DNA of 64,000 nt from Xanthostigma xanthostigma (Eukaryota > Arthropoda > Insecta > Raphidioptera > Raphidiidae). Positions 1 through 64,000 of this stretch are shown here, piece after piece; positions within the stretch are counted from its first letter, which is position 1, and every line of letters starts with the position of its first letter. The notes below the pieces were generated by a model. The model worked only from the letters and a program-made list of their open reading frames with translations. It was not told the origin of the DNA and made no database searches. The stretch lies in contig OY754473.1 of the NCBI GenBank assembly GCA_963575645.1, positions 2,728,001 to 2,792,000 on the forward strand, written 5' to 3'. The translations under genes and the position numbers were made by a program.

Positions 1-7
1 AGATATA

Positions 8-771
8 CAGGGTTTCCCATTAAGAATGGGACATAGAACAACCGCAGATTCTCCAATTCAAAATAAAACGATTAAGCGAAATATGCTTAGATAAAATGTT
101 ACTCGTTTCCGAAATACGGGGTGTTGAAGTTAAAAAGTGAAAAGTTATTAATGTCCATATTTTTTTTAATACACCGTATAATTTTACTCAAATCGGCACA
201 CTTGTTAAATATCATAAAATGCACCTAACAATAAAAAAATTAGTTCAGTACGCTCTACCAGTGGCGTACGACAGGAGTAAGTAATGCTTGTACCCCTTCT
301 AAATGTTACGCCGCTGTATAAATTTTAATTTTGACTATAATTTTAATTTTTTTGATATTTTCTAAGTCAATAATGTACACTTGCTAGTTTGTTGTAAAGT
401 CATTGGTTTTCGAGATATTCGCAGTTTTTTTAAGACAAAATTGTAAAAATGAATATTATTAATAATAATACAAATAAAAAGTACATGTCTATCTATCTTT
501 AACTGCGAATATCTCGAAAACCAATGACTTTACAACAAACTAACAAGTGTACATTATTGACTTAGAAAATATCAAAAAAATTAAAATTATAGTCAAAATT
601 AAAGTTTAGACAGCGGCGTAACATTTAGAAGGGGTACAAGCATTACTTACTCCTGCCGTACGCCACTGGTAGAGCGAGTAACATTTTATCTAAGCATATT
701 TCGCTTAATCGTTTTATTTTGAATTGGAGAATCTGCGGTTGTTCTATGTCCCATTCTTAATGGGACACCTG
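8..771. mobile_element. TA-flanked foldback MITE, Tc1/mariner-like
   Basis: The ends are inverted copies (CAGGGTTTCCCATT on the left, AATGGGACACCTG on the right) with TA on each side. The outer inverted repeat is about 105 bases. A second inverted pair lies inside, about 255-430 against 505-670, so most of the element folds on itself around a short AT-rich centre. The left arm has about 140 bases (113-246) with no partner in the right arm, which suggests a later insertion or a loss on the right. No transposase is visible. The TA target points to Tc1/mariner, but the superfamily is an inference. Confidence 0.8.
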
Positions 772-1342
772 TATTATTGCATGTGTGACAGTTCGTTTTT
801 CTTTATTACCAGTCTATGTCCGATTATCCGAATTTTTGATTATCCGAATCGACCCCGGTCCCAATTAATTCGGATAATCGGCGTTATACTGTAATTGAAA
901 TACACGAGTTTGTGAAATGTTATAAAAGCACTTTGCCAAAAATACGATTCGACAAAAAACTGGCAATTCTTCAATTTTAACTGTGAATTTACAAAGTTTG
1001 CAAACTTTTAATGAAAGGTTACATTAGAGCTCATTAGTCATTTGCTATCGCGAAAGCATTGAATGTTGGAACATTGTATTGAAAAATAAAAACGAAATAA
1101 CTAACACAAAGGATAAACGCGAATGGAAAAAAGTTTCTAAATAAAAAAAAAGTTTTAACAATGAAGCTATAGCTTACAGATTTATTGAGAGATTAACGTT
1201 TTGTTAATTTATTCCCCTTTTCCTTTTCTTCGCTCCACTGCCGACAAGTGGGCGTGAATAATTGAATATCCACGGGGAAAAAACTAGACTCTCTTAATGT
1301 CTGTATTTAGTAGACAAAATATAAATAATTGTGGTCGCAAAG
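772..1342. other. Stretch without recognisable gene, one pogo/Tigger end
   Basis: AT-rich sequence with no coding signal. The only recognised piece is at about 819-891: repeats of the type GATTATCCGAAT ending in an inverted CAGTATAACG next to TA. This is the terminal style of pogo/Tigger elements. Only one end is present, so it is a solo terminal fragment. Confidence 0.5.
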
Positions 1343-1545
1343 AAAAAATTCCAGCCAATTGGGTGACGGGACCATTCCAAATGTTGACATTTGATTATAA
1401 TAAAGAAAAGAAAATTTCTGATATCGCGTGAGGTGACGCGAGTAATGGCTAGTATTCAATATGATATTTGCTATTCGTTGCCATGGTTACCTACATAATA
1501 TGTTCCACGTCATGTAAAAATTAATCAAAGCATAACTAGTTTATT

Positions 1546-1833
1546 CAATAAATAAAATTATCGACCAATTTTTCAGACAATATATTAACAAAAAATATTA
1601 TTTTTTCAATATTTTGATACTAATTAATAATTTTGAAAGAATTTTATAAAAAGCGAATTAGAAATTAAATATTAATTATTTTTTATATTTTTTAGATCAG
1701 TTCTGAAGAAGATCCAAATCCGGATCGAAACGTTAATGTATTAATTATATTTTTTGTCAATATATTGTCTGAAAAATTGGTCGATAATTTTATTTATTGA
1801 AGAGTTCTAATCAGACGTTAATCAAAGATTTGA
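1546..1833 (+). mobile_element. Penelope-type element piece with ribozyme core
   Basis: This insertion splits the surrounding repeat and is bordered by a direct duplication of ATAACTAGTTTATT (1532-1545 and 1834-1847). It contains a hammerhead-like core at 1703-1733 and the sequence CAATATATTGTCTGAAAAATT downstream in a shortened form that recurs at 31.2 kb and 32.2 kb. Penelope-like retroelements are known to carry minimal hammerhead ribozymes in their terminal repeats, which is the basis for the assignment. No reverse transcriptase is present here. Confidence 0.6.
1703..1733 (+). ncRNA. Hammerhead-like ribozyme core 1
   Basis: The conserved box CTGAAGA (CUGANGA) is followed by a 5-bp stem (GATCC pairs with GGATC across a 6-base loop) and then by GAAAC. 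This order of box, stem II and GAAA is that of the hammerhead core. The downstream triplet is GTT in this copy. Stems I and III are very short or unclear, as reported for Penelope-type hammerheads. Activity cannot be judged. Confidence 0.55.
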
Positions 1834-2281
1834 ATAACTAGTTTATTTCTGACAGATCCATAAAACAAGAGCGGCTGATTTTTTTTTATTTTCAAAATAT
1901 TTCCGAAACTATAAAGTTTAGAAAAAAAAATTTTCTTGAAAAAATAAATAGAATAATAATCCGTTATGAAAAGTATACCGTTATTATATAAAAAAACACC
2001 GTTATAGCATATATCTCTTCTGCGCATGCGCCGATTCTTCCCAAAAACAATAGGGCTCTTCACATTTTCATATCAAACATCCCCCCAAAATTTTGTTTCA
2101 ATCCGCTCATCCGTTTGACCTGTATCGTGTTCACAGACTAACAGACGCACAGAGTTTTTCCAAAAATATTTTTTGGATTCAGGGGACCTCAAAATGGAAA
2201 TATATTGTAAAATTTTTGAACAGTGATTTTTGACCTAAACTAGTACCATTCCCCACTTGTGGATTGGGATGGTAAAATCGA

Positions 2282-2444
2282 TTTTACCATTCCAACCTAC
2301 ACGTGGGGAATAGTACCTACTAGTTTAGGTCAAAAAACACTTTTCAAAAATTTTACAATATCTTTCCTAAATTTAGTATGTGTTTTAGTTTTTAATTTAG
2401 AGTCTGGCCCTTTAGAAAAATCAGTCCGACGCCCCTGCGTTAAA
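2282..2444 (+). repeat. Partial ACCATTCC copy joined to a hAT-type end
   Basis: A short forward copy of the ACCATTCC family (about 2282-2370) starts head-to-head with the reversed copy ending at 2276; only TCGA separates the two outer TTTTACC/GGTAAAA ends. It breaks off and runs into a reversed terminal sequence of the type CAGGGGCGTCGGACTGA with CTAAAGGGCCA (ending about 2444), a style known from hAT elements and present again at 9916. Confidence 0.55.
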
Positions 2445-2611
2445 TGAAACAGAGCCAACGAGATTCTTACGACTTAAAAAAAGACAGAAATATATCTTTG
2501 CACCGTAATGGTTCGATTGCGATTTTATTCCTATGCTCGATATAGAATAAAAGTATACGGTGCGCCTTTGTTTCGAGAAATTGTCACGTCACGTGACTAT
2601 CGGCTCGCTTG

Positions 2612-3245
2612 TTTTACCATTCCAACCCACAAGTGGGGAATGGTACTAGTTTAGGTCAAAAATCACTTTTCAAAAATTTTACAATATCTTTCCGTTTTGA
2701 GGTCCCCCGAATCCAAAAAACTTATTTTTGAAAAAACTCTGTGAACAAGATACAGGTCAAACGGATGATCAGAATGAAACCTTTTTTTGGAGGATGTTTG
2801 GTGTGCAAATATGAAGAGCTCTATTGTTTTTGGGGAAAATCGGCGCATGCGCAGAAGAGATATATGCTAAAACGGTATTTTTTATATAATAATGGTATAC
2901 TTTTCACAACGGCTTATTATTCTATTTATTTTTTCAAGAAAGTTTTGTTAAAAAAATTTTTTTCTAAACTTTATAGTTTCAGAAATATTTTGAAAATAAA
3001 ATAAATCATCCGCTCTTTTGTTTTATGGATCTGTCAGAAATAAACTAGTTAGGCATGCTTTGATTAATTTTTACATGACGTGGAACATACTAGCCATGGC
3101 AACAATAGCAAATATCATATTGAATACTAGCCATTACCCGCGTCACCGCACGCGATATCAGAAATTTTATTTTCTTTATTATAATCCAATGTCAACATTT
3201 ATGAAGTTGGAATGGTCCCGTCGCCCAATTGGCTGGAATTTTTTT
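2612..3245 (+). repeat. ACCATTCC-family repeat, copy 2
   Basis: Nearly full copy: TTTTACCATTCC hairpin start, the internal GGTCAAACGGATGA and GGCGCATGCGCAGAAG blocks, and the GGCTGGAATTTTTT end. Diverged from the other copies by point changes and small gaps. The short frames inside have no recognisable product. The preceding 2445-2611 holds about 100 bases that recur inverted at 34.34-34.44 kb. Confidence 0.8.
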
Positions 3246-3626
3246 CTCAGTTTCCGAAGCTTGTAATCTCCGTCGGCGACTGAGATTTGCCGTTAAGAGC
3301 ACGGCTTCAAAAAATATCTCTTTCTATCAAAAATATCCCTAAGACTAGAGAAAAAACTCATAAGGTGGTATCACTGACCAAAAAAAAAACAATAATAGCG
3401 CGAGTGTGTGAGGTCAAACTTCATAAACGTTTCCATTGTTGAAGAGACTTAACGAGTTGAAAAGCGTATAAGAAGAAAAACTTCTGACATATTTTTTTTT
3501 ACAAATGTCGTCGAGACATGTTACGTAAAAGATGACGACGATCCGTCTGAGTATTCCCAGTTCTAAATAACACAAGGACAGTCCTTGACGGTGTACCAAG
3601 CGACTGCGATAGCATGATATTATATA
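3246..3626. other. Unassigned stretch
   Basis: No gene, known repeat or structured element recognised. A minus-strand frame of 100 codons extends from 3716 into this region but has no domain-like content and is probably chance. Confidence 0.3.
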
Positions 3627-4329
3627 CAGTATGTAAACACGTAAGGTGCACATAGGGAAATTAACATTGGGAAAAAATGACTGGATCAGAGTGAGCCTTG
3701 AAATCTTGTTTTTCAATTTGACAGATAATACTCTTTTGCAAAATGAATGTGTATACTACCGAAGAAAATATTCAAATGATTACAACATAATCGGACTTTT
3801 TTTATTAATGGGACATTAAATTCCCAAAAATACTTAAATATCGTGCGAGATCAAATATCTCCGCCTATTCGTGTTGAACCTAAAGACATTGGGTCACTGA
3901 TTTACCGACGCGCATACGTCATACCAGTCAGAGAATTTTTGAATGAAATGTTTCCAAACAGATAGAGTTGTTTTTTTTGTTTTATTTTTGTACAAAAAAA
4001 TTAAAATAATGACTTATAAGAGCTTTTTATTATTAAAAAAACCAAGTAAAATGAAAATAAATCAAAATAGTTGGCAAAACCAAAAGTGCACATCCCGCAA
4101 GTTTTCCACTGTATGATAAAAAAATAACAATTAAAAAATATTTTTAATAAATTTAAAAAGATTTAAAAATTTAAAGAAATAAATAATTAAAAATTGAAAA
4201 AATATTTTTTTTTAAGTTTGCAAAAATAAAAAAAATTAAGAACTATACATAATATAATATATAATTAATATCAAGTGGAATAAAATAAAACAAAATAAAA
4301 AGAAAAAAAAAAGAAAAAAGTCAATGATA

Positions 4330-4403
4330 CCGTAAGGAATCGAACCCAGGACCTTGCCCTTGGGAATCCAACGGCATAACCATTACGCCACGGCTGCCTA
4401 ATA
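4330..4403 (-). tRNA. tRNA-like sequence, probably a SINE or captured copy
   Basis: Read on the minus strand, an A-box-like block (GTGGCGTAATGGTTATG) and a perfect B box (GGTTCGATTCC) are correctly spaced. The anticodon region reads GATTCCCAA, closest to a tRNA-Gly (CCC) pattern. The acceptor stem does not close well and an A/T-rich tail follows (4260-4325), so a retroposed or captured copy is more likely than a working tRNA. Confidence 0.5.
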
Positions 4404-4651
4404 CGTCTAGTGGTGTTATCACGGTATACAAGTGTAGCACTTGTTTTATGGATTACACTATATTTTCATAGCGATTATTATATTGTTTTTAAACTATATT
4501 AGCTGTCAAAAATAATAAAAAATAAAACTGTTTATAAAAATTAAACTACTGAACACATTTTAGTGAATTTAAATAGGGTTCTGGTCTGATAGTAAACAAA
4601 GTGAATAAAATATAACCCAAGGCAATCCGACCAAAATTGCGATCTGTAGAG

Positions 4652-4706
4652 TCGTGACGTACGTACGTACATACGTACGTACGTACGTACGTACATACGT
4701 ACAGAC
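4652..4706. repeat. ACGT/ACAT microsatellite
   Basis: About 13 tetranucleotide units, mostly GTAC register, with interspersed CATA variants. It lies inside the mariner-type element and is polymorphic-looking simple sequence. Confidence 0.9.
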
Positions 4707-4911
4707 CAACCGACAACTGCTGTTTGTGATTTTCAATTACAATTTTAATAGTATTTATGAACTCAAATTGATTTAAAAATGGTTCTATTTTATAGATTAG
4801 AATCTCCTCTTTTCAAAAAGCTTCAATTTGAATGGATTTCGTGTGAAATTAACTTAAATATAACTTCTTATATGAACGAAAGTCAGCTCTGACGCACAAA
4901 GCGATAATAAA

Positions 4912-4940
4912 GCACATACCGCTAGTTTAGCGGTATGTGC
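4912..4940. repeat. Perfect 13-bp stem hairpin
   Basis: GCACATACCGCTA pairs perfectly with TAGCGGTATGTGC across a 3-base loop. The left stem ends in CTAG followed by T, the form of a Helitron 3' end, so this could be a terminal hairpin of a Helitron fragment. No 5' end was found. Confidence 0.6.
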
Positions 4941-5611
4941 AATAAAATAGAAATCCTCAAGATTACTACGATAATTCAATAGAAATAACAATTAATGCAG
5001 TCATAGCTAACTCTGATCCAAGTATTTTTTCCCAATGCTAATTTCCCTATGTGTACCTTACGCGTTTACATACTGTATCCCTACTGTGTCTATACAATAT
5101 ATTATACACTTCGTTCACGAAACGAACCAGCTTTCTAATATCCGATTTCTTCACTACAGTATAAGTTCTCAACAACTTTAACTGAGAATAATCTCTGACA
5201 CAATTTTCTCCTGGTTAAATTAAAGGCTACAGTAGAATGCGGATAAAATATTCAACAAGCTAGTGCTGGTTTTCTTAAGGTCGCTGCAGACAAGGCTGGA
5301 ATTCTGCTGGCCGGTAGACTGGATACGAATTTGGAAATGACGTCACTGCGGGCTCGCCTGCTAGCTCACGAGATGGATTTTAAAATTAGAACAGGGGCTA
5401 TTTTTCTTGCTAGGTTCCCTGCTTGCCCCGAGCAAGAGCCAATCAGGAAACAGTATCTTGTCACGTGGGCTACACGGACAAACACGACGTCATAGCGTGT
5501 GTTCTGTTCAGAGACAATAAACGTTCGAACTATCGCTGCGCGCGCACCGAATCTCCCTGCAGAGCAAGCGTGTAAGGACGTCTCGTGTGAAGCGAGCACA
5601 TAAAAGCAATC

Positions 5612-6026
5612 GATCGAGCTGGGTGGCGTAGCGGTGAGAGCACTAGACTCGCATTCGGAAGGTACCGGGTTCGAATCCCGGCGGGGGCAGATATGTCTAG
5701 GGCTTTTTCCTACTGCCTCTCGCCGAGAAACGGTGATTCCTGTACCGGTCATCCATGGTTTCCCTCAATAATTCCAGATAAATATCCAGATGATTCCTTA
5801 TTCGAGGCCATGGCCTGTCAAACCTTCTATGTTGAAAATTTGCCTACCTTATCCTTAATTTCCTAATAATTCCTTCATTCGCCCATTGCTATTAATTAAG
5901 TTGAAGTTTAAAAATTGTAGAAAATAATGGGAAATAATGGTAGAAAAAAAATAGTAATGGTGCGAATGGCGTCTGTTATGACACAAAGTCGAGAAACGGA
6001 CGTTAAACGCATTATTATTATTACTA
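5612..6026 (+). mobile_element. tRNA-derived SINE, full-length copy
   Basis: The head carries RNA polymerase III promoter boxes: A box TGGCGTAGCGGTGAG (about 5623-5637) and B box GGTTCGAATCC (5668-5678). A non-tRNA body follows and ends in an (ATT)n tail. A 14-base target duplication, ACATAAAAGCAATC, flanks the unit at 5598-5611 and 7570-7583; the right copy is displaced because two Helitrons landed in the SINE tail. Three other copies or parts are at 18.49, 49.24 and 54.31 kb. Confidence 0.85.
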
Positions 6027-6107
6027 CTAGCGGCCCTGTACGTGATTCGCTACGTATAAAGTGAAATAATAAAACAATTTAATTGGAACATCTATTTATC
6101 TATCTAC

Positions 6108-6471
6108 AGTAGGCGCTCGATAATCCGGCGCTCGCCAATCCGGCACGCTCAGTAGTCCGGCATTTTGGGACTCAGGTAGCCCGCTCTATAATCCGGCATT
6201 TTACACTGCTGAACGCCGGACTACTGAGCGGGTTCGAGTAGTTTCTCTCGATATTGAGGAATGGTTTGCGGAAAACTCGGATTCTCACCCTGTAATGACC
6301 GATGAAGAAATAATAAATGATGCTGTTTCTACTGAATTTGAGAAAGTTAAGAGAAATGATAATTAAAAAAATTTATTATGGCAAGAAGCAAGCGAAAATC
6401 CGATAATCCGGCAGTTCCGACAATCCGGCATAGAGGGAAAAAATCGGGTGCCGGATTATCGAGCGCCTACT
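6108..6471 (+). mobile_element. pogo/Tigger derivative with transposase tail
   Basis: Perfect 23-base-scale terminal inverted repeats beginning CAGTAGGCGCTCGATAATCC are flanked by the TA target duplication expected for this group. Further subterminal ATCCGGCA motifs follow. The interior is mostly deleted but keeps the end of a transposase frame (see next entry). It sits inside Helitron A, so it is younger than that copy. Confidence 0.9.
6238..6366 (+). pseudogene. C-terminal tail of Tigger-type transposase
   Basis: Forty-two codons run open to a TAA stop and lie just inside the Tigger ends. The tail has DIEEWF near its start and the acidic TDEEIINDAV block, the style of the C-terminus of pogo/Tigger/jerky-type transposases (a W plus acidic stretch and a final DEEI helix). 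The DNA-binding and DDE catalytic parts are absent, so it cannot be functional. Confidence 0.6.
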
Positions 6472-6947
6472 GTATCTATTTTATTAATTGCTAGCTATTT
6501 TAAAATATACATGGGCGTATATGTGTGTATGTCGAGTACTCCGGCTGCGCCGTCGTGCTCGAAAAAAAATTGCGTAAAGTATTCGTGGATAACTGGTCTT
6601 TAAACACTTGCTGTATTTCGAGGGTTCACTCCGGCTGCGCCGTCGTGCTCGAAAAAAAATAGCGTAAAGTATTTATAATTAATTATAGTATAATTGCTGT
6701 ATAATGTTTTAAACGATATTCAGTTTTTTTACATCCTCGATCTAGATATATGGTTGTTAAGTTTTCTTAAATAAGGATTCTTAAATTTTCTCTTTTTCCG
6801 CGCAATTTTTTTAATTTTTTCTGTCATAAGAACCTTCTCCTGACAATAACAAACACAACAACAAAAAATATATTGAAATCGGTCCAGCCGTTCACGCGTG
6901 ATGGCGTGACCAAGGGATATAGGGATTCATTTTTATATATATATATA

Positions 6948-7567
6948 CTAGCGGCCCTGTACGTGCTTCGCTACGTATAAAGTGAAATAATAAAACAATT
7001 TAATTGGAACATCTATCTATCTATTTTATTTATTTTAAAATATACATGGACGTATATGTGTGTATGTCGAGCACTCCGGCTGCGCCGTCGTGCCCGGTGC
7101 AAAAGAACGAATGGGGAAGGAAGAAAAAAAATTTAGGGGTGGACTACCCCTAACATTTAGGGGGATGAAAAATAGATGTTGGCGAAGTGACACCTGTAGA
7201 CATCTGGCGGGGATAACTAATTAAATGACGATTGATCAGTTTTCGACCGGAGAGGAAAAATGATTAAATTACTAAAATGGCTATTAAAAAATAAGGGTTG
7301 ATCGTAGAAGGGTGAAAATTGAGGATTGTATGTATTTTTGTATGTTGTATCATAAAAAAATAGAAATTAAAAATTTTGTCTAAAAAATAAAAAAAAAAAA
7401 TTTAGGGGTGGACTATACCCCTAACATTTAGGGGGATGAAAAATAGATGTTGGCCGATTCTCATAGATACCGGATAAGCACAAAAAATTTCATCAAAATC
7501 GGTCAAGCCGTTTCGGAGGAGTATGGCAACGAAAACTGTGACACGAGAATTTTATATATTAGATAGA
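6948..7567 (-). mobile_element. Helitron-like element B, non-autonomous
   Basis: On the minus strand it starts TCTATCTAATATATAAAA at 7567, preceded by A, and ends ...GGGCCG-CTAG at 6948 followed by T. An A-to-T insertion point with no target duplication is the Helitron signature. The 3' hairpin lies in GCGAAGCACGTACAGGGCCG. Conserved words near the 5' end include CGGCTTGACCGATTTTGATG. No Rep/helicase remains. Confidence 0.75.
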
Positions 7568-7654
7568 TTACATAAAAGCAATCAAGAAAACCAGCGCTAG
7601 AAAACTAGTAGTCGAATCTAGCGGCAAATCCAGCTTCGTGTGCAGCGGCTTTAA

Positions 7655-7896
7655 GACGGAGGCTGTAGTAATTAACATGGACAACATAAATAACGACTGA
7701 TTCTCCGCTCGCCTGATAAACAAAATAAAAAGTTCAACAAAAAGAAAGAGGAGAATAGAAAAAGAGGTGTACACTGAAAATAAAATTGGTATGAGTTGCG
7801 CTTGTTGCGTCGGAGAAACGCATTATTTATGATTATTAGTTTGAACGGAGTATACCTGCAGCTCGAGCCCTCGCATTACAGTCTGATTCTGTAATC
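7655..7896. other. Unassigned stretch
   Basis: No gene or repeat recognised between the TTAA element and the hAT element. Confidence 0.3.
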
Positions 7897-8473
7897 TAGT
7901 GATGTGTCGCTCGCTCCTGAGCGAGTCGTTCATAATGAACGACTCCCTGCTCGGAGCGGAGCGAGTCGCTCTTTTTTTGTGAATGACTCACTCCGGGCGC
8001 CATTGCTCTGTGCTGAGCTGTTTTGCATTCGCACACAGCACAGGGCACAGAAGCACTAGTGAACTTTGCACGTACGGAGTTATCTTTGCTGAGTCATTTA
8101 AAGTTGAATGACACACTGTAAGTGTAATAGTACTAAGCTTAACAGTGACTTAAACCATTCACATTGACGTCGTCGACAAAGATATAATATTGTAACAATA
8201 AACGTTATTATTGCTAAGCTTTTATTATACTTTATAGTTTATCCGAAATGCGAATAATATAAGATCATATTAAAATGAGCTCAGAGCTGAGTGTGTATTG
8301 TGCTGTGCAATGCTACGTAACTCTTGAGCATGTATGATGACAGTTCACACCTCTGCAGTCTGCACTCTTGTGTAGTGCGTACTGTCTAGTGTCGCTCTCT
8401 CTGAGCGACTCTTTTTAGTGAGCGGAGCGCACGGAGCCAGCTCCCAATAAGGAGTCGTGTGGATACATCACTA
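7897..8473. mobile_element. hAT element, family 1, complete copy
   Basis: The ends TAGTGATGTGTC and GATACATCACTA are inverted over nine bases. They are bordered by an 8-base duplication with one difference, CTGTAATC (7889-7896) and CTATAATC (8474-8481), as expected for hAT. Subterminal GCGAGTCG/CGACTC blocks and a TCGGAGCGGAGCGAGTCG motif mark the left side. No transposase. Partial copies lie at 10970 and 63893. Confidence 0.85.
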
Positions 8474-8481
8474 CTATAATC

Positions 8482-8773
8482 GCAGCGCCGTACAGTCTAG
8501 CAGTCAACATTTGTTACTTCAGACTCTACTTCAGACGGAACGTGCTGTGTTGGCCGGCGGCACACGTGAGGGGATTTTCCCGGAGAACCCAAACGATACA
8601 TTCGCGCTCTATAACTACGTCGGGGAATCGAATGACGTCCCAAGCATCGTTTTCAAGGTAGCAAGCTTTTCAGGGTCAAACGTCGAACAGGGCTATAAAT
8701 AAAAATCATAGACGCTATTTGATTCTTACCCTTAAACTGTCCTTAAATGTTCGTTTCGTAGTATTATAGGCGG
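8482..8773. other. Unassigned stretch
   Basis: Moderately GC-richer DNA with a forward open frame of 81 codons (8457-8702) that starts inside the hAT end and has no recognised domain; taken as chance. Confidence 0.3.
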
Positions 8774-9460
8774 AGAGCTGGCTACGGAGAAAATGGGTGA
8801 CTCGGTGCAGAGCTGAAAATTTGCAGAATAATAGGAGATAGTACAAGTAAGTAGGGACAAAATTGCCAGAAGGCTAGGCGGAAGATAAAGAGCCGCCAGA
8901 AGGCGCTAATGTTGCGAAAAATCAGTGCACTTCTGGCAATTTCTATACTTATTCTGTAATTCAAAACTAGATTATATATTATATATATTATACATTAGGA
9001 TAGTTATAAGGGCATACTGAAAATCCAAACATGATATAATAATTACATTCGACAAATATTCAAAACTATTAATGACATTTTGATAGAAATAAAATTAAAT
9101 AAATTAATAAAATTACGTTGTTATAACAACGTAATTTTAAGTTTATTTCTATCAAAATGTCATTAATAATTTTTAATATTTGTCGAATGTAATTATTATA
9201 TCATGTTTGAATTTTCAGTATACCCTTATAACTATATAATGTATAATATATATAATATATAATCTAGTTTTGAATTACAGAATAAGTATAGAAATTGCCA
9301 GAAGTGCACTGATTTTTCGCAACATTAGCGCCTTCTGCCGGCTCTTTATCTTCCGCCTAGCCTTCTGGCAATTTTTTCCCTACTTACTTGTACTATCTCC
9401 TATTATTCTGCAAATTTTCAGCTCTGCATCGAGTCACCCATTTTCTCCGTAGCCAGCTCT
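8774..9460. mobile_element. 687-base foldback MITE
   Basis: The two halves are near-perfect inverted copies from AGAGCTGGCTACGG at the left to CCGTAGCCAGCTCT at the right. The centre, near 9115-9130, is itself the short inverted sequence ACGTTGTTATAACAACGT. Two mirror-image 60-codon frames arise from the symmetry and are not genes. No target duplication could be read with confidence. Confidence 0.85.
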
Positions 9461-9564
9461 AGTCCATTAGCCCACGGGAATTTTAATTTTGTTTAAATGT
9501 TATCGTTTTATAGGAAAAAACAACATTCAAATACTTGCATTTGGCGCGAAAGCACGTGCCGTCA

Positions 9565-9890
9565 TTACTACGCGCCACAAATCTAAAAGGCTCGGAAGTT
9601 AGATGCGAATGCGGGTTTGCGCTTGTACAGTCTGTTGAAAAACTACAAACTCGCAACTCACCAAAACTAAAATAACAATAACAACTTGACAATAGCGTAC
9701 TCGACTGTACTTTAAAAGTAGGAAAGTGACAAGTGACAAAGGTAACGAGCGATCATGGCCAATCACCGACGAGCGCACGTTCCGTGCAGGTAACTGGGAG
9801 GTGGTGGGAGTCACAACGGCTCTAAAATGTGCCTTTGCGACGCTGTTTGTGATTAGCTTCCGAACCTTTTAAATCCGTGGCGCGTGTTAT
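9565..9890. mobile_element. MITE family with GCGCCACG ends, copy 1
   Basis: Terminal inverted repeats of about 35 bases (ACGCGCCACAAATCTAAAAG inverted as CTTTTAAATCCGTGGCGCGT). A second, better preserved copy is at 32837-33153. The interior is non-coding. The superfamily is not clear. Confidence 0.75.
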
Positions 9891-10289
9891 AAATATGGCT
9901 TGGTATTGTTTACACCAGGAGTGTCAGACTGATTCTTCTAAAGGGCCATAAGATTTAGACACCTAATTCATAAAATTTTTAAGTTTGAACTTAATTGAGG
10001 TTCTTTTATGAATTTCTCCTGAATCGATTTTACCTGTTTTAATTCGTACACATCGTGAGGAAACATATATTGTGCACTCCCCATCATTAAAGTCAAGAGA
10101 ACGATGTATATTCTATCACAATGAGTGCGAATTAACAGGCTCAAATCGATACCACAACTTTTTTCCTTTTCGTATTTATATGTGATTAGAAAAACAATTG
10201 TTCACAACTGAGTAGTAGTATCTCGGCAATACGATGGAGCTGAATGCTCCACTACTTTTGACGCTACCAATCGCGTGCGGAGTTGCGGG
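9891..10289. other. Unassigned stretch with a solo hAT-type end
   Basis: At 9916 the sequence CAGGAGTGTCAGACTGATTC followed by CTAAAGGGCCA is a hAT-like terminus, the same type as at 2444. Its partner end was not found. The rest is unassigned. Confidence 0.4.
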
Positions 10290-10662
10290 TAGCGGCTAGC
10301 AAAATAAATAATTCTGTGAATGGAGCATATAGACAGACGGACTGACAGATGAGGCTTATAGTGCCCGTCGGCAAAAATTTTACTGACAAATACTCTCCCC
10401 AAACTTTGTATATGGCTTCATTAGGCCTAGTCTGACACCTTTTTCCTCTATGACTTTTTTTGATTTTGGGGCGTTTTCCCTCTAAATTTTCCGAAACATG
10501 TCGTTTTCACGACATGTAAAAATTTATAGGTACTGTTTGTTTTTTAATTGGATAGCTTAAAAACTTCAACCAAAACGCTAAAATAATGTTCTCTGACAAA
10601 TAACAAGAACCATTTAAAATGTCTGACACCTCGAATATGTCGACATATACGAGGTGTAAGAC
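10290..10662 (-). repeat. Dispersed repeat with palindromic end, copy 1
   Basis: Reversed copy of a family also at 21439-21760 and 61.25-62.06 kb. Shared words are GGCCTAATGAAGCCATATAC, CATGTCGTCAAAACGACAT and AAGCTATCCAATT. The outer end is a 42-base palindrome, GTCTGACACCTCGAATAT followed by its inverse (10621-10662). Class unknown. Confidence 0.65.
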
Positions 10663-10969
10663 ATTTTAAATGACGCATAGAACAATAGCGAATCGTTTAT
10701 AATGTTCGGATATTTTTGGGTGCGGCAAAAATCGACATACTAGGTAGGTACATACCTTTTGAAGCATTACAGTCATATCTAAACTTATTCGCAAATAAGA
10801 CGGATGGTCGCATGTGTGGAAGAGAATTTATCGTTTTGATATTTGCCTGCGACGAGATTTATTGCAGATGGCGTTCCGCTGATGCACGGCAATGTCTGAA
10901 TCTGAAATAAAAAGAAAAACTGTTCTCAGAAAATCAGGTTAAATCGATTCAATCAAAGTACCTACATTA
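10663..10969. other. Unassigned stretch
   Basis: No recognised element. A forward frame of 64 codons (10716-10910) has no domain features. Confidence 0.3.
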
Positions 10970-11430
10970 TAGTGGTGTGTCGCTCATGAGCGAGTCGTTC
11001 ATAATGAACGACTCCTTACTCGGAGCGGAGCGAGTCGCTCTTTTTTTTGTTAACGACTCACTCCGAGCGCCATTGCTCTGTGCTGAGCTGATCTGCACTG
11101 ATGCATTCGCACATTTACGGAGCGCACACAGCACAGGCCACAGAGGCACTAGTGAACTTTGCACGTACGGAGTTATCTTTGCTGAGTCATTTAATGTTGA
11201 ATGACACACTGTAAGTGTAATGGTACTAAGCTTAACAGTGACTTAAACCATTCACATTGACGTCGTTGACAAAGATATAATATTGTAACAATAAAAATTA
11301 TTATTGTTAAGCTTTTATTATACTTTATAGTTTATCCGAAATGCGAATAATATAAGATTTCAATCGTATTAAAATGAGCTCAGAGCTGAGTGTGTATTGC
11401 GCTGTGCAATGCTTCGTGACTCTATAATTA
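10970..11430. mobile_element. hAT family 1, copy cut by a later LTR insertion
   Basis: Starts TAGTGGTGTGTCGCTC and follows the 7897-8473 copy for about 450 bases, then ends in an AT run where the solo LTR begins at 11440. The right end of the hAT is missing. Confidence 0.75.
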
Positions 11431-11439
11431 TATATATAT

Positions 11440-12033
11440 TGTTGCGCCCCCTAGTTGGGATGACTATGAACTCTTGCGCATTACCCCCCCAGTAATGCGC
11501 CTATGGAGTTTCTAAAAAAGACTATACAATACTCGAAAATAGCTTGGTTTAGCTAGTGCGCATGCGGGTGACGGTTTCGGAACCGTTTGCTGGCTGCTTG
11601 GAACGAACCTTATATAAGGGAGCAGAGTGAGCAAGTCAGGCTAGTCAGTTATTGGAGCTGTTCGTTGTGTTGACACAGTGCTCTGGCATTACGACATAAA
11701 TTCAGTTAATCTGTGGAAATAAATTAACTCTAGTGAGTGCAATTATAAATCTGGTTTTAAATAAATGACTTATAATGAATAGACAAGTGTGCTGATAAAC
11801 TTTGTGTTGTGTTCCTGTGTGTTGTAAATATTTCTTTGTACATAATTTAGTGACTCTTTATTCTGTTACTTAGTCTTTTATGTTATAATTTAGAACTATT
11901 AGTTTTGTTTCTGTTAACGTTATTATTCGTTAAGTTAAAGAAGTACGCTTTCGTTTGTGTGTTTTACTGTTTGTTAAACATTTATTCTTGTAAATAAATA
12001 ATTTCCGCCACGGACTACAGCAGTTTTGTTACA
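11440..12033 (+). mobile_element. Solo LTR fossil
   Basis: A 594-base unit beginning TGTTGCG and ending TTACA, with a TATA-like TATATAAG box at about 11611 and A/T-rich downstream part, is the form of an LTR. It stands alone, flanked by AT-rich DNA that could hide a 5-base duplication. No internal region is present. A Gypsy-type source is a guess. Moderately old. Confidence 0.65.
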
Positions 12034-12920
12034 ATATATACATATTATATAAACATACTTTTCCAAGAATGGTGCCAAACTTCTTAGGAGGGCATGAAAC
12101 GTCGATAAATTTTGGTCCGACCCCTAAGTACCGCCATTTGACCGACGCCAATAGTGTAAGTGCCTTATGGCAAATACACTAAAAAAAGAAAGATGCTTTT
12201 ATTAATTGCGCAATATAAAACTTTAATTAAAGAGAAGTTTTAAATATAAAGCTTTATTAAAATCAGCGTTCTTCCTGTGTCGTTTCATCTTTAATTTAAA
12301 CTACTGCGTAGTTCCTAAACGTCAATTAATTAATTACTTTATAAGATTGTTTAGAGAACATTTTTAATAAGTATAATTATTGTTTCTTTGAGATAAAATT
12401 TTGTTCTAATTTATTAAATTAGCAAAATTTATGCATGGAATCGCGTTTCGTCTTTCAACAAATTATAATACATTACAAGGTTAGTAGATTACAGAGGTTG
12501 TCTCGTTCCGTTGGATAGAAGTGGGGGAGATGACGTCATCCGGCGGACCTGTCGCTTGAATGAGTGGCAACGGCTGTTGTTGTTAATAAACTTAAATGGC
12601 ATAGCTTACACAAAGAAAGAACCGTAGAAAAAAAAGCACGCATACGTCGTTGATATTACATACTTTTCGAGTTTAGATTGGTCTATTCTACATGAGAAGG
12701 GGTGGTCCCAATGTCAGTGACATTATGTCAAATCTCGCAGATTCACATCCCAAATTAGCATGAATTAATTGTTTTATCTTTTTTTGACGCGAAACGTCTA
12801 ACGGCGCGGTTGGCTGGTGGTAAAACCGTGCAATTGGCACGACACTTTTACGGAACGACGTTACGTTTGTGTGCGCTGATGTGGTCTTAGGTGAAGGCGA
12901 CATCTAGAAAACTTCTAAAT
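12034..12920. other. Unassigned stretch
   Basis: Apparently single-copy within the window. A minus-strand frame of 71 codons (12688-12903) is present in a GC-richer part, but no motif was recognised. Confidence 0.3.
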
Positions 12921-13557
12921 ACCATTCCAACCCACAAGTGGGGAATGGACTAGTTTAGGTCAAAAATCACTTTTCAAAAATTTTACAGTATCTTTCCGTT
13001 TTGAGGTCCCCCGAATCTAAAAAACATATTTTTGGAAAATCTGTTAGTCTGTGAACACGATACAGGTCAAACGGATGAGCGGATTGAAACCAAATTTTGG
13101 GAGGATGTTTGGTATGTAAATATGAAGAGCCCTCTTCTTTTTGGGGAAAATCGGCGCATGCGCAGAAGAGATATATGCTATAACGGTGTTTTTTATATAA
13201 CAATGATATACTTTTCATAACGGCTTATTATTTTATTTATTTTTTCAAGAAAGTTTCGTTAAAAAATGTTTTTTCAAAACTTTATAGTTTTAGAAATATT
13301 TTGAAAATAAAAAAAATCAGCCGCTCTTTTGTTTTATGGATCTGTCAGAAATAAACTAGTTCGGCATGCTTTGATTAATGTTTACATGACGTGGAACATA
13401 TTATGTAGGTAACCATAGGAACGAATAGCATCATATTGAATACTAGCAATTACCCGCGTCACCTCACATGATATCAGAAATTTTATTTTCTTTATTATAA
13501 TCAAATGTCAACATTTTTGAAGTTGGAATGGTCTCGTCGCCCAATTGGCTGGAATTT
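12921..13557 (+). repeat. ACCATTCC-family repeat, copy 3
   Basis: Nearly full forward copy, from the ACCATTCC hairpin to GGCTGGAATTTTT. It is followed without a gap by a second, partial copy. Confidence 0.8.
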
Positions 13558-13800
13558 TTATAACGGCTTATTATTCTATTTATTTTCTCAAAAAAGTTTC
13601 CTTAAAAGTTTTTTTTTCTAAACTTTATAGTTTCGGAAATATTTTGAAAATAAAAAAAAAATCAACCGCTCTTTTTTTATGGATCTGTCAGAAATAAACT
13701 AGTTCGGCATGCTTTGATTAATTTTTACATGACGTGGAACATATTATGTAGGTAACCATGGCAACGAATAGCAAATATCATATTGAATACTAGCCATTAT
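13558..13800 (+). repeat. ACCATTCC-family repeat, partial tandem copy
   Basis: Resumes in the family at ATAACGGCTTATTATTCTAT directly after the end of copy 3 and runs to ACTAGCCATTA. The head-to-tail arrangement could reflect unequal exchange or replication slippage. Confidence 0.7.
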
Positions 13801-13810
13801 TTCGATCACT

Positions 13811-14398
13811 TTTTGACGTGATAACGTCTTATAAATTGATGAATCACCAATCTTATAAATTGATGAAACACCGGCTGCATGCACGAAAAAGTGTAACGTT
13901 CCTAACGTTCCGCCTGACCCTGTGCGTGCTTTTCTCGAAAACGGCCCTAACGATTTGGATGAAATTTACTGAAAAGGGATTTTGGGGGGCAAAAAATCGA
14001 TTTAGTTAGGTCTCATCTCTCGAAAAAATCGTTTTCATACAAATTTTATCATTATAAAAATCAATTTTTTGACGTATGAAAATACTTAAATATTGTAAGT
14101 AGGTTTTGGAAATTTATATAAACAATGAAACAATTGTTTTCAAAATATTATGACAATTAATCTTTGAGACTTAAAATAAATACGAAAGAAAGAAAGTTAA
14201 AAAAAAAACAGTTATTATTATAGGTGGTGAGTAATTTTAATAAATAAAATTAACCTAAATTTGAAGCGAAAGATGCAATATCATAGATTCGAATTATTAT
14301 AATTATTATATGTAGAATTTAGGTTATGTATTACGGAATACGTTATCACGTAAACCTATCGTCCGTAAACCGACTTTACAGACAACCAATTTTTTTTA
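13811..14398 (+). mobile_element. GACGTGATAACG-family element, copy 1
   Basis: Begins TTTTGACGTGATAACG and ends CTTTACAGACAACCAATTTT. The first ~100 and last ~110 bases are shared with copies at 39.18 and 46.31 kb; the middle (about 13910-14310) is shared with the 18.8-20.9 kb Helitron family. It is therefore a mosaic. No gene inside. Confidence 0.7.
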
Positions 14399-14883
14399 GA
14401 AAGATTATTGTTATACGATGTGGTGCAGACCGCCCGTCACTCACCATAATGTGTTTTGTCCCGATTGGCCGCCCTAGGCCCGGGCCTACTGGGCCTTAAG
14501 GCAAATCCGCCACTGAGGCAATGTATATCTTACACACGTTAAAATAGTGTCAAAAGTGTCAACACATTTTATACTGAAGCACGATACCAAACACACCAAT
14601 TATCCTGTTCTCTGTTGCTACTAATTGTGCACAATTTCCGCGTCAGCAGCATTTCTCTCTGTTGACTCGGTGTTGAAAGAACGTATAAAAAAGAGCTTGT
14701 TATGCGGATTTACGCACGCCAAGCGATTTTTTTTTAAATCAGAATGTACACAAATTAAAGTGGTTTTAGGCACGTTTAACACGCGTGAAAACATACAGTA
14801 GGGGAGACAGGGGTACGTTGTACGGCAAAATATGTGAATTCACACACTGTTCAAGTCCGTTGCACACGATTCTTTTTTTTTTT
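14399..14883. other. Unassigned stretch with a solo hAT-type end
   Basis: A reversed hAT-style terminus, CAGTGGCGGATTTGCC, ends at 14515 and is followed inward by GGCCCAGTAGGCCCGGGCCT. No partner end seen. The rest is unassigned. Confidence 0.4.
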
Positions 14884-15665
14884 GGCCGCTGAAACACTCG
14901 ACGGATTGGGCTGAAATTTGGCACACAGATAGTTATTATGACGTAGGCATCCACTACGTATTTTTGAAAATTCAACCCCTAAAAAGGTGTAACGGAGGTT
15001 CTAAACTTGCATGGAGAAATCATATATAAGATAGATGTATCAATTCGAAAATGCGCTACTCCTGTCAAGAAATAAATAGAGCTGTAAAAGTAACGAGAAA
15101 TTGTGTACCGGTATGTATTCGTTACTTAAAGAACCAGTACCCGTTACTTTCGTATCGTTACGTTACTCGTTACTTTTCATACGACATACAATCGTGTACT
15201 AACAGCATCAAGCATGTACCATCGCATCGAGGCGCGTCGCATACGTGATACGATATGACTTCGTTCGAATAACGTATAACCGCATCAAACGAGTCGAACT
15301 GACATGGATACGACAAATGCGAGTAACGAAATGAATTTGTAAGTAACGATTCGTTACTTCGAGTCAGACGATGTACCCGTTACTCAGTAACGAATACATA
15401 CGGTTTGTTACAGCTCTAAAAATAAATAAACACGCTTTTCATGCTTTTTCAAAAACAACCCCTTCAGAGGGTGAAAAGAGGTAAATAGTCTAAAAATCAA
15501 CATGGGTGTCATTTTCAAGGTTTGTCAGGACGTTGATCACGTGAATGTCATCAACTTTGAAATTTATTTGGGAGGTCTACGTCGAGAAAGGAGTAACTAT
15601 GCCAAATAATGGAAATGCGTCCGTGTTTCGTCTTAATCGCGTGCGAAGCCGCGGGTAACGGCTAG
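14884..15665 (+). mobile_element. Helitron-like element, 5' truncated, hAT inside
   Basis: The 3' end GCGTGCGAAGCCGCGGGTAA with CGG-CTAG (ends 15665) then T is the hairpin-plus-CTAG terminus of a Helitron. The 5' conserved words CGGATTGGGCTGAAATTTGG are near 14898. The true TC start is missing or was lost next to a T run. A hAT lies inside at 15077-15418. A reversed relative is at 24.42-24.82 kb. Confidence 0.7.
15077..15418. mobile_element. hAT element, family 2
   Basis: Ends TAGAGCTGTAA and inverted TTACAGCTCTA, with an 8-base duplication GAAATAAA/AAAATAAA (one difference) at 15069-15076 and 15419-15426. The interior is rich in GTTACT/AGTAACG repeats in both directions. No coding capacity. 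Nested in a Helitron. Confidence 0.85.
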
Positions 15666-15830
15666 TTAACTTATAAACTGTCATAAATGACAAAAATATA
15701 CGCTATATATGATGCCATGTTTGTTTATGACGTTTGCGCATGTCGTCCACGTGACAAGATACTGTTTTGTGATTGGTTCTTGCTCAAGGCCAGCAGAAAA
15801 TCCGGGACGAAAAATAATCCCGCTTCTAAC
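15666..15830. repeat. Fragment related to the TTAA-flanked family
   Basis: Words such as GTGACAAGATACTGTTT and TGATTGGTTCTTGCTCAAG match, in order, the body of the 5279-7650 element and the pieces at 23.8 and 44.4 kb. No ends are visible. Confidence 0.45.
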
Positions 15831-16242
15831 CACGCGCGGGTCACACTAGGCTGGTTGCCAGCCGCGAGTTGTGGAAGCCGCAACTGTCAGCCATCAATCA
15901 GCTAGGTGTGAGCATAAAATTCGCCGCTGGCGCCGCCAGCCGGCGAGTTTATTTATCAACGGCTGGTGAAATTGTTCCATTTTGGTAGCCAGGCAGCGGC
16001 GACTAGCAGGTCACGTGACTCACTCGCACCCGCTACTACCAGCGAGCAGCGCAGTCTGACCGAAGCAGTGCGAGTAAGCCATCACGTGCCACGTGGTTTA
16101 TGTTCGATGATGTAGTGGCCGGATTGGCAGCCACTACTCGCGGTAGACTAGCGAGTAGCAACCGTAGTGTGACCGGGCTGACCGCCGCTGCTTGCTGGTG
16201 CTACTGTCCGCCGCTGACAAGCAGCCTAGTATGACCCGCGCT
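15831..16242. mobile_element. GC-rich MITE, possibly Harbinger-like
   Basis: The ends GCGCGGGTCACACTAGGCTG and an inverted match (one difference) define about 410 bases. A TAA lies just outside each end, in opposite register. The interior is unusually GC-rich for this window and rich in CCGCTGC/GCAGCGG words. No open frame of note. Confidence 0.65.
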
Positions 16243-16378
16243 TAATCGTATCGGGCTTCCGTTTCTATAAATAATAATGTTGGTGTTTCTTTTTCTTCCG
16301 ATGTCGTGAAATATCGTGATCGAGAACAATGGACCCAATGTTGGCTACGACACTGATAATATGGACGTTGTTTGTATA

Positions 16379-17221
16379 CAGATTGTATCAAATCAAAACG
16401 GTCCATAGAACATTCTGTGTGTAAGACAGAGACGATATATAAAGCACTAAAGCAGTAAGTAAGAATGAGATAAATGATCGCTAATAGTTACTGTGGTTAC
16501 GTAAATAAATAATTACGTACACTGTAAATCTTTTTACCAAATTATCAATTAAAACAGCTAAACTGTAATATTAATTCGTATTATTATTTATATCTGGTAC
16601 AAAAGTTTTAACAGTACTTTTAAAAATTAATTTATAAATGTTCAAAAAGACCTCCACGTTCTGCCAAACAATATCCTAATCGATTATAAATATTTTCCCT
16701 CACATTGGCTAACATCTCATGGACAACGGAACGACATGCATTCGAAATCTATATTTTCAATTCGTTATTAGCTCTATTTTCTTGAAAGCCATAAATTTTG
16801 GATTTTACAAATCCCCATAAAAAAATCTAATGGAGTCAAATCTGGAGACTTGGCGGGCCAAATAATGGTTCCACGACCACTTATCAAATGATTAGGAAAT
16901 GTATCGTTTAGACATTCTTGCACCAATGGGGAGTTATGAGCTGGACAACCATCCTGCTGAAACCATTTAATTATTTGGATTTTTCCCGAACAGTATAAAT
17001 AGCCATTTTATCAATAATTTCACTAGTGAATACTGACATTTGATAAAATTGTGATTTTTACTGTAAAAAACAAAGACGATACTATCAGATTGTATGACCA
17101 CAGTAACTATTAGCGATCATTTAGGTATTTCATTCTTACTTACTGCTTTAGTGCTTTATATAATATCGTCTCTGTCTTACACACAGAATGTTCTATGACC
17201 CGTTTTATTTGATACAATCTG
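16379..17221 (-). mobile_element. Mariner-type element with long inverted ends
   Basis: The ends CAGATTGTATCAAAT and inverted ATTTGATACAATCTG lie inside TA duplications (16377-16378, 17222-17223). The inverted repeats extend about 120 bases with few differences, including GTGTGTAAGACAGAGACGAT. The transposase remnant on the minus strand fills the middle. The length, 843 bases, is short for an intact mariner, so part of the gene is gone. Confidence 0.85.
16630..16985 (-). pseudogene. Mariner-like DDE transposase fragment
   Basis: On the minus strand from about 16985: QQDGCPAHNSPLV, containing a catalytic aspartate, is followed by FPNHLISGRG and SPDLTPLDFF, containing the third catalytic aspartate. 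This order and spacing are those of Tc1/mariner DDE transposases. The frame breaks just after LDFF, and the later part (words like CRSVVHEMLANVRENIYNRL) lies in another frame. The N-terminal binding domain is missing. It cannot make an active enzyme. Confidence 0.75.
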
Positions 17222-17223
17222 TA

Positions 17224-17733
17224 TAATGTACTGGAATTTAATATCACATATAAAATCTACAATTTACTGGAATAATTAACCGCTTTAATCATGAATGATA
17301 TCTCTGTTTATGATTTCAACTGTCGGAGCGGCGCTAATCCATAGAGAAAATACATGCCCACCCGTCATTTGTCTAAACAATAGAGAATCAGTTAGTGACA
17401 GCCATAATCATAATAATAATCAACGAATGCTGCGACACGTTCGTAGCGTCAGGCCACATAAATAGAACTAGCGCGACCGTCATTTGTTAACAATGGATAA
17501 TCAGTTACATAATGCAATCGTAGCATATCAATTATCCAGTCACGCGACTACGGGCTCTGCCTTGTGTTACGTAATATCTATACGGCGCTACACTGTACAG
17601 ACTGTACGATGACACTAGGGTCTTCCAATAGGGACTTCCGAACTTTGACAATTGATAGCGGCCATCTTGTTGAAGCTACATCTGTCAAATTGACTGTCGT
17701 TTATTCAGTCTGTTTTGGAAAGTCACCATGGAC
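17224..17733. other. Unassigned stretch
   Basis: No gene recognised. A weak internal duplication is visible (ATAGAGAATCAGTTAGTGAC near 17382 and ATGGATAATCAGTTACATAA near 17494). Confidence 0.3.
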
Positions 17734-18192
17734 TAGACTTGGGTAGCTCATGAGTGAATGATAAAAAAGATATATATCGTTGCCGGTGCGCTAATCACTC
17801 ACTATCTCACTCCGTTTTCAAATATATCTTTAGCTCACTAGTCTTAATGTTCATTTTCCAACCACTGAAATGCTGAGTTACTGAGCAAGAGTAAACGAGA
17901 GCGTGCTACTCTACTAAACAAAGGGAGAGACAGAGACAGATAGTCTGACGATATTCCTGTTGTTGTTGGTAGACCAAGGTCATGGAACGCAGTACTAAAT
18001 CTGTCTCTCTTTCTTGAGTATCTTTCCATCTTTACATCTCGCTCAGTTCACCAATGCATCATTCAGATTGAGTTATTGTTTTCATTCACTGAGCTAAATG
18101 AGCGACTGAGCTAAATGAGTGATATAATATATCCTGTGATACAAAAGATATGAATCTCTTTTCTTTTTAGTGACACACTCTGCGCACCTCTA
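17734..18192. mobile_element. hAT-like element, family 3
   Basis: Starts TAGACTTGGG and ends inverted CGCACCTCTA, the TAGRNNTGGG style of hAT ends. The flanking octamers CCATGGAC and CCATATAT agree at five of eight positions, so the duplication is decayed or doubtful. AGCTCA/TGAGCT words repeat near both ends. Confidence 0.55.
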
Positions 18193-18197
18193 CCATA

Positions 18198-18439
18198 TAT
18201 ACTGCCGTAAAGAAGCAAAATGCAGTAAGTGACCAACTTATGAATTTGAGTAAATCAAGATTTACTAAAAATGTATTGACCGTCCAGAATTTTAGATTAT
18301 GGAAACCAAAACATGGGGGAAACATTTTTTAAAGACAATAAAATTATTGCTGCGGCACTTACTGCTGTCGTTAGTTTCAGTATGAACTCATTTTTCAACA
18401 AATGTCACTTACTGCCCTTTGCCTTTTTAAGGCAGTATA
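18198..18439. mobile_element. TA-flanked MITE, 242 bases
   Basis: TATACTGCCGTAAAGAAG on the left is mirrored by CTTTTTAAGGCAGTATA on the right, with a matching inner block (GCAGTAAGTGA / TCACTTACTGC). A TA target is compatible. The 89-codon frame at 18313-18582 crosses the MITE and the SINE and is not a gene. Confidence 0.7.
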
Positions 18440-18489
18440 GCGTTCAACAATATGTGCAAATGATAAAATTGTTTTATCAAAATGGGTGT

Positions 18490-18739
18490 TCTTTTCGGGA
18501 TGGTTTCTTATTCAAGGTCATGGCCGATTACCTGTCAAACTTCTATGCTCAAAATTTGCCTACCTTATCCTTAATTTCCTAATAATTCCTTCATTCGCCC
18601 ATTGCTATTAATTAAGTTCAAGTTTAAAAATTGTAGAAAATAACGGGAAGTGTGATAGAAAACAAAATAGTAATGGTGCGAATGGCGTCTGTTATGACAT
18701 AAAGTCGAGAAACGGACGTTAAACGCATTATTATTATTA
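18490..18739 (+). mobile_element. SINE, 5' truncated copy
   Basis: Matches the 3' two thirds of the 5612 SINE, from TATTCAAGGTCATGGCCGAT to the tail CGCATTATTATTATTA. The promoter boxes are absent. The tail ends exactly where the Helitron at 18740 begins. Confidence 0.8.
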
Positions 18740-19375
18740 GTACCTGGGTGACCGAGCTTTGCTCGGAAAGTTAAATAAAATACTAATATTCAAATACGTA
18801 TTTATTTTAAGTCTCACTTGGATAGTAATCCCTATATTATTAAACGAGCTAATCTTGTACCTATGTATCTATGTACCTATATACCTATGTCCCTAAATAT
18901 TTTCTCGAAAACGGCCCTAACGATTTGGATGAAATTTACTGAAAAGGGATTTTGGGGGGCAAAAAATCGTTTTAGCTAGGTCTCATCTCTCGAAAAAATC
19001 GTTTTCTTACAAATTTTATCATTATAAAAATCAATTTTTTGACGTATGAAAATACTTAAATATTGTAAGTAGGTTTTGGAATTTTATACAATGAAACAAT
19101 TGTTTTCAAAATATTATGACAGTTAATCTTTAATTACTATCCAAGTGAGACTTAATTAAAATAAATACGTATTTGAAAGAAAGTTATAAACAATTATTAT
19201 TATTGGGCTTTGACATGCTCACTCCTGACATCTGGTGGCTAATATAAAAAATAAAATGTGAATGCATTTAGTCGATCTATCATCTGTGAACAGTACTCCA
19301 TTCGTACTTTTAAATTCTTAAAAAATGAAATAAATAAAAAGTTTTGAAAATAACTGCAGTTAAAAATCAATGAAA

Positions 19376-19646
19376 GTTTGCTCTGCACATTTTAAAAGAT
19401 GATTTTATGTTTTCAAGTAAGTACTATACAACTGTAACGTTACTATTATATTATAACCTCATAGTTATAATATACAGTTTGTTTATTATTAATATTTTTA
19501 TCTACAGATACTGCTAAAAAACAGCATTTGAAAAAAAATAAATGCTGTAAGTACCTTCAGTCAATTTACCTGGGAAAAAAAACACAGCTACTGATGAGAA
19601 CCGTAGGATACAGAGGAACAAGAGAAAAGAAGAACAAAAAATTTAA
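19376..19646 (+). pseudogene. THAP-like fragment, left arm
   Basis: VCSAHF (19376-19393) has the C-x2-H spacing that closes a THAP zinc site, and DDFMFS follows in the next frame before a donor-like CAA-GTAAGT. After about 90 bases an acceptor-like CTACAG leads into a second exon. It contains PSVNLPGKK, the conserved NAVPS-type block after the THAP domain, again with a small insertion against the right arm. The frame ends at a TAA (19644-19646). Decayed, and lacking the N-terminal half of the domain. Confidence 0.55.
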
Positions 19647-19820
19647 TTTGGAAAATAAAGATTCAGTACATCAAACATCAATGAAAATTATAATAAATTG
19701 TAACTAAACCTAATTTTTTAGTGAAATAATTACTTTGATTGTCGTTATGATTATCATCATAAACTTCATTATTATCTTAGTTTTCAACAATAAGACTATC
19801 ATCATTTTCTTTATTGCCTA

Positions 19821-19932
19821 ATTCATACAATAATTGAATCCTATGGTTCTGATCAGTAGCTGTGTTTTTTTCCCAGACAAATTGACTGAAGGTATAGCAT
19901 TTTCTTTCAAATCCTGGTTTTTTAGCAGTATC
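19821..19932 (-). pseudogene. THAP-like fragment, right arm
   Basis: Mirror-image counterpart of the left-arm exon. On the minus strand LKENAIPSVNLSGKK is open and better preserved than in the left arm, giving the clearest match to the block following THAP domains. The arms have therefore diverged independently since the palindrome formed. Not a functional gene. Confidence 0.55.
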
Positions 19933-20953
19933 TGTAGATAAAAAAATTAATTATAGACAATAAATTATTATATTAAAACTCTATGAGGTTATATAGTATA
20001 ATAGTAACGTTACACTTGTATACTTACTTGATAACATAAAATCATCTTTTTAAGCAAACGTTCATTGATTTTTTAAGTTCAGTTATTTTCAAAGCTTTTT
20101 ATTTATTTCATTTTATAAGAATTTAAAAGTACGAATGCGGAATGGAGTACCTACTGTTCACAGATGATAGATCGACTAAATGCAGTCACATTTTATTTTT
20201 TATGTTAGCCACCAGATGTCAGGAGTGAGCATGTCAAAGCCCAATAGGTGAGTAATTTTAATAAATAAATTTTTAACCTAAATTTGAAGCGAAAGATGCA
20301 ATATCATAGATCAAGATGACGGCGAATCAGTTTTACAAGTACCGGATTGCCATAAGGGCCGACAATCCTCTCCACAAAGGAGTCAAACTGTTTCAGCAAT
20401 ATTATCTTATTGCTCCACAAAAGGAAGCGAAGCTTCCCCAGAGAACCTACGGTTCTTATATGGAGAGCCGAAGGCTCGACTAGTGTTGATTACAACCGAG
20501 CGGGGCGCAGCCCCGCGAGGTAAGACTGTAACAAAGGTGGAGACGTAGGCTCCACAAAGGGAAGCGACAGAGAACCTACGGTTCTCAAAGTTTTGGCGAT
20601 ATCAGCATATCAGTATTTTATTTAACTTTCCGAGCAAAGCTCGGTCACCCAGGTACTTAAAGATTAACTGTCATAATATTTTGAAAACAATTGTTTCATT
20701 GTATAAAATCCCAAAACCTACTTACAATATTTAAGTATTTTCATACGTCAAAAAATTGATTTTTATAATGATAAAATTTGTAAGAAAACGATTTTTTCGA
20801 GAGATGAGACCTAGCTAAAACGATTTTTTGCCCCCCAGAATCCCTTTTCAGTAAATTTCATCCAAATCGTTACGGCCGTTTTCGTGAAAATATTTAGGGA
20901 CATAGGTACATAGATAGGTAGATACAAGATTAGCTCGTTTAATAATATAGGGA

Positions 20954-21438
20954 TTATATTTCATTTGTAATAGTGTACTACCAATTTTCAGCTCTATGCG
21001 AATTATTGTAAACCTACAACTATTTCTTGTCTATTTTGACCAGACTAACACGCTGTATAAATATGAAGTCATAATTGAAAGCCATAATATAATAATAACA
21101 ACAACAATATATAACTTCCGCATTTAAGCGATATTTGGCCCTATGTGTGTATTAATTTTAACGATGTCGTTAATTTTCGTCCCGTTCGTGCGAAATATTA
21201 TGCAAAACATTGCAAGGCTGCAGATAGAGCGAGAGAGAAAAACAATTAATTGCAAAAACGTGGACGCGGCTGCAAGAGCCAACAGCGGCCGGCATATGCA
21301 TAAAAATCTCAGGTCGAAAAGTAAAATTGCTCATGTCGAATTTTTCACTATTTTCAGTTCAAAAAAGAAAGCGGTCAAGTCCAACTCAAACATAATATGT
21401 GGAGTAGTATCGTTTTAAGAAGATGGTAGCAGCAAGAA
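20954..21438. other. Unassigned stretch
   Basis: A forward frame of 91 codons (21143-21418) is rich in basic residues but shows no recognised domain. No repeat recognised. Confidence 0.3.
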
Positions 21439-21762
21439 TATGTTCGACATATTCGAGGTGTCAGACATTTTAAATGGTTCATGTTATTTGTCAGAGAACA
21501 TTATTTTAGCGTTTTGGTTAAAGTTTTTAAGCTATCCAATTAAAAAAAAACAAACAGTATCTATAGATTATTACATGTCGTCAAAACGACATCTTTCGGA
21601 AAATTTTGAGAGAAAACGCCCCAAAATTAAGAAAAGTCATAGAGGAAATAAGTGTCAGACTAGGCCTAATGAAGCCATATACAAAGTTTGTGTCAATAAA
21701 ATTTCTGACTATTACTTGAAAACCGCTGACGCTAAAACTAGACACTTGGAGCTACAATTTCC
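21439..21762 (+). repeat. Dispersed repeat with palindromic end, copy 2
   Basis: Begins with the right half of the palindrome (TCGACATATTCGAGGTGTC is present as TTCGACATATTCGAGGTGTC) and continues through ATGGTTCATGTTATTTGTCA and GGCCTAATGAAGCCATATAC. It provides the uninterrupted reference for the hAT insertion at 61295. The 174-codon frame 21440-21964 arises by fusion of this repeat with the next one and is not a gene. Confidence 0.7.
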
Positions 21763-22349
21763 TTTTTTTGACGTGGTAACGTCTTATAAATTGATGAATC
21801 ACCAATCTTATAAATTGATAAAACACCGGCTGCATGCACGAAAAAGTGTAACGTTCCTAACGTTCCGCCTGACCCTGTGCGTGCTTTTCTCGAAAACGGC
21901 CCTAACGATTTGGATGAAATTTACTGAAAAGGGATTTTGGGGGGCAAAAAATCGTTTTAGCTAGGTCTCATCTCTCGAAAAAATCGTTTTCATACAAATT
22001 TTATCATTATAAAAATCAATTTTTTGACGTATGAAAATACTTAAATATTGTAAGTAGGTTTTGGAATTTTATATAAATAATGAAACAATTGTTTTCAAAA
22101 TATTATGACAGTTAATCTTTGAGACTTAAAATAAATACGAAAGAAAGAAAGTTAAAAAAAAACAATTATATTATAGGTGGTGAGTAATTTTAATAAATAA
22201 AATTAACCTAAATTTGAAGCAAAAGATGCAATATCATAGATTCGAATTATTATAATTATTATATAAATTTAGGTTATGTATTACGGAATACGTTATCACG
22301 TAAAACTATCGTCCATAAACCGACTTTACAGACAACCAATTTTTTTTTA
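21763..22349 (+). mobile_element. GACGTGATAACG-family element, copy 2
   Basis: Very close to copy 1 (13811-14398), including the captured Helitron-like middle section, so the mosaic form was itself amplified. Confidence 0.75.
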
Positions 22350-23026
22350 ATTTGCTGTACGACCATTTTTCTCTAAGTTATAGCCTGCTGAAAATCACCT
22401 AAAAATGTTTTTTGATCCCTTAAATTTTTCTATTAATGTACAATTGTTTGGACAACAAAAAGTGTTTTTTTGACTTTTTTAAGCAGCATGTTAAATTTTG
22501 TGAAGCAAGCATTAATAAAATGCTTTTTGCGATTACAGTTTGAAATTTGCCAATATTTTTTATAATCTGAGTGCTTAAAACATGTGTCCAAAAGAAAAAA
22601 AAACCTTGTATTAAACATACGTACTTTGCTTGATTGAAATAGATTAAAAAAAAAACAGTTTTTCCATTTTTGTCATTAATTTTTTTTTTAATCACGTAAT
22701 CACTTTTATCTTGTGGCCATAGAAATGTAACGGAATAAATAACCCAGTTTTCACAGTGTTTGCATGTTTATTTTCACCGGAATTAATTATATAACAAAAA
22801 TTAATAAATTTAACTCATGAAGGATATTTGCGTTGATAAGAAAAATAAATACAGTGAAATCTCTCTTTAACAGAAACACTTTATTCATAATAATGCTGAA
22901 GTGAGATTTTCCTGTCAAAAATAAATTCTGCAAAAAAGGATCTGAAATTAGACCAGCTGCGTTTACGAATGTTAATTATTGTCATCAAATAAGTAAGTCA
23001 TTGTCATTATTCGACAGAGTTTATTA
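22350..23026. other. AT-rich unassigned stretch
   Basis: Long A and T runs, two overlapping minus-strand frames without domain features, and no recognised repeat end. Confidence 0.3.
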
Positions 23027-23675
23027 TTTTACCATTCCAACCCACAAGTGGGGAATGGTAGATACTAGTTTATGTCAAAAATCATTTTTCAAAATTTTAC
23101 AACATTGTTTCGTTTTGAGGTACCCCGAATCCAAAAAAAACACATTTTTGGAAAAACTATGTGCGTCTGTTTGTCTGTGAACACGATACAGGTTAAACGG
23201 ATGAACGGATTGAAACCAAATTTTGGGAGGATGTTTGATATGCAAATATGCAGAGTCCTATTGTTTTGGGGGAAAATCGACGCATGCGAAGAGTTTTATA
23301 CTATAACGGGTTTTTTTATATAATAATGATATACTTTTCATAAGGCCTGATTTTATTTTTTCAAGAAAGTTTCGTTAATTTTTTTTTTTTAAATTTAATT
23401 TAAGGGTGGATCGACTACTAGGTCATTACCACCTACAAGTTTGTACGGAAACTCTCGGTGCGGTTAAAATTTTTATTATCTAAACTTAGTTTCGGAAATA
23501 TTTTGAAAATAAAAAAAAATCCGCTGTTCTTTTGTTTTGTAGATCTGTCAGAAATAAACTAGTTATGCCATAACGGTGTTTTTTATATAATAATGGTATA
23601 CTTTTCTTAACGGCTTATTAATCTCTTTATTTTTTCAGGAAAGTTTCGTTAAAAAAACTGTTTTCTAGACTTTAT
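23027..23675 (+). repeat. ACCATTCC-family repeat, copy 4, interrupted
   Basis: Starts TTTTACCATTCC. Around 23390-23475 a block with GTCATTACCACCTACAAG has no counterpart in other copies. After AATAAACTAGTTATGC the sequence jumps back to CATAACGGTGTTTTTTATAT, so part of the family is present twice. Confidence 0.7.
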
Positions 23676-24008
23676 AGTATTGAAGCTGATTTTGTAGATG
23701 GGTTTAGTCCGCACGCAGTGACAGTTCAAATGTTAACAAAAGTGAACGTTTCTTGTCTCTGAACGGAACACACACTACGGCGTCGTGTTTGTTTGGCCAT
23801 GTCGTCCTCGGGACAAGATAACGTTTCCTGATTAGTTTTTGTTCAAAACAAGCAGACGAACAAGCACGAAAAATAGTTCCGGTTTCAATTTTGAAATCCA
23901 TCTTGAGACCACAGTGACGTCATTTCCATCTTCGCAGCCAGCACGCCATCCGGCACAAGTTCTAGCAACGATTCCAACGGAAAAAAACTAGCCTTGTGTG
24001 CAGCCGCC
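23676..24008. mobile_element. TTAA-family fragment
   Basis: Right end AGCCTTGTGTGCAGCCGCC next to TTAA (24009-24012) matches the ends of the 5279-7650 element. The body shares GGGACAAGATAACGTTTCCTG. The left end is not recognisable. Confidence 0.55.
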
Positions 24009-24012
24009 TTAA

Positions 24013-24420
24013 GAACAAATTATGCTCACCTTTGACCGCTTTTCAAAAAAAAAAAACATACTGTATCGGATTTAATGAGGCTTGATAATTTAAAAATACC
24101 AATATCATCACGTTTTTATTGTCCTGTGCCTCAATGTGACAGGCCGCTGTCTGATAAATGGAAGTCATTAATTATCGGTAATTGCTATCAATTAATTATT
24201 ATTGGCTTTTATTGCTAATAATATTTTTACTTTCCCGCTATACGAAATATATTGTGACAAATTCCCCGTTGAGACGACAAAGAAGTTCGTGTGAAAGACA
24301 CACATTGTTGTCTAACAACAATCGACTCGTCATTCTGACAATGATACACTGATTGTTGTGAGGTAACAACAATCGGCTTGATGTTCCAACAATATGCGTA
24401 GGTAAAAAGAGCTGTGTTGC
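24013..24420. other. Unassigned stretch with short repeat
   Basis: The block AACAATCGGCTTGATGTT followed by CAATATGCGTAGGTAAAAA (about 24365-24405) recurs at 51.01 kb. It is a dispersed short repeat of unknown type. Confidence 0.35.
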
Positions 24421-24823
24421 AAGTTTTGAACCCCCGTTACACCTTTTTAGGGTATCAGGCGTCTTGATCCTCCGACAAAATATCCCCGGCCATAAAGGGG
24501 TATGCGAATTGTAATTCCGAAGTGAACGATAAAGGGGTATGCGAATTGTTTCGCAGTGAAACGGGAAGGGTTAAAGGAGGAGTTTAAAAAAAAACAATTC
24601 CAGAGTGAACGATAGGGATAGTTTGTCGGGGATATTTCGTCAGAGGATCAACAATCATAAAACCCCTTTTAGGGGTTGATTTTCAAAAATCCGTTTTCAG
24701 CGAATGCCTACCTCAAAATAACTGTCTGTGTGCGAAATTTCAGCCCAATCCGTCTAATGATTTGAGCTGTGCATTGATAGATCAGTCAGTCAGTCAGTCG
24801 CGGTTTCCTTCTATATATTTAGA
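24421..24823 (-). mobile_element. Helitron fragment with nested MITE
   Basis: Minus-strand 5' end TCTAAATATATAGAAGGAAA at 24823 preceded by A, then CAGTCAGTCAGT-type repeats and GACGGATTGGGCTGAAATTT. The 3' end is missing. A 188-base MITE interrupts it. Confidence 0.7.
24464..24651. mobile_element. 188-base MITE
   Basis: TTGATCCTCCGAC on the left and GTCAGAGGATCAA on the right are inverted with one difference, and AAATATCCCCG is mirrored further in. It contains two direct copies of AAAGGGGTATGCGAATTG. Confidence 0.75.
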
Positions 24824-25856
24824 TAACTGAGGTCATTAGCGTGACGCTTGAGGCCTCGTCCAAAAAACCAGACACATTTTTATAGGTAGTCTCAAAATCA
24901 GGTTGTGCTTGGGGCCCTACAAGTACGCTCGTCGCTCACAAAGGTGGATGAGTTTCTAGTGCTTAAATACATGTTGATTTATAAAATTGAAAATAGCATT
25001 AACCTTTGCATTTAAAGAAATATTTAATGATGAAAATCCTTTAAAGAATCGTATTCAAAAAGATGGAACGTAATTTTCTTTTCAAAATTTAAAAGGCGAC
25101 CGATTTACATCCTTGATAAAACGTAGAGCAAAGTTGCCTTATTTCGTATATTTTAATAATTATGGATAGTGGTATATTTGGTAGACAAATTGGTCCGGCG
25201 CACAGGATAAAGTGAGGAAAACTAAATCTATCGCAGTGTGAGCTGTGGACTAAATGAGTAATAAATCGTGCAACGGTTATAGAGTATGATTTCATGTGAC
25301 CAATAGGAGCGGAGCGTCAATGAAAAATGTAACTTAAAATTTGTCCGTCCGACAAAAACTTTTGAACGGTAACTTCGATCATCATGAAATTTGGATACAA
25401 CATTCATTTCGGTGAACTAAGATGAACGTACGTACTCATGTCCCTCCCTCCCATTCGTTCTTATAAAGTGATTGAGATAAAACTTTTGTATTTTTAATCG
25501 AAGACTGAATCCGTGATAAAAAATAGGGGTCTCCATTTAACATTTCAAAGTTCTCCCCTCCCCTCAAGAAAGGTGGGCAGGAGGTGGGGTAATTTTTGCA
25601 CCAAAGTCTTTCCCCCGTGGATTGATTTGACTCTGATCCGAGATATTTTTCCCAAAAGTGCTTACTTCTCGAGATATTTGGATGTGCCAGGTTAAAAAAC
25701 TGTGGCTGAACCTCGCCTTTTAGTGCATTTATATGTACTAATAAAGATTATTATTATTATTATTATTATATAGTAAACTATTGAAAATAAGAAATTTTTA
25801 AATATTCTGACCTACACCAGCTGTTTTACTGGATAGAATTATTTAATTGCAACATT
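24824..25856. other. Largely unassigned, part Helitron-like
   Basis: About 25270-25470 is a forward fragment of the Helitron family at 26756 and 60387 (GACCAATAGGAGCGGAGCG, CGGTGAACTAAGATGAACGT). The rest is unassigned; (TTA)n simple sequence lies near 25750. Confidence 0.45.
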
Positions 25857-26497
25857 AAAAAAAATCCAGCCAATTGGACAACGGGACCATTTCAACTTCA
25901 AAAATGTTGGCATTTGATTATAATAAAAAAATAAAATTTCTGATATACTGTGAAGTGACGCGGGTAATGGCTAGTATTCAATATGATATTTGCTATTCGT
26001 TGCCATGGTTACCTACATATGTTCCGTGTCATGTAAAAATTACTCAAAGCATGCCGAACTAGTTTATTTCTGACAGATCCATAAAACAAAAGACCGGCTG
26101 ACTTTTTTTTTATTTTCAAAATATTTCCGAAACTATAAAGTTTAGAAAAAAACATTTTTAACGAAACTTTTTTGAAAAAATAAATAGAATAATAGGCCAT
26201 TATGAAAAGTATACCATTATTATATAAAAAAACACCGTTATAGCATATATCTCTACTGCGCATGCGCCGATTTTCCCCAAAAACAATAGGGCTCTTCATA
26301 TTTGCATACCAAACATCCCCCCAAAATTTGGTTTTAATCCGCTCATCCGTGTTCACAGACTAACAGACAGAGTTTTTTCAAAAATATGTTTTTTGGATTC
26401 GGGGGACCTCAAAACGGAAAGATATTGTAAAATTATTAAAAAGTGATTTTTGACCTAAACTAGTACCATTCCGCACTTGTGGGTTGGAATGGTAAAA
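25857..26497 (-). repeat. ACCATTCC-family repeat, copy 5
   Basis: Complete-looking reversed copy from AAATCCAGCCAATTGG to TTGGAATGGTAAAA, with no large insertion. It is a good reference for the family. Confidence 0.8.
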
Positions 26498-26755
26498 TTG
26501 TTCAAAAGCAAATACTGTTTCTCTGAAACTTTAATATGATCAAGAGACAACTTTCCCCTAAAGTTTTATAAAAGATATCTTGGATTACATTCTAATAATG
26601 AAATATCAGCTTTCAAATCCTTTCATAATAATGTTTCAAAGCAAATAGGTCGGGCGTAATTAAAACATTGCACGTATATAGAAAAATTACTCACGAAAGC
26701 AGGGTCGTGGTTAGAATTGCTAGCGCTCCGTCCCGCTACACGGAGGTCTTATTAA
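26498..26755. other. Unassigned stretch
   Basis: No gene or repeat recognised. Confidence 0.3.
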
Positions 26756-27493
26756 TTAGCGGTCCCGCCCGGTTTCACCCGGGTGCAAAAGACGAATGGG
26801 GAAGGAAGGGACAAGGGTACGCACATTCATCTTAGTTTACCGAGATGAATGTTGTGTCCAAACTTCATAATGATCGGAGTTACCGTTCACAAGTTTTTGT
26901 CGTTAAAAAGCAGTATTTATACTTTTTTTAAGTAATAAATTTCTTTTAATATAATAAATATTTAATTTTAAACACTGTAGGAAAATTATTTTTATATAAG
27001 TACCTATAGTTGTAACAGTTTTCAAATGAGCTATTAAGTATTAATTAAATTTATTTAATTTTAATTAGTCGTAATAAAATTTTAAAAAATTGAAATGTAA
27101 GCCTTAGAAGAAAGCAATGTAGAAAATAAAAACAAATATATTCGCCGACGTGGGGCTTGAACCCTAGACCCTGGCATTAAGAGTCTTACGTTCTACCGAC
27201 TGAGCTATCCGGGCTTGTAAACTTCACGCGCTAATATTGCAATATTTAGTTAAGGCATTTCACCTGATAATATATTTTGTCGGACGGACTAATTTTGAGA
27301 TACATCTTGCAACATTTTTCATTGATGTTCCGCTCCAATTGGTCGTAGCGTAATATTATATAGCCTATAGCCTTCCTCGATAAATGGGCTATCCAACAAA
27401 AAAAACATTTTTCAATTCGAACCAGTAGTTTCTGATATTAGCGCGTTCAAACAACCAAACAAACTCTTCAGCTTTTTAATATATTAGTATAGA
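26756..27493 (-). mobile_element. Helitron with tRNA-Lys-like cargo
   Basis: Minus-strand 5' end TCTATACTAATATATTAAAA (27493, preceded by A); 3' end GGACCG-CTAA (26756-26759) followed by T, with a CACCCGGGTG hairpin region before it. Conserved 5' words TTGAACGCGCTAATATCAG match Helitrons described from Lepidoptera. A tRNA-like sequence lies in the middle. No Rep/helicase. Confidence 0.8.
27142..27214 (-). tRNA. tRNA-Lys(CTT)-like sequence inside a Helitron
   Basis: On the minus strand: GCCCGGATAGCTCAGTCGG (acceptor and D-arm with A box), anticodon loop CTCTTAA giving CTT (lysine), and TAGGGTTCAAGCCCCA (T arm with B box). Length is 73 bases without intron. The acceptor stem is imperfect, so function is doubtful. 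The homologous position in the Helitron at 60387 holds a related tRNA-like sequence. Confidence 0.65.
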
Positions 27494-27555
27494 TTTCACT
27501 GTACAATTACTCAAGGATCACAAGCTATTCTAAATTAAATTTAGTTTTTTCGCAG

Positions 27556-27732
27556 GAGAAGCTGAAAAGAAGAAAAGAGCCATACGAAGAAAACCAGACT
27601 GCCAGAGAAGTTTGGAATTTGATAGCCTTTAAAATCAACGTACGCAAAATCGAGCGTTACGAAAATTGTGACGAAAATGTTTCGTGTATAACAACTTCAA
27701 AACTTGAACCAAGATCCGAACCAAAAATATAG
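27556..27732 (+). CDS. Possible host terminal exon, unrecognised
   Basis: A good 3' splice site (AGTTTTTTCGCAG) is followed by 58 open codons to a TAG in the frame starting 27556. The sequence is GC-richer than its surroundings and appears single-copy here. The peptide begins EKLKRRKEPYEENQTAR and is charged. A second frame (starting GEAEKKKRAIRRK) is open for only 25 codons. No domain recognised. It could be the last coding exon of a gene lying to the left, or chance. Confidence 0.25.
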   Translation, partial: EKLKRRKEPYEENQTAREVWNLIAFKINVRKIERYENCDENVSCITTSKLEPRSEPKI

Positions 27733-27937
27733 CGTCGAATAGAGATAAAGGTGTCCGTATCGGAGAGTTCACAAGGGCGTGATGATTCCGCAATATGACG
27801 CAATTCTACGGTGCCCGGCAGGCTTTGCGTCGGACTAAATTTTGATACAGCATCGAGGGTACAACCTTGAAAGCGATGTCATTCGAAAGCTCACGAACTG
27901 CACTACAATTTTGTTATGATTGAAGTAGAATTAATTG
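27733..27937. other. Single-copy-looking flank of the possible exon
   Basis: Comparatively GC-rich and non-repetitive within the window; could be 3' untranslated sequence if the exon is real. No polyadenylation signal AATAAA was seen. Confidence 0.25.
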
Positions 27938-27940
27938 TAA

Positions 27941-28558
27941 AGGCCCCTTCACACGATACAGGATTTCCTGCTCGCTAGCTTGCTTGTAGTCTTGCAGGCC
28001 GCTTTGCACGCTACGCTGTTGGATGTGACGTCACTGATTGGTCCGCTGCTCGCTATTTTGCTATATTTGGGTGATAGGTTCAGTGCTATTTTTCATGCAA
28101 TGCTGGCTGCTAGTTTGAGAATTTGACCAATTATGGAGTCGTATTTTATCACGTGATATCGTTTGATATTCATTAAATATGGTGTTGTTTGAAAAAGCTT
28201 CCAAGTGAACAGCGATGAGGCCAAAAGTTGTAAAATCAAAATGTAAATGGACTCGAAAGGAAATAAGTTTTTACTTTGATTTTTCTCTTCTCTCCCGAAG
28301 CTTTTCGATTACTTTTAACGTCACAGTAGCAATTCGTCGACGAATTATTTCTTGCACAACCATTACATCCATATTTAAATTTCAAATATAACTGTCAAGT
28401 GTCAAACTAGCAAAGCAGCGAGCAAACAAGCAAGCTGCGTGTGAAGCGAAACTAGCAGTGCTCCCAACGAGCCACCAAGCAGGATACCATGCATGGCAAG
28501 CTGACAAGACTTCAAGCAAGCTAGCGAGCACGAAATCCTGCATCGTGTGAAGGGGCCT
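27941..28558. mobile_element. PIF/Harbinger-like MITE
   Basis: AGGCCCCTTCACACGAT and its inverse ATCGTGTGAAGGGGCCT form the ends, with the 3-base duplication TAA at 27938-27940 and 28559-28561. The inverted repeats continue inward with interruptions (AGGATTTCCTGCTCGCTAGC). A three-base TAA/TTA target and a short decayed frame inside support PIF/Harbinger. Confidence 0.85.
28271..28372 (-). pseudogene. Short N-terminal remnant in the Harbinger MITE
   Basis: Thirty-three codons from ATG to TAA on the minus strand: MDVMVVQEIIRRRIA, then a lysine/arginine-rich tail. Harbinger transposases often start with a short acidic or hydrophobic stretch followed by arginine runs, so this may be the gene start left after internal deletion. 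The similarity is weak. Confidence 0.3.
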
Positions 28559-28716
28559 TAAGTGTGGTTCTCACTCGGTGCTATCCAAAGTTACACTGGC
28601 GTAAAGCCTGTCGGGCACCGCCGAGTTCTACTTCATTCGTTCTACAATCGACCATCAAGGCCGAGTATTCACGTCAAAACTGCAGTTCGTGTCTCTTTGC
28701 TACCTATCTGATTTGT

Positions 28717-29598
28717 AATGAGCCTTTTTCTTGAAGTACGAAAAATCACTCACTAGTAGCGCTAGTAGTTCGGTAGGGACAAACACTGTCAAATCCCCAT
28801 ATAAACACACATTAAAGTGTACTTGAAAAAAAATGTTTTTAACAGAAGATGATGTTCCTGGAGCAAAACTAAAATTTGCAACTGTAAAAGATAACAATGT
28901 AGTAACATTAAAACGTTGGCTTGCGTGTCGTAATTTAAAAGTATCTGGAAAAAAAAATGAATTAATAGACAGGTTAGTATGCAGACTCTAGTAAAATATT
29001 AGCGATAAATTCAAACTGTAATAAGAGAAATTGAAAATAATTATGAATTTCAGATTTATTTCCAAATGAAATATGAATCAAAAATATAAGGTAATAAAAT
29101 AAATTTAATTAAATATAATAAATGAATATAATTTAATAAAAGATTGAGGTTATATCTCATTCTAATCAATGGTAATAAACTGTCAAAAATTTACTATTCA
29201 TTTTTTATTCATTTAATTAATTTTAAAAATAATTTCGATAACATATGTAAATGATGACTCTCAGTGATAAGTTTATCAGTTAGTTTAGTATTTAATATTT
29301 TGGAAATCTTTTATTGGTATACATCTAACCTCATCAATATGAGGTTTCATAAATGGTATAAAAAACACGTTCTCTTCTGGATATCGATTATCCGACGTAC
29401 AATTAGCAAAACTGCAATGCTTCGTTGGCATTGTACAAGTTCAAAATTTTTTTTTATTTCAGATTTATATTTTTAAATAATAAAATAATATCACGTAAAT
29501 AACATTGGTTTGCATGTAAATATTTTATGTTTGTCCCTACTACTAGTGCTGCCTCTCGTGACACTTTCGCTGCACTATTCTCAGGAAAAAGGCTCATT
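28717..29598 (+). mobile_element. TIR element carrying a SAP-domain exon
   Basis: AATGAGCCTTTTTCTTGA at the left is mirrored by TCAGGAAAAAGGCTCATT at the right, and a second pair (AGTAG..TAGGGACAAACA / TGTTTGTCCCTACTACTAGT) lies further in, giving inverted repeats of about 75 bases. Between them is one exon-like frame on the plus strand. No target duplication could be read. It looks like a non-autonomous remnant of a larger DNA transposon. Confidence 0.65.
28833..28991 (+). CDS. SAP-domain N-terminal exon of a transposon protein
   Basis: From ATG at 28833: MFLTEDDVPGA, then LKRWLACRNLKVSGKK with NELIDR. The pattern of hydrophobic residues, LKRWL-x-CR-x-L and GKK-x-ELI-x-R fits a SAP DNA-binding motif. 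The EDDVPGA lead resembles animal proteins combining SAP, SWIM and YqaJ-like nuclease parts, as far as I recall. The frame runs to a TAG at 28989-28991; alternatively a donor GACAG-GTTAGT (28970) joins an acceptor TTTCAG before 29053 or 29463, either of which continues DRFI. Later domains are absent. Confidence 0.5.
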   Translation: MFLTEDDVPGAKLKFATVKDNNVVTLKRWLACRNLKVSGKKNELIDRLVCRL

Positions 29599-29930
29599 CT
29601 CTCTGTCATCGATTCACAATAATGTCATAAATATTAAAACATGACAAAATTAATGTAAAATTTATTAAAATTAGTGTCGCGTTCGTCCTCCCCCTCAGAC
29701 TCCATGTCCGGATAATTCAAATGGCTGTCCCCTTTTTCGACAACCGACCCTGGCACAGGGGTCGCTAGATAAAGCAATTAGCATTCTCACTGAATATTAT
29801 TTTCATTAAACAAGCGCAACTAGTAAATCCTCCACAATCTAAACTGCATCGCGTATGTTAACTAACATTATGACGCGCGCATTAAAAATCGTATTAAAGG
29901 TACGGTCACATCAGAACAATAGAACGGGAC
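29599..29930. other. Single-copy-looking stretch
   Basis: No repeat seen. Could continue the possible host 3' region interrupted by the two elements to its left. No coding signal. Confidence 0.3.
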
Positions 29931-30360
29931 CAGAATAGTTCTTTCGACGGCCACGCGTCTTCAGGTCACGCAGACGTTTTTATCGATATTCGATTGTCGC
30001 GTGTAATTTATAACAAATTGAGAAAATTGAAATACGAATAAAAAAAAAAAAACGCAATTTAATGTAGGGTAACGAGACAACACTGGAGGGAAACAACAAT
30101 GCGCACATTGTTGTCTGAATCGCGTAGAAGAATGCCGACGCTTCGAGAATGTTCCAGAACTGAAGGGCGGACCAGCAACAGACATAAATAGACGGTAAAT
30201 AAATAAATTGAGAACAGTGTAAATAAATAATAGATAAGTGTGCTAGATAAATTTTTGTGATATAAATATTCCTTGTATAATATACAAGGAATATTTATAT
30301 CACAGGATACATCAAAAATAAATATTAACAATACAAACCAAAAAACACTTCTTTATAATA
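29931..30360. mobile_element. LTR fossil pieces with perfect palindrome
   Basis: Parts resemble the LTR ends at 11.44-12.03 kb and 41.18-41.62 kb (for example GATAAGTGTGCTAGATAAA). A perfect inverted repeat with 24-base arms and a 1-base centre lies at 30256-30304, where the fragment turns back on itself. Broken and old; family uncertain. Confidence 0.45.
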
Positions 30361-30497
30361 ATGAAATAAAATAAATAACGGAAAAACAACAAACGAATTC
30401 TAACAACACTATATTATAACATTTTTTTTTATTAACACTATATTATAGTGCTTAGAATTCGTTTGCTGTTTTTCCGTTATTTATTTTATTTCATTAC
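30358..30497. repeat. Inverted repeat, about 60-base arms
   Basis: AATGAAATAAAATAAATAAC on the left is mirrored near 30478-30497, with AACGAATTC and ACACTATATTATA also mirrored. The short centre is a T run. Confidence 0.75.
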
Positions 30498-31130
30498 TAG
30501 TGTGACCTGTGCGAATTATTCGCACTAAATAAGTATAATAATTATCACTTTACAAAATTATTTTTTAAATAATATGATTGCAGGTATTCAATTCGTTCCT
30601 AATTTTGCACACTGCTTATAACGTTCTTCTTTTTGTTGTATTACAATATGAAGCCCAGATGACAGATCGAAGAAATATTTTACTAAAATTGTCATATAGA
30701 GGCGCAAGTAGCAAAAGCGTTGAGCTAAGCCGTCAGATGGCATTATGCAGCATTGCTGTGACGTTGTTCAGCGTTGCTCGCTGTTTCAAAATTAAAGTCG
30801 TCAGATGGCAATATGCAGTAAGTATTGTGTCTGTTGTACCTATTACAATATGAAGGTCAGATGACAGATCGAAGTGTTGACGTTGTTTCAAAATTAAAGC
30901 CGTCAGATGGCAGACGTTGTTCAGCGTTGCTGTATTTTAATTAATTTACAAAAGAAAAGCAATAATAAATTTTTTAGTTGTCGATGTCAGTAGAGCAAGC
31001 AATTATCTGTAAAATGATATATAATTTATGTGGAGAAATTTTGAGGTTTTTTCTAAAAAGGGAGGCAAACATCTTTAACCTTAGCGTATTAATATATATG
31101 AAAAAAAAAAAAAAAAGAAAAAAATCTATC
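30498..31130. repeat. Locally duplicated unassigned stretch
   Basis: CAGATGACAGATCGAAG occurs at about 30656 and 30856, and CAAAATTAAAG-CGTCAGATGGCA at about 30786 and 30890, so a block of about 200 bases was partly duplicated. A 91-codon frame (30578-30853) crosses it with no domain. Confidence 0.45.
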
Positions 31131-31330
31131 ACGAATTGCTTTCAAAATAAATAGAAACTAATTATTAATTATTTTTTTATATTTTTAGATCCGTTCTGAA
31201 GAAGATCCAAATCCGGATCGAAACGTTAATGTATTAATTTTATATTGTTTGTTAATATATTGTCTGAAAAATTGGTCGATAATTTTATTTATTGAAGAGT
31301 TCTAATCAGACGTTAATCAAAGATTTTAAT
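31131..31330 (+). mobile_element. Penelope-type piece with ribozyme core, copy 2
   Basis: Closely matches 1650-1833: the ribozyme core, then AATATATTGTCTGAAAAATT and GAGTTCTAATCAGACGTTAA. An A run precedes it. Confidence 0.6.
31196..31226 (+). ncRNA. Hammerhead-like ribozyme core 2
   Basis: CTGAAGA, a 5-bp GATCC/GGATC stem and GAAACGT, identical to core 1 across the motif. Confidence 0.55.
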
Positions 31331-31436
31331 ATATATGATTATAAAGAAGTGTTTTTTGATTTGTTTTGTTAATATTTATTTTTGTTAATAAATATATTTA
31401 CCACCGACAAAGAACAGTTTTGTCAGTTTCGTTACA
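31331..31436 (+). mobile_element. LTR 3' end fossil
   Basis: Ends ...CAGTTTCGTTACA and is similar, in reverse, to the start of the solo LTR at 41180. Only the end of the LTR is present. Broken and old. Confidence 0.5.
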
Positions 31437-31900
31437 GTAATAAGCGCATTGCGGCCGGTAGAGGGGCGGCTATGGAAGCTCATAAATCCAGTCTGGCGCA
31501 CGCACTCTGCTACAATAGTCACCATAAAGCCATAACTCATCGATTCGCGTTCCTATCAAAATATATTCAAGACGCGAGCGCCGCAGTGCAAGTATACACG
31601 TATAGCTCCGTTGTTATAACCACTTACCGACGCCGCCCCACCACGACGGTCACTCAATTCAAATAACCAAAGAATATAAATATAAAAATCACTGAAACGA
31701 TGTTAATGAAATTTTGTAAATGTGTCCTGCTTTGTTTATGACTCCCAGTCTATTTGTTTTTATACGGTGACCACAAAAGTCCATTAAAACTTAAATTAGC
31801 CTGAATATAAAAGCGTATCATATATGACTTTAAAATCATTCTAAAAATAGAGAAACAAAAAAATTCAACATTTTTTTCGACTCAAATTCTTAACTTATTT
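31437..31900. other. Unassigned stretch
   Basis: The first 230 bases are GC-rich; a forward frame of 94 codons (31382-31666) starts in the LTR piece and has no recognised domain. The remainder is AT-rich. Confidence 0.3.
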
Positions 31901-31979
31901 AAATAAATAAAATTGTCGACCAATTTTTTTCAGACTATGTATTGACAAAAAATAATATAAATCAATATAACAAAAGATG

Positions 31980-32010
31980 ACGTTTCGATCCGGATTTGGA
32001 TCTTCTTCAG
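31980..32010 (-). ncRNA. Hammerhead-like ribozyme core 3
   Basis: On the minus strand CTGAAGA, GATCC/GGATC stem, GAAACGTC. The GTC after GAAAC is the preferred hammerhead cleavage triplet. Confidence 0.55.
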
Positions 32011-32120
32011 AAATATCTAAATAGAAAATGATAGTTTGAATGATTCAAAAAATTAATCGTGTATTCTATTAGAAAATAAGTAGCTAATACTAATTAATTT
32101 TTATATTTTTTTAGATGTTT

Positions 32121-32151
32121 CTGAAGAAGATCCAAATTCGGATCGAAACGT
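32121..32151 (+). ncRNA. Hammerhead-like ribozyme core 4
   Basis: CTGAAGA, a GATCC/GGATC stem with one loop change, then GAAACGTC. Confidence 0.55.
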
Positions 32152-32240
32152 CATATTTTGTTATATTGATTTATATTTTTATATTATTTTTTGTCAATAT
32201 ATTATAGTCTGAAAAAAATTGGTCGACAAGTTTATTTATT

Positions 32241-32836
32241 CAAGAACTTTAGTTGGCCATGATGTGTCAAAAAATGTAATAAGGAAACTGATGTTAATTT
32301 GTTTACACTGACAGCGGAACGTCAAATTAGGGTGCCAATGGTCGTTATTTTACTTAAATCGCCATCAGCGCAACAGCCCAGAACACAACAAGCATTTCCA
32401 GATCGCCTAGTTTTGCTCATGTTTTCTTTGCAATTATAACAACTTCATAAAATTATAACTATTTTCACGTTTAATAAACATTGCTCACTGACATACGGAA
32501 AATTTGAGTTTGAAGTTTCCCCTAATGCTCACCACAAACGCTCGCATCGAAAAATTTGTAACTCCGCCTCCTGCACATAGCCCATAGGACAGCCACACAA
32601 TTTTACAAAACAAGCTGCAAATATTTGGATCAGTGAACCGTGTTTGATAAAATATATTTTATTAGACAAATTAAAAAAAAAAGTACTTGCGTGGAAAGAT
32701 GTTCAAAGGCATATGTATTGATTGATAAAAATACAGAAATATTCAATGAACTTACACTAATTTATAACCTACATTACACTCATATATCAAAAAGTGGAAT
32801 AGTCTAAATGTGTCGACTGAAAATCGTTGCTGGAAG
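32241..32836. other. Unassigned stretch
   Basis: No repeat or gene recognised; appears single-copy in the window. Confidence 0.3.
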
Positions 32837-33153
32837 TATAATACGCGCCACGAATCTAAAAGGCTCGGAAGTTAGATGCGAATGCGGGCTTGCGCTTGTA
32901 CAGTCCGTTGAAAAACCACAAACTCGCAACTCAACAAAACTAATATAACAGTAACAACTTGACAATAGCGTACTCGACTGTACTTTAAAAAGCAGGAAAG
33001 CGACAAGTGACAAAGGCAACAAGCGATCACGGCCAATCACCGACGAGTGCACGTTCCGTGCATGTAGCTGGGAGGTGGTGGGAGTCTCAACGGCTCTTAA
33101 ATGTGCCTTTGCGACTAACTTCCGAACCTTTTAGATCCGTGGCGCGTATTATA
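32837..33153. mobile_element. MITE family with GCGCCACG ends, copy 2
   Basis: Perfect outer TATAATACGCGCC against GGCGCGTATTATA, then AATCTAAAAGG mirrored with small differences. Interior about 90 percent like 9565-9890 by eye. Confidence 0.8.
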
Positions 33154-33213
33154 TTTTCAAAACTTCCACACCAACAATCTGAATGACGCAAACTTTTACA
33201 TTTTTATAGAATA

Positions 33214-33500
33214 CAAGCTTTATCCGCGATTTCGTCCGCGTGGAATCAGTGACTACAATAATTGATATAATTATTTAAAAAATTCATAAAAAAGCAAGAC
33301 TAATAATTGAATACAGTCTTATAAAACAATTTTTTACCATCTTTTACAAAAACATAAAGATTTTGTGGATTCGATACACGTGAGCAAGCCATACATAGCT
33401 GGCCGTGCGAAAAACATGTATTTTCTAAATTAATGAAATATATGAATATCTCTGCAGCATGGCATCTGATAATTCGGCTCTTTATCAATACTTCTGACAT
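33214..33500 (-). mobile_element. 3' end of an autonomous-type Helitron
   Basis: A helicase tail is followed, about 80 bases after its stop, by CCACGCGGACGAAATCGCGG, a hairpin of the type seen at the CTAG ends of the other Helitrons here, and then GCTTG at the place of GCTAG. The 5' side is lost where a (GA)n run and an ACCATTCC copy begin. Confidence 0.65.
33300..33485 (-). pseudogene. C-terminus of Helitron (PIF1-like) helicase
   Basis: Minus-strand peptide FSHGQLCMACSRVSNPQNL followed by YVFVKDG. This matches the last conserved helicase motif of Helitron Rep-helicases (SHGQLYVACSRV-x-NP-x-NL). The frame is open to a stop near 33302. Upstream of about 33485 it runs into simple sequence, so the rest of the protein is absent. 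Confidence 0.8.
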
Positions 33501-33508
33501 GTGTGAAA

Positions 33509-33528
33509 GACAGAGAGAGAGAGAGAGG
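33509..33528. repeat. (GA)n microsatellite
   Basis: About nine GA units at the junction between the Helitron fragment and the next repeat. Confidence 0.8.
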
Positions 33529-33992
33529 ATGTTTGGTATGCAAATATGAAGAGCTCTACTGTTTTTGGGGAAACTCGACGCATGCACAAAAGAGATATAT
33601 GCTATAACGGTATTTTTTATATGATAATAATGGTATACTTTTCATAAAGGCTTATTATTCTATTTATATTTTCAAGAAAGTTTTGTTAAAAAAATGTTTT
33701 TCTAAAATTTATATTTTCGGAAATATTTTGAAAATAAAAAAAATCAGCCGCTCTTTTATTTTATGGATCTGTCAGAAATAAACTAGTTAGGCATGCTTTG
33801 ATTAATTTTTACATGACGTGGAACATATTAAGTAACCATGGCAAGGAATAGCAAATATCATATTGAATACTAACCATTACCCGCGTCACCTCACGCGATA
33901 TTAGAAATGTTATTTTCTTTATTATAATCAAATGTCAACATTTTTGAAGTTGGAATGGTCCCGTCGCCCAATTGGCTGGAATTTTTTTCATG
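33526..33992 (+). repeat. ACCATTCC-family repeat, 5' truncated copy 6
   Basis: Begins at GAGGATGTTTGGTATGCAAA and runs to the normal GGCTGGAATTTTTTT end. Confidence 0.8.
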
Positions 33993-34460
33993 AGTTATAA
34001 ATAGAAGACCAGCAAAAGGCTATTATATGAATGACTCTAATAAAGTTGCACTTCCCCCATGAGCTTATGTGGGTGAGTCCGCCATTTTTTTTTAATCAAT
34101 CAAGAATTGATGTTTCTACTAAACCGTCGATTACATTAGCCAAGTCCCGTTTCAAGCTTGCCGATAACATCACAGTATTGTGATTGTCGATTCGTTCAAC
34201 CGTCAGCATTAAATTAGTTTCATTTTGAATGTTGTGCTTTAAAGTTGGTAACGCCGTGTATTGACTGTGTATATGTAAAACATCGCATTTACATTTACCC
34301 ATTGACATTGAGAATGGACTGCGCCAAAAAGGCCGGACTTCAGAAATTGTGTCGTTCTAACAAATACTTTTATTCTATACTGAGCATATAGGAATAAATT
34401 CGCAATCGAACCATTAGGGTGCAAACATATACTTTTGTCTTTTTTACGCAGTAGCGGCAG
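33993..34460. other. Unassigned stretch with one open frame
   Basis: Holds the minus-strand frame described next and, at 34340-34445, about 100 bases that recur inverted at 2480-2590. That suggests repeat-derived DNA. Confidence 0.35.
34096..34308 (-). CDS. Unrecognised small open frame
   Basis: Seventy codons, MSMGKCKCDVLHIH to ending VETSILD. Its composition is less AT-driven than chance frames here and includes a plausible mix of residues, but no domain was recognised. It lies next to a repeated segment, so it may be a fragment of a transposon gene. Confidence 0.2.
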   Translation of the reverse strand: MSMGKCKCDVLHIHSQYTALPTLKHNIQNETNLMLTVERIDNHNTVMLSASLKRDLANVIDGLVETSILD

Positions 34461-35285
34461 TAAGCATTGGCGTATCTAGGAGGGCAAAACAAGCACGGTG
34501 GGCCCAGCTTAAGAAATTACTAATTTTCTCCCTCCTGGCCAAAAGCGGGGTACGCCCATGTTAACGTCATAGAAAAAGACAAAGTTTTTGAAACAGAGAT
34601 ACTTTATTCAGATTGAATGCAAGTACATCAACCAAATCCTATCATCGGAGAAATCAGGGAATTACATCGAAGAAAGAGACGCAGATATATTTTCGATACG
34701 CTTTGTTGCCTTCGCTCACCGCACGTTGAGTAGATAGGCAATGATTCATATAGTAAATTATTAAATATATGCGTTCTAAAAATGAAGATAGAAGCATTAT
34801 GGCTGTCCTATTCAAATTTGGCTTGTATCTAATCTATGTTTTTGATGGGATATCATTACGTTTTGTAAATAAATTATCATTATTCATCATTCAAAAGTGA
34901 TTTGTAAAATTATTCATCTTTTTTCTGTACCTATAGTTTTTTATTTTGAAAGGCGCTAGGTGTTAATATAAATCGATTGCTTGGAAAATACTTCAAATTT
35001 TAAAAATTCACTGTTTTCTGATTTTTTTCCTTGTATACACACAATTATTACCAAGCTGGACGCCAAATTTCAACTTTCTAGGTCATCTGGAAGTGGGTTA
35101 GGTTTTTGATCTATATGTCAGTCAGTGATAAAAATGCCGATTTTTAGACGTCAATATCTCAATAACCGTTTGAGCTGTATTTATGAAATTTGGGGTTCTA
35201 GTTAATCTAAAAGGTTTTAATAAATATACCAAAATTCATGCGTTTATGTTAAATAGATTTTGAGTTATTAAGGGGTTAAAAGTGG
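34461..35285. other. Unassigned stretch
   Basis: A small possible MITE with weakly mirrored CATTGGCGTATCTAGG and GGGGTACGCCCATG lies at about 34466-34550. The phrase GAAATTTGGGGTTCTAGTTA near 35188 has the look of a transposon end region. Nothing else recognised. Confidence 0.3.
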
Positions 35286-35293
35286 CTCCAAAT

Positions 35294-35527
35294 CAAGAGC
35301 GTAGATAGGGGGGGGTAAAGGGGGTAATTACCCCCCAGGATCATAATAATACAAAAATTTAGAAATACTTCTTGAAAAAAAAATTGTAAAATTGGTTTGG
35401 GAATTAATATTTTGCTTGACACCTTCCTTCGTGAGTATTTTTGTGTGATATTAATAAAACTCAAAAAAATATTGATTTTTTTGCTTTACCCCCCCCCCCC
35501 CTAGGAAAAAAAATATCTCCGCCCTTT
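35294..35527. mobile_element. hAT MITE, family 4, complete
   Basis: CAAGAGCGTAGAT at the left and ATCTCCGCCCTTT at the right are mirrored with two differences. A perfect 8-base duplication CTCCAAAT lies at 35286-35293 and 35528-35535. G and C runs stand just inside the ends. Relatives are at 38943 (one end) and 48037. Confidence 0.85.
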
Positions 35528-35535
35528 CTCCAAAT

Positions 35536-36144
35536 GGTTCCTTTTTCTTGGTTGCACTTGGCTGGACACGCTGCCACGTATCTAGATGTTTATAAAATTA
35601 ATAGAATAATAAATCGTTATGGAAAAATAATAATCAATCAATGAATTGGGAGAATACGCGTCTAGTTCTCTATGTCAATGAGTTTACCAAAATGGAATGG
35701 TTTGAGTTAGCGATAGAAATCAAATAAAAATGAATGAAAAGAGAAATCGAGCTGTAAATTTTACACATGACGAAATTGAAACTCTCTGTGGTGAAAGGAA
35801 ACACCAATGTAATAGAAAATGTAAAAAGAAAAGTTGATACGAGTTTCAAATACAACATAATATGCACCGCAAAGGTTCGCCGCGACTGCATAAAGAGTTG
35901 CATTGATAAATTCAGTGTTCGTATTTCAACTACATATATTTGATTTTGATATACCGGCTGTTTCAAAAGTCCCGGAACGGCTGAATATCTCAGAGATTAA
36001 AAAAAGAACCAACTTAAAAATCATGCTGTATATCTATCAGTTTATATCATCATGCTGAAAAAAGCTTCCATTTTTGTAACTGACTTAATTTGTTAAATAT
36101 ATCCCTTACTTTATGTCTTATGGTTATATGGAGTAAATAATAGT
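35536..36144. other. Unassigned stretch
   Basis: At 35955-36030 the words TTTCAAAAGTCCCGGAA and CAACTTAAAAATCATGCTGTAT resemble a piece at 53.4 kb. Possibly a mariner-type end. A 98-codon minus frame (35670-35966) has no recognised domain. Confidence 0.3.
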
Positions 36145-36653
36145 ATATTGTGCGACTAGTGAGAGAAGGAGAAGATTCCATGAGCGTGAAATTTGCCGCA
36201 CGAGCTTAGCGAGTGCGGTAACACGCGAGTGGAATATTCTCCTTCGATCAATGGTCGCACATAATATTTTATTCAACTAGCACGAGTAATATGTAATCGG
36301 GGCCCCGATAAAAGAGGGAAAAATAATAAATCACTTCATTGATTGACGTAGCCAGCGCCGTCGATCCACACAAGATAGCCATGACTTTCGCTGAATTGCG
36401 ATGCTGTTTTCATATATACAATACCGCCTACCTACCACGTTCCTATTGGTCCAGAAGCTGCGTGCAGTTTTTTTTCATTATTGCACGCTCGAGCTTGCTA
36501 CTGCGTTTCTATTGGTCCAGAAAATTCATTATCTCACAGTACGGCTCATTATTAGCACTCTACGCGTCAACCTGAAGTAATTTATTATTTCTCCCGAATT
36601 TAGCAGGGCCCTGAAATTACATATTACTCACGCGTGTTGAATAAATATTATTA
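36145..36653 (+). mobile_element. Composite MITE with hairpin partner, copy 1
   Basis: First part (36155-36262): GCGACTAGTGAGAGAAGGAG mirrored by CTCCTTCGATCAATGGTCGC, forming a hairpin. Second part (36265-36653): inverted ends TATTCAACTAGCACGAGTAA and TTACTCACGCGTGTTGAATA, with TAATAAAT..ACTTCA mirrored inside. The same pair occurs in opposite orientation at 42953-43440. Confidence 0.7.
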
Positions 36654-36715
36654 TTATTATTAACCTTGTATAGGTAATTACTGTTCGTTACTAATTTTTT
36701 TACACTCTTAGTGCG

Positions 36716-37970
36716 AGATACGGTATTAGAAATATATACCCTTATCTGTTATTTGATGATGACAAAGATTATGTATGTTAGATAATATTATATACATTAT
36801 AAATCGCACATGGGTTGCCTAGCTAAATTAAATAAATTCTAGTTAACTTTTTTGGATCAACTTACACGATTTGTTAATCATAAAAATCGAGCCTAAGATG
36901 AGAGAATACGACACAACGAATTGGAATATATCATTAGTTCTGCAACGATGATCGACAGCTATGTTGCAACGGATCACTGCCTTTCGTCGGCCCGGATCGG
37001 CTCGTCGGAAGCCAGGGTACGCTGCAGTGATTTACTAGATACTTTAAAAGAAAGAATAAACCAGCGTACTTTCGAACTGAAAAAATCAGTGTTTATTTGT
37101 TACAATATTTTATTTAGAAACAAAACAATTAGACATAGGCGAGTACAATATTCAAATTAACATCATTTAGCAAATAATAAATAAATATATAATATCTCAA
37201 AATTATGAGGATAATACGCACCTTCAAACGGTGGGGGATATACGGTCAGGATTGCTGGCTAACGGCGCGGCCTGCGGCGCACACTCGCCAGGAGAGAATC
37301 TCTCGGGAGCGGCTAGTAGTGGTGAGACGGGATCAGCGGACGGCGATTTCTCACTGGGAGTCTTGCGACTCCCAACGTCAGCTGTCTGGATTGGTACTGG
37401 TGACCCATTCGGACTCGGAACAAACCTGTTCCCAACACCAGGCGGACGGGATACTAGTATAGATACAAACGGTTGACAAGAGCAAGAGCTATTTTTATTT
37501 ATCACAATTTTTACTGTTTATTTCTTACAATGTGCAGGAATTAGTCACTGTCACTCGGTACTCACGTTTAAAACCGTACATTCCCGAGACTGATATAAAA
37601 AGCTATTGTACTCGCATTAGTGACGATTCATCTTTTGCTATCGTCACAGTTCTATACATAAATATAGATCATCCACATAAACATACCTTGTAAATAGTTG
37701 TGTTCTGTGCACTTTGAGTTTATTTGTTTTGTTAACATTTTTTTTGTGTCATATTCTCTCTTCTTAGGCTCGATTTTCATGATTAAAAATCGGGGAAGTC
37801 GATACAAAAAAGTTATTTGGAATTTTTTTTATTTAACAGCATCGGTACGCGATTTAGCTAGGCAACCCTTTTGCGATTTATCAATGTATAAATATTATCT
37901 AACATATAATCTTTGTCATCATCAAATAACAAGTGAGGGTATATATTTCTAATACCGGATCTTAGACTAT
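36716..37970. mobile_element. Element with ~190-base inverted ends
   Basis: GGTATTAGAAATATATACCC at the left is mirrored near 37938-37958. The inverted homology continues through TGATGATGACAAAGATTAT, GGTTGCCTAGCTAAAT and AAAATCGAGCCTAAG. The interior includes a GC-rich island. No transposase motif was recognised. Confidence 0.7.
37205..37505. other. GC-rich island with overlapping open frames
   Basis: Strikingly GC-rich against its AT-rich surroundings and open in three frames at once (85, 81 and, on the minus strand, 93 codons). Multi-frame openness follows from base composition and none has a recognised domain. It may be cargo of the surrounding TIR element or a gene fragment. Confidence 0.3.
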
Positions 37971-38381
37971 CTGAATCATGTATAATCGTTGCTGAGTTCT
38001 TAGAAAAAATAATATTTGTATTTCCAGATTGCAACAAAAACGGTCGAAAAATGCGAATGCCAGTGAAACAATAATATTATCTCAACTTTTTCGAATACAA
38101 TTTTGTGTGAAACTCGAAAGCTGTGCTTTTCAGAAACGTTTTAAATACTTTTGCAGTTCTCGCAGAATATTTAAAACAATATTATCATTAGAGATCGGAT
38201 CGACACAAAGACGCGGGTGGAGACGAATCCCCGATGAATGGATTATTGAAATGTTTTACTAAGCGTCGACCGCATAAATATGCTCCTAACATCCGATATT
38301 CACTTGTTTATATACCGAGTGTTCACGTTATTTGAATACGCGAGGGGGGATCCCTTACGCGATTTCTGACCTCAACAGTTA
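37971..38381. other. Unassigned stretch
   Basis: A forward frame of 77 codons (38029-38262) without domain features; no repeat recognised. Confidence 0.3.
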
Positions 38382-38389
38382 GTCCCGTA

Positions 38390-38892
38390 TAGGGTTGGGT
38401 AACTCAGATCTGAACCGGTTCAAAGAGCCGGCTCCGACAGAAGATCCGTGAGAGCCACCTCACTTTTTTATGAGCCAACGGCTCAACGGATCCGCATAGC
38501 TCAGTGAAACACTTAACACACAGAAGCAATAAGTATCTGTCAGCTCAAATGACTCATGCATCATATGTCTGGCTATGGTACACACTACGCACAGGCGGTA
38601 CAGTTATTACACTGTTTTACTTAAGTCACAACTATTTAAGGTTTTGTATTGCATATGGCAATATGCTTTCTGTAACATAGCAAGTATAGCAACCTGTAAA
38701 ACCCCGTCTTATAATATGTGAGTCAGTCACTGGCATAATATTACGTGATATAATTGACTCAACTAACTCAGTTGACTCGAATAACATATTCAGAACTCGG
38801 CTCTTTTTGAACCGGTTCAGGGAGCCGGCTCACATACGGGATCAAGATGCAAAGATGCAGATCACTAAAAAGACCCGTTTATCCCATCTCTA
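38390..38892. mobile_element. hAT element, family 5, complete
   Basis: TAGGGTTGGG and inverted CCCATCTCTA ends with a perfect 8-base duplication GTCCCGTA (38382-38389, 38893-38900). Subterminal GAACCGGTTC and GAGCCGGCTC palindromes are present near both ends. No transposase. Confidence 0.9.
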
Positions 38893-38942
38893 GTCCCGTA
38901 TATCAAAATTTGATAATTTTGAACACATCATTCCTTATTAAG

Positions 38943-39180
38943 GGCGTAGATATGGCAAAGGGGATCATAAAAATAAAAAAATATAACTGAAAATAATACA
39001 AATAGGTACCTGCCTAAAAAATAAAATTTAGAAATACTTTTTGAAAAAGAATTTGTAAAATTAGTTTGGGAATTAATATTTTGCTTGACACCTTCCCTTG
39101 TGAGTATTCTTGTAACTTTAAAAAATATAATTTTTTTGATTTTTCGTGTACTATTTGAATGTATAAATAATCGTACAAAG
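38943..39180. mobile_element. hAT family 4 fragment, one end
   Basis: Begins AGGGCGTAGATATGG and shares GGGAATTAATATTTTGCTTG with the 35294 and 48037 elements. The other end is lost at the next repeat. Confidence 0.65.
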
Positions 39181-39727
39181 TTTTTTTTGACGTGATAACG
39201 TCTTATAAATTGATGAAACACCAATCTTATAAATTGATGAAACACCGGCTGCATGTACGGAAAAATGTCACGTTCCGAAATGTGTCACGTTCCGCCTGAC
39301 CCTGTGCGTGCAAGCGAGAGCGCAGTATAAGCGATAGAGAAGCACGATCGGCCCAAGTTTGACAGCTACAAAAATCTATTTTTTAAAGATCACAAGACAC
39401 AAACTTCCAATAGACTGCCACAGTTCGCTCGTATATATACTTACAGGGAGTGAAAAATCCACACCACCCGACCGTCCGTTTATTAAAACTGCGTGTATTT
39501 TGAAACCGGTTCATTATATTTAAAAACCGTTTCTACAGTTGGTTAGAACTCTAATTTTACTATTGAAATATGTAAAAATAAATGTTTGGAAACGTATACG
39601 TATAATGTGAAAAATAAAAAAAGTTATTTTTCAACACTTTACGAGTATGGTTCAATGTTTCTTTATGACGTTATCACGTAAAACTATCGTCCGTAAACCG
39701 ACTTTACAGACAACCAATTTTTTTTTT
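39181..39727 (+). mobile_element. GACGTGATAACG-family element, copy 3
   Basis: Has the common outer parts but a different middle from copies 1 and 2: CAAGCGAGAGCGCAGTATAA and AGCGATAGAGAAGC instead of the Helitron-like segment. It probably shows the form before capture. Confidence 0.75.
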
Positions 39728-40282
39728 ATAAATCCTGATTATCACAAAGGAAATCATATCTGAAAAAAGTCATTTATTCCTGTCCGCGCATGAGAATGAC
39801 CCTTTAATATCTAGTTTGGAATAATTTTCGAGATTTTCACTTCGTAGCGATTTTTAGAATTCACTCGGTATAATTTGCGTATTGTGTCTTGTCACATTTA
39901 AACAGAATATTCTATATGTGTCGTTCATTTTATCATATTTTAAACAATTCGTCTCATCACATGTACTATTTCATCTACAAGATTTCTTTTTAAAATCTAT
40001 GAATATTTATAAGGTTTGAAGAAAAGTATATATCTCGGTTTTATTCATATCTGTCTTTATTTGTATTTAAGGAATTTCAATATTTTTTCAAGTCATAAGG
40101 AAATTTACGGGAATACAATTGTTTTTTTCATTTGACTGTTTTTCATCTAATTTGTCTGCACTATATGCAAAGTTGTGTCCATCAAACGATTAATTATCCA
40201 ACCCCATAGTGTCTAATTATATGGAACAAATCCGTAAATATTTGGACCAAATGACGTCAAAATTTTAAAAAACTGTTTAAAG
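39728..40282. other. AT-rich unassigned stretch
   Basis: No gene or repeat recognised. Confidence 0.3.
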
Positions 40283-40800
40283 CTGATGAGCTGGCGAGAA
40301 AAGGATTGTCAACTCCATATATTGGCCCAGAACCCGGCATTGGGAGTGTCCAAAAGCACAGTACGGTGTCAAATAAGGGACTGGATCAAAAAATCAGCAC
40401 AAGACAAACTGGAATCAAATTTCCAGGTAGCAACATGGCAAGACTTTTATTAAAGGATCATCCCGCAAGACGAATGAAGAATTACTACAACTCAATAAGA
40501 ACAATTTTCGTCTCGTGGTAGGCCTCCGGACAGGACATTGTGCCCTGAAAGGACACCTCCAAAGAATCGGACTGTTTAACGGGGACTTAAAGTTCAATAA
40601 GGAGACAGAAACACACATTCTGTGGGAACTGGGAATGCGAGGCTTTGGATCGTAGAAGACAGATAATATATGGACAATGTAGAATGAGTTCAGAAGATTA
40701 TATCAATCACCCAGTCCAAGGGCTGCACAAGCTAGTGCAAGGAACGAGGATACTGAACCGAGTGATATAAGAGATTAAGGGTAGCAAGCCCAAGACGCTG
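40283..40800 (+). mobile_element. LINE 3' fragment with RNase H region, copy 1
   Basis: Encodes, in more than one frame, DELARKGLSTPYIGPEP (end of an RNase H domain), then GLRTGHCALKGHLQRIGLF and the tail words of a cysteine motif. RNase H after the reverse transcriptase is typical of I/R1/LOA-type non-LTR elements. Copy 2 at 62592 is close. Several frameshifts separate the pieces; the upstream gene is missing. Confidence 0.75.
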
Positions 40801-41179
40801 CGGTATAAGCCGACTGCCACTAATTAAAAAAAATCCTCGAAAACATTTAAAAAAATATACACGTCGAATTGGTAACATCTGTTTTTTTAAGTCGATTAAA
40901 TTGCGTGCGAAGTTTTCGTGTGCACATAGAGAATGTGATTTTTGCTGTATGCGTAGGAGACCCAAACAAACATTTGAAGAATACTGGAAAGTGCTTTAAA
41001 AATCAATAATGTTTCTGGCAGCATACGTATGTATACGAAGCTTTTGTAAATATTTATTTACAAAATAAAATTGAATTTGAATAATAGAAAGGATTTATTT
41101 CATTATTCAAAATTATAACGGAATATGATAGCGCCATTAAAATTTACATAAAAAAATACATTAAAGAAATCATTAACAT
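40801..41179. other. Unassigned stretch
   Basis: AT-rich, no recognised feature beyond a 77-codon minus frame without domain. Confidence 0.3.
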
Positions 41180-41615
41180 TGTAACAAAACTGTTTTTCGA
41201 TGTGGTGGTAAATATTTATTTAGATATAACAATAAAACGTTAACAAAACAAACTAAAAATACTTCTCTTATATAATGGAAATGAAATAGAAATAATGTAA
41301 CAGTAAAAATAATACAGTCACTAGGTACACAGAAATATATACAAGAAACATTTATGTAAGCACTCTAGAAAATTTATATATAAACTCAATGATTTATGTC
41401 ACTATGTCTTGACTATGAACTCGGTAATACACACTGTCTAACTGTTTCTGATCAGTGAACTGCTGAACGACAAGCACGGTCTATTTATATACCGTGATCG
41501 AACATTCTGGAAAAAATCTACCTGCGTCGATATTCTCCTTCGCAATTCTAGGAAGTTCGAGATTTTGCCACCTGCTTCAATAAAACTCTTCTACCTGCGC
41601 GCAGCGTGCGTCACA
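41180..41615 (-). mobile_element. Solo LTR fossil
   Basis: On the minus strand begins TGTGACGCACGC and ends TTTTGTTACA, with TATATAAATAGAC as a possible TATA region. Related to the fragments at 30-31.4 kb. Stands alone without internal region; old. Confidence 0.6.
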
Positions 41616-42791
41616 ATATTATATAAAATAGTTCAGTGAGAAAACTTTTTGAATACAATTTTAAACTGATAAATGATATGATCTGAATGAGTCATTTTTG
41701 AGAAAATCTACTTCGGCTTTCTTTTTACAAAAATCCGAATTTTGGGAGTTAAAAATTAAAAAAAAAATATTCTCACTTTTTGGCTTTAATTTTTCCATGA
41801 TCTGATAGCTTACTAGTTGATCAACCTTCCTAAAGCTCAAAACCACGAAATTTCCTGTTAGATTTTATGTTGTGTGTTAAAATTTGCAATAAATAAAAAA
41901 GAAAAAAGTAAAAATTCTTCACAGAAGTATTATCATAAAAAAATACGCATTTCCGGCCCCCAACTGATGGTTAAATCATCCTAAATTCATAATTTCTTCT
42001 TATGCGATGAATACGAGTAATTACCGGTCACCCTATATAAACTTTTTTTAATGGTAAGGTAAAAGTACTCTGGTGCCGTAATGCTCTGCCTCGAGAGGTT
42101 TCTAGTTCCATTTAAGTTTAGACCGGAATTAAAGGTCAACCAGCGAAAGGTTACAGCAAAGGAGGGATTTACCTAGTTATTAAAATATGTATTTTAATGT
42201 TCAATGGTCCCATTTCCAAGATCTAAAATTATAATTTGTACCTATATATTATTATTCAATGATTTGAATAACAGTTTAAATGTAAATTAGGGTTGGAAAA
42301 TAATAACAGTTACAAAAACATTAGCATTTTAAATAAACACTGTATTTATAACCAACAAATATTTTTCGTTCGGTAAAATAACAATAATATTTTTTATTCA
42401 ACTCATGCGCGTTATTCATGTTTTATCATGCCTAAAAACCGAACCCTAAATACCCATTTACCGACTGGTGACAATTACTTGTCATAACTCAATGAAGATT
42501 CCTACTAGCTCGGCCATTGTGGAGTAATGAAAATAAACGTAACTATTTTCTGAGTCGTAACGAAATAGTAGGTAACAACAACTCCGTTGTTACCCATTGA
42601 GGTTAAAATTGAGAGACCGAATGTTTTCGACATGGAGTTCATTCATAACCGGCTAACCTCTACCAAAACATTGAATCGTGCTGTTTGGTGCTGTTAGTAT
42701 TGACAGTTTTTTTTTATAAAGAAATAAATAGATATTTACAACATCTCATTATAATTAAAACATAAATAACGCGAAATTGTTGAATAAAATT
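41616..42791. other. Unassigned stretch
   Basis: More than a kilobase with no recognised gene or repeat end. Mostly AT-rich with long A and T runs near 41750 and 41890. Confidence 0.3.
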
Positions 42792-43440
42792 ATGGGCGCA
42801 ACTTGTAGGCTAAGTCATGACCTGTCAGCGCGATGTTTTCAGCACGAGTTGTAGGAGCGAAGCGTGTGCATACTGCGCACCGGAGACGAGTGCTGACACG
42901 TCATGAATGACTTAGACTACTAGTTACGCCAATAACTATTATTCAACATGCGTGAGTAATATAACATTTCGGGGCACTGCTAAATTCGGGAGAAATAATA
43001 AATTACTTCATGTTGAGGCGTAGAGTGCTAATAATGAGCCGAAACTGTACGATAATGTATTACTGCATAGTTTCTGGACCAATAGGAACCCGGTAGCGAG
43101 CAGAAACTGTACGGTAATGAATTATTACTGCATAGTTTCTGGAGCAATAGGAACGCGGTAGCGATTTGTATATATGAAAACAGCATCGCAATTCAGCGAA
43201 AGTCAGGGCCATCTTGTGTGCATCGAGGGCGGTGGGTACGTCAATCAATGAAGTGATTTATTATTTTTCCCTCTTTTATTAGGGCCCCGATTACATATTA
43301 CTCGTGCTAGGTGAATAAAGTATTATGTGCGACCATTGATCGAAGGAGAATATTCCACTCGCGTGTTACCGCAATCGCTACGTTCGTGCGGCAAATTTCA
43401 CGCTCATGGAATCTTCTCCTTCTCTCACTAGTCGCATAAT
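42792..43440 (-). mobile_element. Composite MITE with hairpin partner, copy 2
   Basis: Reverse-orientation counterpart of 36145-36653: MITE body 42953-43317 and hairpin partner 43320-43435. An additional hairpin unit, GGCTAAGTCATGAC against GTCATGAATGACTTAG, lies at 42800-42931. An internal piece with GTACGGTAATGAATTATTAC duplicates about 43030-43150. Confidence 0.65.
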
Positions 43441-43450
43441 ATAGGTACTA

Positions 43451-43751
43451 TTTACCATTCCAACCCACAAGTACTAGATTAGGTCAAAAATCACTTTTCA
43501 TACATTTTACAATATCTTTCCGTTGTGAGGTCTCCCAAATCCAAAAAACATATTTTTGAAAAAACTCTGTGCGTCTGCTAGTCTGTGAACACGATACAGG
43601 TCAAACGGATGAGCGGATTGAAATCAACTTTTGGGAGGATGTTTGGTATGTCACCTCACGCGATATCAAAAATTTTCTTTTCTTTATTATAATCAAATGT
43701 CAACATTTTTGAAGTTGGAATAGTCCCGTCGCCCAATTGGCTGGAATTTTT
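43451..43751 (+). repeat. ACCATTCC-family repeat, copy 7, internally deleted
   Basis: Both ends are present, but the sequence jumps from GGAGGATGTTTGGTATG to TCACCTCACGCGATATC, losing about 330 bases. Confidence 0.75.
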
Positions 43752-43790
43752 ATTCCATCACGCTATATAAAGCGTAAAACAAGTCACAGG

Positions 43791-44195
43791 AAAAAATATT
43801 CCAGCCAATTGGACAACGGGACAATTCCAATTTAAAAAAAAAAACTAACATTCGAAATTGTATAATAAAAAAAAATAAAATTTGTTATGGCGTGTGGTGA
43901 AGCGGGTAACGACTAGTATTAAATATTATGATATTTGCTTTGTAATTTTTAAATGTGCTTTGAGACGTTAAATTTATACTTTGTATTTTTTTGTGCAATA
44001 AATTTATTATTATTATATTTTGTTTGCATCATTATCTACATGATATAATGCTTCACGTCATGAAAAAAAATATCCTAAGCATGTCCAATTAATTTCTTTC
44101 TGACAGAAACAGCCGTTTTTTATTTTATTTTCAAAATATTTCCGAAACTATAAAGTTTAGAAAAAAAAATTTCTACAAAAGTTTCCCATAAAAAC
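43791..44195 (-). repeat. ACCATTCC-family repeat, copy 8, truncated
   Basis: Reversed copy starting AATATTCCAGCCAATTGG and fading at TTTCCCATAAAAAC; lies tail-to-tail with copy 7. An AATAAATTTATTATTATTA stretch is inserted near 43990. Confidence 0.65.
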
Positions 44196-44690
44196 AAATA
44201 CAATCACAAACAAACATGACGTCATAGTGTGTGTTCTGTTCAGAGACAATAAACGTTGCCGTGACTTGCGTTGTCTGGCGCGCGGGCTGCGAAGACAGAA
44301 ACGACGTCACTGCCGGCTCACAAGATAGATTTAAAAACTAGAACCCGAGCTATTTTTCTCGAGCTTGTTTGTCTGCTTGTATTGAGCAAGGACCAATCAG
44401 GAAACAGTATCTTGTCACGTGGGCGACATGGAAAAACGCCCACAAACAAACACGTCGTCATAGGGTGTGTTCTGCTCAGAAACAATTAACGTTCGCTTCT
44501 GTTTAAACAGTCGAACCGTCACTGCGCGCGCACGAAACCCATCTACAAAGCCAGCTTCAATACACGCATCGTGTAAAGTGAACACATAAAAGCCATCGTG
44601 AAATTCAGCGCTTGAAACCCAACAGCCAAATCTAGCGGCAATGCCCCAGCCTCGTGTTCAGCGACCTTTTTCGAAAGAAGCCATTTTAGA
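44196..44690. repeat. TTAA-family fragment
   Basis: Shares CCAATCAGGAAACAGTATCT, GTGTTCTGTTCAGAGACAAT and CACATAAAAGC with the 5279-7650 element. The block TGTGTTCTG..CAGA-ACAAT-AACGTT occurs twice (44230 and 44466). Ends are not clear. Confidence 0.55.
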
Positions 44691-45049
44691 GTTATATTAC
44701 GATCCACCCATTGAATTCGTAGGTAAATAGCCAAAGGAAAAGCACAAGAAAAGAACGGGAGAACATTTTTTTTTTTCTTTTTGGTTTTGAATATTCTAAG
44801 AATATGCTTTCTATTGAACATTTTCTGGCAACACAAAGACTGCAACCTTCGTGTATGTTCGTTCAAGGGGCTTTGTCCACCTCGTTTAAAATCATGAATT
44901 AGTGTATTTGTTCGGTCAATGTCCGGAATCCGGTCAGTGTCGACAATGCCCGAGCCACACATCGGGCAATGTCCGAAATTGGACAAGGTTCAAAAAATAG
45001 ATTTTTTTATAAACATGAACGCTGACATTTGATTGTATCTTTATCATGA
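44691..45049. other. Unassigned stretch
   Basis: A minus-strand frame of 147 codons spans 44543-44986. It covers repeat-derived DNA and a poly-lysine run, with no domain recognised; judged not a gene. Confidence 0.35.
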
Positions 45050-45840
45050 CTAGTGTACCCGTGCAAAACCTTTTGCATGTATTTTCATATTGTTTTCAAA
45101 AAACGATATTTTGATACAGACCTACGACAATAATTGTATTCCTCATTAGTTTCCATTTACAGTTATTTTTCTTTTGATTTAGTTTGATCCGTCAAGTTGT
45201 CTATATTTAATTGGTTATAAATTCAAAAAAAATGTATGAGATCTGTTCATCGTTGTCATGGTTACCCCGCAAGAGCTGTCACAATTCATTTTTAGAAAAT
45301 CTAACCTCATTTGATACATTTACGATTTTCACTATTTTTTCTGATCTGAGACCAAATTTTAGACTTGTTACAGTCCATGTAATATTTAAAAACTCTATTT
45401 TGGCATTAAATTAACATAAACTTACATGTTCTTAAATTATTTGGATAATAAAATAAAATTTATTTGTGTATTAATATTTGGAATATTTGTGCTAAAAAAA
45501 ACGAACTAAAAATATACACTTCAATTGTCAAAGTCGACTTGTCAAACTGTTTGTAAAATCTCCGACATACGTACATATTTGCATTTCTCTCACACTCATG
45601 TCTCGTGAACATCGAAGGATTTTCTCTCTTTACGTTCCTCTTCACCCCGCTACCCCCTCGTCATTTTTACTATTATCGCTTAAAATCACTCCTTTTAAAG
45701 AAATTTCACCAAAAAAAAAAATAGCGATAACATATCTGTGGACTAAAGGCTTCAGTTTAAAAAAAATTGTGCCAATCGGTTTAGTAGGGATGGCTGGCGG
45801 ATTGTCTAGAGATTTAGGGCTTGTGTTTTAAATATATATA
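45050..45840 (-). mobile_element. Helitron-like element
   Basis: Minus-strand 3' end GCACGGGTACA-CTAG (45050-45053) followed by T, after CATGCAAAAGGTTTTGC, which can form the terminal hairpin. The 5' side has CGCCAGCCATCCCTACTAAA near 45795; the exact TC start is not certain. Non-coding. Confidence 0.55.
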
Positions 45841-46312
45841 ATAATAAGTTATCATTAACGCTTTATGGAATTTTTATCACTGATATCGACTATTGAAGAA
45901 TATATTTGTCAGCTTTCTATTACAATTATTGATGACGCAATAAATGGTCCTTCGAAAAGAGCAAATGAAATGGTTCTTCGAAGCGCCCAAAACTTTCATT
46001 AAGTGGTCCTTCGTAGAGAGCGCATTTTCTATAATTTCTCAGATCATTTTTCTCAACCACCCCGTATATTATGACAATTTTCCATTTTACGGTTGAGAGC
46101 ATACAAATCCGTTTACGATTTGACACTAATACAACACGATACAGCTGCAAACACGCTCTCATTTGTTTCGCTTCTGCTATACTTTAATATTGTGGCTCCT
46201 GTTACTGCTTTGTTCTATAAATTGACTTTCAATTCTGAGGACTATTAAAATCAAGTAATAGCTAAATATCTATAACAGCAAGGCAACACCGCTTATTACA
46301 TTTCTAGTGAAA
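45841..46312. other. Unassigned stretch
   Basis: No gene or repeat recognised. A direct repeat of GGTCCTTCGA-AGAGC type occurs at about 45945 and 46006. Confidence 0.3.
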
Positions 46313-46739
46313 TTTTTGACGTGATAACGTCTTATAAATTGATGAAACACCGACTGCACGCACGAAAAAGAGTAACGTTCCGCAAGCGAGAGCGCGATAT
46401 AAGCGATAGTCTCTCTCTTCTCGCGTGACGTCAGAGAGTAGTGTGCGTTCAACATTTTTTTCGGCTGTTCCAGCGAAAGCTACATCTGACAGATGGCCAG
46501 ATAAATTATATGGTTTGTTAACAAATATATAATATATATACATTCTTTTAAATGTCTTTTATAATTATTTAAAAATATGTATTTTGCTTTGGTTGATCAA
46601 ATTATTAGTCGGTAAAAATATAGTTTGATAGCTACTAAAATTTAGGTTATGTATTATTAAATATGATATTCGAGCGGAATACGTTATCACGTAAAACTAT
46701 CGTCCGTAAACCGACTTTACAAACAGCCAATTTTTTTTT
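46313..46739 (+). mobile_element. GACGTGATAACG-family element, copy 4
   Basis: Common outer parts with a short middle (AGCGATAGTCTCTCTCTTCTC). It lacks the Helitron-like segment of copies 1 and 2. Confidence 0.75.
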
Positions 46740-46966
46740 AGTCATAATAAAATTTCGTTTAACAGCATAACGAAACAATCAAAATTGCAATTGTTCATTC
46801 TTTGTTGCCTTTGATGGACGATTATGTAAACCATAAATTTCACGAAGTGCTCTGTAAGTTTCCCGAATAGAATCCTGATTTTGAAAATAAATTTAAACAA
46901 TTTCTAAACGTTATTGCGGCGTGAGTCTTTCCATGATAAGTTGTCAATGCTTATTGAACAGAAATG

Positions 46967-47224
46967 CCATAAAATATTTTTAACAAAAAAATTGAACCGA
47001 CTTCAAAATATGCACTAAAAAGTAAAAAATAATAATTATTGTTATTTTTGGAGTCGGTGTCACATCGGAATTCGAAAGTAGCAATTTAAATCTTACATGT
47101 CTCTAGTTTTCGGAATAGATTTCATTTTGGCTGACACTGACTCCAAAAATAACAGTAATTATTATTTTTTACTTTTTAGTGCATATTTTGAAGTCGGTTC
47201 AATTTTTTTGTTAAAAATATTTTA
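46967..47224. repeat. Foldback repeat, ~95-base arms
   Basis: TAAAATATTTTTAACAAAAA at the left is mirrored at the right, continuing through GAACCGACTTCAAAATATGC and TTTTTGGAGTCGGTGTC. The centre is about 55 bases. Confidence 0.85.
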
Positions 47225-47861
47225 TTTCTCTCTTTTTAGTGTTAGATAAAGTATTGCAATGGGTAGGCCAAGTATGCGTGCCTTTGAAATTTGAGAGTTT
47301 CCCTCGATTTCTCCGGATTCCACCACCAGATCCTGACTTGGTTCCGATGGCACCACCTTGGAAGTGCACTCTTTCGAATAAAAAAATAATTTTAAAAATC
47401 GGTCTATAATTGACGGAGAAATCGGTGAACATACATAAAAAAAAAAATATACAGTCGAACATAGAACCTCCTCCTTTTTTGAAGTCGGTTAAAAACAGCA
47501 TGGCTTCTACCTTCTGTCAAATCAGTTATCCCGATCGAAAGTTCTATCACTCTAAAAAAACACCCGATAGAAAAAGGGGCATTTTCCTAATTTGACGTCC
47601 ACAGTTTTGCCGTGAAAACACACGTGTAATCAATTAACCATAGCCGTGTTAAAAACAGATTTTTATTAACTGGCAGACCTTTTTCTGTTAGCTTGAATTT
47701 TATTTGCCAATTATGCCACATTCGTAGAAATAAAAACGCCTGTACTAAAAAGTTTTGTCATTCGAACCGTTGCGATTGGTGACCAATAAAGTATATACAG
47801 GTTGTCCAAGTTATTCCGTTATTCAATCAGGAAATTATAAAGAGAATGTTTTTTTTTCAGT
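47225..47861. other. Unassigned stretch
   Basis: TTGAAGTCGGTTAAAAA at 47477 echoes the arms of the foldback to its left. ACAGGTTGTCCAAGTTATTC at 47797 has the look of a mariner-type end. No gene recognised. Confidence 0.3.
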
Positions 47862-48018
47862 GTTCCGTAAGGTAATGGAAGCATTGAGAGGAGAAAGGAG
47901 TTCTGGAGTGGCACTGAGCCAAAGTAGTCAAGCCCCCTCCCAAATTGTAAATCACAGTGTCAAACCTTACCGACAAAATAGTGTGTTTACTAATATAATA
48001 TGTATTTTATTCATTTAA
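47862..48018 (+). CDS. Possible short exon, unrecognised
   Basis: A strong pyrimidine-rich acceptor (TTTTTTTTTCAG) precedes an open stretch reading KVMEALRGERSSGVALSQSS and onward to a stop at 48016-48018. The GC content is higher than its flanks. No domain recognised. Low confidence that it is a gene. Confidence 0.15.
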
Positions 48019-48036
48019 ATTTTAAACAGCTGGGGT

Positions 48037-48798
48037 TAAGGGCGTAGATTTTTTTTCTGAGGGGGATTAAGCTAAATATTAATTCCCAAATCAATTTTAC
48101 AATTACCATTCCAACCCACAAGTGGGGAATGGCACTAGTTCAGGTCAAAAATCACTTTTCAAAAATTTTTCAATATCTTTCCGTTTTGAGGTCCCCCTAA
48201 TTTAAAAAACATATTTTTGGAAAACCTCTGTGCGTCTGCTCGTCTGTGAACACGATACAGGTCAAACGGAAGAGCGGATTGAAACCAAATTTTGGGAGAA
48301 TGTTTGGTATGCAAATATGAAGAGCCCTATTGTTTTTGGGGAAAACCGGCGCATGCGCAGAAGAAATATTTGCTATAACAGTGTTTTTTTTATATAATAA
48401 TGGTATACTTTTCATGACGGCTTATTATTCTATTTATTTTTTCAAGAAAGTTTCGTTAAAAATGTTTTTTCTAAACTCTATAGTTTCCGAAATATTTTGA
48501 AAATAAAAAAAAATCAGCCGCTCTTTTGTTTTATGGATCTGTCAGAAATAAACTAGTTCGGCAGGCTTTGATTAATTTTTACACGACGTGAAATATATTA
48601 TGTATGTAACCATGGCAACGAATAGCAAATATCATATATAATACTAGCCATTACATTATTATAATCAAATGTCAACATTTTTGAAGTTGAAATGGTCCCG
48701 TCGCCCAATTGGCTGTATTATTTTCAGTTTTATTTTTTATTATTATGGTCCTGGGGGGGGGGGGTAATTACCTCCTTTCCTCCCCATCTACGCCCTTC
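48037..48798. mobile_element. hAT family 4, copy with nested repeat
   Basis: TAAGGGCGTAGAT and inverted ATCTACGCCCTTC ends with the 8-base pair GCTGGGGT/GCTGGAGT (48029-48036, 48799-48806; one difference). About 610 of its 762 bases are an ACCATTCC-family copy inserted in the middle. Confidence 0.85.
48105..48715 (+). repeat. ACCATTCC-family repeat, copy 9, inside a hAT
   Basis: Starts at ACCATTCCAACCCACAAG directly after TTTTACAATT and ends at CAATTGGCTG before TATTATTTTCAG. Relatives of the hAT at 35294 and 38943 show that some hAT sequence is missing at this junction, so insertion was accompanied or followed by deletion. Confidence 0.75.
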
Positions 48799-48806
48799 GC
48801 TGGAGT

Positions 48807-49242
48807 CACGTTTCTCACCACAGGTTTCTTTATTTCTAAATAATAGTATCCGAATATTAGATTGTCATCAAAATTACATAGGACTGCGAAGTTCCACGTC
48901 AACTGAACATTTGGAAAACGGTGGAATTCGAGTTGAAAGATTTGTTTACACACAACATACGACGTGGCAAGAGTTGAAAACAAAACATCAAACATCAATT
49001 TGTAATTTATTTTCAATGGCTTTTAACTTTTTATACGGTTTATGAAATTATTGACATCATAAAACACAACAAAAAAAAACTCGACTTTCATTATCAAATT
49101 AATTAAATGTTAGTTATAGATTCTTTTGAATAAGCATCAAAAAAACACATTTATTTTCTATAACATTTTTCTAAGGTCACTGTCTCAAGGTTATCTGGAT
49201 CTAATATCAAATCATATTTTCTGTTTATTATCATTTTCAGTA
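48807..49242. other. Unassigned stretch
   Basis: No gene or repeat recognised. Confidence 0.3.
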
Positions 49243-49503
49243 CCGAGCAGAGTGGCGTAGTGGCGAGAGCACTAGACTCGCTCGCATTCGGGAGGTACCG
49301 GGTTCGAATCCCGGCGGTAGCAGATGTGGCTGGAACTTTTCCTGCTGCCTTTAGTCGAGAAACGGTAATTCCGGCCATCTTGTTGAGGTTTTCCATGGTT
49401 TCCCTCAATAATTCCAGATAAATATCGAGATGCCTTCCTTATTCAAGGCCATGGCTGATTACCTGTCAAACTCCTGTGCTCAAAATTTGCCTACCTTGTC
49501 TTA

Positions 49504-50368
49504 TAATAATAAATTATTTTAACTCCTAAGTGGAGCATAGGCCCTCTACGAAAGTTTTAAATCTAGTCCTATCTTTTGCCATATTTTTGACTTGAAGCCA
49601 GGTAGTTCCTAGTACCATAACTTCTTCACGAAAAGTTCTTCTCCAAGATATTTTTGGTCTTCCTCTTTTTCGGTATCCCTGTGGGTTCCAATCCAAGGCT
49701 CTCTTCGCTATGTCGTCATCTGTCTTTCGTAGCGTGTGTCCTATCCAATTTCATTTCCTACGTTTTATAGTTACACAGATTTATTCAAGGCATGCACGTT
49801 TCCAAAGTTCGTTGTTCGAGACGTGTTCATACCATTTCACATTGACAATTGTTCTGAGGCATTTGTTTATGAAGATTTGCAGTTTAGTTGTTATGGCTTA
49901 CGTCACTTTCCTGGTTTCAGATCCATATAGAAGGACCGACTTTACATTCGAATTAAAAATACGTAACTTCGTTTTTTCGAAAATCATGCTTGAATACCAA
50001 ATACGATTTTAACTTCCGAACGCTTGGGATGCTCTTTTGATTCTACTGTCTATATCCACTTCTTCTCCTCCATCATTGCTAATTATACTGCCCAGATAAC
50101 AAAATCCTTCCACTTCTTTAACAGGTATATCTTTTATTACCAGCTGTTGTCGATTCACCTTACCGACTTTCATAACGACTGTCTTATCTATATTGATACG
50201 AAGACCTGCGACTTCTGCCTGTTCCACGAGGAGATTTATTTTTGCTTGCATATCCGCGCTATTATTTGCCAAAAGGCAGACATCATCTGCATAGTCTAGG
50301 TCTTCCAGCCTTCTAGTTAATGTCCACCTAATTTCTCTTGGTATACTAATAACCTTTTCCATTTTTCC
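49504..50368 (-). mobile_element. RTE-like LINE, 5' truncated
   Basis: Inserted in the SINE with the target duplication ACCTTGTCTTA at 49493-49503 and 50369-50379. The LINE's own 3' end, on the minus strand, is a run of TTATTATTATAA type rather than poly(A), as in RTE elements. Only the last ~865 bases of the element were copied, a normal result of incomplete reverse transcription. Confidence 0.85.
49526..50362 (-). pseudogene. Reverse transcriptase C-terminal region
   Basis: Minus strand. LEDLDYADDVCLLANN holds the catalytic YADD motif of reverse transcriptase, followed by GLRINIDKTVVM and FCYLGSIIS (thumb-side motifs). After a frame break near 50009, the C-terminal part follows with WIGHTLRKTDDDIAKRAL, KRGRPKISWRRTF and a final stop at 49526-49528. 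At least one frameshift and one in-frame stop are present. The layout and motifs fit RTE-type elements. Confidence 0.85.
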
Positions 50369-50515
50369 ACCTTGTCTTAATTTCCTAAAAATCCTTCATT
50401 CGCCCGTTGCTACTAATTAAGTGGAAGTTTAAAGAAATGTAGAGAATAATAGGAAGTCTGATAGTGATGGAAAATAGTAATGGCGCGAATGTAACGCGTA
50501 GTTAATAAATTAAAT

Positions 50516-50729
50516 GAATCATTAAACTCTTTCATCGAAATCTACGTCGGCTGCCTTTTAATTAAATTTGCATTTATGTAAAATTATAATATATGTATGC
50601 TTATTTTCAAATAAAGTAATTATTTATTGTCTCTGGTCCAGAGCTCGATTCCCCCCGAAGTGAATTTCTGGCGACGGCCTTGGGCGCGGGAAAGGAGGGA
50701 ATATCGGTCTGTTTTAACAATACGTTAGG
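50516..50729. other. Unassigned stretch
   Basis: No gene recognised. The part CCAGAGCTCGATTCCCCCC is locally GC-rich. Confidence 0.25.
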
Positions 50730-50991
50730 ATTTTATTTTGATATAATATTATGACAAAGCTTAAATGTAATTAATAAACTTCGCGATAAAATATCCAAAT
50801 TAAACCTTGCCTGTAGCACTTCTGTAATCAAAAGAATAATTTCAAAATTCGTCAAATAGTTTTTCTATTTGACGAATTTTGAAATTATTCTTCCGATTAC
50901 AGAAGTGCTACAGGCTAGGTTTAATCTGGGTATTTTATCGCAAAGTTTGTTAATAAAAATTATGCTTATTCATAATATACCAAAATAAAAT
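50730..50991. repeat. Foldback repeat, ~125-base arms
   Basis: ATTTTATTTTG at the left is mirrored by CAAAATAAAAT at the right, and the arms stay matched to the centre, GTCAAATAG-TTTTT-CTATTTGAC. Confidence 0.85.
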
Positions 50992-51960
50992 AGTGTGGGA
51001 CAACAATCGGCTTAATTGTTCAAACAATAACAATATGCGTAGGTAAAAAAGGCTTTGTTGCCAAATTCCAGACAACAATGAACGCAAGAAAAAGAAATAA
51101 CCATCCAGCCCATATTATTTACCTCCACGATAGCACAAGATGTGACGATAGCTCAGGGGACGGACAGTCAGGTATCGTGTATTTCATCGAGTGAATACCT
51201 AATCGACATAAATTGACAGTCAGTACCATGAACAGTACTGAAGTAACTGCTGAGATAAATAAATAAATCAACTGTGTAAATAATTTCGTATGGCGCCTAA
51301 AAACAGTTTTTTGACAATATCTCCTTCCCCACTCATTTTTGGAAAAATATGAATAGCGCCACTGGAAAGAACGAAGGAAACATGTATTTTTCACATGAAA
51401 TTCGAGCGAGTAGTTTGTTAACTAAGGTCACAAATTGACATGCGTCGATCGCCTGCTCAGATTGCAATAGGCTTGTGGGAGCGCGCGCGCTGTACGAAAT
51501 GGCTGTAACTTTTGACTGGGACAAGCAAATGCTATGAAACCAATTTCAAATGAAAAAGTATAATTTTCGTGTTCCAAAATTTTTTTTAAATACTTTCACA
51601 ATTACATAATAAGTAGCTCTACATCATTTCGACACTGGAAATAAATTTCTATTTAATGCAGTTCAAATATTAGATACAGAGTCAAATTGGAAGAAACGCA
51701 ATATCAGTGAAATGTGTTTTATTAGAAAAATCAATTCTATTAATTATATAGAACAGAAACTCAAAATTTAAGTAGTCAGTACAGCTATGTTATGAAGTTG
51801 AACTAAGTTTCGAATTTTTATTTATTATTTTTTGTTTAAAATTTATACATAAACTTGTTGCCATGTTTTGTCTTATGTACCTTAACTTTTGTTAATTGCT
51901 ATGGTTAGATAGTAATTAATGTCTATTTTCATAATTATTGTTTTGAATTTTCATATTGTA
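50992..51960. other. Unassigned stretch with short repeat
   Basis: 50998-51065 carries the AACAATCGGCTT and CAATATGCGTAGGTAAAAA block also at 24.37 kb. Two minus frames (91 and 63 codons) have no recognised domain. Confidence 0.3.
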
Positions 51961-51992
51961 CTTGATAAAGTCTAAATCTATAGACGAAACGT
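51961..51992 (+). ncRNA. Degenerate hammerhead-like core
   Basis: CTTGATAAA takes the place of CTGANGA, then GTCTA pairs with TAGAC, then GAAACGTCGTAC and ATTAATAAATC. Layout as in the other four cores, but the first box is altered, so activity is unlikely. Confidence 0.35.
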
Positions 51993-52098
51993 CGTACATT
52001 AATAAATCTAACTTTTTGTCCACAATCCTTCGATTTTTCTTATTAATTATGTAGCTCTACATTAGAGCACTACGTTGGTTTTCAATTATTTGATGCCG

Positions 52099-52610
52099 GC
52101 ACTTCACATGGCTATTTGTATTTGTGTATTTGACACATTTGGCAAACAATTACCGTGTGTGGACAGTCTATTTGACAAAGTGTTGGCCTTATTTGCCTAT
52201 TTGACAAATAAGGCCAATACCAAATACGCGTTACCGTGCGCTTGTCGGTTTTTTGAGGCACACCAAAGAAGTCAAATAGGCAAAATACGCAAATAAACCG
52301 TCCACACAATGGCCATATTCAGAAGCGCACGCGCCGTGAACCTGTACGGACGTGCAGTATTTTTGTGTCTGTGCTGTGAGCGAGAACTGGAACAATTATT
52401 ATTGAAAATGAATTGGGACAATGAAACAGTGCTAAAATTCCTGGAATTTTGAACCTTGCGTTCTGCTGCCAAATGTTTGTGTGTTTGTTATTTGACTGCA
52501 TGTGTGGAAGGTCGTATTTGCCTCTATTTGCATGTTTGCCTTGAAAGTCATATATTTTGCCAAATACAACAAACACCCAATAGCGAACACAAATACACAT
52601 GTGAAGTGCC
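52099..52610. mobile_element. MITE with TATTTG-rich interior
   Basis: GGCACTTCACATG ends mirrored at 52598-52610. The interior is full of CTATTTG/CAAATAG words and contains the hairpin GGCCTTATTTGCCTATTTGA..AATAAGGCC near 52185. No coding capacity; many overlapping short frames are chance. Confidence 0.75.
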
Positions 52611-53880
52611 ACCATGACAAAATTCGATGAAACAAACAATTTGTTGAAAAAAAAAATACTTTGATACCACACTTAAAGGCTTGGCCTAAAATATTTCTTC
52701 AGTCAAAAAAATTGAAACATTTATTTTTTAAATTATTAAACTTTTTTCACGCGATTTTTCTTTATTTTCATTCGAAAATATATGACGGTGCGAGCGGCAA
52801 AGATAAGAGGTGGAAAAGTATAAATTCGGAAAGAGCACATCGAAATCTATAAAATCACCAATTAGGCTTTTGAAAAAAAAAATTATCGATTTTTTTATTG
52901 TATTTTAAAACTTTATTATAAATAATATTGATAATCGATGCGAAAAACTTTCAAAAAACTTTTTTTAAATTAATTATAAGCAATTTAAAATTGATAAAAT
53001 ATTTTAAAAAATCACGTGACTGCAAACGCACTAAAATTGTTTTTGACAGTTGTGACGTCATAATGGTAAAATGTATAACGCAGTATACTATCAATGGCTT
53101 CTACATGTGTATTGACTAAAACATTATGACGTCACATTATGTTCGGGAAATGTCGGCGCGTTCTCGGAACTGGGTACAAAAATTTATTTTTAATTTGATA
53201 TAACTTTTGAATTATAACGAAAATAAAAAAAAGAAAAATAGTTCTGTTATAAAACTTATATACGATCTTTCCATTTATGACAAAAAAAAATTTCATTCAA
53301 AAGCCCAATTTTCAAAACTCCCGGAAAACTTTCCAGATAACTTCTTTTATCGGCACCAAATGACTGTCCGTCTATTTGATTTCCACACGCTGTTAAAAGA
53401 AGAATCAACTTAAAAATCACTCTGTATATTATAGTCTGTATAAATTTTAGTAGCGTTGAGTGATATACGAGACACTGACAATTGAAAATTGAATTAATCT
53501 GCCACAACGATTTGACGTTTTCCATCACATTATCTCTTAAATTCGATAATTAAATTTTGTAGTGTTGTTCATCAGACTTTTGAACGGCGAGAGCTTGAAC
53601 TGTTAAAGCTTTCCTTCACTTTAATCTACCAGAGATAAAACACATTTACCTTAACAAAGCTCTAAGCTTAAAAACAATGTTAAAGTAAAAAACAAATAAA
53701 AAGTGTTACGCTGCTATATTAATCTTAAAGATAAGATAAGCAATGAAAATAAAAAACAAATGTTTTTTAAAAGTGCTGTATTAACGGAGAGCTCTAAAAA
53801 CAAGATGCTTCTGTACTGGAAAAAACAAACAAAAAAAAATCACATACTTCTAATAACATGAAAATTATTTTAGTGCTCCG
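52611..53880. other. AT-rich unassigned stretch
   Basis: More than a kilobase without recognised genes. A segment near 53395-53450 resembles 36000-36050. Frames of 60-90 codons are poly-lysine or asparagine rich and look like chance. Confidence 0.3.
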
Positions 53881-54205
53881 CCATTTTTGAAGTGAAAACT
53901 TCTTTAGCGGCGTTGTACAGTTTTTTTTGTAATGGGTAAAAAATGTTAAACTCTCGTCAGGACACGTGACCTGATCGAAAATTCGTAAGACGGATGGAGA
54001 GTAGAGGTATGGGTAAAAAATGTTAAACACGCGTCAGGACACGTGACCTGATCGAAAATTCGTAAGACGGATGGAGAGTAGAGGTATGGGTAAAAAATGT
54101 TAAACACGCGTCAGGACACGTGACCTGATCGAAAATTCGTAAGACGGATGGAGAGTAGAGGTAATATTCAAGTTTTCACTTATGCCGGCACTCCCGGAGT
54201 GCAAT
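53881..54205. mobile_element. Possible MITE built around a 77-bp tandem repeat
   Basis: GAAGTGAAAACTTCTTTAGC at 53890 is loosely mirrored by AAGTTTTCACTTATGCCGGC at 54170. Between them three near-identical 77-base units lie head to tail. Confidence 0.5.
53933..54163. repeat. 77-bp tandem repeat, three units
   Basis: Units start at 53933, 54010 and 54087 with TGGGTAAAAAATGTTAAAC and contain GTCAGGACACGTGACCTGAT. Units 2 and 3 appear identical; unit 1 differs by one or two bases, so the expansion is recent. Confidence 0.95.
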
Positions 54206-54308
54206 TTTTTTTTTAATTGATATTACGACTCATTTGACACGATTTAGACATAATGTTACAACTCATCGGAACCGAACCCTTTACTACACCATAGGTATAT
54301 AATCTACT

Positions 54309-54712
54309 AGCGAGTGGTGAGAGCACTAGACTCGCATTCGGGAGGTACCGTGTTCGAATCCCGGCGGAGGCAGATGTGGCTTGGATTTTTTCCTGCTGCC
54401 TCTCGCCGGGAAACAGTAATTCCTGTACCGACCGTCTTGTTGAGGTTTTCCATGGTTTCCCTCAACAATTCCAGATAAATATCGAGATTGTTCCTTATTC
54501 AAGGCCATGGCCGATTACCTGTCGAACTCCTATGCTCAAATTTTGCCTACCTTATCCTATTTACTAAAAATTCCTTCATTCGCCCATTGCTATTAAGTTG
54601 AAGTTTAAAAATTGTAGAAAATAACGGGAAGTGTGGTAGAAAAAAAATAGTAATGGTGCGAATGGCGTCTGTTAAGTCGACAAACGGACGTTCAACGCAT
54701 TATTATTATTAT
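54309..54712 (+). mobile_element. SINE copy with damaged A box
   Basis: Starts at AGCGAGTGGTGAGAGCACTA (A box incomplete), B box GTTCGAATCCCGG intact, full body and ATTATTATTATTAT tail. No flanking duplication was readable. Confidence 0.8.
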
Positions 54713-56742
54713 CGACCATCCCTATTTTTAACAAACTTTTCAATACCCTCTTTATTTTTGTATTTTTTTGTCAGCCTTAAATATTAAATTCCTGATTACA
54801 TAAAAAATACGTAATGTATAAAAATAGATTAAAACTTTTAATTTAACAAATTCTGTTTGAAACAGAAATATAAACGTTTCGTTATCTCTTTAATCCAATT
54901 GTTAAAATGTTTTCCAAAACTAAAAGTTATGATGCGTTTATTATCAAATTTAATTTACGATCAAAAACTTTTAACTTCTCAGTGCTACTATTAAAATGTT
55001 TCGTTTTTAGGGTTTCAGAAACTTTTTTAATAAAATTTACAGTTTTAAATAACTTTACATACCTATTAATTATTAAAGTCATTAATTGCTTCGTTTTTAG
55101 GGTTTCAAAATGCCGTCTATTTCAAAACTACACGTTAAAAATATTCATTGGAGCTAAAAAATTGTTTAGTTCTAAAGGCATCAACGTTATGAAAGAATTT
55201 TGTTTTTAAGAAAAAGCGGAAAATTATTCGTTTTAAAATTTAGTATATTACATCACAAGGACCGAAAGTGCATCAAGGCGCGAAGGGCAAGGATATCATA
55301 CTTTCGGCCAGTACATGAGGCTGGAAACACTGCTTGGACTAGCCGGAAGGCTGGGTACGAGGCTTTTATCTAAGCCAAAATAACACTTAGGACGTAGTCT
55401 GGTGTTCGGGTTTTGAAAAAACGAATTTATTTTTTTTACATTTTTAGTAAGTATAATATATTGAGAAAATACTGTAAAAATTTTAGACCGAAATATTAAA
55501 TATTTACAAAGCTATAGCATATACTCGAGAGCAGCAACGGTCTTACGATAAACTCTTACCTCTCAATTGTTATCACGTTACCCTTATACTCTCGCAGAGT
55601 AGAGCAAAACAATTAACAGAAAACGATGCCTTTGAAGAAATGGAAGGTTTAATATACACCAGGCATTAGTGTAAATATTCAGTTTTATTTTTTTGTAAGA
55701 AATCTGAAATTAAAACTTTAAACGCGTTTTTCTCAAAACTACGTTTTTCTAAGCGGCGCGGGTGATTGAAACAATTGTATAGAACCGATTGCTTTCAGTT
55801 TTGCACAGGGTATTCTACACAACAATAGCTCCGTCCGGTACTAGAATTACTTAATTATAAAATTTATTTCTATTTTTTAAACCGATTTTCAATGAAAAAA
55901 TCACGATTTTCTCGTTGTTTTTTTTCTAAAACCCGCCATTTTGTTATTAATCAATAAAAATGTTTATTTCTAGTACGGGATAGAGCCACAAGCCTACGAA
56001 ACAATAATCAATTTAATTTTTATAATTCAGTTGACTCCAAGTGACGTTATCACCCGCGCTACCCACCTACCTCCATTTAAAGTTGTCTACTTTAGGTTAA
56101 AAAAAACAATTATAAAATGGCGTAAAATTAAGCAAAAAAAAATTTTTTTTCTTAGTTTACGATGTCAGTAAAAACATGTAACAAAATTGGAAACATTGTA
56201 CATTATTTTGATATTAAAAAAAAAATCTGAAATAACGCTTGAAAACGAGCCTGAACATAGGACTACGTCCTTAAATAATTTTAATTTAGTTCATCAAATC
56301 CTGCTTGCTAATTCTTATCCTCTTAATGAGGATAATCATGTTTTTTTTCGAATCCTTCAGCTTACTTATATTGAATTTATTGTTAAAATGGTCGGATCCC
56401 TCCAGAGTAAAAACATATCTACGCTACTGGCGTGCATTATCGTATTGTGTTGTATGTACAGTTTAAATCAGTGTAACTCGAAAAACACTGATATTTTGTT
56501 ACATGGTTCAAAAGAGAAATAACAAGGTCTATCAGAATAGCTAGAAAAGAAAGCTTATTGTTGGCCACTCTGGCCTGTAAACAGATATCGTTGGTTTGAC
56601 GTCGTCTCATAAATAAGTTCATCCCATTTATTACGAATAATGATTGAGTTATCGTCAAAAATAATCGGGATACTGCCCTGGGGGGCCTGTCTGAACACCG
56701 TGTATAGGTTTGTTGATTTTAGACACACCTGACAATTAAGAT
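54713..56742. other. Long unassigned stretch
   Basis: Two kilobases without recognised genes or repeat ends. TTCGTTTTTAGGGTTTCA occurs at about 54999 and 55089, a local duplication. Frames of 100 and 111 codons (54907-55209, 56187-56522) lack domains and follow AT-rich composition. Confidence 0.3.
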
Positions 56743-57912
56743 CAGGGGCGGATCTATATAGGGACTTATAGGGCTGAAGCCCTGAGCCTTCAAATGTCAA
56801 GGGCTCACAAAATTGAATTGTTATCATAAATTTTTAGTACTTTTTCGTTAACTATTGAAATTTTCTTCCGCAGTCTGTTAGAGATTTGCCGGTAAACCAG
56901 TTCAAAAAGAAAATAAAAATGCATTTTATTAAGAATAGGAGGTTGATCCGTTACAGTCCCAATCAAAAGTAAGTCGAATTCTAAATGGGTACTTTTTCAT
57001 AATAATTTTTTACAAAAGGTTATAAGTCGATGATACCAATAAATTATTCTCATAAAGGCATAAATAAATAATTTTTTTTAATATTAATTATTTCTAACTT
57101 TTGAATTTTTTGTACAAAGTTAGATTAAAAAAATAAATTTATGTAAATATCTGTATTTTACATATTTTTTGCAGTAAATAATTATCAAAAGAAATTAGAA
57201 GTAATAAAAATTAAAATTAAATCATTAAAAAAAGTTGAATATTCAGTTAAAATTGTTAAAACTGTCAAGAATAAAAGTTCATAATCGAAAAGTGCTAAGG
57301 TTTAATGTTTTTTTTATTGATTAAAAGTCTCCAAATTAAATTGGAAAAAAATATTAAAATATGCGTAAGACATCGATGCTTTACATAGTTAGTTTTCGGA
57401 ACTGCAGACATTATTTGGTTATTTGCAAAAAATTAAAATGAACAGTTTGCATGCTAGGTTGACATATTTTCCATAAGACTACATGTAAAAGTTTTTTTTT
57501 AATTTTTAACTTTATAAATCTCCTAATGATTTTGGATTTTTTACAGAAAATTTTGTCATAAAAAAATCTATTAAAAAAACTTTATTTCAGATTTTTTTCA
57601 TTATCTTTGTAAAACGGCTCAACCTCCTTAAATTGTCTATCATTATCATGGATGAATTGTTGGCAATTTTTGAATGAATTTTGACAATATTTTGGATAAA
57701 TTTTGGCAATTTTTTTGCGGTGAGTTATAAAAATTATTTTTTGATAAATGTTTAGAATTATTTGTTTGGTTAGAATCAAGATCCAACTCTGATTTTGATG
57801 TTATTATAAATGAATTTTAAACTTCAATTTAAAGATTTTTATCTAACAAAAAGTCAGCCCCCATTGGACTTCTAATAAGCCCTAAGCCCCGAAAAACCCA
57901 GATTCGCCCCTG
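56743..57912. mobile_element. hAT element, family 6, 1.17 kb
   Basis: CAGGGGCGGATC and inverted GATTCGCCCCTG ends, with the octamers ATTAAGAT/ACTAAGAT (56735-56742, 57913-57920; one difference). GGGCTGAAGCCC at the left and GGGCTTATTAG-type at the right continue the inverted ends. The interior is very AT-rich with no transposase. Confidence 0.85.
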
Positions 57913-57920
57913 ACTAAGAT

Positions 57921-58640
57921 AATTACTTAATAATAAAATTATCAGAATATATTTACCTCTTAATTAAAAACTTCTGTAGTCCTATTAACTTTTTAAACTC
58001 AATATTAAAACTGTTCGTTAACAAAAAACTTTTACACTTGAAAACTTTTATAGTTCTTTGCAGAGTCATCGACAAAACTTTATCAGAACATTAAATCCAA
58101 ATTATTGATATATTTAATTAAAAGCAATTTTAAAGTCGTTCATTTAAAAAACATTTAGTCATTCAAAAATTAAAAACTTATACTTTTAGAACTTTTGGAA
58201 ACAAATATTTTAATCAGCGGTTTAAAATTTAATTAAAATTTCGAAGATTTCCACAACTATTAATGAACAAATTTTTAAATTTTTAATAGGATTGGACAAG
58301 ATGCAACAAACGCTTTTAATGAAAGTCGAAAGATCGCAAACTTCTGCCCGTAAAAATGAATATTCTCACTAAGGAAGGCCAGTCAGGCGACCTTGGCTTC
58401 CCCTTCAATTCATAAAAATATAAAATTGAAAGGCTTATGTAATATGATTAGAAAAAAATTACTAGTATGGCAGAGAGATTATCAAAGGTAAAGGGATTTG
58501 CCTACATACAGGCGTAAAAATAAAAATAAAAACATTTTTAAATTCGCTTCAAACTTTTCAGATTCAAAATTGAAATCGTCCATTTATAAACCCACTTTCA
58601 AAAACAAATAAGCATTTTAGACAATTTTTAATAAATACAT
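57921..58640. other. AT-rich unassigned stretch
   Basis: No gene or repeat recognised. Confidence 0.3.
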
Positions 58641-60010
58641 GCCAACGAAAACATATTTGAAAGTGTGGCCCTGTACTGAAGCGCCGCGAAACGTTTGCCT
58701 GTTGAACAAAATTTTGAATTCAACAAAGTTTTCGAACTGCATTTTTAACATCAATTATGAATATACAAATTCAGCAAGAGAAAAGCAACTTTGAAAGTGG
58801 GCACTTGTATTAAGGGCCCCCTATAAGCTTAACACAAACTTTTCAAATTAATTATTTCAGAAGTGTAATTTCCAACAATATTTGAAATTCCGCACAACTG
58901 AAACTTTTATGAAAGTGCGGCCCTCTATAAAGGGCTCCCGTAAAAAAATTTTTTTAACACAAACTTTTCAAAGTAATTATTTCAGAAGTGTAATTTCCAA
59001 CAATATTTGAAATTCCGCACAACTGAAACTTTTTTGAAAGTGCGGCCCTCTATAAAGGGCCTGCCTGAAAAAAAAACTTTTTAAATTCGACACAAACTTT
59101 TCAAATTACTTTTTCTCATACGATTAAATTTTAACAATATAAGTTATTCCGCACAACGGAAAATTTTTTGAAAGTGCGGCCCTCTATAAAGGGCCTTCCT
59201 GAAAAAAAAACTTTTTAAACTCGACACAAACTTTCCAAATTACTTTTTTTCAGACGATTAAATTTCAACAATATAAGGTATTCCGCACAACGGAAACTTT
59301 TTTGAAAGTGCGGCCCTTTATAAAGGGCCTGTCTGAAAAAAAAAAAACTTTTAAAACTCGACACAAACTTTTCAAATTACTTTTTTTCAGACGATTAAAT
59401 TTCAACAATATAAGTTATTCCGCACAACGGAAACATTTTTGAAAGTGCGGCCCTCTATAAAGGGCCTGCCTGAAAAAAAAAACTTTTTAAACTCGACACA
59501 AACTTTTCAAATTACTTTTTTTCAGACGATTAAATTTCAACAATATAAGTTATTCCGCACAACGGAAACTTTTTTGAAAGTGCGGCCCTCTATAAAGGGC
59601 CTTCCTGAAAAAAAAACTTTTTAAACTCGACACAAACTTTTCAAATTACTTTTTTTCAGACGATTAAATTTCAACAATATAAGTTATTCCGCACAACGGA
59701 AACATTTTTGAAAGTGCGGCCCTCTATAAAGGGCCTGCCTGAAAAAAAAAAACTTTTTAAACTCGACACAAACTTTTCAAATTACTTTTTTTCAGACGAT
59801 TAAATTTCAACAATATAAATTATTCCGCACAACGGAAGCATTTTTGAAAGCGCGGCCCTCTATAAAGGACCTGCCTGAAAAAAAAACTTTTTAAACTCGA
59901 CACAAACTTTTCAAATTACTTTTTTCAGACGATTAAATTTCAACAATATAAGGTATTCCGCACAACGGAAGCAATTTTTTTGAAAGCACGGCCCTGCATC
60001 GGAGGCCCGC
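58641..60010. repeat. Tandem array, ~134-bp unit, about 11 units
   Basis: The marker CCCTCTATAAAGGG or a variant recurs at 58921, 59046, 59180, 59314, 59451, 59586, 59720, 59856 and 59992, after two diverged units from 58669. Spacing is 125 then 134-137. Each unit holds ATTCCGCACAACGGAA and a GCCC-TCTATAAA-GGGC hairpin. Outer units are the most diverged, as in arrays homogenised from the centre. Confidence 0.95.
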
Positions 60011-60386
60011 GAAACATTCACTTGTATGTGTGTGTCTATGTATGTATTTGTAGCGTAGCTTACTGCAGGAGTGTGCAGCGCCGACTGGTGGTGTCTCAAG
60101 TAGCGACAAAAGCGCAGCAGGACTACGATACGCGCGTGCCCCTATCATCGACACACACACACACACACATCCATACGACCACGCGACGCTCTACCTACGA
60201 TAGGGGTGCTACGGTCCGAACTGGCGAGTTTTGTGTGTGTGGGCGTCACAGCTGTGCAGTGTGTGCAAAAAGCCTCGCTTCATAACGGAAGCATGACGTT
60301 ACGACTGTCCCAACAAGAGCGCCGGATTTAATTTTAAAGAAAAACACCTTTATTTTTTTAATTAAGCAAACATTTTTATTTCAACA
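60011..60386. other. GC-richer unassigned stretch with (CA)n
   Basis: A CA microsatellite at about 60151-60170 and TGTGTGTG runs nearby. Frames on both strands (101, 77, 62 codons) overlap the simple sequence and have no domain. Directly follows the tandem array. Confidence 0.35.
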
Positions 60387-60975
60387 CTAGCGGTCCCGTC
60401 CGGTTTCACCCGGGTGTGAAAGAACGAATGGGGAAGGGAGGAACATGACTACACACATTCATCTTAGTTTACCGAGATGAATGTTGTGTCCAAATTTCAT
60501 GATGATCGGAGTTACCGTTCAAAAGTTTTGGTCGATAAAAAGCAGTATTTATACTTTTATTAACTAATACATTTTTTTCATTAATTAAATAAAATTAAAA
60601 TAAATTTCGTAAGCCTTAGAAGAACAATGTAGAAAATAAAAAAAAATAAAAATATATTCGCCCAAGGTGGGGCTCGAACCCACGACCCTGATATTGACAG
60701 TCGCATGCTCCACCGTTTGAGCCAGCCGAGGTTGTGTACTCACAACGCTAATATGAGTATATTTAGTCAGTGCATTTCACTTGAATAGAAGCTTATTTTT
60801 GAGATACATTTTGCAACATTTTCATTAATACTCCACTCCTAATGGTCGTAGCGTGATATCATATAGCCTATAACCTTCCTCGATAAATGGGCTATCCAAC
60901 AAACATTTTTTTTTTTATTTGAACCAGTAGTTCCTGAGATTAGCGCGTTCAAACAACTTTATATATTAGTATAGA
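60387..60975 (-). mobile_element. Helitron with tRNA-like cargo, copy 2
   Basis: Minus-strand start TCTATACTAATATATAAAG (60975, after A) and end GGACCG-CTAG (60387-60390, before T). Same family as 26756-27493, including the position of the tRNA-like sequence. Shorter by about 150 bases. Confidence 0.85.
60658..60732 (-). tRNA. tRNA-like sequence inside a Helitron
   Basis: Minus strand: GGCTCAAACGGTGGAGCATG (D arm), anticodon loop CTGTCAA (GTC, aspartate, if read literally), GTGGGTTCGAGCCCCAC (perfect T arm). Aligned to the lysine-like sequence at 27142 it differs at the anticodon and acceptor stem. Probably a drifting passenger, not a working tRNA. Confidence 0.55.
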
Positions 60976-61012
60976 TAAAGAAAAATAGTTCCGATTAAAC
61001 GTGAAATACAAA

Positions 61013-61252
61013 TGGTCACCACGAAACCTCTAGCACAGGGTTCTTCTTTTGTTGAAATTTTTTGTATTTCACCAATAACGCGCCGTATTTCCTCTTTAAG
61101 ATGTTCAACTGTTTAAGGCTTATTCGCATACACTTTTTCCTTCACATAGCCCCAAAGAAAAAAGTCCATCGGCGTTAGATCGCACGATCTTGGTGGCCAA
61201 TGTTGATCGCCTGGAAACTTGGTCTGCAGAAACACCATTGTTTCACGTGCTG
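61013..61252 (-). pseudogene. Mariner-type transposase fragment
   Basis: Minus strand from about 61252: RETMVFLQTKFPGDQHW then PPRSCDLTPMDFFLWGY, with the third catalytic aspartate in SCDLTP, then VKEKVYANKP. A TAA interrupts the frame, after which VEHLKEEIRRVIGEI continues. This is the C-terminal third of a DDE transposase of mariner/IS630 type common in insects. No inverted ends identified. It stops exactly at the palindrome at 61253. Confidence 0.8.
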
Positions 61253-62060
61253 TCTGACACCTCGAATATATCGACATATTCGAGGTGTCAGACATAGACA
61301 TGGGAAAAGTCGTTACTATGAGATCACAGTGACTGTTATTCCGGTTACACAAAAATCACAGTGAAAAATCATCGTGACTTTGTCACGTCGATCACTCACA
61401 TCACAAGCCCGCACGGTCTGACGTCACAACGGCGTTGTTTGCCTACTCCGTTCATGTTTGACTTTGAGCGACAGTGAGTAGTGACTGTGGTGACATGGAA
61501 CGACATACGTTACTTTGGAACGTAGATCTATTGGAACTTGGAGCGACCGTCGTGACTGCGGTGACATGAAACGACATACGTTACTTTGGAACGTAGATAT
61601 CTCGTCAGATCATAGTGTCATGTTTGAGCGACAGTGACTGCGGTGACATGGAACGACATACGCTACTTTGGAACGTAGATATCTCTTGTCAGATCACAGT
61701 GATTATTTTAGACGGCTTGTCACAGTGATTTTTTCATCGTGAAGTTATTTTTTCCCCAACTCTAGTCAGACATTATAAATGGTTCATGTTATTTGTTAGA
61801 GAACATTATTTTAGCGTTTTGGTTGAAGTTTTTAAGCTATCCAATTAAAAAAACAAACAGTATCTATAAATTTTTACATGTCGTCAAAACGACATCTTTC
61901 GGAAAATTTAGAGGGAAAGCGCCCCAAAATCAAGAAAAGTCATAGAGGAAATAGGTGTCAGACTAGGCCTAATGAAGCCATATACAAAATTTGGGGAGAT
62001 TATGTGTCAATAAAATTTTTGCCGACGGACACTCTGACTATTATTACTATACCAAACCAA
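61253..62060 (+). repeat. Dispersed repeat with palindromic end, copy 3
   Basis: Terminal palindrome GTCTGACACCTCGAATAT...ATATTCGAGGTGTCAGAC at 61253-61294, then, after the hAT at 61295-61764, the usual body with GGCCTAATGAAGCCATATAC to about 62060. An (ACCAA)n-like ACCAAACCAAACCAAACC run ends it. Confidence 0.75.
61295..61764. mobile_element. hAT element, family 7, complete
   Basis: TAGACATGGG and inverted CCCCAACTCTA ends, with a perfect 8-base duplication GTCAGACA (61287-61294, 61765-61772). The uninterrupted site is present at 21460. The interior holds three imperfect direct repeats of about 80 bases around GACATACGTTACTTTGGAAC. Confidence 0.95.
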
Positions 62061-62184
62061 ACCAAACCAAACCGCTCGGCCGATTGTGATAGAATTTCAT
62101 ATGGAAATAGTTTAAACTTTGGGGAAAACAAGAAACTACTTTTTTTCCAAAAATTAGCCGCTAATCTACTTGGCGTATAGAAAT

Positions 62185-62590
62185 CCCTCTATATTTTCCA
62201 CAATTTTCCGGCACTAACGCTGAAATTTTGACAGTATGCGGCACTAACTCAGCACTAAGAATTAGCGCAAAAAATATTTCAAAAGTCGTTTTTTAAGGGG
62301 TGTCTCAACTAGCTTCAGGTCAACCTAAAAGGGAACAAAAGAAACCGTCCATATTTTCCATAATAATTTTTCGACAATAACCCAGCACTTTTGAGAGTAT
62401 ACAGAACTAACGATTGGCGTAAAAAAATATTTCAAAAGTCGCTTTTTAAGGGGTGTCTCATCCAAATTGACGTCAAGTTGGATGGGACACCAATAACCAT
62501 CTATATTTTCCACAATTTTCTGGCACTAACGTTGAAATTTTAGCAGTATATGGCACTAACGATTGGCGTAAAATAAATTGTTTTTTGATG
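62185..62590. repeat. Satellite-like units
   Basis: Repeated words GGCACTAACG, AACGATTGGCGTAAAA, TATTTCAAAAGTCGC recur with a unit of roughly 150-190 bases. A 40-base near-palindrome, GGTGTCTCATCCAA..TTGGATGGGACACC, lies at 62452-62491. Confidence 0.7.
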
Positions 62591-62591
62591 G

Positions 62592-63118
62592 TGTCGAAGG
62601 CAACGAAGAAGCTGGTGAGCTGGCGAGGAGAGGATCGTCAACTCCATACATTGGCCCAGAACCTGCCCTGGGAGTGTCCAAAAGTACAGTACGGGGTCAA
62701 ATAAGGGAATGGATCAAAAATCAGCACAAGACATACTGGGATCGAATCTCCGGGCAGCAACATGGCAAGACTTTTAATAATGGGCCATCATGAAAGATGA
62801 ATAAAGACCTACTCCTGACATTGTGCCCTGAAAGGATACCTCCAAAGAATCGGGCTGTTTAACGGGAACTTAAAGTGCAGACAGCGCAATAAGGAGACGG
62901 AAACGGCGCATCATATTATGTGTGAATGCGAGGCTTTGGATCGTAGAAGACAGATAATTTATGAACAATGTAGAATGAGCCCACGGACTACACAAGCTAG
63001 AGCAAGGAACGAGGATACTGGATCGAGTGATATAAGAGATTGGGAGATAGCACAAGAAGTCCAAGAGGCTGCGGTGTTCCCGGTAACAAGCGGACTCCCG
63101 TTAATAAAAAAAACGCAG
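62592..63118 (+). mobile_element. LINE 3' fragment with RNase H region, copy 2
   Basis: EGNEEAGELARRGSSTPYIG then VSKSTVRGQIREWIKNQHK is the C-terminal end of an RNase H domain and its linker. A later frame has CECEALDRRRQIIY (end of a cysteine motif) and NEDTGSSDIRDWEIAQE. I/R1/LOA-type non-LTR element, better preserved than the 40283 copy but with frame breaks around 62793 and 62880. It sits between satellite-like units. Confidence 0.8.
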
Positions 63119-63330
63119 AACTAACGATTGGCGTACAAAAACATTTCAAAAGTTGCTTTTTAAAGGGGGTGTCCCATCCAAATTGACGTCAAGTTGGAAG
63201 GGATACCAACAACGCTCTATATTTTCTACAATATTCCGGCACTAACGTAGAAATTTTAACAGTATATGGCACTAACGATTGGCGTGAAATAAATTGTTTT
63301 TTGATGGTGTTCCATCCAACTTGACGCACA
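63119..63330. repeat. Satellite-like units, right block
   Basis: Continues the 62185-62590 repeat: AACTAACGATTGGCGTACAA, GGTGTCCCATCCAAATTGAC, GGCACTAACGATTGGCGTG. Confidence 0.7.
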
Positions 63331-63892
63331 TCTTTTACCAGTTTTGGGAACTAGTTGCTTGTGAAACAGAAACGCTAGGACTTAATTTCTAAACAACCAA
63401 ATCCACTGACTGAAAAGAAAAGCCCTGCATATTTAAGTATAAGAACGGAAATTTAATTTTATGTTTTCGTATACGTAAATGAATTAAAAAGATTCCGCTT
63501 TAAGGAACTTGACTGCACTTAATAATCTGCATTGTCAGAACTCTTACATTATATAACTTATATAGAGAGACACGCATTCCGTAGAAGTTCACTTAGGAGT
63601 GTTTTTGTGCAATTGATCGCATTACTTTCCCGTTCCATTGACTCTACACCGCGCCGTAAAGCCATACATACAGGCCGTCTCGAAAGTTGTTCACACTACA
63701 CTGGTGTAGAATAGCTGCGGCGAAAGATGAACCCATCGCGTCATAGTGACGTGAACGCATTGCGTCCGCCTTCTAGCTTGCTATTGACTGTTTGGGAGAT
63801 CCATTTGCGTCGAGTGTTTATTTTTATTCTAACGCTATATCTGCCGCTATAAATGGATATGTCGTATTTATTTATAGGAACTATATGTTCAT
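63331..63892. other. Unassigned stretch
   Basis: No gene or repeat recognised; two 60-codon frames without domain. Confidence 0.3.
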
Positions 63893-64000
63893 TAGTGATG
63901 TGTCGCTCCTGAACGAGTTGTTCATACGACTCCCTTCTCGGAGCGGAGCGAGTCGGTCTTTTTTTTGTGAATGACTCACTCTGGGCGCCATTGATCTGTG
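63893..64000. mobile_element. hAT family 1, cut by the window edge
   Basis: Begins TAGTGATGTGTCGCTC and follows the 7897 element (TCGGAGCGGAGCGAGTCG, GTGAATGACTCAC) to the end of the window. Confidence 0.8.

Follow-up and report, generated by a model that had tools for sequence, protein, structure and literature searches.

A decayed palindromic element with remnants of THAP exons in both arms, probably derived from a THAP transposon, in Xanthostigma xanthostigma

The window analysed here is a stretch of 64,000 nucleotides from Xanthostigma xanthostigma (contig OY754473.1, positions 2,728,001 to 2,792,000), in which positions 19203-20244 form an imperfect palindrome of two inverted 410-bp arms with 222 bp between them. 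Aligned by region, the arms (19203-19612 and 19835-20244) are identical at 366 of 389 aligned bases with 15 gap events, and the 23 mismatches and 15 gaps across 431 alignment columns agree with the independent drift of the arms proposed in an earlier, sequence-only reading of this DNA. The kilobase palindrome of that reading is borne out as well, since the first 520 bases of the element align locally with the opening 520 of its reverse complement at a score of 561, compared with a maximum of 40 in 50 single-base shuffles. Folded as a single DNA strand, the element has a predicted energy of -344.6 kcal/mol versus -75.7 to -94.9 for five shuffles. The arms make up 820 of the 1042 bp, an architecture of the foldback type, which is not a criterion for any family. 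When the terminal T and A are left uncounted, the palindromic non-autonomous element (TGGGCTTTGAC...GTCAAAGCCCA) occupies 1040 bp at 19204-20243, with ends TGGGCTTTGACATGCTCAC. The left arm (19204-19612, plus strand) and the right arm (19835-20243, minus strand) both carry exons that read inwards, and they enclose an unpaired centre (19613-19834) through whose right part a frame of the right arm continues. In its outer part (19203-19297, plus strand) the left arm equals the right arm at 93 of 95 aligned bases, and this part is perhaps the functional terminal repeat. These outer 95 bp are closer than the remainder of the arms (3 events in 99 columns versus 35 in 332; p 0.024, a post hoc value, as the boundary was picked once the identity had been seen).

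Both arms contain remnants of the same two THAP-domain exons with a GT-AG intron between them, of 91 bases in the left arm and 96 in the right, with the signals GTAAGT and CTACAG in each; from the letters we infer the exon limits and splice sites of both arms. On the plus strand of the left arm, a frameshifted exon remnant (FKFLKNEINKKF ... KSMKVCSAHFKR ... DDFMFS, 19303-19416, its end placed at the putative splice site) is followed by the candidate intron (GTAAGT...CTACAG, 19417-19507) and by a second remnant which, according to the reading frames, contains the end of the THAP domain (KKQHLKKNK .. VPSVNLPGKK, 19508-19613). On the minus strand of the right arm, the remnant of the same first exon (RIRTFKFL .. 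KITELKKSMNVC .. KDDFMLS, 20028-20139) is missing 9 bases within CSAHF, the candidate intron (19932-20027) has the splice signals of the left arm, and the putative second exon (19726-19931) reads from LKENAIPSVNLSGKK to LGNKENDDSLIVEN, a stop codon and DNNEVYDDNHND. Beyond the palindrome, the frame of this right second exon extends into the centre, where it reads as an acidic stretch interrupted by one stop; this stretch would fit a linker behind the THAP domain. All peptides quoted in the sequence-only reading are present at the coordinates given: VCSAHF lies within KSMKVCSAHFKR (plus strand, 19364-19399), DDF within DDFMFSS in a different frame (plus strand, 19398-19418), PSVNLPGKK within the plus-strand stretch 19551-19613 and LKENAIPSVNLSGKK within the minus-strand stretch 19866-19925. 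Its statement that each arm keeps the same exon is correct for the DNA and too generous for the protein, as both arms are frameshifted and the right arm is without 9 bases inside the CSAHF codons.

The homology of these exons to the THAP domain was assessed with several profile and structure searches. The raw pieces of the left arm, each in its own frame and separated by X, reach 22.7 bits against Pfam THAP (E 1.7e-4), under the cut-off of 23.9 bits, and the raw pieces of the right arm have no Pfam match. A joined reading of both arms reaches 33.6 bits (E 6.7e-8, profile positions 19-87 of 87), a score that belongs to a repaired peptide assembled by hand from the two arms and not to a raw translation; the same peptide has an additional match to an unrelated family (E 0.036). 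In a further THAP test of five peptides, two shorter joined peptides passed the cut-off (28.5 and 27.5 bits), one raw left-arm piece had an E value of 0.061 and two raw right-arm pieces were unmatched. None of eight true shuffles matches THAP, and three of the eight draw unrelated families (best E 0.03). The top match among solved structures is THAP domain-containing protein 1 (THAP1), a weak match (E 0.028) whose alignment places CSEHF and LKENAVPTIFL opposite CSAHF and LKENAIPSVNL; the search returned six matches up to E 10, unrelated proteins among them (RanBP2, E 0.12). The joined peptide matches no NCBIfam family, and when the arm frames are inspected by eye, the first pair of zinc-site cysteines is not seen, nor is the conserved tryptophan at its expected position. 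A THAP ancestry of the exons, with the domain now partial and broken, is nevertheless well supported, and the earlier proposal of THAP-like exons in both arms of an inverted duplication is upheld, with 22.7 bits for the left arm and 33.6 for the joined reading.

The element sits within another repeat, of which the filled copy extends over 18900-20311 (plus strand; 18900-19206 and 20247-20311 in a blastn comparison of the window with itself) and of which two window copies are without the element, giving the paralogous empty sites A (13930-14288, plus strand) and B (21885-22241, plus strand). The insertion point lies in TTATTATTATAGGTG of copy A; copy B has one T fewer further left, and at the junction it equals copy A in the 7 bases that precede GGTG. 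When the overlap of the flanks is computed against copy A, the joined flanks match over 10 bases on the left and 7 of 15 on the right, so that the shared bases are at most two, AT. Copy A hence allows 0, 1 or 2 duplicated bp, and the possible 2-bp target site duplication, with no duplication as the alternative, would be AT at 19202-19203 on the left and at 20244-20245 on the right. With AT duplicated the element is TGGGC...GCCCA (19204-20243), and a reading without duplication fits equally; the place given in the sequence-only reading (19203-20244) is right, with boundaries of 19204-20243 under AT and a position inside the repeat at 18900-20311. By a hand estimate for this base composition, about one quarter of duplication-free insertions would share at least two bases, which makes AT the better reading, still unproven. 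Comparison with both empty sites shows no duplication of 7-8 bp or of TTAA at the junctions, confirming what had been noted about the absence of 8-bp and TTAA duplications. The flanking TA, previously considered as the duplication, is probably not one: it would require an additional loss of 2 bp relative to copy A, whereas AT, or no duplication at all, agrees with the empty sites and needs no further change. The insertion site is itself unstable, as the filled copy departs from both empty copies by further indels (a GGT and a 19-bp stretch).

Within the window, the end sequence of the element has two matches only at up to three mismatches, one per arm, and so there is no second copy with such ends in the window. 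The exact 20-mer of the terminal inverted repeat has no match in viral contigs, and 22 stretches of viral contigs that match the pattern of the joined THAP peptide include none encoding a relative. In literature texts, a 12-mer of the terminal repeat strings occurs in three papers, whose titles all point to unrelated subjects, and a 15-mer in none; a motif taken from a neighbouring repeat is likewise absent from literature texts and from viral contigs. A 15-mer of the terminal repeat occurs in at least 119 stretches of genome contigs, where the 80 listed are all bacterial or archaeal; an estimate attributes such matches to chance, and they were not used. Among the stop-to-stop frames of at least 130 amino acids (n = 5), none matches a Pfam family at E 0.01, and the window contains no Rfam match at gathering scores and no tRNA or tmRNA. 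No DDE, HTH or YqaJ sequence is found in this short copy.

The window also contains other repeats. A second palindrome, nearly perfect (8774-9460, 687 bp, self-match 93.7%), has different end sequences, and nine further stretches match their own reverse complement (251-676, 1544-1801, 2196-2367, 10611-10672, 30356-30499, 31899-32243, 43651-43900, 46969-47225 and 50730-50991), so that palindromic elements are common here. On either side of the palindrome with the THAP exons lie inverted pieces of other repeats (18739-18796 and 20600-20657, 93% complementary; 18990-19137 and 20653-20800, 99% complementary), the order of which suggests nested insertions and not a longer palindrome. A dispersed repeat, about 640 bp at its longest (2612-3253, 12917-13563, 25853-26498, 33525-33992, 48101-48730), is present in several copies and in both orientations, with most pairs 82-93% alike and shorter pieces elsewhere in the window. 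Two tandem arrays are also found, at 58832-59995 (period 134, 8.7 copies, 92% matches; also scored as period 406) and at 53932-54163 (period 77, 3.0 copies, 98% matches).

Taken as a whole, the element has the appearance of a defective transposon of an ordinary kind, and the reading preferred here, with a probability of about 0.93, takes it for a palindromic and now decayed derivative of a THAP transposon. A transposon encoding a THAP transposase would have given rise to an internally deleted copy that kept one end, with the terminal repeat, the 5' region and the THAP exons, and this retained end may then have been copied head to head by template switching during repair, which would yield two alike ends and a transposase exon in each arm. 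The transposase of an intact relative could recognise the outer part of the arms and move the element in trans by cut-and-paste; the binding sites for the transposase would have been retained, leaving the element movable with help and the exons as passengers. It would then have inserted into a different repeat, duplicating AT or nothing, and decayed since. THAP is reputed to be confined to the transposases of P and Kolobok. The sequence-only reading treated the domain as a mark of these two groups alone, a view that is not supported, as ISL2EU transposases carry THAP and the group has AT duplications (PMC4482050). ISL2EU, or a closely related PHIS group, would be the likeliest parent group because it combines these two features, and the odds of a placement in ISL2EU/PHIS are put at about even.

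An origin from the P superfamily, as a Galileo-like derivative whose 7-8 bp duplication has since been lost, is unlikely but deserves some weight. The P element duplication is 8 bp. P transposases carry THAP, and Galileo resembles the present element as a THAP transposon with numerous defective copies and with very long, foldback-like terminal inverted repeats of 0.5-1.2 kb (PMC3688188). P is also better represented than ISL2EU in the silkworm, for which BmTEdb has six P entries and one ISL2EU entry (PMC3722987); the single entry places ISL2EU in at least one moth. The THAP homology found here agrees with P, but it cannot separate P from ISL2EU or Kolobok. Galileo differs in its duplications of 7 bp, rarely 8 bp (PMC4168063), where comparison with empty site A leaves room for no more than 2 bp here; the arms of Galileo are not described as THAP exons in the parts of these accounts drawn upon (PMC3688188, PMC4168063). 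Tetris, a foldback element of Drosophila, was set aside for its 8-10 bp duplications (PMC4079207).

A PHIS-type element that makes no target duplication, similar to Spy and inserted between A and T, has a distinctly smaller chance of being the source. Empty site A is compatible with an insertion free of duplication, and Spy, a sister clade of ISL2EU that lacks duplications, is known from many insects and includes an element with 467-bp terminal repeats, so that insect hosts and possibly long terminal repeats are shared and an insertion without duplication would fit too (PMC11304231). However, Spy prefers AAATTT (PMC9179366, PMC11304231), compared with TTA^TAG at the one site available here, and most Spy elements are described with HTH and DDE, with THAP unmentioned in the relevant passages (PMC9179366, PMC11304231).

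The remaining alternatives fit the junctions less well. That the element is a miniature of the Tc1/mariner type, with a TA duplication and THAP-like exons by chance, is quite improbable: both ends are flanked by TA when the boundaries are drawn at TTGGGC..GCCCAA, but such a duplication predicts a filled site 2 bases longer than is seen against copy A, and no Tc1/mariner transposase with THAP was noticed among the literature matches listed. A Kolobok derivative with a mutated TTAA site is highly improbable even though Kolobok transposases usually bear THAP (PMC6004289), since Kolobok elements duplicate TTAA and have ends of the form RR..YY (PMC9587614) and here neither feature is found, with ends T..A at the AT boundary and TTAA absent from the junction of either empty site. 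A fragment of a host THAP gene, duplicated by inversion and immobile, is hardly credible, because sharp paired ends lie exactly at the edge of an insertion into a dispersed repeat, although THAP is found in host proteins too (PMC3688188).

The probable descent from a THAP transposon invites comparison above all with ISL2EU, whose transposase has DDE, HTH and THAP and whose members make AT duplications in A|AT|T, have ends that are usually GG and terminal repeats of 6-259 bp (PMC4482050). The two have in common a THAP domain in the transposase, a fit to an AT duplication and animal hosts (PMC4482050), and PHIS overall has duplications of none or 1-4 bp (PMC10045372); a survey of Helicoverpa classed AT duplications under PIF/Harbinger (PMC9033116). 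The differences are a target of T|AT|A at one site, ends of TGGG if AT is duplicated, arms of about 410 bp, and the lack in this element of the transposase core and the YqaJ gene that ISL2EU has. Kinship with ISL2EU would depend on a single insertion and an incomplete THAP domain, and because neither the A|AT|T target nor the usual GG ends are found, membership is unproven. If the preferred reading is true, the element would be a clear case of foldback origin in which the end of a deletion derivative and its transposase exon were copied head to head, and remnants of THAP flanked by duplicated AT, or by no duplication, should be compared with ISL2EU before they are called an odd P or Kolobok; both points leave current views unchanged.

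The closest parallel in plan is Mu killer of maize, in which both ends come from one side of MuDR and partial copies of the transposase gene are inverted (PMC3440606). Since transposase exons are present in both arms of the element, a transcript running through it would form a long double-stranded hairpin that matches the transposase message of the parent. That the element might in this way act in an animal as a mobile silencer of the Mu killer type, with the hairpin feeding small-RNA silencing of the parent family and the element still movable by the parent transposase, is decidedly improbable. Mu killer derives from MuDR in a plant, has 1.298 kb of mudrA per half, and its silencing is established by genetics (PMC3440606). 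Both nevertheless consist of one transposon end duplicated in inverted orientation, with the beginning of the transposase gene in either copy, and the inverted duplication of transposase exons, seen in the sequence-only reading as unusual, therefore has a counterpart in Mu killer (PMC3440606).
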